Part shown: piece by piece, positions 1 to 64,000 of the stretch
How the letters are laid out: every line of letters starts with the position of its first letter
Position numbering within the stretch: the first letter of the stretch is position 1
DNA from: Basidiobolus meristosporus CBS 931.73
Taxonomy: Eukaryota > Basidiobolomycota > Basidiobolomycetes > Basidiobolales > Basidiobolaceae
Reading direction: 5' to 3'
Length of the DNA stretch: 64,000 nt
Assembly: GCA_002104905.1 (NCBI GenBank)
Contig: MCFE01000349.1
Location: 25,113-89,112 of the forward strand
Program-made: the position numbers and the translations under genes
The notes under the pieces: generated by a model
Told to the model about the DNA's origin: nothing
What the model saw: the letters and a program-made list of their open reading frames with translations, nothing else
The model's database searches: none

Positions 1-658
1 TGTATATAATGCTTGGAACATGTCCAGATATCTCATATTCAGTGGGAGTTGTCAGCCAACAAAATCAGAACTATAGATCTGATCATATTGCAGCAGTTAA
101 GCGGATTTTCAGATACCTAAAAGGAACTGCTGATATTTGCTAAAGATACACTTATAAGGACTCAGAACAAGATCTTGTGGGATACTCTGATGCAGATTGG
201 GGACGAAATTTAGAAGACAGAAGATCCACAACAGGATACACCTTTCTTTACTGTAAAGGAGCAATTTCATGGAATTCAAGAAAGCAACCAACCGTAGCAC
301 TTTCCACCACAGAGGCAGAGTATATGGCAGCCTGTGAAGCTACAAAAGAAGCAATGTGGTTAAGAAAGCTGTTTACAGATTTAGGCCTATGTCAAAAAAC
401 GCCTATTACTTTATTTCAAGATAATCAAGGATGTATACAATTAGGTAGAAATCCAACTTTTCATGCTAGAACCAAGCACATAGATATTAGGCATCATTTC
501 ATATGTGAAGCTATAGAGAATAACTTAGTTAGCTTAGTTTACTGTCCTACAGATGAAATGATTGCAGACATATTTACCAAACCATTAGCTAGAGACAAGT
601 TTAAATTTCTTAGATCAAAATTAGGACTAGTCAGTATGAGCATTTAGCTAAGTGGGAA
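1..658 (+). pseudogene. Copia element A: end of reverse transcriptase and RNase H
   Basis: This is the 3' part of a Ty1/copia polyprotein that enters from the left edge of the window. The frame shows the end of the reverse transcriptase (GTxPDISYSVG-like block) and then the RNase H domain with YSDADWG and [11 protein letters not shown], ending at a TAG near 645. An in-frame TAA at about 139-141 separates the two parts, so this copy is not intact. A short purine tract (AAGTGGGAA) leads directly into the LTR at 659, as expected for a 3' end. It is one layer of the nested stack that continues to 7222. Confidence 0.9.
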
Positions 659-1007
659 TATTGTAAAAATTTGTATTTCCACCTAAATATTCACCTAACT
701 TAGTCACTTAGATCATTACCTTCAAATCCTAGAGAATACTGACCAAATTCCTTGTTGGGATTTACTTAGAATATTTTCACCAAAATACCTGATACCCAGA
801 ACATGAAAATTCTCAAAGTTGTCCAAACAGCCCCAAACTTTGCACACATGTTCTTGGGACCTTCCTTAACCTATTCTACGTGCTTGTTATGCCAAGACCA
901 TGTAAAAGTATAAATACTACTTTTACAATCAATAAATCATTAAGTGAAAACCACATAATCTACTTGTTCTCCAAATCACTTCCAATATCTCCAAGACTCT
1001 TACAACA
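659..1007 (+). mobile_element. 3' LTR of copia element A
   Basis: A 349-bp LTR of the same family as the other copies in the window. It follows the purine tract of element A and ends in TTACAACA. Its first dinucleotide is TA where intact copies have TG. It contains a TATAAATA-like promoter flanked by a 9-bp inverted repeat. The bases after it (CATTA at 1008-1012) should be the target duplication of element A, whose other end lies outside the window. Confidence 0.85.
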
Positions 1008-1013
1008 CATTAA

Positions 1014-1363
1014 TGTTGTAAAAATTTGTATTTCCACCTAAATATTCACCTAACTTAGTCACTTAGATCATCACCTTCAATTCATAGAGAATACTGACCA
1101 AAACTCCTTGTTGGGATTTACTTAGAATATTCTCACCAAAACACCAGGTACCCAGAACATCAAAATTCTCAAAGTTGTCCAAAAAGCCCCAAACTTTGCA
1201 CACATGGTCTTGGGACCTTCCTCAATCTATTCTACGTGTTTGTTGTGCCAAGACCAGGTAAAAATATAAATGCTACTTTTACATTCAATAAATCATCAAG
1301 TGAAAAACTCACAATCTACTTGTCCTCCCAATCACTTCCAATATCTCCAAGACTCTTACAACA
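1014..1363 (+). mobile_element. Solo copia LTR with ATTAA target duplication
   Basis: A complete LTR (about 350 bp, TGTTGTAAA to TTACAACA) with no internal region attached. The 5-bp direct repeat ATTAA lies at 1009-1013 and 1364-1368. It inserted 6 bp beyond the end of element A and is probably the product of LTR-LTR recombination. Confidence 0.9.
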
Positions 1364-1368
1364 ATTAA

Positions 1369-1658
1369 TTCCAAGCTGCTGGTATTATAACGGTCTCCTG
1401 ACAGCTGATGCAGATTGCATCCACTTGTGGGACCAAGTTATTTTCATAGGGTATAGGATTTGGAATAGTAATAAACTGTGGCACTTTCACCAGAGAGGCA
1501 GAGTATATAGCAGCCTGTAAGGCTGAAAATGAAGCAATGTGATGAAGAAAGCTTTTTAAGACTTGGGATTATCTCATAAAGCCCATACTCTGTTATTTCA
1601 AGATAAACAAGGATGGGCACACTTGGATTAAAATTTGATTTTTAATGATAGAACTAAG
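1369..1658 (+). pseudogene. Older copia element D: degraded RNase H, left part
   Basis: Degenerate sequence matching the RNase H region of the neighbouring copia copies: a GCTGATGCAGATTG block, an AGAGGCAGAGTATAT block and a TTATTTCAAGATAA block are recognisable in the right order. Frameshifts and stops are frequent. The sequence breaks at 1658 where element B inserted and resumes at 6342, so this fragment and the 6342-6523 fragment were once continuous. Confidence 0.8.
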
Positions 1659-2006
1659 TGATGTAAGAGCTTGGAGATATTGGAAGCAATTGGGAGGACA
1701 AGTAGATTATCTGGTTTTCACTTGATGAATTATTGAATGCAAATGTAGTATTTATACTTTTACATGGCCTTGGCATTAGAAATGCATAGAATAGGGTAAG
1801 GAAGGTCCCAAGAACATGTGTGCAAAGTTTGGGGCTGTTTGGACAAATTTGAGAGTTTTCATGTTCTAGGTACCTGGTATTTTGGTGAAAATATTTTAAG
1901 TAAATCCCAACAAGGAATTTGGTCAGTATTCTCTAGGATTTGAAGGTAATGATCTAAGTGACTAAGTTAGGTGAATATTTAGGTGGAAATACAAATTTTT
2001 ACAATA
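1659..2006 (-). repeat. 3' LTR of copia element B
   Basis: Runs TGATGTAAGAGC to TTTTTACAATA on the plus strand, 348 bp, reverse complement of the LTR family. A purine-rich tract lies between it and the RNase H stop. Confidence 0.88.
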
Positions 2007-2009
2007 TTC

Positions 2010-5000
2010 CCACTTAACTAAATGCTCATACTGACTAGTCCTAATTTTGATCTAAGAAATTTAAACTTGTCTCCAGCTAATGGTTTGGTAAGTATGTCTG
2101 CAATCATTGCATCTGAAGGACAGTAAACTAAGCTGACTAAGTTATTCTCTATAGCTTTACATATGAAATGATTTCTAATATCTATGTGCTTAGTTCAAGC
2201 ATAAAAAGTTGGATTTCTACCTAATTGTATACATCCTTGATTATCCTGAAATAAAGTACAGGTGTTATTTGACATAGGCCTAAATCTGTAAACAGCCTTC
2301 TTAACCACATTGCTTCTTTTGTAGCCTCACAGGCTGCCATATACTCTGCCTCTGTGGTAGAAAGTGCTATGGTTGGTTGCTCTCTTGAATTCCATGAAAT
2401 TGCTCCTTGACAGTCATGAAAAGTTGAACCTGTGGTGGATCTTCTGTCTTCCAAATTTCATCCCCAATCAGAATCAGAGTATCCCAAAAGATCCTGTTCT
2501 GAATCCTTATCAGTGTATCTTAAGCAGATATCAGCAGTTCCTTTTAGGTATCTAAAAATTGCTTAACTGCTGCCGTATGATCAAATCTATAGCTCTGATT
2601 TTGTTGGCTGACAACTCCCACTGAATATGAGATATCTGGACGTGTTCCAAGCCTGATACACATTAGACTGCCAAACATATATTTATAAGGAAAGTCAGGG
2701 CTTTCAGATGGCACCAAGCTCTCTTGATTTGGTTGAGTTTTGACCAAGTTAAGATTTGTCTCCATTGAGGTAGATGCTGGTTCATAGTCTTCCAATTTGT
2801 ACTTCTTTAGTATATCTTGAATATACTTGGATTGGCTTAGGGTAATAGTCTGGGTACTTCTGTCTATAGAGAACTTAATCCATAAGTAGTAACTGAGTTC
2901 TCCTATATTGGACATCTGAACTTCTTACATAGGCTGGATTTAGTCTCTTCCAATGTTTCTACGTTATTGGTGGCTATAGTAAGATCATCCACATATAGAG
3001 CTAATAGAACTGGACTTGCTCTATCTGGCTTATAGTATATACTATAGTCAGCATTACTCCTTTTGAGACTCAAAGATTCCAAATAAGAATCTATCTTGCA
3101 ATCCCAGGCTCTTGGTGATTGTTTAAGACCATATAGTGACTTTTTAAACTTGCAGACCAAATGGGGGCTATCTTGGTCAGCAAACCCATCAGGCTGGTCC
3201 ATATATATGTCCTCACCAAGTTCTTCATTCAAGAATGCAGCTTTTACATCCAGTTGATGATTAAAGAACTTATATTTGGCTGCAATAGTCAATATTAATC
3301 TGACAGATTAAACTTGGCTACTGGTGCAAAGGTCTCAGTATAGTCAAGTCCTTTTGTTTGAGGGTATTCTTTGGCCACAAGTATTGCTTGGTATCTTTCA
3401 ATTGTACCATCAGCCTTGTATTTTATCTTGAAGACCCATCTGCATCCAATTGGTTTTTTGTTGATTGGTAATTTCACTAAGTCCCAAGTTCAATTTTCCA
3501 TCAGGGCCTGATATTCATCAGTCATTGCAGATCTCCAAAACTTTGTCTGAGGGCTATTTAAGGCCTCTTTTACAGTCCGTGGTTCATTGATATGGACTGA
3601 ATAGGCATAGGCTAAGTTTTTACCCTCATTGATATAGTAATTGGGGCTATTTCTTGTCTGGTTGGATCTCTAGGCATTTGATACTGGAATGATCACTCCT
3701 GGGATATTCCTGGGCACTGATTTGGGCTGAACCATGGTTTTAGAGTCTTCTGGAGTGAAAAAGTTCTCATTGTTTTGCTCTGATTCAATTCTGACAATTG
3801 GTGGACTTGAGATCAGATTCTCATCATCATCTGTTGTCATTTTTTGTGAAAATCTGGAATCTTCATCAAAGAACACAGCCCTGGACTTGATTAGCTTCTT
3901 TGCTTTGGTATTACAGATTCTGTATGCTTTACTCTCATTGCAGTAACCAAAAAATATGCATTTTACACTCTTTGGCTCAAGTTTTGGCTGATTTCCAGGC
4001 AGTTTCTTGGCATATGCTGTATACCCAAGTATTCTTAGATGTTCTGCACTTGGTCTGTACCCATACCATGCTTCAAATGGAGTGGAATCATGAAGTATTC
4101 TGTTATAACTCCTATTTTTGAGGTATACAGCAGTGGCAACTGATTCTACCCAAAAATCATAAGATAATTTTCAATCATGGATCATAGATCTTATCATATC
4201 AGTTATTGATCTGTTAGCATGTTCTGCTACTTCATTTTGCTGTGAGGAGTATGGTACAATAGTCTCTTGCTTTATCCCATGAATTTTGCAGAAGTGGATG
4301 AAGAGTGTTGAGTTTTATTCTCCACCATTGTCAGAGCGTATTTGCTTGATTTTCTCACCAGTTTCTCTCTCCACCATGGCTCTGAACTCCCTGAACTTAG
4401 ACAGAGCTTCTTCCTTTCTCTCCATGAATTAACCTACGTGTTTCTTGTATAATCATCAATAAAAGTGACTAAACACTTTATCCTGCCTAAGGATAAATTT
4501 TGCATAGGTCCACACAGATCTGAGTGAATTAGATCTAATTTTTTTGTAGTTTTGATTAACCCAGAGCTCTTGAACAACTGTCTGGCTTATTTCCCATTTA
4601 TGCAGGCTTCACAGTGCTCCAAATTATCTGGAGGTCAGCTTTTACTCCAGAAATTAGAGGATATTTGATCATTTTCTGCAAAAAATCAAAATTGATGTGT
4701 CCAAATCTTCAGTGCCAAAGCATTGGTGTTTTGTCATTCAAGTTACTCATATTGGCTTCCAAATATGATAGAATATAAGTCAGCTTGTATAGATACTGAT
4801 CTCTGATACCAGAAGCAATATGGGCGCCATTTTGATCAGTGATCCTGCATCCAGAATTGTCAAAGTTGAAATTGAGTCCTTCTCCAGTGGCCTTGCTTAC
4901 AGATAGTAGATTCTTGGCTATTTCTGGTACATAGAGTACTTCTTTAAAAGTCAGTGTATGGCTTCCTTCAATGCTTCCAAGGTTTACTTGGATAGCCCCT

Positions 5001-5956
5001 TCTCCCACTGCATCAAGTGTTCTGTTGTCACCAATGAAAACCTTCTTAATTGGAATTTCTTGATATTGGGTAAAATGTACTTTTTAGTGTGTAAAGTGTT
5101 GAGATGCTCCAGAGTCAGTATACCACATCTGAGAATCCTTGCTTGTGGTTATATTTAGTGCTGATATGAATAGTCCATCTTCAGTTGTTGCAGCATTTCC
5201 ATATTCAGGCTTCTTTTGCTGATTATCTTTCTTTTTGAGACACCGGTCTGATGTGTGTCCTTTCCTTTTGCAGTAGTTGCAAAACAGGTTGCTGTTGCCT
5301 TTGTAGGGTCTTGGGTACCTCCTTTGTTGGTTATCATTGCTTATTAAAGCATTTTCTTCTTCCTTCTTATTGGCACTTGATTTTCTTAATTCTTCATCCA
5401 GGAGCCTTCCATATATGTAAATTAAGGTCAAATCTGCAGTTCTGGACTCTAGGGCAGATACAAGGCCCTGAAACTTGTCTGTCAGGCTATTTAGGATGGT
5501 AACTATCACATCCTCATCAGTAGTTGGTACACCCTCAGATTCCATTTCATCCACCAGCAGGTTAGTTCTGTTAATTAGATTTTTCATTTCTTCTCCTGGC
5601 TGCTTCTTTGTAGTAAAGAATTTTTGTCACAGATACATTTTCTTAGTAGCTGAACATGACAGGTAGGTGTCTTCTAATGCCTTCCAGGCATTCTTTGCTG
5701 TTTTTGCTCTTGAGCATTGAATTGGCAGTTTGTGTTTAACATCAAGGCAAATGCAGTTAAAGACACTTTGTTCTTTTTTCTGGTACTTTGAGGCTTCCTC
5801 TCCCACAGTTTTAGGAGGGCATTTTTTTCCCATGACAATATCCCAAAGGCCTCTTTCTTGTAGCACCATCTTCATCTTTACCTTTCACACTTGGTAGTTA
5901 GATCCATCCAACTTTTCAGCAGAGAGAAAAATTTCAGTAATAGGAGTAGTAGACAT
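2010..5956 (-). pseudogene. Copia gag-pol polyprotein, broken (element B)
   Basis: Reading right to left, gag begins at an ATG at 5956, 31 bp inside the LTR, with a KLDGSNYQVW-like start typical of copia gag. A CCHC zinc knuckle (CNYCKRKGHTSDRC) lies near 5250-5290 and the protease motif DSGASQHF near 5095-5120. The integrase region (about 3880-5000) has HSDNGGE-like and PQQNE-like remnants but no long frame. Reverse transcriptase carries YVDDLTIA near 2975 and the QMDVKxAFLNGEL-like block near 3240. RNase H has [11 protein letters not shown] near 2350. Many stops and frameshifts separate these parts, so no full product is possible. Confidence 0.9.
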
Positions 5957-5974
5957 TGTAGAGAGTGACAGCAT

Positions 5975-5987
5975 GGGGCTCATAACC
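5975..5987 (-). other. Primer-binding site matching the initiator tRNA-Met anticodon arm
   Basis: Directly inside the 5' LTR of element B. The plus strand reads GGGGCTCATAACC, which equals the anticodon stem-loop of fungal initiator tRNA-Met (CAT anticodon). This is not the tRNA 3' end used by most retroelements. Drosophila copia is known to prime from an internal half-tRNA of initiator Met, so the same half-tRNA mechanism is inferred here. Confidence 0.65.
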
Positions 5988-6336
5988 TGTTGTAAGAGTC
6001 TTGGGGATATTGGAAGTCATTGGGAGGACAAGTAGATTATGTGGCTTTTACTTAATGATTTATTGAATGTAAAAGTAGCATTTATACTTTTACATGGCCT
6101 TGGCATTGCAAAAGCATAGAGTAGATTAAGAAAGGTCCAAAGAACATGTGTGCAAAGTTTGGGGCTGTTTGGACAACTTTGAGAATTTTCATGTTCTGGG
6201 TACCTGGTATTTTGGTCAAAATATTCTAAATAAATCCCAACAAGGAATTTGGTCAGTATTCTCTAGGATTTGAAGGTAATGATCTAAGTGACTAAGCTAT
6301 ATGAATATTTAGGTAAAAAAACAAATTTTTACAACA
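5988..6336 (-). repeat. 5' LTR of copia element B
   Basis: 349 bp, TGTTGTAAGAGTC to TTTTTACAACA on the plus strand. It bounds element B on the right and is followed by the CTAAG duplication. Confidence 0.9.
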
Positions 6337-6341
6337 CTAAG

Positions 6342-6523
6342 CACATATACATTGAACATCATTTCATATGGGAAGCTGTAGAGAATAACCTGGTTAGCTT
6401 GGCTCACAGTCCTATAGATGAAATGATTGCAGCCTTATTTAGCAAACCATTAGCTAGAGACAAGCTTGAGTATCTCAGAACACAGTTAGGAGTAGTCAAA
6501 ATGAGTATTTAGTCAGGTGGGGG
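6342..6523 (+). pseudogene. Older copia element D: RNase H C-terminus, right part
   Basis: Continues the fragment that stops at 1658. The frame from about 6345 to 6512 reads through the conserved HFIWEAVENNLVSL and KPLARDKLEYLR blocks that close copia RNase H, ending in TAG. The purine tract AGGTGGGGG then leads into the LTR at 6524. Confidence 0.85.
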
Positions 6524-7222
6524 TGTTGTAAATTTTGTTATTCCACCTAGATATTCACCTAACTTGGTCACTTAGATCCTAGTCTACAAATATTAGGGAA
6601 TTCTGGCCAAATTACTTATCAGGGTCTACTTAGAATGATCCCATCAAAATATCATGTACCCAGAGCATGAGAAACTGATTAGTTGCCCAAACAAGCCTAC
6701 ATTGTGCACACCTGCTTTGGAGACCTTTATAAATTTATTGAGCATATTTGCTTTGACCAGATCATGTAAAAGTGTAAGTACTACTTTTACACTCTATATT
6801 GCTGTAAATTCTGTAATCACACCTAAGTACTCACCTAACTTAGTTGCTTAGAGCAGTACCTACAAATCTTAGAGATTCCTGACCAAACTCCCTACAGGGA
6901 TTTACTTGTAATATTTTCACCAAATATCAGATACCCAGAATATGAAATTTCTCAAAGTTGTCCAAATAGCCCCAAACTTTGCACACATGTTTTTGGGATC
7001 TTTCAAACATATCCTACATGTTTATTTTGCCAAGACCATTTGAAATTATAAATACTACTTTTGCATTCAATATATCATTAAGTGAAAACCAAATAGTTGA
7101 CATGTTCTCCCAATTGCTTCCAGTATCTCTAAAACCCTCAAAACAACTATATCATCAAGTGAAAACCACATAATCTATTTGTTCTCCCAGTCACTTCCAA
7201 TATCTCCAAAACTCTCACAACA
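6524..7222 (+). mobile_element. 3' LTR of element D, split by a nested LTR
   Basis: The LTR starts at 6524 (TGTTGTAAATTTTG), is interrupted at 6799 and resumes at 7153 to end in CACAACA at 7222. Without the insertion it is about 346 bp, matching the family. It is more diverged than the other LTRs, in line with being the oldest layer. Confidence 0.82.
6800..7147 (+). mobile_element. Solo LTR nested inside the LTR of element D
   Basis: A 348-bp LTR copy flanked by the 5-bp repeat TATAT at 6795-6799 and 7148-7152. It has diverged well from the intact copies, and its terminal bases AACAAC differ from the usual AACA. Confidence 0.8.
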
Positions 7223-8410
7223 AATGCTGGCCATGCTCTTTGAAACACTTTCCATGCTGTATGCTTGGACCAGGAATCTCCCACAGTACACTCTTTGTAT
7301 TTCTCTTTATACAGTACATGCCAAAGTGTAAATTCCGCCAATGCATTTGACAAATCACAAGATGAGCAACCACGCAGTCCACTGGTACTTTCAATCACTT
7401 TTAATCTCACCAAAAACTGGGACAACACTTAAGGTACAGTCTTACATGAGTGTTGAACTCCAATGCATTTTGATGGGTGGGGTGTGAATATAGCCTGACA
7501 GTGTTCGACTATCTCCTGGATGGTATTTTCCCACTTGAATCATGGGGATCTCAACTGATCTTTGACAGGGTCACCTGCAGAGTCCAGAGAGGGAATAATC
7601 TACCCCTCCACCCAATAGATACGATGTACAGTGTAAGCGCATTGCTACTCAGAGAAGCTGTATATTGGGAGCGGTAACCTGCCGATGGGAAATAAAGCCT
7701 CAATGGAGTCAGAAAAGTGAATAGTAGCTCTATTAACATATTGGATACTACAGCACCGAGTGTTGGCAGAGGGATGGGGGGAGGTAGGAATAGCGGGCGA
7801 AAAAGAAGGCGATCCAGGTAGGAGGGATTTCATTGGGTATGCAGTAGGATCGTTCAGAGATGGAAGCAATGGCTGGGTCCATTCCCACATCTCGGACGAA
7901 GCAATGAATGATCGCCGTCTCTTTATCCGGACGATATGGGTTGGGAACAATCGATCCTTACCAAATGGATGTTCACTAGTCTTCAAGGGATGCATGTCGT
8001 CTTGAACATATCCAGGGCCATGGGATCCCAATATGGTGGATGCGACGCTTGTCTGGGATGTAAATCACACCACCACACATCTCGGTCCAATCAATCTTGC
8101 GACATCAAATGGCAGATTCCGATTACCCATTTGATGGGTCGTGAACGGTGTCGGGATACCACAATAGTTGGCAAGCGGCTTCATTGCGAAGGGGCCTAGG
8201 TTGCGGAGGGGCGGTTCAATCAATGCCTACTCACTGAAGGGTGGGAACACAGATTCATGTAGCGTTAACTGGGGCAGACTCAACGGACAACGCATGGGTG
8301 ATTTGTTTGTTGCCACTGTGGAAGAATCCAAGGAACATGGGAATCGGAATTGGAATCATCACATGCTGGAGCGGACGGGTGCCAATCTCGATTGGTGTGT
8401 AACTCTTATG
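7223..8410. other. Region without a recognisable gene
   Basis: Unique sequence between the copia stack and the PPR gene. Several open frames of 60-130 codons exist on both strands (for example 7645-8031 minus), but I see no domain, no splice-consistent extension and no repeat. A short minus-strand frame starting near 8188 reads like protein at first but stops after about 40 codons, so a decayed gene is possible. Confidence 0.4.
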
Positions 8411-10165
8411 TCAGAGAGAATCAACCTTGGGCTTGAGTAGCCTGTGTAGGTCAGGGAGGGATTCACGGAGGTAATTGGCCACTTTCTGGACCCCATCCTG
8501 ATCCCCATCTCGTTTCAAAAAACTCAACAATGTGGAAACCAACTTGAGATCAGGTCGAATACCGGCCACTTCCATCTCCAAAAGCTGCTCCACCGCCCTC
8601 GATGACTCACCGTTCCTCGCCAGCGCCTCGATGTAGGAGGTGTAATTGTTGCAATTCAAAGGGAACCGTTGTTGCTTGAGCCGATTCCATATCACTTGTG
8701 CGCGATACAAAGCGTCATGCCTGCCGCAAGAATCAAGCAGGATGGAGATGGTTGCATTGTTCGGGGTCAAGCGGCCAGCCTGAATCGAGTCGTATAGCTG
8801 TAGCACTTTGCTGATATCCCCAATCCAATTGTATGCATTCATCAGTGTGTTGTACAGCGCTATATCAGGCTCGATATTGGGGTTCATCCGGATGGCCTCA
8901 TACATCCTATTGACACCCGGGCCATTTCGCGACTGCCCGTAGCCAGCAATCATCACTGAATACGTGTATTCGTTGACGTTTACTCCTCGTCTGTTCATTT
9001 CATCGAACAGCCAACCAGCAGTCTGCATATCTCGGTTCTTGGTGCAAGCGGCCAACATACGCGTATACGTCTCGGTGGCGATCTTATACGAAGGGTTGTA
9101 TGAATACATGTGGGAATACACTCCAATGGCCGACTCGACATCCGCTAGTCTCAGAAACCCGTCAATTAACGCTTGGTAGATCCGCGGCGTCGACTGGAGA
9201 CCACATTTTCTCATGACATGGAAGTAATGCGACGCCTCGGCCATCTGGTTTAATCTACAGTGTTCTAATATCATTGTACTGAGAGTTGGCAATGTGGGTC
9301 GCCGGTGACGCACGAGGCTTTCAAACGTGGAATGCGCCAGGTCGGTATGTCCGAGCTGAAAGCTTGATTGGATGATGCGATGATACAAGTGCTCCTCTGC
9401 AGAGAAGCCGTTGGCCTCCATTTCTTTATACCACGATATGGCTCGGTCGAAATCCTCGGCGAGATACTTGGAAACCAGCACCTGGTATGTTATGGCGTTG
9501 TATTTTATACCCAACCTCTCAAATTCCTGCATGATATTGACCATGTGCGTTAGTTCGGACTTGCGTAAAAGTAGATTAAGGGAATCTACATCAGGGGAGA
9601 CGCCACGTTGGGACATCTCTTGATGTATCTGCAGTGCTATTGCGCCATCCCCGCTGGACTTTAATGCTGACAGTGTTGCATTATAGCCACCAACGGTAAT
9701 AGGTAGATTGAGGCTTTGAACGAATCGGTAGATTTCTAGTGTCGTGTCTCGATGCTGCAAGGTACTGCACTTTCCCAACAGTGTCAACAGGTCCGAGTGT
9801 AAAGACTCGGAAGCAATAAACTCGGGGTTCTTCTTGATCTTACGAAAGGCTTGAATAGCAATTTCAAGCTGGCCCTTGTTCAAAGCACTTTTTAGGGTGC
9901 GTTCAACCAACGCTCCCTCTATGCTAGGTCTGGAATGAAGGGCCCTTCCGAGGATTTTGTGGCATGGGTAGTCCATGGGGCTGTACCCGAGGTCCCTTTG
10001 TACAGAGATCCATCCACTGCGAATCAAAACCTTAGATAGGTTTATTCGTGGGTAAGGAAGTTGGTTAGTGAATAGGGTGGGTAGAAGTCTACGGGCGGTT
10101 GAGAATGGGAACGTCTTCAGAGTTCCACCTTTAATAACGAGATCATGGTTAGCACACCCAGACAC
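8411..10165 (-). CDS. Pentatricopeptide repeat (PPR) protein, probably mitochondrial
   Basis: A long frame of about 584 codons made largely of 35-residue pentatricopeptide repeats, recognisable by repeated YNALIDG-type and GxxPDxxxxxxLL-type segments (YNTLMNAY, YTRMLAACTK, YSVMIAGYG, GIRPDLKLVSTLLSF). PPR proteins bind single-stranded RNA and in fungi act mostly in mitochondrial RNA processing, stability or translation. The N-terminal stretch (FSTARRLLPTLF, basic and hydroxylated) looks like a mitochondrial presequence. No ATG opens this frame upstream of it: the first in-frame ATG is at about 9976, so a short upstream exon or a start near 10218 in another frame is likely. No specific orthologue is recognised. 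Confidence 0.85.
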   Translation of the reverse strand: MSGCANHDLVIKGGTLKTFPFSTARRLLPTLFTNQLPYPRINLSKVLIRSGWISVQRDLGYSPMDYPCHKILGRALHSRPSIEGALVERTLKSALNKGQLEIAIQAFRKIKKNPEFIASESLHSDLLTLLGKCSTLQHRDTTLEIYRFVQSLNLPITVGGYNATLSALKSSGDGAIALQIHQEMSQRGVSPDVDSLNLLLRKSELTHMVNIMQEFERLGIKYNAITYQVLVSKYLAEDFDRAISWYKEMEANGFSAEEHLYHRIIQSSFQLGHTDLAHSTFESLVRHRRPTLPTLSTMILEHCRLNQMAEASHYFHVMRKCGLQSTPRIYQALIDGFLRLADVESAIGVYSHMYSYNPSYKIATETYTRMLAACTKNRDMQTAGWLFDEMNRRGVNVNEYTYSVMIAGYGQSRNGPGVNRMYEAIRMNPNIEPDIALYNTLMNAYNWIGDISKVLQLYDSIQAGRLTPNNATISILLDSCGRHDALYRAQVIWNRLKQQRFPLNCNNYTSYIEALARNGESSRAVEQLLEMEVAGIRPDLKLVSTLLSFLKRDGDQDGVQKVANYLRESLPDLHRLLKPKVDSL

Positions 10166-10773
10166 AGAGGAGAACGGTTGCGAAGTGAAATACTCTGTCT
10201 AGCTTGAATAGGGAGCATCGGCTATGACGCCTACTTCGCCTCACGACCAACAGAAACAACGAGCCACTGGTAGATCTGGAGAAGCAAAAGATTTTATTGA
10301 CCCCGCATGCGATTGGGCCAACGGTGTTCCTTGGAAAACACATAACACAAGGCGGCCAATGTTTCACCGGCCATCATTGGTTATTAACTAGCAGTTAATA
10401 ATTTCTTGGCAGAAATTATGATTTTAACCATATTTTAGCGCCAACCCAATGAACTCCGGGAACACCCATGATTTGCCTTCCCAGAAGATCAAATGGGATC
10501 GATGGGTTGACATTCAGTGGTATTGAACAATGCAGCATAAGCAGCATTGTTATCATTAGGAGCGAGCAATCGATTGGCCGAGGAGGCCACTCCAAAGCCA
10601 TCCCGTTAATAAATGAATAGGGGGCTACTCTAATCCGGTAGTGAAGCCAAAACATTCTCCGCGCTAATGTGAACGCATCTCAGCTCAGGCTAGATAAGCA
10701 TCGCAGGTGGATCACCCCTTTGGGTAGCCGTTTTCATGGGTTTCACACGGTCACATTCCACCCTCTCCATCCC

Positions 10774-10780
10774 TATAAAA
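10774..10780 (+). promoter_or_regulatory. TATA box upstream of the PAS gene
   Basis: TATAAAA in a GC-richer surrounding, 126 bp before the ATG at 10906. The rest of the 740-bp gap between the divergent PPR and PAS genes shows nothing else I can name. Confidence 0.5.
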
Positions 10781-10905
10781 TAGACGGGCCTCGATAATTT
10801 CGAAACCCTGACATCACTTGATTTCTTTGATTCTCTGCTATCTGCCCATCCCACCCTCGATTTCCTTGTTTTCTTTGACTGTAAATATTTGAATTGTTCC
10901 AGCGC

Positions 10906-11849
10906 ATGGGCGATCCACGCGGGATTAGCTTCTTTGGCATCTACGAAGCAACTCGAAGCAATCAGATCATTTACCTGTCGGAAAGTGTGAGTGACGCGTT
11001 GGGATTTGAGCCCGATGAGCTGGTGGGCAAATCCACCTTCGACTATTATCACCCCGATGATCTGACATGCGCATTGAATGTGTTTGACGACTGCATCCGC
11101 AACCAGCGATTGGGCGCCATCATCCATGTACGCGTTCGAGGGAAGTTTGGCTGGGTTGAGATTGAGGTGGTCTGGAGTTTTTGTCACAATATAATCTTTC
11201 ATACGAATCGCCTGATACGAGGCCCCGACCGCTTTGAAGAGAGCAGAATGGGTAACTTGTCCACCGCCACAAGCTTAGCCGGTCACGCTAACCCCCTCTT
11301 GCTTCCCGCCAGGCTCTCCCATGATAGCGGCACAGCCGGGCTCTTCCGAATCGCAGGTAAGTCTCGCAGCAAACGTTCAGGATGCGCGTAGTAGCTGACC
11401 GTTGCCTCCAGAGCACTCAGGCGCAGATGAACCCACCTCTGGAGCTGGCGCATCCTGCCGCGGCGGTCTCCGAGCGCTTGAATTCCTCCACCGCGGAGCC
11501 ACGCGTTGGCTTGGTGCTGAATCGGTTCTCGTACTATTGCTATATCCAATACTGCAGCGAGCTTGTAGGTTACATGTTTGGCATCAGTCAAAAGGAGATC
11601 CTGGGGAATTCGTTTCTGAGCTACATTCACCCGAGTGACCTCGAGAGGGTGGAGGAGCAACTGACCTGCATCAAGTCTCAGAACATCTTCCTACCGATCG
11701 CGTTCACCCTGGTCTCCCCCTATGGGGACATGCCAGTTCAGGGGGTGTTCAGCGCTACCATGGACGGGATCGTTGCCGTCATTCGCCAGGCCACTTCTCA
11801 GTTCCCCTTGGATTGTACTGTACATTATTTCGCAAGCGCCAACCGATAG
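10906..11849 (+). CDS. PAS-domain protein with two PAS repeats
   Basis: The first exon (10906-11356) encodes a PAS fold: IYLSESVSDALGFEPDELVGK and the FDYYHPDD motif, followed by a VRVRGKFGWVEIEVVW strand. The second part (about 11412-11849) encodes another PAS-like unit with ELVGYMFGISQKEILG and SYIHPSDLERV. PAS domains sense small molecules, light or redox state and mediate dimerisation; no output domain is visible, so the protein (about 295 residues) is probably a partner or a sensor only. A GTAAGT donor at 11357 leaves phase 1, but the obvious acceptor at 11411 needs phase 0, so the exact splice or an extra microexon is unresolved. Function is not assigned. Confidence 0.7.
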
Positions 11850-14800
11850 TCATAGAACACATAACAGAGCAGAAGCAGAAGCAGAAGTAGACGATCATAG
11901 ATTCATCATAACGGCATAGAGCCACTTTATTGGAATTCTATTGATGCATAACGACGGAGCGGCATTCTCGAACTGTACATTCCTCGTAATATTGTTGTAT
12001 GGTCCATGATAGATATCCCCTAGATTAATCGTGTACAGCATTACACTTATTAGTGAAAGCGAAGGAGACAGCCTTCCCTTCTTCTCTTTTGAAATGTAAA
12101 TAAATTCCCTGCCTCAGTCCATACATCTATCACATCGGTCAGCTGCACGCTTATCTCTCGAGGGGCAAGCCATCCCCGTACACAGACGCAGCGAGGGGAA
12201 ATTCTAGACGGGACGCCTCCAGAAGAGAAAATTCGATTTGCAGATGAATTTCCTTTTCACTCATCGTAGCCCCTGCTATGATGTCCCAGCGGTAAGGAAT
12301 TAGGCGAGGGAATGACGGGGCCATCTGTCCCAGAAATTCTCATACAATCAGCGGAGCATCCGATATCCAGCCAACTCCCAATGAAAATCATGTGAAACCA
12401 GGAACCAGCCCAAATAGGAATCCAGTAGAAGCTAATGTGAAAGGATTAGTAACTGTCCCAGCAGGGCTAGGGTTAGGGTTAGGGTTGGCCAGGGCATGAT
12501 TGGTTTAATAACAGGCACTACATTGATGCCAGACTCGCGTGTCGATAGTGTCGGAGTCCCACCGCGATTGGTGGGATTTGGCTGGCCGAACATTTCGATT
12601 ATCAAGCTTTTAAGATCAAGTTAGTTTGGTTTTAATGGGTTGCTGCATTTAGCAGGATTCGCTTAATAATTTAATAATCCACCGATGATTTGGCTGTCTG
12701 GCTGGAATTTCCTAATAACAACAAATCATCGGCGAATGCTGGCAAGGAAAAAAATTGAGTCATGCGTCTGGGCGTCCCAATTTGGAGTGACAATACCAAA
12801 GCGTCTGACATGGAAGTTAATAACCTCGGAGATCGACTTAATAAATGGCCGCGCCCAGGAAACCAATCACCGCCCGAAGGACTCAATGACCCAACTATTC
12901 TTTTCCATCCAACCGACCAATCGCGCCCTCCTTGTGAACCGTAACAAATAACCCTAAATCCAGTGCGGATCCGTATCTTGTGTTGCTGCGTGTTTCGCCA
13001 GATCAGGCTTGTGAAACAGCCGGATTTATTAAGTAATTTCATTTGGTTAGACACGATGTTGACTTAATAATGGCTGATGGAGCCAGAGGTGTGTAATGAG
13101 GGAGGTTTTTACGATTTGCATGGTGTTTGGCAGGGCTTCGGACGGAGGGGACGAGGCGTTGGAATAACCTAGGTGGTGCGGATTCCATAACTGTCAAGAT
13201 ATACCTAGACATCATCGATTGCCCCCAATTGGTGGAGTTCTATTTGAAACCCTGTGCATGCATCAAACCATTGCTGTGGATGTGGCGACTTGTATTATCA
13301 GGACGGTGGGTGAGAGAATGCAAAAGGGGCTCTGCGCACATAATGGATTACTGGAATTGTTGTTGCTATGGCTATGACTCGGTTCACTGTTACTATCAGC
13401 TATTATCAGCTGAAATCTAATGCACCTAGTAGATTAGGCGCTTGGACGTTACAACCGAATGCTTGTTAGTATGTTGATCATGTTATAGGAAAAGGCATTG
13501 GTAGATAAGCAAAAGTAGACATTCTGGCCTCTTTGGGTGAGTGCTAGAATTCTTTTCTATTTGTTGTGTAAATATTGCAATCGTCATCCCCAATGGCCAT
13601 TTTCAACATTGTCCTGTTATCCGACTTGCAACATTACATCACCCGCATGCTACATAGGGCATCTCTTTGTATTATTGATGCAACTGACTCACAGCGATGA
13701 GAACCACCATAAATGACGCTGCAGTGAGGTATTTCTGTGACGAATTGATTGCATTATATGAAAGAAGCGAAGATATTAAGAGTTGAGTTAGTGGAAGTAC
13801 GAGCTGTTGGAGGGAAGTTGTTTAACACCTTTGTTCTTGCGGATCATTGGGGCATTCTCTTTCCCTTGAATTAACAGGGCAGTAGAGTAGAAGCGCGTAG
13901 CCATTCATCCTCTATAGTCTTCCATTGGTCATTTACCGATATGTTACGGCTGAACTTTAAACCTATTAATGTAAATAGTTCCTGAACCACGTATACAATG
14001 TTCACCACGATGAGTCAAATTGATATTCATATAAATTTCACACTTGCAATTTGCTTACTGCGGCAAAGCATCCCCTTTCAAATACACTAAACATACTGAT
14101 CGTGCAAAAAGGTGAACTTTGTTTCTTCGAGCTCTCTGTGTATAGTCAAAACTTTTATTTGTTGTAAACGATTGATTGGTCTCCAAACTGCCCATATACT
14201 ATGATTTAACACTTGGAGATCATAGATCAAATTGAAGCAAAAGCAAGGAAAACAATTGTCAATGTATTCAGAGAACACTTCAACTAATGCTTTAACTTTC
14301 ACTTTACCTGCTGGTGCTAGAAAGTAGCAAGAATTGACTGATTGCTAACGATTTAGAGTTCTCGGAGGTGATCTTTGCCATGAATGATGAGTATAGTATA
14401 ACTATTCATGTATTTCGATAGAGTACTTGTTCTCTATGAGACTAACCAGATCACTAGTTCTTTGGAGTTATGTATATACTAGAAGCAACCATGTGGTACT
14501 AAAAATTGCACTGAGCTTCCTAGAACCTTACCCAGAATATACATGGCGATGATTTTATGAAGCCAACCCATATATTAATCTATACATGCAAGTCACACTC
14601 TGTCCAGTTGCAGTCCCACACTACACTTAACAATATTCACTTAATAGTCTGTTTAGGACCTAGTTACTTAGTATCGTATATGTGGCGCTCTCTTAGCTAT
14701 GATATCAGTTATATTCTTAGTAGTTACAAAGGATATACACCAATTCCAGGAAATGATGAATACACTGGAATTTCTCAAAATTTTCAAACCCCTTGAAAAC

Positions 14801-14913
14801 ACCATTGCCTTTTAGCACAACTTCTTGGGGCTTTTTTAAAAGCGCTCCTTACATTTATCAAGTACACCGAACTCGAATACTTTGCTCAATTCAATGAATC
14901 AAAAAGCGGGAAT
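11850..14913. other. Long gene-poor stretch
   Basis: About 3 kb with only short chance frames, none with a domain. It holds the interstitial telomere-like repeat at 12463-12486 and AT-rich sequence. Nothing else was recognised. Confidence 0.5.
12463..12486 (+). repeat. Interstitial TTAGGG-type repeat
   Basis: About four units reading AGGGC TAGGGT TAGGGT TAGGGT TGG. It matches the repeat at the right end of the window. No retroelement is attached here. It could be a scar of telomeric DNA capture or a site for a telomere-repeat-binding transcription factor of the Tbf1/Teb1 kind. Confidence 0.75.
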
Positions 14914-15232
14914 TGTTGAAAATTTCGTAATTGCACCTACGTATTCCATTCACTTCGCCACGTAGATCATAGCCTACAAGTCTTCAAGTATTTTGCCCAA
15001 GTTCCTTGTTGGGATTTACTTGGAATATTTCCCAAAGATATCAGGTACCCAAAGTCCCCCAAACTTTGCACATATGCTCCTGGGACCTTCCTAAACATAT
15101 TCTACATGTTTGTTTTGCCAAGACCATGCAAAAGTAAAAACACTACTTTTACATTCATTAAATCATCAAGTGAAAACCATATAATCTACTTGTTCACCTA
15201 ATCACTTCCAATATCTCCACACTATTACATCA
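14914..15232 (+). mobile_element. Degenerate solo copia LTR
   Basis: Starts TGTTGAAAATTTCG and ends CTATTACATCA; inside are the family blocks CCTTGTTGGGATTTACTT and CTACTTTTACATTC. At about 319 bp it has lost around 30 bp. The flanks (GGAAT left, GATTT right) do not form a clean duplication. Confidence 0.8.
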
Positions 15233-15591
15233 GATTTCACCCTTCCAAAACTCCAAATCACTTTCAGCAACTAATACAAATCCAGTGGTAACCTTGAACA
15301 GTGCATTGGAAGAGGGATCATTTGGAAAATCCATGAGAGCTTTCAACTCGATCAAACACAAACACTGCGTTGCACACATTTGCACCAGCCCATTCAAGAT
15401 CGCAGTTTGACCGTTAAACATAGTGTGGCAGTGTGGAATGATTGGGGATTAGTGGCTACATCACTGATAAAGAGGGTTGGTTCAAATAGTTGGGGCTCCA
15501 GCAAGAATTGAATGGGATAGAGTACCAGCGGAGACTGCGAGGGGAGAGAAGTGACGGAGATGGCGAGCAGACGATTGTTACACTGCAGCAT
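15228..15591 (-). pseudogene. Unknown gene fragment cut by an LTR
   Basis: Two overlapping minus-strand frames, 15394-15591 (starting ATG CTG CAG) and 15230-15421, look like one protein of about 120 residues joined by a frameshift or an unseen small intron. The composition is protein-like (SLPSQSPLVLYPIQFLLEP; PNDPSSNALFKVTTGFVLV), but I do not recognise the family. Its stop codon TGA is formed by the first bases of the LTR that ends at 15232, so the original C-terminus was probably removed by the insertion. Confidence 0.4.
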
Positions 15592-15795
15592 TGATGCTGA
15601 CCAAAGATTTACTTAACATGAGTCTAGCCTTCCTTACAGAGAATGGCGCTAAGGACATCAGAGAGACTATATATATATACCGTTGTGAATATCATAGAGC
15701 TGGGTAAACCGACAAACTGACTAATAAGAATAGACATGCTGCGCTCCTATTACAGCAGAGATGAGAGGGATCAAGCGGATATCTAGCCAGCTCTA

Positions 15796-16515
15796 TCAGT
15801 GAAGATAGGCGAAATTGGATGGTTTGCCGGGAGAGACTTGCACCACTTCGACACGTTTACGCTCCATAACTCTCCTTAAGGAGTCCATCAGTGGGTTCTC
15901 GAACTGTTGTATTCCCACGAATTCCCGTTGGATCCTTTCGGTCTCCTTGCTCAGACGAAGCTGATTCTTGGGATGGTGAAGGTAATTTGCATCGCCAGCG
16001 AGGAAGTGTTGTCTTTGGAGGAGAAGCTTTTGTTGTGTACGAGTCATGGCCGCTGTCTGGTTTGGGGAGGCGTCGGGGTTGTCTTTGGTACGAGGAAGGG
16101 AGGGGCCTGTGGAGGCGGGGTCTTCTTTGGGGGCGGTGCTTGGATGGTTAGTCGATGGGCTTGTTGGCTGGGTGGCTTTCTTAAATATCGAAAAACTGCT
16201 GTCTTTTGGTGACTGTTCTGGCGACACGCCAGGGGATCTTTCTCTGCGGAACGCCGGTAGCGTTAGAAACTGGGATTTAAAGGGTGCTTGCTGTTGAGTA
16301 CGTCCAGGCTTGGAGGCGACGGTGGCAGCAACCACCACCGCCTCTTTGGCTTTCGTTGGCCGAATGGAATTGCCGACCGCTGTGTGAACAGTAATGCCAG
16401 ACACGGGCTCCGTCAGAGCTACACTTAGACGTTTCAACTTATCCTGGAGAAAGCTCTCAGATGGGGTGCTCTCCTCTATTTCTGAGGCCTCCGGTTTTTC
16501 CTCCAAACTATTCAT
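15796..16515 (-). CDS. Tco89-like protein (candidate TORC1 subunit)
   Basis: A 239-residue frame starting at the ATG at 16515. The N-terminal two thirds are Ser/Pro/Thr-rich and look disordered. The C-terminal part has the conserved-looking segment TRTQQKLLLQRQ (about residues 157-168), then a HHPKNQLRLSKETERIQRE stretch and a NPLMDSLRR helix. This order resembles the conserved region of fungal Tco89, a fungus-specific subunit of TOR complex 1 acting at the vacuole in nutrient signalling. The match is from memory of the motif, so the call is tentative. The frame stays open upstream without another ATG. It lies 354 bp before the convergent end of nothing else: its neighbour at 16870 is transcribed the same way. 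Confidence 0.5.
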   Translation of the reverse strand: MNSLEEKPEASEIEESTPSESFLQDKLKRLSVALTEPVSGITVHTAVGNSIRPTKAKEAVVVAATVASKPGRTQQQAPFKSQFLTLPAFRRERSPGVSPEQSPKDSSFSIFKKATQPTSPSTNHPSTAPKEDPASTGPSLPRTKDNPDASPNQTAAMTRTQQKLLLQRQHFLAGDANYLHHPKNQLRLSKETERIQREFVGIQQFENPLMDSLRRVMERKRVEVVQVSPGKPSNFAYLH

Positions 16516-16869
16516 GGTGGGGATATGGTTGTTTTCGGGTGAGTTCCCTCGATAATCGGTGGGAAACCTAACTCCACTTGGTGAAGAGACTTCAGCACGC
16601 CACCCTCTACAGAGAGTATTCACAGCTCATCTAAACTGGGTGGTACAAGGGAATAATGATGGTATTTCAGTGGATTGCCTATGGCATTGTTTTGTCAGCA
16701 ATTCCAGGTAATGTTACATCTCATGAAGATGGATTCGATGATGTCTATCAACAAGTAACAACAATGGATTTATTTGCATGACTTTGATTAACCTCAGGGA
16801 TGTTTCTCTCCATGCATCCAGCACCCCCCAGACCTGGTGCATGTGGCGATAGACATGGCCGGGAGTAGC

Positions 16870-18201
16870 TCAACTACGGAACACATGCACTAAACGAGTG
16901 ATCGGCTCCCGACACAGCGGACATTCGTTTTTGGTTACCTTGAGCTTCTTGCCGCAGGTCATACATGTGGCCATATGACCACATTCCAGTATGACACAAT
17001 TGATGGTGGCGTCGCAACAGATTCGACAAAGACTTTCAGGGTCGGACTGGGCGTACTCCGCTAATGAGGAGAAGCTCAGTGGTGAACGATGCCTGCACAG
17101 ATGTTGCTGAATACTTACACATTTCTGCCTTGAAGTTCTCCACCAACCGTTGGGCCCGGTTTACCAGCTCCTGCTTCTTCATCCCTCTGGGGAACGCAAC
17201 ACAGTTGTCTGTGAGGATCCCTTGCAAAGTGTCAACGGATAATGTGGCCACGTCGATTTTGTCTCGAATCAAGGATAACACAGACGGGGCTGTTTCTTGC
17301 GGACACGGTCTTAGGGCTACGTAGTCGCTTGCCCCTAGATCGATCTCATCAAAGCCGTAGAGCTGTGCTAGCATATACTCCAGATTGTAGAGATCTCTTT
17401 CGGACAATTCATCGCGCCGGCTTGGTGCATCTCGTGGCACGGGTCGCGGGGATGGCACTGGGATGTTGTTACGGAAATAGATCTCGCGTTCCTCGGAGAT
17501 CGGCTGGTTGTCGTATACAATCGTCACCAGGCTTTCTTTCTCAGTGATATTTTCGGCTGGGAGATCATATGCTTGTATGTACATGTTTAACGCGTTGACC
17601 GACAAACCAGACAAACCATGTTTATCCATGGAAGACACTTGGATTGAAACGGGATCAGCTCGGCGGTTAGCCCATACTGCCTACTGAGTATACGTACTTT
17701 CGATTAACCGTGAGCAGTATCCACACACTTTCACCGGTCTGAAGCTTGAGGATTAGCAAGAGGCCTCGCAGTGTTGAGGAGAAAGTGTCTTACTGGACGT
17801 AGCCAAACTTGGGCAGGGGGAGGGTTTTCCTCGTACAGGCATGGCAGAAAACATTACCTAGCCCAGCCGCGGGTTAATTGGCTGCGCAAGTGGAACTGTG
17901 TAGAACGAGACCACTTACCGCAGTGATGACAATTGTACTAAGTATCCAACAAACGCAAAATACCCCCACAAACATATATCACGTTAATAGGTGGAGCAAA
18001 CAACACACAGATGGGCAGCAGCGTGGGTACCTTCTTTCGAAAAAAAGAAAACACGAGACCACACTGTATGCATGCATAGTATTCCTCTGGCTCCTTCAGC
18101 TTTGGAATAGAATGTACAAGCGGAGCGTGATAATTAAGACCTGGTTGCGGTGACTCTAGAGGTATATCTGCTGCGACCTCAAATTCTATCTCCTCGAACA
18201 T
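16870..18201 (-). CDS. FYVE-SAP-RING E3 ubiquitin ligase, RNF34/RFFL-like
   Basis: Six exons join in phase: 18031-18201, 17919-17937 (19 nt), 17794-17857, 17698-17738, 17119-17637 and 16870-17060, giving 334 residues. Residues 43-85 form a FYVE-type zinc finger ([10 protein letters not shown], then NCHHCG, FCHAC and CGYC). A SAP-like helix pair follows ([17 protein letters not shown]). A second short helical module sits before the end ([15 protein letters not shown]). The C-terminus is a C3HC4 RING (CRICC, CGHMATC, CPLC) in the order seen in animal RNF34/RFFL (CARP) ligases, which ubiquitinate targets at endosomal membranes. The FYVE finger lacks the classical RRHHCR sequence, as in the animal proteins, so phosphoinositide binding is doubtful. 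A tandem repeat lies just 5' of the ATG. Confidence 0.88.
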
Positions 18202-18213
18202 GGATAAAACAGG

Positions 18214-18316
18214 ATCCAAAGCACACACAAAGAATACCTCCAAACCTCCAAATCCAAAGCACACACAAAGAATACCTCCAAACCTCCAAATCCAAAGCAC
18301 GCACAAAAGATACCTC
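18214..18316. repeat. 38-bp tandem repeat, 2.7 copies
   Basis: Units start at 18214, 18252 and 18290 with ATCCAAAGCACACACAAAG. It sits 13 bp upstream of the start codon of the FYVE-RING gene, in its 5' leader or promoter. The third copy is partial with two changes. Confidence 0.9.
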
Positions 18317-18993
18317 TGAATTAGTGGTCAACACTCGAAAGCGCTAAATCGGTGGTCCGCAGCACGAATTGGGAGCTGCAGAGAACAATCAGTACAGAGG
18401 AAGAGCCGAGCAGGATTGGATCTGGCCACATGCATGGCCAATGTCATGTGACGTTGGTTTCAACCAAGGTCTAACACCCAACACCGGCTTGATGGAACGA
18501 CTACCAGCAGCTGCGCTCTGGGCACCTCTATGATGTAGGACAAGGGAAATGCTCTCCTATCGCCCCTCCCCAAAAAACCAAAAGGGAGCTGAATCCATTG
18601 GAAGGCCAGATATTGACTGCCTTTGTACATCATTCATTTAATTGGCTTCTTTATTTGGGAAACATTCACTGAATAGCCCGGTTCAATCTAATGTTCATCC
18701 ATACTGGCCATTCGATCAATGTTTAGCCTGCTGGATGCAATTCTGATCCGAATCACGAATCACGAATATGCGATGCTTAAGAGGTGGGGGTTAGGAGAGT
18801 TGGAGGGGTTAGATGGCATCCAACTCAACTCGATTAAATTAAGCTTTATCCTTTTATACTGTGCCTTAATCCTACCGAGGAATTCTCTTTATTCACCCGA
18901 TATTCAAGTTACTTGCAACTTCTCTTTGGTTTCCTTCTCCTCTTGTGGGGATAAAGAGCAGTCACCTTCAGCCGTCTCCCCATTTGGTTCCCT

Positions 18994-21845
18994 AATGTAC
19001 AAATTACCTAATTCTTCCAAGGAGAGCACCAAATCTCAAACGCAGGGTCGTTCGTCACTGGACAGTTCCCAAAGAAATGTCCCGTCACAGAGCAGACGCC
19101 CCCTGTCCTGTGCCCAACTTTCCTCCTCCCCCGACTCCCAATTGAGCACTCCCTTCGAGATCGAACGTCAGTTGCGTCGCTCCAAACTACAGGATATTCG
19201 TCATAGACGCACCTCGAATCACATATACTCGTTTATTCGGATAAACGCTCTGGTGGATGACCTGCGTTTTCCGGTCACAAGCGCTCGCACAAGCACCATT
19301 GAGGATCTTGCCAGACAAATCGAGGCTGAGTATGCGTTCAACTATTCTTGCTCCCCTGCTGCGCCTCTGGGGTCGGGTGGTGACTCAGAAGAGGAGTACG
19401 CCAAAATGGACCTATTGGGCCAGTTCGCAGAGTATGAGGAATTGGAGCCCAGTGAAAGCCAGCCGGCACCGCTGATATGCGGGTCGCTGTTTGTGGATCA
19501 GATAGAGCTTCGATTCTCGGATGTAGTTGGCGAGGTGCTGAACATGAACGATACTGTGCGGGTTGTTAACGTCTACGAAGGTAAATTCTACATGGTGGAG
19601 AATTGTGGTTCCATCAGCGGCTAACCCCATCTATGTGCATTGTAGCACCTGTGCAGAGTATTTCTCCAGTGAACAGAAGATCCTCAAGCTTCAGCGACAA
19701 GAAGCGGTGGTCTTTTCCTAGCATCAGACGGTCACTACGTGTCCATAGCCGGGTCCACTCTGCTACGGAATCGGAGATGTCTTACGGCTATGGGTCATCG
19801 ATGGGCAAGAAGGACTGGAAAGACAGCTTCACGGAAGTCCTTGAAGAGCGGTTCCAAGGGATCCTGTTCAACAACACACTCTTGGGATACTTCCAGCAGT
19901 TCTGCCTGCAGCAGTATGCAATCGAGAGTTTGTTATTTTGGATCGAGGTCGAGCTATTTCGCAACACTATGTTGGCCTTGGTCCCAAACGCCGCGCAGTA
20001 CATCTATCAAACGTATATTGCCAAGGACTCGCCACTCCAAGTGAACCTTTGTGATGAAATTCGAAATGAGATTCCGGAAACTTTTGGTTCCGAGGATGAT
20101 TACTTGCCGAACATCACGATCTTTGATGAGGCTCAGGAGTACATCTACGAAATGCTGATGCATCATACGTTTCAGTGTTTCGAGGAGTCGAGCTGCTACG
20201 AACAGATGCTGGATCAGTGTCAAGAGGGTAAGCTGCTATTTTCTAAATTGGGTTTCGCATGTCACACACTAATGCTCTGATGTGTATAGAATTAAATCGC
20301 CGTGCCAAATCAATAGTTCATCAGCCCCTGGACGGTCTCGCCATGAACATTGAGCTCATGGACAGTGTTCTTGCTGACATAAGGACACACCCCGACAAAA
20401 TCCATGAGGGCTGGTTCAAGGAAGACGTATTGGAGCGCGTAATCAAGAACTACTTTCCTGATTGCCCCTTGAATGGTCACAATTACTTCTGCGATGGGAG
20501 AAGACTTACTTTGGCCCAAAAGCGCAGGAAAATGCAGCTGGAGAAGAAGCTCTCCAAATTCTTCGGCCAGCGTCTGACCGAGGAGGAGCTCACGCAGCAG
20601 CAGCTATTTGAGGTGATGAATTCGAGAAGGAATAGCGTCACCTCAATATCGAGTCTCCCGTCATACATCTCTTCCAAGGCCCCAGGAAAAAAGAAAAAGC
20701 TCGGGAAGCTGGAGAAGTTGGAAGGTTTCTTCGGGAAAAGATTGTCAAACACCCAGCTGGAGTATCAGAATCTGATCAGCCGTAAAGAGATGCACTTGCC
20801 CGCAGATTGCACTAATTGCCAAAGCATCCCACCAGAGTCGGCCCTTCCCATTTCAACTTACAACGATTTGTCTTCAGAAGAGCGCAGGGTTCTTACAAAA
20901 CGTTCGAGGAAGCTAAAATGCTTACTCGGGGAGCCTATCGATGAGCAGACCGCTTTCAAATCTCTAACCTACCCAGTGATCAACCACAGATCTAGCGTTG
21001 ATCTCGACGCCTGTTCGTTGACAGACACTGTGGTGAGTGATCCGTTGCCATCCCCAGCACCATTGTATCGACGGACCTCCAAGGAAGTCAAGCGCAAGAA
21101 GCTGGTCAAGTTGTATCAGCTGCTGGGAACCTACCCCTCCGTAGATGACGTCAAAATCAAATCGCTGGAAAGAAAAGAAAGTCTTCTCGATAGGAATGGG
21201 AAGCCACTTGCACCAGAGATCAAGCGTCTGCACCTGAAGAAGGCCAACAAGCTCGAGCGAGTCTTTGGCCAGCATCCGCCAAAGGATTTGATTGTCGATA
21301 AGAGCAATGATGCCACCCCCGAGAAAAGAACATCCGTGCTCTCGTTGTTGGTAGAGAATGATGCCTCTGTCGAGGACTTGGTGGAGTACATTCAAGCCCT
21401 AACGTTGTTGAACGACAGTGATTCCCCTTCCACCGAAGATGAGGAGCTACCGTCATCGCATCAATACTCCAACTCAATCCCCAACCTCCCTACATATCTT
21501 GAAGAATCCGACAGAGAGCAGAAGATACTTGAGGAGCTCTCGGGTAGTAAAGCTACTCGTCAGCGGAAATTGGCCAAGCTTCGCCGATTTTTCGGGAACG
21601 ATCTGGGATTGGAGTCGTTGATCGCCCAAAATATCCTCCTGCGCCATCAGCTGGCTACTGAGGGATTGTATAGTTTACATGAAAGCTTGGAAGATCTTGG
21701 CCACCACAGCCTGGAGGATTTTGATTTAATCAACAACGAGACATTTGTTCGTACTGCCATGAAGAATGACCTTGAAATACTACGTCGGGAGGTAGAGGAG
21801 TTACACCGGCAGGCAAAATCCTCTTCCGCCATCGACGCAGTGTAG
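18994..21845 (+). CDS. RGS-domain protein with six KL..FFG repeats
   Basis: Three exons joined in phase: to 19580, 19646-20227, 20290-21845. The open frame reaches back to 18719, but the earlier part looks non-coding (TATA-like TTTTATAC near 18855), so I take the ATG at 18994; the start is uncertain. A Ser-rich N-terminus is followed by a ubiquitin-fold-like segment (IYSFIRINALVDDLRFPV). The RGS domain (about 19810-20225, then into exon 3) contains FQGILFNNTLLGYFQQFC and SLLFWIEVELF; it should accelerate GTP hydrolysis on G-alpha. The C-terminal 500 residues hold six copies of a motif K-L-x-K-h-h-G (SKFFGQRL, EGFFGKRL, KCLLGEPI, YQLLGTYP, ERVFGQHP, RRFFGNDL) and end in a coiled coil. About 900 residues in total. 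Confidence 0.85.
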
Positions 21846-22110
21846 GTGCTCTCAGTAATATATCCCACGCCATGCTTTGTTAAATTAATAATTCACATAC
21901 AAACGATCCACTTCGGTTTTCATTTTGTAATCATCTTCATTCTCGAATTACTGCCGCCATTCGCAGAAGCTACTGTCTATCAACTAGTTGTGTATACTAA
22001 GCACCCACCCTCACTCTCATTCTCACCGCTTGAAATAAACGAATCATCACATTTATCTATTAGTGCTTGGATTGCCTCTATATATTATACTGGATATCGT
22101 GTTTGTTCGA

Positions 22111-23687
22111 CTACGCACCATCATCGGATGCCCTTTGGGTGACCTCATCTAAATCACTATACATGCCAGTGGTTGTCTCGCAACACATCTTCTCGTCACA
22201 CTCCGAGGCGCATCGAAGTAAACAGATCGTCCCAGCCGTATCCTAGAAAGACAACCCACGTTAAACTTCGATGAACGTAAATGTACCAAGAAACTGTCTA
22301 GTTACTTTCTCGGTATCTATAGCCAGACGCTCTTGTGGGAATTCCGGTTGAATGGTGACCGAATGGATCCCATAGGAGTGCAACAAACTCCTCACCTCCA
22401 TGGCAACTTCCATGTAATCCGAGGAATTCGCAACATGGATATGTACCGAGGCTATGGTCTTGTTATCTGAAAGTTGCCAGATATGAAATTCGTGAAGGGA
22501 GACGACATGGGATATCTAAAGTACACTCGAATTCAGTATGGAGGCATAATTCGACGGCTGAGACGCGGCTACCTGGAGGATTTTTCTACGAAGTTCATCC
22601 ACCGGAATGGACCGAGGTGTTCCCTGGAGTAGAATGTAAACAGTCGACTTGACTGAAGGACAAGAGGTGAGTCGGCGCAGACACTCAACACAAAAGCATA
22701 TCATAGTTACCCAAAGGAATGCTGAAGTATAGGATTAGCCCAGTGATCAACAGGCTGCGAGATTGATTAGAATATGTTTCATGGGAGAGTTTGGTTGGTG
22801 CCTACCTGATAATGGGGTCAAACACAAATCTCTCAGGGAACGTGGTTAACCAGATGATCAGTGAGCTAACGATGACGGCAATACTTCCGAGGGCATCGCC
22901 AAGAACATGCAGAAAGACGCCATGCATGTTCAACCGGTCCCGATTCTGTTTAGGTTGACTGTCTATTTTGGATGTGACATCATTTGATATTTCAATTCCC
23001 AGAGCATCGGTCAATCCCTCCGCCATTCGAGGCTCAAGAACAGAATCAGCGTTTTCAATATTCCGTGGCGAAGGCTCGTCATGCGAATGGCCAATGTGGG
23101 AATGCTCTATGTACTCCGTTAAGACCGGTTTTATCCAAATCACAGCCAAACGTGCTTACCATGAAATAGGAAGAGCCCGACTAGGTTCACCAGTAACCCC
23201 AAGCCCCCCACAATTAGCACCCAAAGGGGATTCTTGATTTCTTGAGGGGGAACAAGTATGTGTAAGCCTCCATTCTTGGCACTACAGCCTAAACCGCTCT
23301 TACCTCGAGGTTCAAAAAAGCGCTGGATGGCTTCGATAAATATTGAAAGACAGAGGGCTATTAAAAACACCCCGTTGATCAATGCACCGATCACTTCTGC
23401 CCTTTGCCAACCGTAGGTGTAATGGGACTGGTAGGTTTTCTTCTTGGCAAGCTAGCAGGAGAAATCAGGGTTAAGCTGGTTCCTATAGCAGCTGAGTCAC
23501 ACGAATGGGACCAAACCTTCATGGCGTACAGGGCGACAATGATACTCAACAGATCACTTAGCATATGGAAGGAGTCAGCGACTAGTGCAATCGAACCCAC
23601 CACATAACCGACGACTAATTCGGTTACAAACAAAAGAGTTGTTAGGCCCAAAAGAATCAGAAGCCTCGTGGTTCGCTTCAAGGCCAT
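22111..23687 (-). CDS. Cation diffusion facilitator (zinc-type, Zrc1/Cot1/ZnT-like)
   Basis: Eight exons join in phase: 23517-23687, 23304-23451, 23160-23240, 22806-23106, 22711-22754, 22573-22652, 22306-22515 and 22111-22242, giving 388 residues. The first exon holds two membrane segments with HMLSD, the zinc-binding HxxxD of helix 2. YTYGWQRAEVIGALINGVF marks helix 3. A short His loop (HSHIGHSHDE) precedes HGVFLHVLGDALGS, the second HxxxD. The cytosolic C-terminal domain has SLHEFHIWQLS and ASVHIHV, and a Cys-rich tail (CASECDEKMCC). CDF proteins exchange Zn2+ for H+ into vacuole or ER. The His loop is shorter than in yeast Zrc1. The gene is divergent from the Rab5-like gene, sharing a 470-bp promoter region. 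Confidence 0.93.
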
Positions 23688-24159
23688 AATGTGGTAAAAG
23701 AATTTCCAAGCGGGAAAGGGGCCATCAGCCTTTTAAATACCGTTCGACAGAAGCAGCTTGTATGCACTAAACCCTAACTCCTCCAAAAGCAATTCAAATC
23801 CCACGAATACTCATTCACAACCGCCTATCAAGAGAAAAGCAGGGATCTTCGTTGACTACATGCTTATGCAATCCCGAATTAACACAAACGATCTACCCAC
23901 CACTTGGCCAATAAAATGAGCTCACCTGTGCTTACGGGGCTCGCAAAAATACCAAATAGGTAGCGTCGGGGTTGTTTCACTGGACCAGTCTTCGAGTCCT
24001 TTGAAACTTCGTCAACGTTGCCATGGTTTTAGATATCCATCTGGTCGCTTGCCCAGCTTCATCGGAGATTTCTTAAATCCCTAATCGACATGCAGCCACA
24101 AAACCATATAACCCTGCCAACCCTTCGTCCCTTTTGTTTATTTTGCCTTCATCTATACA

Positions 24160-25085
24160 ATGACAACAACCAAGCCTACCCAAGTCAAACTGGTTCTTCT
24201 GGGTAATTCTACACCTTTCTGCGTACTGCTCATACGGCTTACCTTGATATACGTGTGGTAGGGGAAGCAGCGGTTGGAAAATCCAGCCTGGTTCTTCGTT
24301 TTATCAACAACGACTTTCAAGAGAACAAAGGACCTACGATCGGTGGTAAATAAGTCCCTTCATTTATGACCATATGTCTTCAGTAACACTGAAATGTACA
24401 TGGCACAGCGGCATTTCTGACTCAAAAATACCACCTCGATGACAGAGTGATCAAATTTGAGATATGGGACACGGCAGGCCAGGAACGCTTTCATTCTCTA
24501 GCTCCAATGTATTATCGCAATGCCCAAGCTGCAGTCGTACTCTATGACATCACCAAAGCAGTGAGTTCCTCAATTATAAGTAACTCTCCAAATAGCATCA
24601 TTCACTGTTCTTCTGAACCTCTAGACCTCTTTGGAAAATGCCAAATCCTGGATAAAGGAGCTTCAAAGACAAGCAAGTCCCAATATAGTGGTCGCTCTGG
24701 TTGGCAATAAGATCGACCTGATAGTAGCAGCTGAAGAAGCGGACGAGACGTGCATGATCCGGGGGATATCCACCGAAGAGGTGGAGACATACGCTAGCGA
24801 GAATGGGTTGATTTATTGCGAAACCAGTGCGAAGAACGGGCAAGGTATTAATGAGCTATTCGCTAAGATTGGTAGGTCAGCCTTCGCACCAACTTGTCCT
24901 TTTGGCAAAAAAAGTAACCTGTTCTCGGCTCAAAAGCCAAGGAGATTCCCTTGGAACAAAAGCCAGCTTTCTCTCAAACACATCCTCGCACGCTTGAAAT
25001 TGAGCGGACCCGAATTGATCTTACCGACGGAAATCAAGACAATGGGAACGTCAACACGATGCTCGCCTCCGGCTGTGCTTGCTAA
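24160..25085 (+). CDS. Rab5/Ypt5-family small GTPase
   Basis: Five exons in phase: 24160-24202, 24262-24345, 24409-24560, 24625-24871, 24937-25085; 224 residues. All G-boxes are present: P-loop GEAAVGKSS, effector PTIGAAFLTQ, WDTAGQE, NKID and ETSAK. The sequence AAFLTQK and [13 protein letters not shown] is characteristic of Rab5 rather than other Rabs. Rab5/Ypt51-53 proteins control fusion of endocytic vesicles with early endosomes. The C-terminus ends in C-A-C, a CXC-type double geranylgeranylation signal, which confirms the last exon. An Ala sits at the position after the P-loop GE, as in Rab5. Confidence 0.95.
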
Positions 25086-25528
25086 GCGAAATCTATGGAA
25101 GGCCCTGTCTACAAACTCCAGTAACTGTAAATAAAGTATAGGCCGATTCCAGTATGCCATATGTATCTTATCAAAAATCTTTTAGCTTGTGAATAATCAA
25201 GGAACTAGAGGATTAGGATGATATCTTTGAAATAGGGAATCAAACAAATATACATCATTCGGATTGGTCTCGTTTGTATAAACATCAGCACCTCGTCCAT
25301 CCGCCATGATTGGCTAGCCGCCAACTAATATGGAAACACCAAACATTAACCAGAGAATGGCGTTCTTGGTGGGAAGAGTAGTGCCCAAATATAAAGTGGC
25401 GTGTGCGGTTCTCGTTTCGACTTTGGTGACCCCTTCAATTTAGTTTTGTTGATAAGTGAACTGTTCAATATCTTGCATCACTTTGTATTTACTCAGATCC
25501 ACTATTAATTGTCTTATTTTTTCCGAGA

Positions 25529-26324
25529 ATGTCTAGTTGCTTCGGTTCAAAGATTGCTCAGCGCAAGTTACTCATCCTCGGTGACGGTGCCTGCGGGAAA
25601 ACCTCCCTTTTGAACGTATTTACACGTGGTTACTTTCCAGAGGTATTTGATGAAACCGTATCAGAGCCCAGGGTTCCCTGCAAACTAAACCCACGCTTCT
25701 TCGGCTAGACTTACGAGCCCACGGTATTCGAGAACTATGTGCACGAGATCAGTATAGACCGAAAGACCGTGGAATTCTCGCTTTGGGATACTGCCGGTAG
25801 GTAGTTCAGGGGAAGCAACGCTGCCTGGACCTGTATTGACTCATTTGCTTTTATCAAGGTCAAGAGGATTTCGATCGACTCCGCACACTGTCGTACTCTG
25901 ATACACACGTAATCCTCTTGTGCTTCTCCGTTGAAAGCAGGGACTCCTTGGAAAACATTGAGGCCAAGTGGCTTGACGAGATCCTTGAATACGCCCCCGG
26001 GGTTAAGATTGTGCTGGTAGCACTAAAATGCGATCTGAGAAAAGATGAAAAAACCTTGTATAACCTTGCTGAAGTAAAGGACGCCCCGATATCCTACGAC
26101 GAGGTTAGTTTTTCTTAGCATTACCCAGTGCTCTTGGGCGTTTACCGATCCAAATGTCGAAGGGGCTCGCTCTTGCCAGAAGAATCCAGGCTGTCCGATA
26201 CTCCGAATGCTCTGCTAAATGCAACCGCGGAGTCAAAGAGGTTTTTGAGCAAGCTGCTCGTATAGCACTCAATGCTAAAGTGAATGGAGAGAATAGATCG
26301 GGCAGCTCGTGCCTGATATTGTAA
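25529..26324 (+). CDS. Rho-family GTPase, Rho3-like
   Basis: Four exons in phase: 25529-25642, 25709-25796, 25859-26103, 26163-26324; 202 residues. P-loop [11 protein letters not shown], effector region [26 protein letters not shown], a CDL nucleotide motif and ECSAK are all present, as is the Rho insert region. The segment VFTRGYFPE and the ENYVHEI stretch resemble fungal Rho3, which directs polarised exocytosis and actin organisation. The end is CLIL, a CAAX box predicted to be geranylgeranylated. The P-loop Gly (G12 equivalent) and catalytic Gln are intact. The ATG context and the short N-terminal MSSCFGS fit the Rho3 family, where an N-terminal Cys may be palmitoylated (inference). Confidence 0.92.
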
Positions 26325-26630
26325 CCCTACCGATACATCTGTTTATACCTGCATCCTGTTCAAATACAATAAATAATGATTAGCCACAGAGTAAAGCGAG
26401 GAATTGCACTCGGAGAAGTGACACCGTATGGACATTCTATTTATTCAAGTTAGAGTTACAAGAGTCACAAAGCTATTAATCCAATGAGGCAAAAATGTCG
26501 ACGTGCAATTAAGTTAGACGGTTAATGAGGTGAAACATTCGAGTTACGTTAGGGGTATTAGATGTGTTAATCCATGATGAACATAAAATACATTATTGAT
26601 ACAATTTTTACAGAATATGATGAGTAATAT

Positions 26631-27556
26631 TTACTGACAGACAAGCTTGACTTGGCTATCAATGGATCCGTTCAGTAGAGAATAGAAGGGACTCCGGTGT
26701 GCGGGGAAATCTATATCTGGATAGAAGGCACGGAGCCATGCATCCTGGTCGAAATCAAGATCACCACCCAGCTCGCTGACAAGGCTTTCTTTCCCAACCA
26801 TCTCGAATAGCTGTTCCTGGTAATCACCACTCAGGAGTTTTACTCGTTTGACCAGCTTGGACTTCATGAAGTTGCTAGACAAAGCCCAGAAGAATCTTAA
26901 CCATGGGGGCGGGTTTATCAGAAACACTGATCCAAGCTTGACTGGGACTTTGTTTTGGATACTTTCGAACATTAACTCGACTAAGCCTTTGTTTCCACTG
27001 GACTGAAGTGACACGTTAGGGCCTGCTAGGGAGCAATGAAATATGTTGGGTACGAACCATGGAATTTTCGAAAATGCTGACTAAGCATATGCCTTGTTCC
27101 TGGTATATAGACAGCTCCATCATATTCTCGAGAAAGTACCAAATGGTTTTCAGAATCTCTGGTTGCTCTAAATGGTTTTCCAGTATCCGGTCGAAAAACA
27201 CGATAACCATTTGCCGGCTTTCCATGTCAGTTGTGCCCGGGATGGATATGAATTTCGAGAGAAGAGGATTTCTTATGTCTTGTGCAGTTAACCTTGGAGG
27301 CGGGTAAGTATGAGAGCAACACGAAATGCGAGTGTAAGCATATATACCTAGTAGTTCCTATCTTTTCGGACCTGAACTGCCAGTAGTTTTGCAGCATTTT
27401 CATGGCCGATTTTACATGGTCGTTTTTATAGCGAAGAAAGGATGTGAGGAAGCTATCTAGGTTGTGCGAAGACTCACAGAAGCTGTGAATCTCTTGAGAA
27501 AAGGGTTTCGTATCCAGTAGTTCTTTAAAGTGGTCTAGTGCAGAGGGTTCAATCAT
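26631..27556 (-). CDS. CRAL-TRIO (Sec14-like) lipid-transfer protein
   Basis: Three exons in phase: 27348-27556, 27054-27292, 26631-27022; about 279 residues from the ATG at 27556. An alternative start at about 27667 through a GTGAGC-donor intron would add some 38 residues. The N-terminal CRAL-TRIO helical part has LDSFLTSFLRYKNDHVKSA. The lipid-binding domain follows (MVIVFFDRIL; then SVFLINPPPWLRFFWALS and VKLLSGDYQEQLFEMV), ending in VSELGGDLDFD, the usual LPxxxGG position. Such proteins bind and transfer phosphatidylinositol, sterols or similar lipids between membranes. It is a small single-domain form. Confidence 0.85.
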
Positions 27557-29304
27557 GTTGAAGAATAACAGGCCTATGGAGGCGGACGGGTGGGTGCTAT
27601 TTAAGAATGTCTGGAAACAGGAAAAAAAGGATGTGGAACACAACGGTGGTACCCGTCATGCTCACCATATAAGATAAAGTAATTTGCTCAACCCTGGTCT
27701 TAATACAAACAAAGAGGAAAATTTCAGACATTCGTCACTCTTAATTAATTAATTATTCCATCACCGCTCCTTGGCCGATTCAAACTCAGGCACTGGTCAA
27801 CGTGCGCAGGAAACAGAAAAGCAGGTCTAGAACGAATCATTTACACTATTGACCGGCAACCATTTTCATTGGTTTTAGCCGTGCCTGTATTGGACTAATA
27901 GCTTGAAAGGTAACCATTGTATATCCAAGAATAAGTTTGGGTCTATTGATACACAAAGCGGCTGAAGCACTGATTTTTCAATAACTGATACAGCAAACAG
28001 AGCCTCCCCAGATTTATATAATTGATTGAGTAGTAGATGAGCATCAGTAATGATGTAGCGTGAGATTCAGATTAATAATGATGGGTTGTAAGATTACTGT
28101 CTGCGGATTAGATGCTCTTGGCGACAACTGTTGTTTGACGTGCAATCGGCACGCTGGGCACCTTTTGGCATATATGGGCGGTACCTGGAGAAAGGCAAGC
28201 ATGTATTGTAAGCAAGGGCAACTTCAACAAACTGGACAGCTTGTGCAATGTGTTAGTAGGGAAACGTGGAGAATTGTTAAGTCACAGTTAGGAGTGACAT
28301 CATACTAGCAGGAAATCAAAACAGTGATGACAAGTCACACATTTTGATGCGTGAAACAACAGGTCAGAGATTTACGCCCGTTCCCATATTCATACTACGT
28401 CTCATATTAATACCATATCACATGGTAATTACAAATCACCTCAGGCGCTGGAAAGCTCACCCATCCACTGCTAATCGATGGGCCATGCTCATCCACTGCT
28501 AATCAATAGGCCATGCTCATCCACTGCTAATCAATAGGCCATGCTCATCCTCAACTAATCAAAACCCTCAAGGGCCTTTCTTACACATGTCTCAACGGCA
28601 GGTTCCGAGGTGCCATTCATCGATCATTCAATCGAATTAATCGATCTCACAGCCCTTGAATTGTCATCCGGATTTCCAGTAACTCCGCAGTATGGAAAAT
28701 TCTTCGGTGACTTGGTTATGCCTGTAAGACTAGCCGTATTCTAAAAAATTTGCCCAAATCATTACATACATTATCGCCAACTGCCAACGAATCTACGGAA
28801 TTGAGAATCCTTTTTTGGTGGACGACCATTCTATTGGACTCCGGTCAATCTGCTCGTGGGCAGTAACATGTGAATATACTGTGGTGGAATGGCAACCTCT
28901 CTGGAAGCCGATATGTTCTCTGAATATACCTCAGCGTATAGGCATGCTACTGTGGATTTGAGTGGATATGGATGATACGTTAGTACCGGGTGTGTAAGAA
29001 TGCTGCTTTGGAATTGAATGATGGCTCCATTAAGTAATGGAACATTCGTCACCCAGCGATCAAGCATCCTCGGGTTAATTGATTATGTAGTTTCCGAAGA
29101 ATAGCAATCTGCTGGTTATGGTTCGTGGTAGGTTTCCTAATTTATACACACTGTATAAGGTGATAACGGGATAACCCAAAAATTTTCTTAAAGGAGTTAT
29201 GAGTTCATATATAACCACCGTCTCGTCGATACATCCAATACATCGCCCCTTGATCTTGACTGTATATACAAATATTATTATTTCTCCATACACTTAATAT
29301 TGCG
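27557..29304. other. Intergenic region
   Basis: About 1.7 kb between the CRAL-TRIO and DDHD genes, which are divergent. It contains the 28-bp tandem repeat at 28463-28546 and otherwise short chance frames only. Confidence 0.5.
28463..28546. repeat. 28-bp tandem repeat, three copies
   Basis: Units ATCCACTGCTAATCRATRGG followed by CCATGCTC at 28463, 28491 and 28519, plus a partial fourth copy. The first differs by two bases. No coding potential. Confidence 0.9.
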
Positions 29305-30732
29305 ATGATTGCTCAGGTTAGCCCTACAAATGGTACCGGTTCTTCACATGTACTCTGACTTCTCTTCAAGTTACTTACTCCATTGTCGTTTATCAGAGAC
29401 GCATGTAATGTTTGTCGTCCATGGCATAGGCCCCACCTATGAGGGGGAGCACACTTTCACCGAAAATGGTACGTATTCTTTGACTGGGGAAGACCGATAG
29501 GCTCGCTTACTAAGCTTCGTTTTTAGTGACCGGATTTCGAAAGGCCTTCAGAAAAGTCTCCAAGCATGAACGTAGTCTACGTGATGTGAATGTAGAGCTG
29601 ATTCCTATTGGTATGTGCTTAACTATCGGGAATACTTTTAGCCTGTTTTCTAAGCAATCTTCCTGTAGAATGGCATACGTCTCTGCACAAGCTTGTCAAC
29701 AACAATATGGACAACATTACTCCGAAGTATTGTCCACCGAACGTGAAAAACCTTCAGCATGAATACCTAGCTGATATCCTATATTATTTCACTCAAGATC
29801 GCGGCCAGCATATAGTGGACACTGTTGCTAACTCGATGAACGAAGAATACGACAGATACATGAAAGAACACCCAGATTACAATGGAAAATTCTCCCTTAT
29901 CGGATACAGTTTGGGCGGGATCTGTTGTTATGATATCCTCTGTGGTCAAGAGGACGCAGCCAATGCCAAAGGACGAGCCAAATTCAATATCCATGTGCCT
30001 AAATTGAAATTCAAGCCGTCGTTTTTCTTCTCCATGGGTAGCCCAATTGCTGCTGTCATGGTGATGAGAAATCAAACATTCGACCAATACAAGGTCCCTG
30101 ACTACTGCATTCACCACAACATCTTCCATCCATACGACCCTTTTGCCTATCGAATGGAGCCGATGATCGATGAAAAGTACAGGGAACTGACGCCCAACGT
30201 TTTGCCTATATTCTCAAGCCCAAGGTTTAATCTGAACAATCGCTTAAGTTTCGGCTCTTTTCTCCCGCCCAAAGTCAAGTCACCCTCCCTCCCTGTTCCG
30301 CACATCAGTATTGCCGCCACTTTCGCCTCTCTTTTGTCCAGAGTTGGCAGTCAAAATAAGGATTTTGATGACCATATCTCAAGCACTCAGATGGCCCATG
30401 TGGAGGAGCAAGTGAACAATGACTCTTCAACTGACGAGGAGATCATCGCGGATATTCCGCGTAGTGCATCGCCTGAATCCTTCGAGAGCACAGACACCCC
30501 TGAGCATATCATCCACAGTGAAGAGCCATATCTTCCTCCGCTCAAATACCGTATCGATTACTCACTCCACGAGAGAATTCGGATCGACAATGTGGCACAG
30601 CGGTATATGCTCACCCTCAAGGCACACTTCAGCTACTGGGAACACCGCGATGTTGCTCGCCATATCCTGGAAACTGTACACCAGGGCTTTGATGCCGAGC
30701 TCTCTCTTCCAGTGAATCAATCCGTTTGCTGA
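29305..30732 (+). CDS. DDHD-domain phospholipase A1
   Basis: Four exons in phase: 29305-29316, 29399-29468, 29527-29610, 29669-30732; 409 residues. The protein starts almost at the catalytic core: HVMFVVHGIGP is the conserved opening of PA-PLA1 enzymes, and GYSLGG (GxSxG) supplies the nucleophilic Ser. The C-terminal DDHD domain has SMGSPIAAVM, NIFHPYDPFAYRMEP, a IDYSL block and AHFSYWEHRDVA, so the Asp and His residues that name the domain are visible. The family hydrolyses phosphatidic acid or phosphatidylinositol at sn-1 (yeast Ddl1, mammalian DDHD1/2). The yeast and mammalian proteins have long N-terminal regions; this one lacks them, or upstream exons were not recognised. Confidence 0.9.
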
Positions 30733-32466
30733 TATCACCTGACCTATATATGTCCTTTATTTCGCTACCTAACCTAACAATTACATTCATATGTGTATAA
30801 TATATACGCTCTGTTAACGCATTAGAGTTTCGAGCAATGTACAGAAAATAAATCCCAATTTTCACATGATTATCGGATTAATATTATATTATTATACTTT
30901 TGGTAATTGTGGGCAAGTAATACGGAACCTGTCCCTTCATACGTGATAATATTTGCCTAGAGTCAAACACATACACTAAACCATTCTCTTTCGATTCAGA
31001 AGCGAGGTACTTGAGCCAACAAGGAGGAGGCTTAGGAATAGTAAGCAAAAGCACCTTGCGTATGAGCTTGTTCCTCTCCATTTGAGCGAGGAATCGGTGG
31101 TGTCGATACTTCTTGTCCCTGAGAGATTTTGTACCGAATCTTCCTTAGTCTTAAATAATGCAAAGATAGTGGGTACAAGGCTACTAAAGATATAGAGTTG
31201 TTCTCTCGAATTTTTCTCTGCCTATAATTTCATGAAAGTGTTGGCGTCCGAAGAGCAGCAAATACTTTAGTATTGAGTCCTACACGGCATATCAATGATA
31301 CAACTCTGGTGCGCTTCCAGCGAAAACTTGTCCAACCGAGCTGGGGAGATTTTTCAACGTAGCCGAGGCAAGATACTTCGTAATCAGCTAACCAAATACT
31401 TTGTGGCCTCAGTAATGTACGAGTTATACACCCCACTACAAGGTCCTCAGCCCTTGGGAAAGCGAGGCAGTTGGTCTAGACCGACTTCTCGTTTGATGAT
31501 AACATGTCAAACGGTCCCTTGAAACATGAAGAATGTCGGTGCTTTTTGTTATGGCATTTGAGTGTTCTATTTTAACGCAACGGCCTAGGCTTGTAGATAC
31601 CATAAACATGTTGTTTTTTCTCAAGTCACGAGGTTAGAACAGAGGCATATCTATGACCTCCTGGCTATCTTAAATATAAATACTTGTTGGAATCCTCCGA
31701 AGGAATTAACACTCGACCCAAAACTGACATGTATGTTTTATACCACTTGTATAATCGATACTCAAGGTGGCGAATTGTTGCAATTCTAGGCCGTCGGCCA
31801 TCGTCATATCCAAACACTCTATCCAAAGCTCCTTCTTTGCTGAATAGAGTCCGTAGTGGCAAACCCAATCAACAGTCAATACTGTTGAGCTCATATTTCG
31901 TTCTTTTTAGATTCATGCGGGTCAGAAGCAGTAAATAACCATATTACGTAAGACCATAGAGCAGCCAGAAACCGCTTTCTGCAGGCTGGCATTCACTCTT
32001 GAATTGAGAAGCCTTCGCCTTGTAAGTTGGTGCCAACATAAAACTCGTCTCAGACCTTTCCCCAAGTTGGATAGAACTGGTGCCTATTGGAAGCAATGCC
32101 ATGATTAAGTTGGACTGTACTCTTTCCATAACAGATATCAAGGAGATGTTGAATTCTGCGCTCAAAAAAATCCGCTCTGGGATAAATGAGTCATTGGCCG
32201 TGAAAATGGCCCATTTATGCTTATCATGTGACCCACCCATTTATTTACCCTTAGTAAACACAGTTACTTTTGGGCCACCAACTACCAGATCAACAACGAT
32301 AGCGTGGGTCATGTGATTTGGGATTCTTTTCAAATAAAAATTGGGTCGTTTACAAGTTGGACATTCCCGTGCCAATTCCACTGACGATTTTCTCTTTTCA
32401 GTGGCAGGATATACTGTTCACTTTCAATCATTACTTCATACTCGGATTTTCTCGTAAGCTTCAGAC
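30733..32466. other. Intergenic region
   Basis: About 1.7 kb with no frame over 100 codons, no repeat and no recognisable domain. The last part before 32467 should carry the RXT3-like promoter. Confidence 0.5.
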
Positions 32467-35400
32467 ATGGAGAATATCCCTCAGAAGCACCGATCCCAAT
32501 CCGTTGAATCGGGTTCGGCCGATCTACCTTCACCCTCAGTAACACATAGAGCACAGCAAATAGTCCACACACCTAATTCGTTTTCTCCTAGTACTGATCG
32601 TACGGAATCTGATTCTCACCCTAATAAAAGAAAAGCCTCCGCCTCATCGGATGGACATCTTCGGTCACCTTCCATTCCAATGAGCGATCCTCACGACCAC
32701 AAACGACTAAAAGGTTTAGAAAATACCTCGCCAATACGTAGCAAATCGCCTGGCTCTGTTAATTCAGGCACTTCAAGTGTAGCTCAAAGTCAAAATTCGC
32801 GGTCAGCCCAAGTGGCAGAGAACCCGGAAGCTCAAGTTCCACGCGATCTTACGCGAGTTTCTTCAGAAGGCGCGTCCTTACCCCGAATCAACTCGGAGTA
32901 CAGCGAAACTGCTGAGCCCGTTACTTCTTCGGAACAAGCACAAGGTAAATCTAGAAGCAATGGCACAAAAGGGCCATTCATTTTTCTCTTACTAAGCTGG
33001 ACGGTTTCTATTTTTCCCCTTTTGTCGCTTGTTTAGGACAAAGAGGGATATTAGATTACGGCCCTGGTTTAAGGAATAGCCCACAGCCTTCTCTCTCGCT
33101 GCCTTCTATTCGCCTTCCTTCAATGTCTAGTAGTTTCCCGTCGCTGCATTCAGGAAATACTTCCCCTCCTTTGCAGGCTTCCGGGGCTTATCCATATTCA
33201 GCAAATAGTGTATCTCCCTCCGGTTCGGCAGGTGGTCCAATACTTGCTTCTACTTATGAAGGACGTAGGTCCTCTTCCCCAAAGCCTTCTTTCCCGCCGA
33301 TCAGAAACATGGCCCCCTACTCCAGGGAAGTGCCCATCCTACCACCTATATCTGCCTCGAACTTGGATTCAGGTAATGCTATCTTTGCATCAAAACCTAT
33401 GTCCGTTTCGTCTATTCTAAGTTCCGGCAACGTACCTGAAGAGTCACAGGTGTTAGGTGGATCTAAAGAATACGAGGAAAGAAAACTGGTCGACTATCAT
33501 CAGCCCTTGGTGCAGTTCTCCTCTTCTATGAAGGCCGAAGAGCAAGGATCAAATGCCTTAGCGCAAATGCATCCTAATGCAGGACATGGTACACAAATGC
33601 AGCCGTCTGAATCGCAATTACGAGCTGGTGACACTGGAAGCATGGAGACAAATATCCCTCAGACTAAATACCCTGAAGCTGAGACGGCTAGCGAAGAGGA
33701 GGAGGAGATTATGGAAACTGGTGGCGTTGTCAATCGAGACCAGTCTGTGGTATCATCCCGTGGGGAAACCCCGTTGAGCTTTGCGGAGCCACCGGAGGAA
33801 GCCTCTCGCCAAAAAGTCAGTAAGAGAGCGATGGATTCTGAAAATGGATTTGGGAGCACACCACAGTTGATCATCAGAAACAATAAGCTTTATGATGTGA
33901 TGAAATCCGAAGATTTCCATCTAGGTAAGCCGGCGACGATCTAGCAACCTCTGTCTAGAAGACGATCTAACGCCGGGCATTTGTTTCTAGGATACACCGT
34001 TTATTCGCCGTTTACCACTCTGCCTATATTGGAGGGGAAAGAGAATGGGTTGCTGGAGGTTAGGGTTCCTGGAATTTATCTCAGCTTTGGCAATTCGAAA
34101 GTCCGAAAGCAGGCCATTTGGGGGACAGATGTGTATACAGATGACTCGGATGTTGTTGCAGGTAATAGGTTTGAGCAGGCGTCCTTCCTAAGCTATAATT
34201 AACCGAGTATCTGTATGTGAAATAGCTTTAATTCACTCCGGATTTTATACTCCACCCATGCCGAACCTAGTCAATGGAGACCTCAAACTGGCAATGAAGA
34301 ATATTGAATCTCTTCCGCATGCCAATCACGATCTGAGTGTGACTATACGGGTAATGCCCAAGCTCATCAAGTACGCATCGACAGTTCGTTATCGTATCAA
34401 AAGTCGTGAATGGGGTGACCATGATGGTGTAAGCTTCAAAATAGAGTCGGTTAAAGTTCTCAAAGTAAGTTGATCCCTGAAGCAAAGCCTTCGAAGTATG
34501 GCTACTAACGGTTGGTCAAGTTTGGAGAGGCACTTAGGAAGGGACGCAAACAAAGAAAAGAATTCATCCGGGCGAACGAACTGACGCGCCAGCGCGTTAT
34601 GAACTGTGTCATGGTAATTGAATAACATGGAATACCGAGCATTTGCGAGCTGCGCTAACCAACTATTTAGACAAACAACCCACACGTCATTTATACTGGA
34701 CTTTACGAGACCTCAGTCACCATTGTTTTCAACCGTAACAATGCCCCATGGTACATCTATTCACTGTTGTTTATCCTGTAACGATATCATCGATCCACTA
34801 ATGCAAAATTGTATCCAGCTACAAGTACCGCCCCAATCTCATACTGGCTCTTAAACAAGAAGATGCGGAGGAGGCCCCCGTATGGAATTTTAATCGATTT
34901 GGACAGGACACATTGTGCCTTGAGAATAATGAGCATAGGTTCGTCAACACTCTTGTTTTGTGATATGCGAACTTGCCTCTAATGGACTGTCGATTGCAAC
35001 AGCTATCACCTCACCAGAGCCCCTAAATCAGAGTCCACTGAAGATGAATCCCCCGAGCATTATCGACTAACGATCCACGCACTCAATGCTATTGATACCA
35101 ATAGTGATGGGGACTTTGTTGATTTGCTGTGGAATGACATTGCTTGGGTTGACCAGGGCATGTTGATCACCTCCAAGTGTGAGCCTCATCAAATTGAATT
35201 GCTGCGGGGGCAAGCTATACCAGAAGGTGTTTTGATTCCAGTTCAGTTTATGTATTGGATCACTCCTGAAATCATTGATCGCGTCAAAGCTGCCCGTCTT
35301 GAGAAAGAATTGGCCCAAAAGGCTACCACGCCTATTGCACAAGTTTCTGAAGACCCCGCACCCCCGGTGGTCGAGCCGGAAGCTGAAATCAAGGCTCCCT

Positions 35401-37625
35401 CGCCTGAAAAGGACTCTACCCCAATGGGTGATTCTCAGGACAATGCCGAAACTGAATCTATTCCTGTAGAAACCAAACCCGAGCCACCTTTAGACCAGGT
35501 TGAAACCACCACACCTACTACTGAGGATCAGAAAGATTCAGAAATGGTTGAAGATACAATCCTGGACGTTGTCATGGCTGACTCTGCGGCTGTCACAGAT
35601 GAGGCGGAGGTCCCAATTATTACACAGGCGGAAGAAGCCACTGATAAATCGGAGGAGAAAGAACCTCTGGTTCAATCAGAGAAGGTTGAGGCTGACCTAC
35701 CTGCTAATCCTCAGAATGATGATGTTCCTATCGCTCCAGAAGCAATGGAAGAGGCGGTTGAAGAAGCTGGTTCTATTGAGAAAGCAAATGAGCCTAAGCC
35801 ACAAGAGGGTGTGGAAGTTGTGATTGAGAAAACGATTGATGCCGTAGCAACTATCACCGATCCTGCACCTACAGTCGAGAGTAACACACCGCATGAAGTA
35901 CATGTAGAGAGCCCTGAACACATGGATATCGCAGAGAATGGTGGACTACCAGAAAGCAGCTCAGAGAAGCCTGAGGAAAACAATCAATCCACAGACACTC
36001 CTGAGATTCAGGCAGATGTAAAGGTTGATCAGCAAGTGGATGTGGAGATGCAAGACGAATCCACCGCGGACAAGCCTGATCGTATAGAATCAGAAGTGGA
36101 GGAGGGTGAAATAGATAGCGAGGTTGGCGAAATCAACGAGGAAAGCCAGAAGAAGGAAGAAACCCCCGAAGTGTTGGAAGCCAAGCCCGAAGATAGTGAA
36201 CAACCCAAGGAGGAGCCAAAGGAAGCCCCAGCTGTAGCAGAGCAACCACCAGAAGATAGCAAGTTAGAGCCACCCACTCAAGCTGAAGAATCGATATCGG
36301 AACCATCGCAATCTGAAGCGCAGCCTGATCTTGAGGTCTCTGGTATTTCTGTGAATGGAGACGAAAAAAGACCCTCGCTCCCGGATGAACTACCAGAAGA
36401 TAAAGGTAGCGAGCAGGCGGTGAAAGAATTTGCTGAAGCACATGAACCCAAAGAGGATGGTTTAGAAACTACGGAGACAAGCAACGATGTAGTCCTTGCG
36501 CCCAATGATAATGATGGTAGTGTGGAAATCGAAAAGGCGGAGGAAGGTGAAATATTGCCATCTGAAGTGGTAAGTGTGACACCAAGCGAACCCGAACCTG
36601 AAACGAGTACAGTCGAGCAAGACGTCCAGGAGGATGCTGGAAAAAAGGAAGAGCCCAAGGACTTCTCCGAGGAGCTCGAGGCTGGAGAGATTTCTCCGGA
36701 AGCCATGGACATTGATCCAGTTGTTTCGTCAAAATCCAACGGAAATAACGATAATGTCGATTTGCCCGTGGACAAGAGCCTTGAGAAGTCTAACCTCAGC
36801 GATGCCAAGCAGGAGCAGGAGCAGGAGCCAAAAGACGAATCGATCGAGGAGAGTGCTAAAGACGGCCAGAAACCGGCAGACTCCCCGATGGATACCGAGC
36901 CCGGGGAGATTGACCAATCCGCTCGCACGGAAAAGGACCGTGGTGAATTGGAGGGAAATGATGGCACAGCCAACAGTCCAAATTCCAAGGAGGACTCTGA
37001 CATGGAAGAAGGAGAGATCGATGACGACGACGATGGCGATGGGGGATTGAGCGATCCGCGTTCTAGCGTTAGATCCACCCAAAGTACATATCGAGGCCCT
37101 GATTTCAAATACAAAAATGACGACTTTAGAAAGGCCGGAGTAAAAGACAAAGGGGATAAACCATACGGGTTCTATGACCGACCTGAAAGATTCAAGGAGA
37201 GGTTCGATTACCGAAGGGATGAACGCAAGTTCGAGCGGGGCCGTGACAGAGCGGAGGAATACAAGCCTTACCGTCGCGAGGACAGACCTCGTGATCGCGC
37301 CAGGTACGAGCGAAGAGACGATATTCCCGGGAGTAGGTCGAGAAACGAACGTTATGACCGGTTTGCCAAGTCTCATGAGAGGTCAACCGAGCCAAAGGAA
37401 CCCAGAAATCGTCCGGACAAGGAGTATCCGGATTCCTCGAAACCCCATGGCTCCGCCTCTTCGGACAACGAAGAAGGTGAATTGACGGATCAGCCAAGCC
37501 CTTCGGCAAATATGAGCAAGTCCAGTGTGGTGAGATCATCCCACGATTCAAGCAGGAGGCCGTCAGAAACCTCGGGAAATGACCGAGAACATGACAAAGA
37601 TGGCCACCACGAATCCAGAGAGTAA
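32467..37625 (+). CDS. RXT3: Rxt3-family subunit of the Rpd3L histone deacetylase complex
   Basis: Eight exons join in phase: 32467-32944, 33037-33924, 33991-34161, 34226-34464, 34521-34613, 34671-34750, 34819-34938, 35003-37625; 1,563 residues. The first 460 residues are Ser/Pro-rich and disordered. The Rxt3 domain (about residues 445-690) has LLEVRVPGIYLSF, VRKQAIWGTDVYTDDSDVVA and ALIHSGFY, the family hallmark. Rxt3 is a small structural subunit of the Sin3/Rpd3 large complex, which represses transcription by deacetylating histones at promoters. The yeast protein is only about 290 residues; here the domain is followed by some 800 residues of acidic, disordered sequence with five GEI motifs (VEEGEID, AEEGEIL, LEAGEIS, TEPGEID, MEEGEID) and a final Arg/Asp/Glu-rich stretch resembling RNA-binding RD tails. 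Confidence 0.92.
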
Positions 37626-38222
37626 GCCAACGTCAAGACTCTGTGTTTCGAACCTCACCCAACATCTCTTATTTTGGTTAGTTCTCTACATCTAAAAAGT
37701 TTTGTATAAATGTATATATAAATCATAATAAAATGGTCATGTTTGCGAATCTTGTCTCTACGCTAGGAATCTAGTCAATCAAGCTCTTCCAAAAGCCACT
37801 GCTATGACGCTAAAGGTACACTAATGCCACCTCTCATTGACCATCAATCGTACCTACTATCTTACGTATCTATGAGGTCATGAGATGGGGATTACACATA
37901 GCAAACCCATTGCCATTGGCGTGAGTCCAGCCTATTCAAACTCAATACCAATGATTAAAGCTTGGCCACGAATTAGAATTATGGAGTCAGACATAAATGA
38001 CCAGCACCTGGCCAACACACCAATGGTTATTTTGGTTTAGAGCGATAAGAGCGATCTTAGCTTTGGTTTCAAACTGATTTGGGATGGGTGAGATGGTCCC
38101 TAATGAAGTAACTTTCCGTCCCATTTTTAGCACCGTACTTGTCATGGGAGGTTTTGGCTTGGCGGGGAATATTTAAGCTCGCGGCTGTTCCTGACCCCAT
38201 TATAGTCGTTGTTGTTTCCTTG
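37626..38222. other. Intergenic region
   Basis: About 600 bp between two plus-strand genes. An AATAAA-like signal (ATAATAAAATGG near 37725) probably ends the RXT3 transcript. Nothing else recognised. Confidence 0.5.
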
Positions 38223-39220
38223 ATGAATTACACATTTCACCCTTGTCGCTGGGAGCAATGTTCACAGGCATTCCCTTCCCTCGAGTGCCTATACCTGCAC
38301 CTCACAAACGATCATGTGGGACGAAAGTCCACCAGCAACCTGTGCCTGCAGTGCCGCTGGGAGGGATGTCAAGTAACCACGCTCAAGAGAGATCATATCA
38401 CTTCACATTTGAAGGTTCACGTACCTCTCAAGCCATTCTCATGTCAGGTAAGATCTGCTGTTACTCCGACATACAAGACAACAAAGTAACCATGTTGGGA
38501 CTAGTACTGCGCCAAAACGTTCAAACGACGCCAGGATATCAGAAAGCATGAAAAGACCCACCAGCATTCCAGGGCCAGGAGGCACTCATTGCACTCTCCA
38601 GACCGAAGTCGACCGGAGCATGGGAAACAGGCCCTCTCACGGTCAAGCTCTATATCCTTGCCAGTGTCACACTGCGATGGTCAGACAGAAGGTAATTTAC
38701 TTATTGGCAACACCATCTATCCGATAGAATGGGCACCAATCTATTGACCAACATTCATCCAGCTTTGTTTAATCCACCTACGCGATACGTGCCCTATTGG
38801 CCATCGCCCGTTCAATCAGGAAAGCCTAGTCATGTAAATCTGGGCATTGCAAATAACCTCCACCTTGGTAGTAAGTAGAGGTTTCATGAGCCATCGAAAG
38901 GCAAGACGCAATATTCACCAGGTATAGGTCACCCCAACATCAACCCACATACAACAGTGGATGGGCCATCCGCACCTCAGTACGAAACGCTCTGGAACGC
39001 AAGCTCAATAGAAGAGGTATACCAGCCAAAGATCCACCTGAAACCCAACATCTCCGACACCAATCCCTTCACGGCCACCTGCGACCCCAGCGACCCGATA
39101 TCAAGCGCCACATCGATTGCTCAGCATCCAGAGGAGATGGCTTCGAACGAATTCTTGCGATGGCTACAATCTCGCTTGGATTCGATTCGAATCGGTAAAC
39201 CGGGAAGACGTGGCCACTGA
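38223..39220 (+). CDS. PacC/Rim101-type C2H2 zinc-finger transcription factor
   Basis: Four exons: 38223-38447, 38505-38691, 38763-38867 (or 38870), 38928-39220; about 270 residues. Three adjacent C2H2 fingers fill the N-terminus: [10 protein letters not shown]...[15 protein letters not shown]...[18 protein letters not shown] and [19 protein letters not shown]. The middle linker [15 protein letters not shown] is the signature of PacC/Rim101, which controls alkaline-pH gene expression. The family's usual proteins are 500-700 residues with a processing region; this one has only about 120 residues of Ser/Pro-rich tail after the fingers, so proteolytic pH control as in Aspergillus may be absent. 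Splice donor of exon 3 is ambiguous by three bases. Confidence 0.85.
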
Positions 39221-39304
39221 AAATCATGGTGATTCGCCGGCGCCTGGTCCTGGTAACAATCAATATGGTTTCCACAATCATGGTTTCCCTGGATTCCCCT
39301 CTCC

Positions 39305-40588
39305 ATGTCTGCCTTAATCCTTTTGCTCCCCGAGGATTGCTGGGACACCATATTCTCCTATTTAAATCTCGACGATTTACTCAATCTCTCTTTACAGTGC
39401 AAACCCTTGTATGATCTATTGACCTCTCGCCAGGATTCCTTGTGGAGGACGAGGTTGTCCGAGTTCTTCCCCGGTCTCACCAAGGATATCCGGGTGGTGC
39501 CTGAGGTCCCTGACCACCACCACCACTCTTACCCGGAAATAAAGTATTTACGCTTGGGCGTGCCAGGCGCACTCCGCAACACTACCCCTGAATGTCCACT
39601 AGGCTGGAGATACCCGAGTATCCCCCGATTGAACACCGCCAAGAATCTATGTCTGCTGCTACGAAAGATCAGCAACATCCAGGACGCGCTTGTCAACAGT
39701 ATCTTGCAGACCTCGAAGAACACTACGACGGCCTCACCACACCACCAGGCCCGAGCTCGAAGCACGGACTCATTCGCAGGGGAGAAAAGATTTGTACAGG
39801 AGAGAGGGACTCCCAACCGTTTGCTGGAATTGATCGAATTCCAAGAACGCTTCGACCTGACCCTACCAGTTGACTATGTGTATTTCTTGCTTAAACACGC
39901 GCATAAATTCTGGTGGAACCCGGAGTGGTTGAGAATGTCCTCTGTCCCGGGCGACGGAAGCTTCGTCTTTACCGGACCAAGCCCGCAGCACAACGGGAGG
40001 AGCGAGTTCAGAGTGATCCCCAGCGAAAGTCTACTGGACCACCACCCGGAGCCATACCTAGGGGAGCTGGTGGAGTCGCAGTACGACTACTGGAAATACC
40101 TCGCAGGGGAACGCCGGTTTCTTCGGATCACCTCGCCGGTCGGGGAAGAAAGCGAACGATACCTCCTGCTGGAAGTGACCGACCATACGGAGTCGGACTT
40201 CGGCGCTGTTTACTACGTCAACAATGCAGGGGACTCCAGACAGCCGAGGGAGTTTGACGAAGAGGACTACATGCCACGCACTCCGTTATGGAGCCATTTC
40301 ACCTTCACCGATTTCCTGGGCCGCTTCGCCAAAGCCAGCCTGACCGTCAACCTGGTTCCACACCGATTCTTTTACCAAGTTGGGTTCCACGAGGAATTCA
40401 AGAACTTCCTGGAAGAAACGGAGCTTTTCGAGAGGCCGCAGAAAACGTTCACCACCCAGGTGTCCTGCTTGCACGTGACCCGTCTCCCCTTCCCCCTCTC
40501 CGACCAGGAGCTGCTGTTGGAAGAGAACATTGGCGTGCTCAACACCAAGGAGCGAAAGTGCACCTGTACAGATGATTCCGATTGGTGA
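39305..40588 (+). CDS. F-box protein with SUKH (SMI1/KNR4-like) domain
   Basis: Intronless, 427 residues, starting 84 bp after the PacC-like gene. Residues 1-45 are an F-box (LLLPEDCWDTIFSYLNLDDL, then LSLQCKPLYDLL and WRTRL), which docks Skp1 in SCF ubiquitin ligases. Residues about 170-330 form a SUKH fold: LLELIEFQERFDLTLPVDYVYFL, then RVIPSESL and LGELVESQYDYWKYL. This pairing occurs in animal FBXO3, which additionally has an ApaG domain; here the C-terminal 100 residues do not show ApaG motifs. GC content is higher than in neighbours. The substrate is unknown. The gene converges on the phosphatase gene with 94 bp between stops. Confidence 0.8.
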   Translation: MSALILLLPEDCWDTIFSYLNLDDLLNLSLQCKPLYDLLTSRQDSLWRTRLSEFFPGLTKDIRVVPEVPDHHHHSYPEIKYLRLGVPGALRNTTPECPLGWRYPSIPRLNTAKNLCLLLRKISNIQDALVNSILQTSKNTTTASPHHQARARSTDSFAGEKRFVQERGTPNRLLELIEFQERFDLTLPVDYVYFLLKHAHKFWWNPEWLRMSSVPGDGSFVFTGPSPQHNGRSEFRVIPSESLLDHHPEPYLGELVESQYDYWKYLAGERRFLRITSPVGEESERYLLLEVTDHTESDFGAVYYVNNAGDSRQPREFDEEDYMPRTPLWSHFTFTDFLGRFAKASLTVNLVPHRFFYQVGFHEEFKNFLEETELFERPQKTFTTQVSCLHVTRLPFPLSDQELLLEENIGVLNTKERKCTCTDDSDW

Positions 40589-40682
40589 AGGGAAATAAAT
40601 GAACTTTATTATGATGAATGAACTCTCCTCGGGTTTTCTAGATGAAATCAAAAAAGGGGGGAGGTGTTCAGTTGGTATTCAA

Positions 40683-42132
40683 TTAAGCGACTAGTTTACA
40701 TTCATCTTTCTTGGGTGTCTTGGACTCGATGTACTTGAAGAACTGTTCGACAGGGCAGGAGTGCAGATTGCACCACTCCTCCTTGAGGGCAAGGACCTTG
40801 CCGTTGAAGATGATACGGAGGTGGTAGGAGTTGTCCTTGCGCTGCCACAACTCGAAGAGCAGGTTGGAGGCGTAGGGTGGCCATCTCATGTCCTTGGCAT
40901 GGAGCAATCCCAGGACACCGGTCATGGTGTCATCGTGGCCGGAGAATACCTCGAATGGCTTGGCGGACAGCTTGCCACCGTGCTTGGAGACGTTCTGAAG
41001 CTCCTTGACGGCGATCTGCATACGCTCTTTGATGTCCTTCAGGACCCAACCAATGAGCACGCCGTTTACTTCATCGGCGAGCTTGGCATCACGATGAGTG
41101 TAGGTGTATTCGACGTCGATGGCACGGAACAAGGTGTGGGACATGGCTTCGGTGACGCACTTCTTACCCTTGCATGGCAGCTTTTTGTTGTGGCAGGAAC
41201 GAGCGCGGATGGAATCCACGTAACCGACCATGGTGTTCTGGCGATCGGGAATGGATCCGGTATCAAGGATCTCGTCGAGCTGCTTCTTCAGGGGGGCGAC
41301 CTTCTTCCAGTAGTTTTGATAGTATGTGGTGTTGATCATCCGGTCGGAGATCTCTCCGTAGCGGGGGCATCTCACCTTACTGAAGAGGAGGGTTTCCACC
41401 TCGGTAGGCTCGAATACAATCGGGATGGTCCAATGGCTACTGGCTCTGTCTTTGACGGGATAGAGACCGGTGAGCAGGGACTGAACGGACTGCTTGGTAC
41501 GCCTAATCAGCAAGGTTAGTTCGAGGGCTCATCGAAATACACCACTGGTTGAACTCACCAGACATCGCTGCTGCGGATGTAGAATGCTCTGGGGTCCTTC
41601 AACTTCTCTGGGAGATAGCCGAGCTTTCGCACATAGATGTCGCGAAGAGATTTCCCTAACTTCATGTGCTGGAGCATTCCCCTAGCGGTCAACTGGCCAT
41701 TCACGCAGGAACCCTTCCAGAAGTTCTCGGAGAGTGCGTTCACCTGGGGGATGACCACGTCGTATTCGAAGGATCCGCTGTCGAAGTTGACTCCCTGGTA
41801 GCTTCCGTACATGCGAGAATGGTCCCGGATCTGGTCACAATCCCAGGTGACATCGTGTTCGTTGGGGTTGGGATAGACGGGGGAACGATCGCCATGACGG
41901 ATCAAGAGCTGGAGATGGACAAGCTTGGCATTTGGCTGTGAAAATCAACGGTTTAGAAGGTGGAGGAAGCTCGACGGAGCAGCAGGCGGCTTACCATGGG
42001 CTTGTAATCCTTGGAGCTGGGTCTGGGTGCCTGACAGTAGTCATAGGCATCGGAGTAGAGGCCGGGAGCACCGTTGACGGCTACGATCTCCAGGGTTGAC
42101 AACCCAGCAACTAGAGCAAGAAGGAAACGCAT
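40683..42132 (-). CDS. Secreted histidine acid phosphatase
   Basis: Three exons in phase: 41995-42132, 41559-41935, 40683-41502; 444 residues. A signal peptide is clear (MRFLLALVAGLSTLEIVAVNG). The catalytic RHGDRSP lies near residue 60 and the proton donor motif HDD (FSGHDDTMTG) near residue 350, the two hallmarks of histidine-type acid phosphatases. Several Cys (CDQIRD, GSCVNG, RCPRYG, KLPCKGKKC, CNLHSC) suggest disulfides of a secreted enzyme. The layout resembles prostatic/lysosomal acid phosphatase and ACP6/PXYLP relatives rather than fungal phytases, so it probably hydrolyses phosphomonoesters outside the cell or in the vacuole. The precise substrate cannot be read from sequence. Confidence 0.92.
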
Positions 42133-43475
42133 GTTCGGAATCTCAGATAGCGAGGAGTAGTGATCGACATGGTATTTATAGGAATGGGTTTAATCTAATG
42201 CTTGGTGGTTGCGAAAGCGTGGCCTGACATTCAGCAACGCAACTGAAAAACATTAGCCAGCAACTTTCTCAGTCCGAACCGGTTTTTCCCATTTGGAGTG
42301 GACAATCCAGAGTTGACACTCGCAGGTGATTTGTTCGTACTGCATGCAATTGTCGGAAACCACACATGATTTGCTCTGAGAGTGGGAGTTCTGTGTATAA
42401 GGTACTTGTGAGGATTTTCTATTAGTTCCCACCACTGGGTTGGCCTCTTTCATATGAAATGACTGGAGTTCATTTACCGAATTTGTCAAGCGGGCATCAT
42501 GTTTCAGCTGAAATGGAATGAGCTTTGAGACTACGCCTGCTGTCCGACAAATGAGGTATGTCACAACAAAAAACTTCCTAACCTAGGCTTTAATCTTGGG
42601 GTAGAGGTGAAGCGGGTTGGATTGTGTCCGACGCCCCAGTTCCACACACCTGGAACTGGAAATGGTCGGCAAAAGGCTAATACATTGGTAGTGGGCCGAG
42701 AATTATCCAACCATCATCATCATGGCTTCAATGGAGTAAACCCGGCATACGCAAACCCATTTATTTGGTTGAATAAATTCAAACAGTTCTTGCAGGGAAA
42801 AGGTGGTTGTTTAATGAGGTGCATGGAATGTCGCGAGTAAACACCTTGGGTGTATGGCAATTGTGGGTGATTGACAGGTCGAAACGAGGGCTTTCTTGGG
42901 GAGGGGAGTGCGAAAATGAACAAATTGCAAGAGAAAATCGAAGATAAATAAAAAAGATCCGAAAATGAACACTGCGAAAGAGAGCTGATCCATGATACGA
43001 AAAAGAAGGGTTATAGAAATCACAAAAGTATCTCAACAAATAATGGGTGGAAAGAAGGGCGATATAGTCATAAATAGGGGACAAAAGAAAGCGAATTCGA
43101 TATATAATTAAGGACAGTGATATTATCATGCGAAACGGGGTTTTGGGCAGCGGAGGATGAAGAAAAAGGGACACGCGAATATAGGAATAGGCAGCCGGCG
43201 TGGATGGTTCACACCAGCCTCTGCGGAGGATCGGTTAACGGAAGGGCGAACATGAAGAAGTGGCAGAAGTGAAGGACGGTGATATAGATGTCGGAGTCAA
43301 TTGAAAGGATCAATCGGGCTTGCTGAAAATGAAGGAATACTTGATGGGGTGGTGGGATTAATATTGATATGAAATAATGCATGAGATTCGATTATGTATA
43401 GCGACATGTTGCCCAAGGAAAAGGTGTGGTGTTTGGCAAGGAAGTGTGGATCATCCACTTCGAGAATGAGTGAAC
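42133..43475. other. Intergenic region
   Basis: About 1.3 kb between two minus-strand genes, holding the phosphatase promoter side and the KH gene's 3' region. Purine-rich on the plus strand around 42900-43180. No gene or repeat seen. Confidence 0.5.
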
Positions 43476-45035
43476 CTAGTAATGCTCAACACCGGTAGGT
43501 CTCCAAACACTCTGCTCCATTGCCAACTGCTCGGCCTCGAGCTTGCGTCTTTCTCTTTCTTGTTCGACCATCTGGATCAATAGATCGACAACACGATCAT
43601 TCTCTTCCTTGGTGCCTCGGATGATAAAACGCCTCTCCCCTATGTCTCCTCTGGGCACCTTCTCAATGCTTATGCGTGAGCTGGACATTCTTCTAATCTC
43701 GGAAATCTTACTTCCGCCTTTGCCAATGATACATCCAACTAGGTCACCAGGGATAGATATTTCTCGAGAGGTGATGTTGGAGCTATTAGGCATGGCTCTT
43801 GGGAAGGGCTCTCTAGAGAGCGAGAGGTTCTCATAGAAATCGTCAATTGGAATTGTGCGGTTGAAATCGGTACCACAGCCAGTTCTGACGATAGCTCTTT
43901 TGGTGAACTCGCGCTCGCGCTCCAGTCTTTCGCGGTCTCGGCTGCCTAACCCTGCTACATTCGCAGGGTGGTATAAAACGGTTCCGGCACCACGTTCCCA
44001 GTCTTCAATCAAGCATTTACCGATCTCTTGAACAGCGATACGAATAGCCTCGATGGATCCCTGAACTTCGATCACTCGCTCAGTGCTCTGCGGGAGCAGC
44101 TCCTTGGAAGCCACCATACGTGCATGCGACAGGTCTTGGATATGCTTGATCTTCACACCTTGTCTGCCGATAACCGTTCCCATTAGATTATGAGATATCA
44201 ATAATCTGATCACACCGGTCTTGCCCTCAGCAGATGCGGGATTAGTGAAGGCAGATTCTTGAGCATCAGGGGAGTTGTCCAAAAGTGCTTGCACGATCAT
44301 AGAATAGGCTTTGGCAACTCCCACGAGTGTGCCAGTAACCGAAAGAACCCTATCTGGAACTCCTTGAACGACTTTGGATACTCCTGCCTTGACCCCGGTC
44401 GAATCACGTAAAGCGGCGACGTTCCGACCTGATTTACCAATAATAATTCCTGCATCTTTAGAAGTCACCAAAGAGCGAAGGATAAAATTATTCAAAGAAG
44501 GTCTAGAATCGTGGATTGCAGGGTCGGAGGAAGAAGAAGAGATGGAGGCGGAGGCGGATCTATTTAGAATAGGAATGCTCTGGTCTAGACCAGTAACGGA
44601 ATCAAGGATAGGACGAACAGAAGGGACATACATATCGAAGTTTGTTTGAGGCGAGAGAATATGGGAAACATGCTGGTGGTCAAGTGACATGCGAGCAAGA
44701 CGTGCCAGCGTGTCCTCTTGAGCATAACTGGAATAGTTGACATCGGAGCGTGCAAGATCCAACCCCATACCCGGAGGTAATTCCCGCTGGTAAGGTGCAT
44801 AAGAGAATAAACTATTCTCACTTGTAACAGGTGGGGCCACTGTTGAGATGGGGTTTACGCGAGAGCTGAAACTTCTTCGCGAGAGTGAGGAGAAATAGTT
44901 CGTTATGTTATTGGTAGGGGAAAGTGGAGGTGGGGAACTGGGTGGAGGCGAATTAAGTGGTAGGGGTTCGTTGTCTGGAAATAGAACGAAACCAGAGTCG
45001 TAAAGAGACAGAACTTTGGGTGTTGAAGGGGGCAT
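43476..45035 (-). CDS. Triple-KH RNA-binding protein (PCBP/Pbp2/Rnc1-like)
   Basis: Intronless frame of 519 residues from the ATG at 45035 (no ATG further upstream in frame). Three KH domains, each with an intact GxxG loop: GIIIGKSGRNVAAL near residue 205, GTVIGRQGVKIKHIQ near 290, and GCIIGKGGSKISEIR near 440. The N-terminus is Pro/Ser-rich and probably disordered. KH triplets of this kind (human PCBP, yeast Pbp2/Hek2, fission yeast Rnc1) bind C- or U-rich single-stranded RNA and control mRNA stability or localisation. The insertion between KH2 and KH3 is rich in Arg and Glu. The C-terminus is a charged helix (MVEQERERRKLEAEQLA). Confidence 0.9.
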   Translation of the reverse strand: MPPSTPKVLSLYDSGFVLFPDNEPLPLNSPPPSSPPPLSPTNNITNYFSSLSRRSFSSRVNPISTVAPPVTSENSLFSYAPYQRELPPGMGLDLARSDVNYSSYAQEDTLARLARMSLDHQHVSHILSPQTNFDMYVPSVRPILDSVTGLDQSIPILNRSASASISSSSSDPAIHDSRPSLNNFILRSLVTSKDAGIIIGKSGRNVAALRDSTGVKAGVSKVVQGVPDRVLSVTGTLVGVAKAYSMIVQALLDNSPDAQESAFTNPASAEGKTGVIRLLISHNLMGTVIGRQGVKIKHIQDLSHARMVASKELLPQSTERVIEVQGSIEAIRIAVQEIGKCLIEDWERGAGTVLYHPANVAGLGSRDRERLEREREFTKRAIVRTGCGTDFNRTIPIDDFYENLSLSREPFPRAMPNSSNITSREISIPGDLVGCIIGKGGSKISEIRRMSSSRISIEKVPRGDIGERRFIIRGTKEENDRVVDLLIQMVEQERERRKLEAEQLAMEQSVWRPTGVEHY

Positions 45036-47855
45036 CTTGCTTAAGCGATGAAAACCTTCAGTTGAGTCAAACAAACCACCAAATGAAAGAAAATTAAGTA
45101 AGGTAACTAATAATTAGCAACAAAAGGCTTGTTGGACTTCAAACGTCACCGAACTAGAAATAGCGAAATATGGGATAAAGAAGAGAGTTTGCAAAGCCAG
45201 AAAATATTCTGGGAGATTGCGACTTGATAAAGACTACAAAATTTTTCACCCTTACAAAATACGGGGCTTTTTTTCTTTTTTTTTGACAAGGATTGGTGGA
45301 TACATTTTTGCCAGGGTAACTATCTATATCTTATGATCCTTAATTTTTGAATCCAAGAGTATTATAAGGGATAGCCATGATGTGATCCACTACGAAGCTA
45401 TGATTGGCCGCTTTGTGAGGCGCGCTAGATCCTATTGGACATCGCCAATTCTACCAACAATATCATTGGTAGAGCACGGAGGTGAGCGCGGTTAGTATAT
45501 CGTTCATTTTAGCCATGTATAAATACTTCATGTACTACGCCAATTTGGAAAGATTTAGACAAAGCGTGTTAAGCTAGTAAAGTGGGGCGCAAAGTTTGCG
45601 TACTATTCATCCGTAAAAAGGCATTAAAACCTAGTAGCGGGATGGTTATTGGGCATGAGACGGTAGCCTAATGTAATCCTTTTGGCCACGAGAATATCAT
45701 CCATGTCAAGCATCTCATGACACGGTAAAAGTGATGTTTCGTGTTTTTAAGTGCCCAAGGTACCTTGTCCACTGAGAACTTTTAAATAGTTGATAACTTC
45801 CATAGCGTTTCTTATCTTGATCGGATCGGTGCGGATCTAAGGCTGAGACTTTGAGGTATATTACCCAAATGTAATTACCTCCAGTACAAGTAGAGTGCAG
45901 CTCAATTGAGATAAATCTTTCTCCAAATAGAAATCCTTGAAACCCACCTTTGTCACGACCCTAACAACGATAAATATATCGAGAGGACGGATCATGAGGG
46001 ACCAATCACTAGAGGCACTATAGGCTTCGATCCTGTGGAGTTCATGGATTGTATACTGAACAGGGTGCATCCGCAACTGTTACTCTTCAAGCACAATGTC
46101 GATCACCAGCAACTCTTAATGAATATGCTGCTTATCATTGATATAGCTGAATCATTTAGTCCTTGTGAGAGCATGGTGACCTTACCCTGCGAGTGTAAAT
46201 TTACTTCCGTTCTTGTCGTATGAGACTTGGAGTTGGTCTTGGTGAGATACAACAAGGGAAAATTAAGATTGAGTGCCCTCGAGTGGGGTAAGTAGGCTGA
46301 ACGGGGTAGACAAGCGGTCGGCGTATGATTGGATCAATTTTAGAGTAATTCCTGGTTCCGCAATCTGAGCATCATTTAATGATGAAAACTTGGCCAATAA
46401 AGACCGGTGATTATTTTAGACATGATGAATCATATTTTGACGAACCATCCTATTGGGCATGAGGATCAACAATGGTTCTCCTATTCCTTGCAGCACGAGT
46501 TGCAAGGTGTTTTCAGGTGATTTTGCTTGCATAGCCCCTGAGCTATTAGTCAAACCAATACAGCCCAAGAAGCACCTACCAAGTGTGAATATTTACCTTT
46601 ATCTCACGTTCACATTCATGATCACCAGTCTACTCAAAAATGATTGTTGCAGGACTCAAACCCGTTTCAAGTCGATTCATGTGAAAATGACTTGTGAGGA
46701 CCTCTGAATCCTGACAACCAGTCAACAATTTGCAACTTGGCTTATTCCAGCTTCTCTTTTTCTTGATTCATTTGATTTGGAATGGTCTGCTTCGTTACCA
46801 GCCAGTGAGTAATGGTGCTTCGTCTTGTAAATATAGCTAAGCTCAAGCACAGAGGTGTCTACTACTACAGTCTATGTTACGCGAAGGCTATTTATATGAA
46901 CACTCTTCAGATGTCGTCTTAGTTTCTAGTGATAACGGTAATGGTTGGCCGGGATGTTAGATCCGGTGTCCGGCTTCCCTGGGAACGAGTGGAATACTCC
47001 TCGGTTTGGAGTTGGTCATTTTTTCCGTTTGTGCTAGTCATCCAATCAGTTTATGGATCATGTGCACTTGCTTTGCACATTTAGAGGGTTGAAGATCGCG
47101 GGAATGATGTCAACTATACCAGTTTGCTTTCACACATTACAGGACCCTTTAATCTGAAGTCCGTAGCTTATCGGCACTACTGTAATTAGTCGATATCTGC
47201 TTATTCGTTATCAATGCGCATCGAGCATTGAGCTACATTCTACGGCAGTATTTGGTATGGCGTCCAGAAGAGGCCGCTATCACGTGACTCTGTGATTTCC
47301 TCATTCCGTACGACGGCAAGTTCGTGAGAGTTTCTTCGCTCACTTATCGAGCTCGTGATAATGCAAATTCAGATGCTGCCAGTTTGACGTCCACTATGTA
47401 TTGGCTTTTTATATTAGTTACTGGGATGTCGTAAACACGGAGCATAGTCAGTTAACCAAGTGTGCTGTGCTGGCAAAGTAGCGGAATGTTGGTTTTATAG
47501 CTTATGAATGGGGTGTCGGTATTTTACGGATTTTACGGGGGATACAGGAGGGTGTTTTTTTTGCCTATCCCCAGTTGATCAAGGTTTAAATACTAGACGG
47601 AGAATCAATGCCGGTGAAATATTTACACTTCCCTGTCGCTTTATATATCTCTGGTGGTATCCGGGTGTAAAGGAATTATCACTGACTTTGACGCTTGTAC
47701 AACTCGTCCGACTATTGCAAATACCGTAAAAAACATAAACTAAAAGCTCTCTAAACTTGCGACCTGAATTTCTGCTTCAACCAAAGACAGTTCTAGTGAT
47801 AGCTATCTTACTATTTACACCCAGAGACGTTTGGAATAGACCGCCTATATTATCG
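45036..47855. other. Long gene-poor stretch
   Basis: 2.8 kb between divergent KH and adenylate kinase genes. A pyrimidine run (TTTTTTTTCTTTTTTTTTT near 45270) lies about 230 bp upstream of the KH start. Otherwise only short chance frames; no transposon remnant was recognised. Confidence 0.5.
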
Positions 47856-48824
47856 ATGTTACGCTCCTCTTCACTGTTTCGCCGTGCCTACTCAACCGTG
47901 TTCACCAATCCAGAGATAGCGCAGTCTCAGTACGTAAACCACCTAAAAACCCAAAATTCATATGGAGAAGCCAACTTACGCATGCTGTTGATCGGTGCTC
48001 CAGTAAGTTTACAGCCTTTCCGTGGCATATTGGAGCTTCGCTAATTTCTCTGTTTTAGGGTGCTGGGAAAGGAACTCAAGCTTCAAGAATTCAGAATCAA
48101 TTCAACATTCTCCCCATCTCTAGCGGAGATCTGCTGCGTAAGAACATTGTTCAAGGGACAGAGGTTGGCAGAGTGGCCCAAACGGTTATGGCCTCTGGAG
48201 GTAACCAAATCTCCCGTATTACCACTCAATAAGATTCTAATTGGTATTTTGTCTATTGCGAATATAGGCCTGGTCTCTGATGATATCATGGTTGATTTAA
48301 TTGAGAACGAACTGAACGAGCTTCATATTCATGTAAGTTTAGGAAGGGGTTTATGACTGCGCCTATTTTGCATTAATGCTTATCTTCACATTTAGGCACC
48401 AGCCCAAAACTGGCTGTTGGATGGATTTCCTCGCTCGGTTTCCCAAGCCCAAGCGCTGGACAGTATGCTGCAGAAGAAGAATCGCAGGCTCAACCTGGTG
48501 ATCAACCTTCATGTGCCCGAGGAGGTGATTCTCCAGAGAATCATAGATCGTTGGGTACACATCCCAAGCGGGCGTGTGTATAATCTATCTTACAACCCAC
48601 CACAAAGGGCAGGATACGATGACATTACCGGAGAAAAGCTGACCAAACGTCCGGACGACAACCCAGAGATTTTCCAAAGTAGATTGAAGAAGTACCGGGA
48701 AGCAACCGAGCCACTCCTTGATTATTACGATAGCCAAGGTGTGCTTGCGACCATGTCCGGCCGCACATCCGATGAAATCTACCCCAAAATTTCTCAGGAG
48801 CTGAACAAGTGGATCCAGCAGTAA
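47856..48824 (+). CDS. ADK2: Mitochondrial adenylate kinase (GTP:AMP phosphotransferase type)
   Basis: Four exons in phase: 47856-48002, 48059-48200, 48268-48332, 48396-48824; 260 residues. It begins with a mitochondrial presequence (MLRSSSLFRRAYSTVF). The P-loop GAPGAGKGTQ is split by the first intron after GAP. The NMP-binding part has SSGDLLRKN, and the core has LLDGFPRSVSQAQAL. The long LID (DRWVHIPSGRVYNLSYNPP, DDITGEKLTKRPDD) without zinc-binding Cys is typical of AK3/Adk2, which phosphorylates AMP with GTP in the matrix. The symbol rests on this family assignment. Confidence 0.92.
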
Positions 48825-49243
48825 CATCCACGCCACCCTCGATTGCATCATTTTGTTTATTCTCCCGAAGTCCTCAAGATGCATCCACCACTTTTATATC
48901 CGTGTTAATGAACAATACATGAAGCCTCTCGTTTTTCCTTGATCATATGTAACAAATACTCCTCTCACTCGTCACTTGACTCGTCACTTGGTTCGAAAGC
49001 TTACCCGTATAAATACTCATCCATACACTTCCGCAGCGATCTTCTTTGCCTTAAATCAGCCGTCAAGACCCTGGACACATAACATGGTCAATGGTTTACC
49101 TTAAACGGCTTTCATGTAATTGAATAAATGGAGGGAAACCCAGAAATACACAACTATCCAACACGTTTATTTTATACATCGCCCAATACATTTAGAATAC
49201 ACTAATATACATACTATCAACAGCCAAGCGTAGTCAGGCATGG

Positions 49244-49477
49244 TTACTTGTTAGTCGAGCACATTGGTTTCAATGCAGGCTTCAGGGGGCATGCGTCTGC
49301 AGAAGGAATGCCATGTTCACCAAGAACCAAAAACTTTGATGGGTGGGCGTCGCTCAAGCCTTGCTTTTGGGCTCTAAGGCTATTCTTGATGGCTTTGTTT
49401 GAAGGAAGGTAGGTGATCGAATTCTTGCTAAGGTCAAAAGAGACCCGGTGAGTATTGCGAGAGGCAAATTGTTGCAT
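49244..49477 (-). CDS. Small protein with an RVxF-type PP1-docking motif
   Basis: A 77-residue frame from a true ATG at 49477. Residues 11-15 read RVSFD, an exact match to the RVxF consensus by which regulators dock on protein phosphatase 1, followed by LSKNSITYLPSNK. The C-terminal half is Pro/Cys-containing (HGIPSADACPLKPALKP). I do not recognise the family; a similar VxFxLxxN string occurs at the ends of nucleolar proteins such as Rrp1, so this could be the last exon of a larger gene. No upstream exon was found in the 430 bp before the next gene. Confidence 0.5.
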   Translation of the reverse strand: MQQFASRNTHRVSFDLSKNSITYLPSNKAIKNSLRAQKQGLSDAHPSKFLVLGEHGIPSADACPLKPALKPMCSTNK

Positions 49478-49908
49478 TGAGTAGGTTTCTAGTTTGGGTC
49501 TGGTTTGAGCAGGGTTAGGTGAGGTGGTTATCTACTTATACGAAAATCCCCAAAACCTGAATCTCGGGATCGGTCAGATGAGTGCGCTATATTTTCAACA
49601 ATTCGGGTGTTCTCAACATCTACCCAAATCTAGCCTAAAGCTTCTACCTAGTTCTGGTGCCGTTTAGCCTTTGATATTTCTCAATTATTTACCGTAACGG
49701 AATCCAATTTGGCCAGCTAGGCTGAAGATGGGAAATCGTCAAGCCACATGATCCACGCTCCAGGAACTATTATCCGAAGGTGTCGTGATTATTATTCCAG
49801 AGTGAATGGTTTATTCATGATTTCTTTGGATGGTGGATTAGTGATAATGGTTTCCAAAAAGGTGAAGGGATAGGTGTAGAGAAAGCTCGAAGATGCCAGA
49901 GCTTTCAA

Positions 49909-50384
49909 TTAATCCATTCTCCACTAAATATATAGATTCTAGTTAGCACGAAGACAGGTTCAATGAGAACACTAGCCGAGTAATTACCACTAAATTATCG
50001 GGAACCTGTTGAGGTTCGTTTTGGGCCGACGGATTCTTTTGTTGCTCCTTTAACTGTTTACTGAGTTTACCACCTCCCCCTTGTATGCCCCTATTTTCCG
50101 CCTAGTCACAGGGGTGCCAAAATACGTAAGAGAGAGTTTTGTGTGGAAGGGCGTGTTCTAGTATAGTGGTAACTTACTTTTTTGGCGCGTTCTTCTGCTG
50201 CAGCAAGTATGGCTGATCTATCAGCTGGTCCAGCCGATGAGCTGCCATTTCCTCCCGCACTCTGTGAGCCACCAAGCCGCTGGGCCTTAGGGGGGGAAGT
50301 GATGGTTTTTCCTTGATAATTGGGTTGGCCGGATGATACCCGGGCTGTTTCTTCACTTGAACTACTGGAGCAGCAATTACCCAT
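49909..50384 (-). CDS. Small lipid-anchored SVIP-like protein
   Basis: Three exons join in phase: 50178-50384, 49988-50101 and 49909-49923, giving 111 residues. The start MGNCCSS is a textbook N-myristoylation site followed by two Cys suited for palmitoylation. The middle has AILAAAEERAKKAENRGIQ, a VIM-like Arg/Ala helix (LAxAAExR) as used by small p97/VCP-interacting proteins, and the protein ends in a short Trp-containing tail (VWRMD), like the LRW tail of human SVIP. SVIP inhibits ER-associated degradation by binding p97 from the membrane; the same role for Cdc48 is inferred. Two introns in such a small gene, all canonical, argue it is real. Confidence 0.68.
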
Positions 50385-50854
50385 TCCTTTTGGTAGATGG
50401 CAGCAATGGTATGGGGAGCGAGGTTTTTCTTATTAGCTACTGTGTGCAACTTTCGTGGGTTTCAAGGACTGTCACTCAGCCTAGGGTTAATCAAAGTTAG
50501 TCTTCACTAAGCCCAATTCTGAACGTGATGGAAAGGCCAATTCGTAGAAGTTCTATTGGCAGATGGGATACCCGTCTAATTGATGGTGATTTATTTGAAT
50601 CAAACATGTATGAATATGTCCATGATTGAATATCTCCGTTAAAGTTGAACTGTACATTTACTTGTGAGACGAAAGTGAATGGTATAGTGACAGTATCCGT
50701 ATAAAGAGTTAACAAAGTAAGAAATACAAATGATTTAAAGATAGATAGGCAGATGTAAGAAAAGAGGCCAGTTTTCTAAGGTACGGTAGTGTGAAGGGTA
50801 GGAAAGAAAGGAACGAGGATAGATAATTTTCAAAATCTATTAGTGTAACTGGGG

Positions 50855-53262
50855 TTAGCAAGAGTCACTTGCCTCTTCATCGCCGTCATGCACTAAGGTT
50901 ACTGAAACAAAGAGGTTACTTGGAGTGGTTACGCCAAAAGGTTGCCAGCAAAACTTACTTGAATTGAAGTTGATAAACGGGTTGTTCCCGTTGTCATCAA
51001 CAACCAGCTCATCGTTCTCCATGTCTAAGGAGGTGCTTTCCATGATTTTTCTGAAGTTCCCGGTGTCTAGGTTTCCGTTGACTCTCGGGATAATCGGAGG
51101 GGTGGTGTGTCGTAGCAATGCCCAGTTAACATTCTTGAAGAAGGGGTGCGCCTTCACATCAGAAGCACCAGCCTTGCTTCCTAGGCGCTTGTTCTCATCT
51201 TTGTTCAAGAGTTTTCTGATCAGGCTTTTACAATCCCTGTGTCGTTTGTGATAAGAATTAGGTTCGAGATGGGCCGAGAAAAAGACTTGCTATGCAAATA
51301 AAAACCTTGACACCTGAGGGGGCAAAGCAAAAATTAGTAACCGTCACTTGATGCCGCCATCACAAATCATACGCACTTGTTGAGAATGGGGATGTTGTGG
51401 GTAGTTGACCTCTTTCTTCAGGATATTGGAAAATGTGGCGTTACGGTTAGGGCCTTTGAAAGGTGTCGTGCCAAACTATAGAGGAGGTTAGATACAGAGA
51501 AGGTCACCTCAGGCTGCAGAAAGTTACCAACCAACATCTCATATAGCAGAATACCAAGGGTCCACCAATCCACTGCACTGGTGTGTCCATTCCCTTGTAT
51601 GACTACATATCATCAAATTACAATCGATTCACCGCCGCTTAACGCTGAGGGAAATTACCTTCAGGTGCAATGTACTCTACAAAACATGATACAGATCAGT
51701 TCCTGCGAGGTGCCCGGGTGCTAACAAAACCACGCCCTACCTTCGGTTCCTACAAATGAGTTGGTTCTCATGTTTCCGATGCAGCTCTTGGTATCAATGC
51801 AGGGCGCCTGGGCATTATTACGCATCTAGCAAAGGCAACGTCAGTAACGAGATGGCATCCGAAAGCAAGAGAACGAGCCCTACCGAAAAGGGTGAATTCG
51901 TGGGTTTAAAGACTCCAGGAAGGGTTGTGATTGCAGATTGCTTTGAAAGATCGAAGTCTAGAGATTCGGTGAGGATATGGAAGCGCGCAATCGGAGGGGG
52001 CAAGGCGTACCTGTAAGCATGATGTGGCCACTGGCATGCAAAAGAATGTCTACAACAATGATGAGCATGGGCAGTCAAGAAAAAGTGCACATTCGGGACT
52101 TACTCTCTGGTTTCAGGTCACGGTAGATAAAGCCCATCAAATGAAGGTACTCGAGAGCTCGATTGAGGGTAAGGCGTCAGTCCCTACTATGGGTTTTCAA
52201 CATACGACCAACTCACCACATGTTACTTCGGCTGCATAAAATTTGGCGTCTTCTTCTGATAGGCATTTCCCGGGTCTGGATTGCAAAGCTGCACCAGCTC
52301 GACCATCAGTAACGACGCAGAGCAAGGAACCATAATACCACCATACCTCTGAAAAACTCTCCACCCACGCAGTATTCCATACAGAAATAAAGGTAATCTT
52401 CGCTTTGAAAAGAATGGTACAGCGTCATGATAAAGGGATGATTGGCGGAGGCTAGAATTTCCTATTGGTTTTCGAAAATGAATACAGGCTCGGCGTTGCG
52501 GGCAGACCCAGGAGATTAGCATACCTGTTCAGCCAGAGCTCGCTTCACTTTCTTTCGCTTGATCATCTCCTTCTTTGAAAGGACTACAAACCAATTAAAA
52601 AACGGCCATCTGAATACACTTCGCTAGAATAACAAACCTTTCATGGCGAATAATTTGTCCGAGTTTTTTTGTCTAACGAGGTATACCTTGCCTACATCTC
52701 CTTTTCCAAGTAGCTTCAATTTGATGAAGCTACTGGGCTCCACCACTACTGATTTTACTTTGATGGAGCTGGAAGAATATGTTCTGCGTACAGTGTTCAT
52801 TTTTGAAGAGACGCTGTTCGTTTTTGGTCGCCCCTGCCTCATGGTTGCTTTGCTTTTGCTACTAAGATCAACAGCTTCCGAACGACAGCGGCGTAAAACC
52901 TTTTCATCTTTGTTACCTCCCTCTATCACGCTTGGTAAAGACATTTGAGGCGACATTGCACCCAAGCTGGATTTGGCAGAGGTACTTGAGGGGGAGGATG
53001 GGGCGGAGTCTGTAGTTGTGCTCTGTTTATCGCTCGAAAAGCTTTTCTTTGAACCAAGTCGTAAAAAGTTTTTAAACTTTGAAGGTAAGGCGGAGGAATA
53101 AGATGGCGTAGGAGTAGCGATGGAGGTAGTTGAAGGGTTTGAAGAAACGGATTTCACCATATCAGATTCCACCGTTAAAGTGGAAGAATTAAGACCGGCC
53201 TGCGTTCGAAAATCTGACAAGGAATGATACGGCTTTAAGCGAGAAGGGGGTTTGAGATCCAT
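50855..53262 (-). CDS. AGC protein kinase of the Nrc2/Fpk1/Kin82 type
   Basis: Fourteen exons join in phase to 547 residues: 52638-53262, 52525-52583, 52347-52461, 52217-52288, 52104-52157, 52011-52049, 51884-51957, 51741-51825, 51659-51676, 51532-51602, 51377-51475, 51306-51313, 50959-51236, 50855-50901. The first 190 residues are Ser-rich and disordered. The kinase domain has [11 protein letters not shown], the catalytic Lys in FAMK, YRDLKPEN, and DFDLS instead of DFG, which marks the phototropin-like AGC branch. SFVGTEEYIAPE is the activation segment. The NPFINFN hydrophobic motif lies near the end. Fungal members (Nrc-2, Fpk1, Ppk14) phosphorylate lipid flippases and control polarity. Exons of 18 and 8 nt are unusual. 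Confidence 0.9.
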
Positions 53263-54352
53263 ATTATTGAAAGTAGTGATTCTCCTTGGTGGGTAAAAGG
53301 CTTATTCAATACAGGGATGTTAATCAGCTACCCTGAAGTGACTTGTCCTGGTTGTCACGACAAGAAAATAAGGTATATCAAGTGCGGGTTCACCCTTTAG
53401 AGAAGATGGAGATAATTGCTAGTAATGGATAATAAATGGATAATAAATATAAACATCAATTAGAAATTGGAAATTCCAAAGTATAGCTATTCTTGTAGCA
53501 CGTGTGGATTTATGAACGTTTAACAATTATTTACCCGGAGATAAGTGATTTAACCAAACTGCATAGAATTAAGTGCAGAGTTCTAGGTTTGCATGAGCTA
53601 GTCCCACCCATTTCTCCGTATGTTCACCTCTACCTCTGAGCGCTTTTATCAGCAATTGGATGGCCTTGGAGCACAAATTGAAACCATCGATATTGATATA
53701 CTTTATGACTACAAGGCCCCCAAAATTCCAAACTAGTCGAGTGAGTCTTCCCAGATTTCTGGTTAACCGTGATATAAGTGATAGAATGAACTCAAATGAC
53801 CATGATATAAATGATGGAATGAACTCAAATGACCATGATAAAAATAATCAAGAAGTAAGCTAAACGACAGTGTTGATCTGGCGCAACAATGGATTTCCTA
53901 CAGTACACGTATTGCGCGTATGTTTGTTTCTTACAATGTTGATGTGCCAAATAGCCAACACTAAACTTGCTGGACGGACTCCGACTAAAGTGCTCTCCAT
54001 TAGGTGCCCTACGTTTGTTTATCACTAACTTTCGCTAATTGGCTGAGGAGTTCGAACTTTGGTCATGGTATTTCCGAACTCAGTTCCAAGCTTTCCTTAT
54101 CTTGTGTTGCTGGCAGCCTCTATCGCCGGAAGAATACTGATTCTGGGGTAAATATTTCATCCGCATGAGCCAATGTCCGCAAACTCTAATTTTTTTATCC
54201 GTGTCAGCCAATATGCATGAGCTCTAATGCTTGGTTGAAAAATGTCCAAGCTACCGGGTGCTTGGTGATGTCATATGGAGCGCGCGCTTATAAAGCAAAC
54301 TGCTGAATTGTAAATTAGCCAACATAAGGTATAATTCCAAAATTTACCTTTG
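53263..54352. other. Intergenic region
   Basis: About 1.1 kb, AT-rich, no recognisable gene. A short 26-bp direct repeat (GAATGAACTCAAATGACCATGATA at 53786 and 53818) occurs inside a chance frame. Confidence 0.45.
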
Positions 54353-54440
54353 ATTACTATTCTGAGCTCACAGATAATTGTGCTGAAGTTCAAATATTCA
54401 TCTCAATCAATCATAAGCCACTATCAACACTTACTAAGAA
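54353..54440 (+). pseudogene. Ty3/gypsy RNase H remnant
   Basis: A frame of about 29 codons reads ...EVQIFISINHKPLSTLTKKG, resembling the DHKPL-TYLTKKG block of Ty3/gypsy RNase H. Nothing before or after continues it, so it is a small relic. The call is based on this one block. Confidence 0.4.
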
Positions 54441-54569
54441 AGGGGTATTCTATAACTATTACTAATGTTTAACTTCGAGGTTGAATCAAAGGTACTGGGG
54501 GGACAGTAAAGTTTGCACACTGGCTTATTGATTCACTGATTTCAGATATTTTGGCATTCCTGTGGAACT

Positions 54570-54926
54570 TCATATTAAATACAGCAATAAAAATGCTCCT
54601 TGTGATGGGAATCTGATATTTTCTCCTTGGTTAGGGCTGATAGGGAATCTTCTGGCTTTAGAGTGCACTGGCTTAGGAGACTGTGTTGATGGAAGGGCGG
54701 TTGGCTTTGGATGAGCTTGAGGTGCTTGGGAGTAGGTTTGAGTATCAGTAGCAGGAGTTGCTGGTGGCTGATAGTGTTCAGATTGACTTGAAGAAGAGCT
54801 GATTGAGGAGTTGCAAGGTGAGGATGAAGCTGAAAGTGAAATTTGAGATTTCAACATTGAATTTTCAGCTTCAAGAAGAGAAACTCTTTGTTCTAGGTAA
54901 GAAGATTGTAAACTTTCAGAGTTAAG
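54570..54926 (-). pseudogene. Fragment with coiled coil and Ser/Pro-rich tail
   Basis: A minus-strand frame reading SSYLEQRVSLLEAENSMLKS, a short leucine-zipper-like coiled coil, then a Ser-rich and Pro/Gln/Thr-rich tail of about 90 residues to a stop at 54570. It is cut at its N-terminal side by the LTR fragment at 54942. Codon usage is AT-rich as in the transposons, so it may be the end of another mobile element's protein; the family is not recognised. Confidence 0.45.
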
Positions 54927-54941
54927 GTAAAGTCATGGAAG

Positions 54942-55082
54942 TATTGTAAAAATTTGGAATTCCACATAAATATTCACCTAACTTAGTCACTTAGATTATT
55001 ACCTTCATATCCTAGAGAATACTGACCAAATTCCTTGTCAGGATTTACTTAGAATATTTTCACCAAAATACCAGGTACCCAG
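54942..55082 (+). mobile_element. Truncated copia LTR (first 140 bp)
   Basis: Begins TATTGTAAAAATTTGG and follows the family sequence to CCAGGTACCCAG, where element C inserted. The remaining 210 bp should have stood on the far side of element C, which is missing. Confidence 0.85.
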
Positions 55083-55431
55083 TGTTGTAAGAGTCTTGGA
55101 GATATTGGAAGTGATTGGGAGAACAAGTAGATTATGTGGTTTTCACTTAATGATTTACTGAATGTAAAAGTAATATTTATACTTTTACCTGGTCTTGGCA
55201 TTACAAACACATAGAGTAGGTTAAGGAAGGTCCCAAGAGCATGTGTGCAACGTTTGTAGCTGTTTGGACATCTTTGAGAATTTTCATGTTCTGGGTACCT
55301 GGTATTTTGGTGAAAATATTCTAAGTAAATCCCGACAAGGAATTTGGTCAGTATTCTCTAGGATTTGAAGGTGATGATCTAAGTGACTAAGTTAGGTGAA
55401 TATTTAGGTGGAATTACAAATTTTTACAACA
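55083..55431 (-). repeat. 3' LTR of copia element C
   Basis: 349 bp, TGTTGTAAGAGTC to TTTTTACAACA on the plus strand, followed by the purine tract and the RNase H stop. Confidence 0.9.
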
Positions 55432-57248
55432 CTCCCACTCAGCTAAATGTTCATACTGACTAGTCCTAATTTTGACCTAAGATATTCAAACTTGTCTCTA
55501 GCTAATGGTTTGGTAAATATGTCTGCAATCATTTCATCTGTAGGACAGTAAGCTAGGCTAACTAAGTTATTCTCTATAGCTTCACGTATGAAATGATGTC
55601 TAATATCTAAGTGCTTGGTTCTAGCATGAAAAGTTGGATTTCTACCTAATTGTATACATCCTTGATTATCTTGAAATAAAGTAATAGGCGTTTTTTGACA
55701 TAGGCCTAAATCTGTAAAGAGTTTTCTTAACCACATTGCTTCTTTTGTAGCTTCACAGGCTGCCATATACTCTGCCTCTGTAGTAGAAAGTGCTATGGTT
55801 GGTTGCTTTCTTGAATTCCATGAAATTGCTCCTTTACAGTAAAGAAAGGTGTATCCTGTGGTGGATCTTCTGTCTTCCAAATTTTGTCCCCAATCAGCAT
55901 CAGAGTATCCCACAAGATCCTGTTCTGAATCCTTATAAGTGTATCTAAAGCAGATATCAGCAGTTCCTTTTAGGTATCTAAAAATCTGCTTAAATGCTGC
56001 AATATGATCAGATCCATAGTTCTGATTATGTTAGCTGACAACTCCCACTGAATATGAGATATCTGGACGTGTTCCAAGCATGATATACATCAGACTGCCG
56101 ACCTTAGATTGATAAGGAAAGTCAGGGCTTTCAGATGGCACCAAGCTCTCTTGATTTGGTTGAGTTTTGACCAAGTTAAGGTTTGTCTCCATTGGGGTAG
56201 CTGCCAGTTTACAGTCTTCCATTTGGTACTTCTTTAGTATATCTTGAATATACTTGGATTGGCTTAGGGTAAGAGTCTGGGTACTTTTGTCTATGGAGAA
56301 CTTAATCCCCAAGTAGTAACTAAGTTCTCCTAAATCAGACATCTTGAACTCCTTAGATAGGCTGGATTTAGTTTCTTCCAATGTTTCTAGGTTATTGGCG
56401 GCTATAATAAGATCATCCACATATAGAGCTTATAGAACTGAATTTGCTCTATCTGGCTTATAGTATATACTATAGTCAGCATTACTTTTTTTGAAACTCA
56501 AGGATTCCAAATAAGAATCTATCTTGCAATTCCAGGCTCTTGGTGATTGTTTGAGACCATATAGTGACTTTTTAAGCTTGCAGACCAAATGGGGGTTATC
56601 TTGGTCAACAAACCCATCAGGCTGGTCCATATACATGTCCTCATCAAGTTCTCCATTCAAAAATGCAGTTTTTACATCCATTTGATGAATAAAAAACTTA
56701 TATTTGGCTGCAATAGCCAATATTAATCTGATGGAATTAAACTTGGCTCCCGGTGCAAAGGTCTCAGTATAGTCAAGTCCTTTTGTTTGAGAGTATCCAT
56801 TGGCTACAAGTCTTGCTTTGTATCTTTCAATTGTACCATGAGCCTTGTATTTTGTCTTGAAGACCCATCTGCATCCAATTGATTTTTGGTTGATTGGTAA
56901 TTTGACCAAGTCCCAAGTTTGATTTTCCATCAGTGCCTGATATTCCTCAGTCATTGCAGATCTCCAAAACTTTGTCTGAGGGCTATTTAGGGCCTCTTTT
57001 ACAGTCTGGGGTTCATCAATATGGACTGAATAGGCATAGGCTCAGTTTGTACCCTCATTGATATAGTAATTTGGGCTATTTCTTGTTTGATTTGATCTCC
57101 GGGCATTTGATACTGGAATGATCACTTCTGGGATATTCCTGGGCACTAATTCTGGCTGAACCATGGTTGTAGAGTCCTCTGGAGTGAAAAAATTTTCATT
57201 GTTTTGCTCTGATTCAATCCTGACAATTGGTGGACTTGAGATCAAATT

Positions 57249-57597
57249 TGTTGTAAAAATTTGTATTTCCACCTAAATATTGACCTAACTTAGTCACTTA
57301 GATCATCACCTTCAAATCCTAGAGAATATTGACCAAATTCCTTGTTGGGATTTACTTAGAATATTTTCACCAAAATACCAGGTACCCAGAACATGAAAAT
57401 TCTCAAAGATGTCCAAACAGCCTCAAACTTTGCACACATGTTCTTGGGACCTTCCTTAACCTATTCTACGTGTTTGTAATGCCAAGACCAGGTAAAAGTA
57501 TAAATACTACTTTTACATTCAATAAATCATCAAGTGAAAACCACATAATCTACTTGTTCTCCCCATCATTTCCAATATCTCCAAGACTCTTGCAACA
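57249..57597 (+). mobile_element. Solo copia LTR with AAATT target duplication
   Basis: 349 bp, TG...CA ends, AAATT at 57244-57248 and 57598-57602. Its promoter core is a TATAAATA flanked by a perfect 9-bp inverted repeat GTAAAAGTA (57492-57500) / TACTTTTAC (57508-57516). Confidence 0.95.
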
Positions 57598-58849
57598 AAA
57601 TTTTTATCATCATCTGATGTCATTTTTATGAGAATTTTGAATTTTCATCAAACAACACATCCCTGCACTTGATAAGCTTCTTTGCTTTGGTATTGTAGAG
57701 TCTGTATGCCTTACTCTCATTGCAGTAGTCCAAAAATATGCATTTTAAACTTTTTGGCTCAAATTTTGACTGATATCCGGGCAGTTTTTTGGCATATGCT
57801 GTACACCCAAATATTCTTAGATGTTCTGCACTTGGTCTGTATCCATACCATGCTTCAAATGGAGTAGAATCACAAAGTATTCTGTTATAACTCCTATTTT
57901 TAAGATATACAGCAGTGGCAACTGATTCCTCCCAAAAATCATAGGATAATTTTTGATCATGGATCATAGATCTTGCCATATCAATTATTGATCTGTTAGC
58001 TTGTTCTGCTACTCCATTTTGCTGTGGGGAGTATGGTGCAGTAGTCTCTTGCTTTATCCCATGAATTTTGCAGAAGTGGATGAAGAGTTTTGAGGTATAT
58101 TCTCCACCATTGTCAGAGTGTATTTTCTTGATTTTTTCACCAGTTTCTCTCTCTACCATGGCTTTAAACTCCCTGAACTTAGACAGAGCTTCTTCCTTTC
58201 TCTCCATAAAGTAGACCCATGTGTATCTTGTATAATCATCAATAAAAGTGATTAAATACTTGATCCTGCCTAAGGATAAATTTTGCATAGGTCCACACAG
58301 ATCTGAGTGAATTAGATCAAATTTTTCTTAGTTTTGATTAACCCAGAGCTCTTGAACGGTTGTCTGGCTTGTTTCCCATATATGCAGGCTTCACAGTGCT
58401 CCAGATTAGCTGGGGGATCAATTTTCACTCCAGAAATTAGCTGATCTTTGATCATTTTGCGCAAATAATCAAAATTGATGTGCCCAAATCTCCTGTGCCA
58501 AAGCATTGGTGTTTCTTCATTTAAGTTACTTATATTGGCTTCCAGATATGATGGAATATAAGTCAACTTATATAGATTCTGATCTCTGATGCCCGAAGCA
58601 ATATGAGCACCATTTGGATCAGTGATCCTGCGTCCAGAATTGTCAAAACTGAAACTGAGTCCTTCTGCTGTGGCCTTGCTTACAGAGAGTAGGTTCTTGG
58701 CTATTTCTGGTACATAGAGTACTTCTTTAAAGGTCAGTGTATGGCTTCCCTCACTGCTTCTAAGGTTTACTTGGATGGTTCCTTCTCCCACTGCATCAAG
58801 TGTTCTATTGTCACCCATGAAAACCTTCTTAATTGGAATTTCTTGATAT

Positions 58850-59198
58850 TGTTGAAAAAATTCGTAATTCCACCTAAATATTCACCTAACTTAGTCACTT
58901 ACATCATCACCTTCAAATCCTAGAGAATACTGACCAAATTCCTTGTTGGGATTTACTTAGAATATTTTCACCAAAATACCAGGTACCCAGAACATGAAAA
59001 TTCTCAAAGATGTCCAAACAGCCACAAACTTTGCACACATGTTCTTGGGACCTTCCTTAACCTACTCTATGTGTTTGTAATGCCAAGACCAGGTAAAAGT
59101 ATAAATACTACTTTTACATTCAGTAAATCATTAAGTGAAAACCACATAATCTACTTGTTCTCCAAATCACTTCCAATATCTCCAAGACTCTTACAACA
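58850..59198 (+). mobile_element. Solo copia LTR with GATAT target duplication
   Basis: 349 bp, TGTTGAAAAAATTCG to CTCTTACAACA, with GATAT at 58845-58849 and 59199-59203. It interrupts the gag/protease region of element C. Confidence 0.95.
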
Positions 59199-59532
59199 GA
59201 TATTGGGTAAAAAGTTCTTTTTGGTGTGTAAAGTGTTGAGAAGCTCCAGAGTCAATATACCACGTCTGAGAATCCTTGTTTGTGGTCATATTTAGTGCAG
59301 ATATGAATAGTCTATCTTCAGTTGTTGCAGCATTTCCATATTCAGGCTTCTTTTGCTGATAATCTCTCTTTTTGAGACACCGGTCTGATGTGTGTCCTTT
59401 CCTTTTGCAGTAGTTGCAAAATAGGTTGCTGTTGCCTTTGTAGGGTCTTAGGGGGAGGAAAGTCACCAAGTGGTGAAATCTTTATTTACTTATGACAAGT
59501 ATCTAAAGAAGCCAAGTTAATCTGAAGTTATT

Positions 59533-59651
59533 CCTAGAAAGCTAGGTCTGAGAGATATCTTCCTGGTAAGCCAGGTCTGAGAGTTGAGAAGCTGAGTGGT
59601 ACTATATTTCCTAGTTAGCTAGGTCTGAGAGAGGTTTCCTGGAAAGCCAGG
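59533..59651 (-). repeat. Four-hairpin array in SINE copy 1
   Basis: Hairpins at 59533-59546, 59562-59575, 59610-59623 and 59638-59651. Plus-strand stems are CCTAG/CTAGG, CCTGG/CCAGG, CCTAG/CTAGG and CCTGG/CCAGG around 4-base loops, each followed by a CTGAGA block. The array looks like a 77-bp duplication of a two-hairpin unit. Confidence 0.85.
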
Positions 59652-59909
59652 CCTGAGAAGTGAGAATCTGAATATATCTGAGCTAAGTTATACTGGTTTG
59701 CGGTAGCTGAATTGTGGCCGGAATGGCCAGTAGACTGGGGGAACTGAGATGAATTTCTGGGCGATCACTGGCCAAATTTACTAGGCAAATCTGGCCAATT
59801 AGCATTTCAAGGATTTCAGCCAATCAGAGCCTTTACTTTGCCCAATGGTTGATCAAGCCATCTCCCAATGAGCACACATCAATTTATTAATCAAATTTTG
59901 TTGGATCCA

Positions 59910-59963
59910 GGATTTAAACCCACAACCATGGGTATGGAAGGGTTAGGGATAACCACAAGGCTA
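59910..59963 (-). promoter_or_regulatory. Internal pol III promoter of SINE copy 1 (boxes A and B)
   Basis: Box A TAGCCTTGTGG fits TRGYNNARNNG with one mismatch; box B GGTTTAAATCC fits GGTTCRANNCC with one mismatch. The spacing matches a tRNA gene. The rest of the tRNA fold is degenerate. Confidence 0.7.
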
Positions 59964-59982
59964 AGTGTTCTTGGTTGGGTTA

Positions 59983-62900
59983 GGGGGGAGACAGTCACCA
60001 ACAGGTGAAATCTTTATTTCAGTTGAAACAAAGAAGCCAGCGCTACTGTTGTAGCTTTGATATAAGAGTGTGTAGCTGAGGGGAATTTGTAGGTAAGTTA
60101 ATAAGAAGTGATGATAGTTCTTCAGTGCTCAAGACACTGTTCAGTGGGAAGGGGGGTAGCAAGAGAGGTAAGAATGACTTGTGAACAACATTAATGAGGG
60201 GAATGTGATAAGGATTGATATTCATCATAAAGGGAGTGTGCTGCTGCAGATATTGCTGCCAAAGGTCTGTCAAGTACTTCAGGTAGGCCAGTTTGGGTTT
60301 TTCTGACTGCAGAATATAGTGAGCAAACTTCTTGACTTCAGGATCTCCAAGTATAGTTCTCCAGCAGGAGTCAGGTGTAGTGTGGTGTGTTCTCTTCCAG
60401 GCCTTAATCAGTGGGTTGTTGCAGTTGTGAAGTCTGAGGTATAATCTGGTTCTAAGGTAGAGAAGTCTGATCTTATAGGGCATAAACCCAAAAGCACCAA
60501 GAATAGCATGTCTGTAGGGGCATTCAGGCAAATGAGGCACCAAGGAGGTAATGCACTATACTGCAAACTTGTCAAGCTTAGTGCAGTCTCTAGAAGTAAG
60601 AGAGAGAAGTGGTAAGCCAAATTCCAGGACAGGGAAGACAAACTGCTTGAGTAGAAGGAGGCAGCTGGGAGCTGAAGTTGTAGGAGGAGTAACAGCCAGT
60701 AGCTTGTGGAGTGCCTGTCTTGCCAGGATAATTCTCTTCTTCAGGTGTGCTCCAGAGTCTAGTCCAGTAGGAAGGAAAGGAAAGCCAAGATATGTAGCAG
60801 AAACCTGAGCAGGTAGAGTGGAGTTCTCCAAGTTGATGGGAGAGCCCAAAGGTACTGTCTTTGCAATGGAAAGCTGGAGATTATTCTTCTGCAGATACTG
60901 GTGGATGGTCTGGGAGTCTTGTTGCACATTGGAGGAGGATAATCTGATGTCATCAGCAAAGAGAGTAACCAGGCAGTCAGCTGAGAGTCTTGGGAAATCA
61001 TTCAGAAAGATGGCAAACAGTATAGGACCAAGCACAGAGCCTTGAACCACTCCATTAGGAACTGAGAACACAGCTGATTGCTCACTTGAGTGCAGAATGC
61101 TTGCTTGTGGATCCAGAAACAGAGACCTGACAAGGAGGGTGAGAGAGGTACTGGAGAAGCATTGCAACTTGGACCAAAGCAGATTTCTGTCAACTGAATC
61201 AAAGGCCTTAGTAATATCAAACAGAACTGAGGGATACTTGCACTGGAGAGAGTGATCTTGGCTAAGTATGACTGCATATTCCAAGGAGAGGCCAGGAACA
61301 AAGCCAAACTGTGCAGGATGAAACTTGAGGGAGTCAGAGTAGAGCTCCTGAGCAAGCAGAAGCTCAAACACCTTTCTGCAGGTAGGCAGCAGAGATATTG
61401 GCCTGTAGGAGCTAGGATCCAGGTGCTTTCCTTTACCCTTGTACAGTGGCAGAACATTTGCAAAGGACCATTCCTCAGGAGTAGAAAGCTGGGCTGAGCA
61501 TTGCTGAAACAGTGGAAGCAGAAGTGCAGACATGGCCTTGGTACTAGTCTTCAGAAGCTCATAAGAGATTGTGTCCACACCTGGAGCAGTAGAGTTGGGA
61601 AGCCTCTTGAGCACATTATGGATTCTCCTTTGATCAAGTGCAAGTGGGATGGGCAGAGTCTTGAAGTCAGGATGAAAGCCAGGAGTTGAGTACTGCTTTG
61701 TAGAGAAGAAGATGTTAGCCAGCTGTTCTGTTGAAGGTAACTTCCTGGAAGAGGGCCTCATTGCCCTGTAGAGTCTTGATACTGTTCTTGTTATAGAGTT
61801 GGAAGATTGCAGAGGCAAAGAACTCATAATATGATCCCAGAGCTGAGTATGCAGAGTGTGGTGAATTGCCTTGGAGTGGTGTATTGCTGTCAGGAGGAGT
61901 TTCTCTGTTTTTGGGTTAGGGAAGCTCAGGTAGCTTTGTTGCAGGGCTGAAACAATGGATTCCCATTTTCTTGAGGTAACAGCAGTAGTCTTGCATGGCA
62001 GTGAGAGGGAGGCAGACACCAGAATCAGATGCTTCACAAAGAGCCAGGCATAGTTGAGATCATCTGGCAGAGAAAGTAGCAAACTGGCAAGCTTCAAGTA
62101 GTTCCCAAAGTCTTTCTTCTGATTCTTGGTAGCTTTGTGGGTGAGCACAGTAAGTTTTGGCAGCTTCTTCTTCACAACTGGTTGCATAGAAAGGGACCAG
62201 GCTGGGTGGTCAGAGGCTCTCAAGGATCCTAGCTCAGCTCCAGAGAATTGCTTAACTTCATTCACAAAGTAGAGGGCAGCAGCAGAACGGCAGATCCAGT
62301 CAACACATCTTTTCTCAGATTGAGCACCTAGTGCTAGCAGGTGGCTTTCTCTCAGGAAGTTCAGTAGGAATGTAGACCTTGGCTTCATTCTTGCAGTCAG
62401 AGTAGTCTTGTTCTCAGGATGGGGAATGTTGAGATCTCCAAGCAAGATAACAGGTGTTGATATAGATTGTTGGTATTGCTGAACCTTCTGGCATATAACT
62501 TGCACTTCCTGAAGGGCAAGACTTGGAGGCAGATAGCAGAGCACCAGACTGATAGTTGGCAACTGGAGAGCAGCACAGTAAGGGGAGTAAAGAGGAACAC
62601 AGAGCTGAGGAGTATTGATGGTAGAAGAGATGAAGCAGATAGAGGAGGTATTCTTTGTTCTAGGAGTAGAAAAGCAATACAGATTAGTCAAAAGTATAGA
62701 GGGTAGCTGGACATCAATCAAACACAGGAGGGAAAATCTTGATAGAAGTCTCTCTAGAGTTGGTCTTGATGGCTGTATGCTGTTGCAGTTAAGCAACAGA
62801 ACTTCAGGTAGTCAGGCAGAGGTTGTAGCTTCTTCAGAGGCAGCATTGACAATGTGACCTGCAGAGTCCCAGAGCTCTTCAAATGGTGCATCACTTAAGT

Positions 62901-63279
62901 CAGCAAGGAGGGAAATGGCATGATTCTTGAGGAAGTATGCCACATCATAGGAGGGGGCTTGTCTCTTGATGACAGCAAAGAAAGACAGAATGGCAACATG
63001 GGCTGGAGGCTTGTTGAACAGTAGAGAGTCAGAGGATTCAGATTCTTCAGGCACTATCTTGAAGTCAGTTTTCAGCCAGTTAAGGTTCTTCTCCACAAAG
63101 GCAACAAATGGGTCAGCAATGTTTTGGTCTAGGATAACCTCCAGAATCTTCCCTTTTCTCCAGGCCAGGTTGACAATTCTTGAGAGCTGAATATTGCATG
63201 CCTTGAGTGCTTTCCTGATGTTGGAAATGGGAGTCCAGGGAACTTGCTTCAAGTACACCACAGTCCAGGTAGAAGCTGG
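59983..63279 (-). mobile_element. LINE-type retrotransposon joined to telomere repeats, 5'-truncated
   Basis: A 3.3-kb non-LTR element on the minus strand. Its 3' end (left) has a very short 3' region with AAATAAAGATTTCACC, a hairpin and a CCCCCCTAACCC junction to SINE copy 1. Its 5' end (right) stops inside coding sequence at 63279, directly at a GGTTAGG-(TTAGGG)n array. So both ends sit on telomere-type sequence. The coding frame carries an apurinic-type endonuclease and a reverse transcriptase. Confidence 0.9.
60043..63279 (-). pseudogene. LINE polyprotein: N-terminal region, APE endonuclease, reverse transcriptase
   Basis: One reading frame of 1,079 codons runs the full length of the element with only two stops: TGA at 62812-62814 and TAG at 60556-60558. 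The first 155 codons (ORF1-like) have no recognised domain. The endonuclease follows: LLNCNSIQ near the start, GDLNIPH and SDHPAWS, corresponding to the Asn/Asp/His catalytic residues of APE enzymes. Reverse transcriptase shows YRPISLLPTCRKVFE, FDITKAFDSVD, GVVQGSVLGPILFAIFLND and FADDIRLSS, so the catalytic Asp pair is intact. The last 170 codons after the TAG hold no zinc knuckle I can see. Truncation plus stops make this copy inactive unless stops are read through. Confidence 0.9.
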
Positions 63280-63306
63280 TTAGGAATAGGGTTAGGGTTA
63301 GGGTTA
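63280..63306 (+). repeat. TTAGGG telomere-type repeat array
   Basis: TTAGGAATAGGG followed by three perfect TTAGGG units, running into the 3' end of SINE copy 2. The G-rich strand is the plus strand, which is the orientation of a right-hand chromosome end. Confidence 0.92.
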
Positions 63307-63831
63307 GGGGGGAGGAAAGTCACCAAGTGGTGAAATCTTTATTTACTTATGACAAGTATCTAAAGAAGCCAAGTTAATCTGAAGTAATTCCTAGAAAGCT
63401 AGGTCTGAGAGATATCTTCCTGGTAAGCCAGGTCTGAGAGTTGAGAAGCTGAGTGGTACTATATTTCCTAGTTAGCTAGGTCTGAGAGAGGTTTCCTGGA
63501 AAGCCAGGCCTGAGAAGTGAGAATCTGAGTATATCTGAGGTGAGTTGTACTGATTTGCGGTAGCTTGTTTGTGGCCAGAATGGCCAGTAGACTGGGGGAA
63601 CTGAGGGGTATTTCTGGGCGATCACTGGCCAAATTTACTAGGCAAATTTGACCAATTAGCATTTCAAGGATTTCAGCCAATCAGAGCCTTTACTTTGCCC
63701 AATGGTTGATCAAGCCATCTCCCAATGAGCACACATCAATTTATTGATCAAATTTTGTTGGATCCAGGATTTGAACCCACAACCATGGGTATGGAAGGGT
63801 TAGGGATAACCACAAGGCTAAGTGTTCTTGG
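63307..63831 (-). mobile_element. tRNA-derived SINE, copy 2 (525 bp)
   Basis: Same structure and same length as copy 1, with only scattered substitutions. Box B is perfect (GGTTCAAATCC at 63767-63777) and box A lies at 63810-63820. Four hairpins at 63390-63403, 63419-63432, 63467-63480 and 63495-63508. Its 3' end joins the TTAGGG array and its 5' end joins the tail of the next copy at TTAGGGGGA. Confidence 0.87.
63767..63820 (-). promoter_or_regulatory. Internal pol III promoter of SINE copy 2
   Basis: Box A TAGCCTTGTGG at 63810-63820 and a box B matching the consensus exactly at 63767-63777. Confidence 0.75.
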
Positions 63832-63911
63832 TTAGGGGGAGGGAAAGTCACCAAGTTGGTGAAATCTTTATTTGAGGGTTAGGGGGAGGAAAGTCACCAA
63901 GTGGTGAAATC
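63832..63911 (-). mobile_element. Two tail-only SINE/LINE copies
   Basis: Copy at 63832-63874 (TTAGGGGGAGGGAAAG to CTTTATTTGA) and copy at 63879-63911 (TTAGGGGGAGGAAAG to GAAATC). Each holds only the last 35-43 bp of the element, from the terminal hairpin on. Severe 5' truncation of this kind is typical of aborted reverse transcription. Confidence 0.8.
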
Positions 63912-64000
63912 TTAGGGGGAGGAAAGTCACCAAGTGATGAAATCTTTATTTACTTATGACAAGTATCTAAAGAAGCCAAGTTAATCTGAAGTTATTCCTA
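63912..64000 (-). mobile_element. SINE copy 3, running off the window
   Basis: Starts TTAGGGGGAGGAAAG and matches the SINE 3' part up to the last base. One base of the terminal stem is changed (GATGA for GGTGA). The rest lies beyond 64000. Confidence 0.85.

Follow-up and report, generated by a model that had tools for sequence, protein, structure and literature searches.

The window, a 64,000-nucleotide stretch of DNA from the fungus Basidiobolus meristosporus CBS 931.73, corresponds to C590:25113-89112, and its right edge is the end of contig C590 (89,112 bp). The strain was sequenced with PacBio (PMC7466969, in excerpt); the assembly is fragmented, with 89.0 Mb in 1,311 contigs. Apart from its self-match, an F-box protein encoded in the window had matches only to two B. 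ranarum proteins, at 63% and 28% identity. In the last 4.5 kb of the window, a chain of retroelement copies lies on the minus strand. From low to high coordinates it consists of a full SINE, a 5′-truncated LINE (LINE-A), TTAGGG repeats, a second full SINE, the tail of another LINE (LINE-B), a SINE tail and a third SINE truncated by the contig end (Table 1). Direct reading of the sequence bore out the initial annotation, which had described one LINE, at least three SINEs and two tail-only copies on the minus strand with their 3′ ends at TTAGGG, as well as perfect TTAGGG units at 63,292-63,309, and had assigned the DNA to a fungus. It had also placed all 3′ ends directly at telomere repeats. Every element 3′ end in this region does adjoin TTAGGGGG(G), but the proximal SINE sits on a cut copia element and not on a telomere array. 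With at most one mismatch allowed, the window contains TTAGGGTTAGGG 8 times, where 0.31 occurrences would be expected.

Table 1 Features at the right end of the window (coordinates within the window).
Feature	Position	Strand	Remarks
Copia element end, cut at first junction	59441..59447	.	Zinc-knuckle coding up to here; uninterrupted relative continues differently; no distal continuation of the cut element found
SINE copy 1, full length	59448..59976	-	3′ end TTAGGGGGAGG at 59,448, 5′ end at 59,976; box A/B at 59,910-59,963
LINE-A, 5′-truncated	59980..63280 (high-coordinate limit approximate)	-	Tail hairpin at low-coordinate end; longer copies elsewhere
LINE-A ORF2 C-terminal part, 170 aa	60043..60555	-	Split off by an in-frame stop in this copy
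LINE-A ORF2, APE-like endonuclease and reverse transcriptase, 751 aa	60556..62811	-	RVT_1 E=4.3e-25; endonuclease motifs; weak, sub-cut-off Pfam endonuclease match
LINE-A ORF1 C-terminal part, 155 aa open frame	62812..63279	-	Open reading frame
Telomeric repeats, one imperfect, at truncated LINE-A 5′ end	63281..63303	+	Sequence read directly; repeat search
SINE copy 2, full length	63304..63833	-	Box A/B at 63,767-63,820
LINE-B tail-only copy, 5′-truncated after ~40 nt	63832..63875	-	Loop sequence of LINE-B type
SINE tail-only copy, 33 nt	63879..63911	-	Sequence read directly
SINE copy 3, 3′ part only, cut by contig end	63912..64000	-	Sequence read directly

An APE-like endonuclease and a reverse transcriptase (RT) are encoded by both LINEs, LINE-A and LINE-B, which share 47-48% identity over 645 residues. 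The LINE-A copy in the window is incomplete: all 20 other copies sampled extend beyond its end, 18 of them continuing over the full 270 nt examined, and one copy reaches ~1.3 kb further. The in-frame stop in its ORF2 is absent from the copies at three other loci (L028, L032 and L034). Upstream in LINE-A lies ORF1, with a Cys-rich motif, and in some copies the 5′ region is repeated at ~100 bp. A motif search found the endonuclease motifs N, GDxN, VDW and SDH retained, along with FADD/YADD in the RT, as in APE-type LINEs; the catalytic roles of these endonuclease motifs are known from work on L1 and APE. The endonuclease Glu position is occupied by Asp in all four sequences that cover it. The Pfam endonuclease score was 23.3 bits in the window LINE-A, below the cut-off of 27.4, and 27.5 bits, just above it, in a related protein (P0005). 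Against PDB sequences, the RT part matched LINE-1 ORF2 chains and the endonuclease part alone matched nothing up to E=10.

The motifs of a restriction-like endonuclease (REL; C..C..H..C and RHD/N) were found in none of nine sequences or pieces; the combined expression, used without a positive control, also found none in 30 other LINE proteins. The LINE had been called APE-type in the initial annotation, and the motifs support this. Since the C-terminal REL motif is absent from the nine sequences or pieces, we rejected membership of the REL-type CRE/MoTeR elements, although one of their traits, a telomeric location with the 5′ end outward, is present nonetheless. Five close proteins (P0001-P0005) lie on short contigs and are 49-85% identical, with the next matches at ~30%. 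In a tree of 37 rows, which holds no named clade references, LINE-A, LINE-B and these five proteins form one clade with support of 100/100 and a stem of 2.38 changes per column, a position where long branches meet. The same tree pairs LINE-A with P0004 and LINE-B with P0005; if these two proteins come from other species, the split between LINE-A and LINE-B would be old.

The LINEs are part of a larger system. At least five families, namely LINE-A, LINE-B, two ORF1-only elements (C and D) and the SINE, have a hairpin-plus-CCCUAA tail in common. In a comparison of one copy per family, all five tails contained TGGCTTCTTT, AAATAAAGATTTCACC and a UCACC/GGUGA hairpin, the loop of which varies between families; the hairpins folded with z-scores of -1.96 to -3.90. 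The aligned slices of B, C and D are incomplete at their 3′ ends, and only the left part of the tail alignment was used. On these single copies, the LINEs and the SINE have the stem-loop 3′ tail in common that marks stringent LINE/SINE pairs. The initial annotation was thus right that the SINE carries the common tail, but its LINE/SINE pair proved too narrow a description, and the first of its two tail-only pieces belongs to LINE-B. On visual comparison, the tail of the SINE resembles that of LINE-A no more than that of LINE-B. The SINE is ~530 bp long with pol III box A and box B motifs near its 5′ end. This box A/B pattern has two matches in the window, both in SINEs, and none in 100 shuffles. 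It is all that we can retain of the earlier label of tRNA-SINE: in this SINE-bearing stretch, ARAGORN found 0 tRNA genes and Rfam gave no tRNA match at E<=10, and we rejected a tRNA identity on that basis.

In elements C and D, the ORF1 match stops 115-141 nt before the tail junction (6 C and 5 D copies), which leaves no room there for an RT. Intact open frames of 257 residues in C (L020) and 285 residues in D (L028 and L038) are present, and the two ORF1 sequences are 41% identical. A pair of D frames with 35 synonymous and 25 non-synonymous differences gave a pN/pS of 0.21. For C, five of six pairs gave 0.18-0.40 and the remaining pair, with 6 differences, gave 1.43; the L111 frame in this test includes some codons of a neighbouring element. 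These ratios show purifying selection on ORF1 of both C and D. C and D thus resemble HeT-A in having an ORF1 with no RT before the tail and a coding sequence kept by selection.

Telomeres lie mostly at the right end of contigs in this assembly, and therefore serve as a ruler for the orientation of the elements: TTAGGGx4 windows number 7,428 forward and 81 reverse across the whole assembly, and telomere array starts not preceded by G are 108:3. Exact matches to the tail core of LINE-A and the SINE follow the same direction (1,099 on the plus strand vs 87 on the minus strand in the whole assembly), or 1,049:62, some counted twice, with TTAGGG just upstream. The exact matches to the LINE-B and C tails (303:36 in the whole assembly), the SINE 5′ end (203:10) and the LINE-A 5′ end (50:0) do likewise. 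As a control, a word from the copia LTR gave 742:671, spread along contigs. The reverse share is larger among the tails (87/1,186; 36/339 for B and C) than among the array starts (3/111). Three of the first 100 tail places are in reverse: C80 has two, at distances of 1.4 and 18.3 kb from its left end, and the third is on C27, a contig of 19.9 kb.

Distances to contig ends agree with the orientation. Among the first 100 tail places, 77 are on contigs of known length, the remaining 23 being left out of the distance test; for each of the 28 tails on contigs of at least 80 kb, the end toward which it points is no more than 18.4 kb away. By comparison, 6 of the 26 copia words found on those same contigs are within 20 kb of either end. 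LINE-A copies on contigs of known length are all 0.5-7.4 kb from the right end (21/21 of 47 matches, from the best 40 of 780 candidates scored). The 312,558-bp contig C424 is a mirror image, with CCCTAA repeats and a SINE on the left and a SINE and TTAGGG repeats on the right. At least 12 contigs among C1-C114 carry telomere arrays; of the 12 listed, 10 contain an exact tail match, and C35 and C81 have none among the tail matches listed. A search of the assembly for the tail had been proposed with the initial annotation, and the end bias that it anticipated was found. Very likely, then, the telomere specificity of these elements is real.

We counted junctions at 108 tails from 33 loci, representing all five families, with 12 further tails on short pieces excluded. 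The sample was gathered mainly through a SINE-tail query and is hence not random. TTA or TA followed by a G-run opens 104 of the 108 tails, and the length of the run depends on the family: 5 in 40 of 58 SINE tails, 4 in 9 of 10 C tails and mostly 6-7 (20/26) in LINE-A. Such family-specific runs would follow if C(n)UAA is part of the RNA, and also if a telomeric GGG end anneals in a fixed register on the C-run. Additional TTAGGG units on the proximal side are few, with 0 in 80 of 108 cases, 1 in 15, 2 in 5, 3 in 6, 5 in one and 6 in one. The terminal arrays are ~200 bp long (152-238 bp, median 204, n=20), counting everything between the listed start of an array and the end of its contig, with the array taken as unbroken.

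On their proximal side, tails adjoin a cut LINE, SINE or copia element or other sequence. For the overlap between cut point and telomere phase, we started from 112 tails and removed 24 neighbours of SINE 5′ ends, 20 tails without an uninterrupted relative as reference and repeats of one junction, which left 63. The overlap was at least 1 nt in 41 of the 63 and at least 2 nt in 28, compared to 43% and 16% in random DNA. Outside the range of -2 to 8 were 11 of the 63, of which 10 had extra nucleotides or unclear ends and 1 was a tandem duplication. This microhomology is compatible both with direct priming and with telomerase healing. Among 111 tails, 51 junctions (60 could not be used) allowed a check on whether the target continues on the far side of the added element, and 47 of them showed no such continuation. 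The other 4, automatic matches at L006, L016, L017 and window position 59,979, are uninformative, being by inspection the next element's own tail or a tandem duplication. With these counts, we rejected the reading as a dispersed LINE that duplicates its targets. The initial annotation had named scattered copies with such duplications as evidence against its telomere link, and the sampled loci did not overturn that link. At the distal side, 170 of 213 exact SINE 5′ ends pass straight into TTAGGG, and all 13 examined among the other 43 reach telomeric or tail sequence within ~12 nt. The distal side of the elements is therefore telomeric wherever examined, as expected of a capped chromosome tip. 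Tandem duplication has enlarged some arrays (L003 and L017; on C476 the copies are 1,430 bp apart), an observation that weighs against end attachment.

A TERT RNA-binding domain was found at C880 as two pieces over the cut-off, one with an internal stop that is perhaps an intron. With this domain present, the host differs from the telomerase-free host of a HeT-A-like system. Taken together, the bias in location, the single orientation, the tails of the families, the short tracts at interior joints, the cut targets with no observed continuation, the terminal arrays and the TERT domain lead us to favour, by a small measure, a model in which RNAs ending in CCCUAA are copied by reverse transcription onto chromosome ends that have eroded or broken and that telomerase then re-caps; from these observations we infer priming on the end, mobilisation in trans and re-capping. 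In this model, the RNA of each element would carry at its 3′ end a 5-bp hairpin (UCACC-loop-GGUGA), followed by a short C-run and by CUAA or CCCUAA. The RT of LINE-A or LINE-B would recognise this common tail, acting in trans also on the RNAs of the SINE, C and D, and would extend the 3′ end of a chromosome stripped of most or all of its TTAGGG repeats. The copy would grow outward, with its 5′ end distal, and telomerase would re-cap it with ~200 bp of TTAGGG. Later erosion or breakage would cut the outer element, and the next element could be added. We consider attachment at the chromosome end slightly the better bet.

Its most serious rival retains the endonuclease. The APE domain may nick telomeric DNA near the base of the array, with ordinary target-primed insertion leaving the old telomere distal and with later breakage and healing truncating the elements, as proposed for MoTeRs. 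We regard this as possible, if rather doubtful. The endonuclease motifs retained in ORF2 speak for it and also weigh against pure attachment to ends, which would not need an endonuclease, while the replacement of Glu by Asp in every covering sequence counts against a nicking role. MoTeR chains look much the same, with 5′ ends that face outward, TTAGGG tracts that can be as short as half a unit and truncated elements healed at 1-7 nt seeds (PMC7367193, in excerpt), and the authors of the FoTeR study read their junctions as target-primed reverse transcription (PMC12857005, in excerpt). Microhomology at the cut points is consistent with healing by telomerase, and healing from a seed of 1-4 nt followed by insertion into the first units could produce the same anatomy, which is a further argument against end attachment. 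What this explanation handles less well is the shortness of the interior tracts: uniform insertion sites in arrays of ~34 units would leave long tracts, whereas additional units are missing at 80 of 108 tails and number at most 6 at the others. Insertion would mostly have to hit the very first unit, and SART1 requires a minimum of 3 repeats and kept clear of the first two (PMC7265360, in excerpt). Short tracts alone are no proof of end attachment, however, as MoTeR tracts range from half a unit to more than 20 under insertion and breakage (PMC7367193, in excerpt).

The elements could also be mostly passive, if break-induced replication and unequal exchange had spread a few old insertions from one chromosome end to another. 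Such copying would account for tandem duplications that have the same junction twice (L003, 1,539 and 2,110) and for LINE-A copies that are 99-100% identical among the 40 best matches. Because breakpoints vary between places, ORF1 of C and D is under purifying selection and five families retain one kind of tail and one orientation, we think it improbable that recombination accounts for most of the pattern. In an assembly of 1,311 contigs with many copies near contig ends, ordinary dispersed repeats might also pile up where the assembly breaks. Random repeats would point both ways, as copia does (742:671) and the tails do not (1,099:87), and terminal TTAGGG arrays lie beyond the elements. With this orientation bias and the mirror-symmetric contig C424, we rejected an assembly artefact, which is scarcely credible.

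Several known systems share parts of this organization. In Drosophila, HeT-A, TART and TAHRE form a mixed telomeric chain of ORF1(Gag)-only and RT-coding elements with the 5′ end distal, in a host without telomerase repeats. Basidiobolus differs in having terminal TTAGGG arrays and a TERT domain, and to our knowledge no SINE partner accompanies the Drosophila telomeric elements. The UnaL2 and ZfL2 elements of eel and zebrafish and their SINEs are dispersed, whereas the Basidiobolus elements have the telomere unit as their terminal repeat and cluster at the ends of chromosomes. The likeness to these stringent LINEs lies in the 3′ tail common to LINE and SINE, and the ZfL2-2 LINE protein binds its stem-loop (PMC4176376, in excerpt). 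Other non-LTR elements associated with telomeric repeats include TRAS and SART of silkworm, Tx1_ACar, Zepp, and GilM and GilT (PMC10088271, in excerpt). They differ in host and type from the Basidiobolus elements, the RTs of which form a long-stemmed clade of their own among the 37 rows. SART1 inserts inside arrays and needs at least 3 repeats (PMC7265360, in excerpt), unlike the Basidiobolus joints with mostly 0 extra units.

Close parallels are MoTeR1 and MoTeR2 of Magnaporthe/Pyricularia oryzae, likewise found in a fungus with telomerase, with 5′ ends toward the chromosome end and head-to-tail chains split by TTAGGG tracts (PMC7367193, in excerpt, as for the MoTeR statements that follow). 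MoTeR2, a partner that has no RT and has terminal sequence in common with MoTeR1, resembles the partner elements of Basidiobolus and is the nearest fungal precedent known to us for a telomeric element without an RT. It is MoTeR1 with the RT region swapped for unrelated sequence, whereas C and D code for an ORF1 that is under selection. MoTeR1 has a putative restriction-like endonuclease and is compared with SLACS/CRE1, where ORF2 of Basidiobolus carries APE motifs and lacks the REL motif, and MoTeR tracts reach more than 20 units at the most extreme, as against at most 6 extra units here. The MoTeR authors favour insertion and breakage, with healing seeded by 1-7 nt, and the excerpted account makes no mention of a SINE. 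FoTeR of Fusarium oxysporum, another fungal telomeric non-LTR element with TTAGGG/TAACCC junctions, also has VNTRs; it differs in its REL endonuclease and in 3 to 8 copies of TAACCC on its 3′ side (PMC12857005, in excerpt). The word "SINE" is absent from the main text of that report (PMC12857005).

Among the titles, abstract openings and listed matches of the open-licence PMC literature, we found no report of telomeric elements in Basidiobolus, of a telomeric SINE or of an ORF1-only telomeric element outside Drosophila. The combination of telomeric LINEs, ORF1-only elements and a SINE is new to us, while each ingredient has a precedent. In addition to telomerase, this fungus may use retrotransposons to repair and lengthen its chromosome ends. 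A bolder version, which we put forward tentatively and judge to fall a little short of probable, is that a fungus with telomerase runs a second, Drosophila-like form of end maintenance, in which APE-type LINEs, HeT-A-like ORF1-only elements and a telomere-specific SINE cap eroded or broken ends first and telomerase finishes. If so, communities of ORF1-only and RT-coding telomeric elements would have had an independent origin in a deep-branching group of fungi that also has a telomerase gene, and would represent a stage between telomerase-only and retroelement-only telomeres. The upkeep of a SINE and of ORF1-only elements through one common tail would then become testable. The assembly contains 1,525 exact tail matches, and these offer many natural junctions at which attachment to ends and endonuclease-nicked insertion can be compared by sequencing.

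Across the whole assembly, nearly all telomeric arrays are carried by right contig ends, and array starts that lack a preceding G number 108 in the forward orientation versus 3 in the reverse. At about 31 four-unit TTAGGG windows per 204-bp array, the 7,428 such windows counted in the forward orientation suggest, by our own estimate, roughly 240 assembled telomeric ends, which is many for an 89-Mb genome.

Within the window, the most proximal SINE of the telomeric chain (59,448-59,976) is joined to a copia body, and a pair of copia LTR-like sequences, 96% identical to each other, adjoins the chain. An interstitial CTAGGG(TTAGGG)2 lies in the contig interior, distant from the chain.

The 5' end region of the telomere-associated LINE, LINE-A, is tandemly repeated in several contigs with a spacing of about 100 bp, and this repetition resembles the VNTRs reported for FoTeRs, the telomeric non-LTR elements of Fusarium oxysporum. 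Motifs also occur inside the elements; GGGTTAGGG in the SINE and TTAGGGTTAGGG in LINE-A are possible sites of internal priming or protein binding.

Positions and copy numbers of repeats and motifs
Feature	Locus	Position	Copies
Interstitial CTAGGG(TTAGGG)2	window	12,467-12,484	
Copia LTR-like pair	window	57,248-57,547; 58,849-59,148	
Inner GGGTTAGGG, SINE	window	63,797-63,805; 59,940-59,948	
Inner TTAGGGTTAGGG, LINE-A 5' region	L111	about 1,200-1,214	
LINE-A 5' tandem repeat	C370	152367-152983	7
LINE-A 5' tandem repeat	C388		3
LINE-A 5' tandem repeat	C516		3
LINE-A 5' tandem repeat	C661		3

Two other loci carry further repeats. In the last 500 bases of L035 (contig C45), a TTAGGGGAGAT-bearing tandem unit of roughly 100 bp adjoins the terminal array and may be another short telomeric element. 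At about 4,800 of L033 (contig C895, original orientation), a motif with TTGGGGGGGGGAGAAAAGTCACC resembles the shared element tail, and GTGAAATC is followed there by other repeat sequence; this is perhaps a recombined or chimeric tail.
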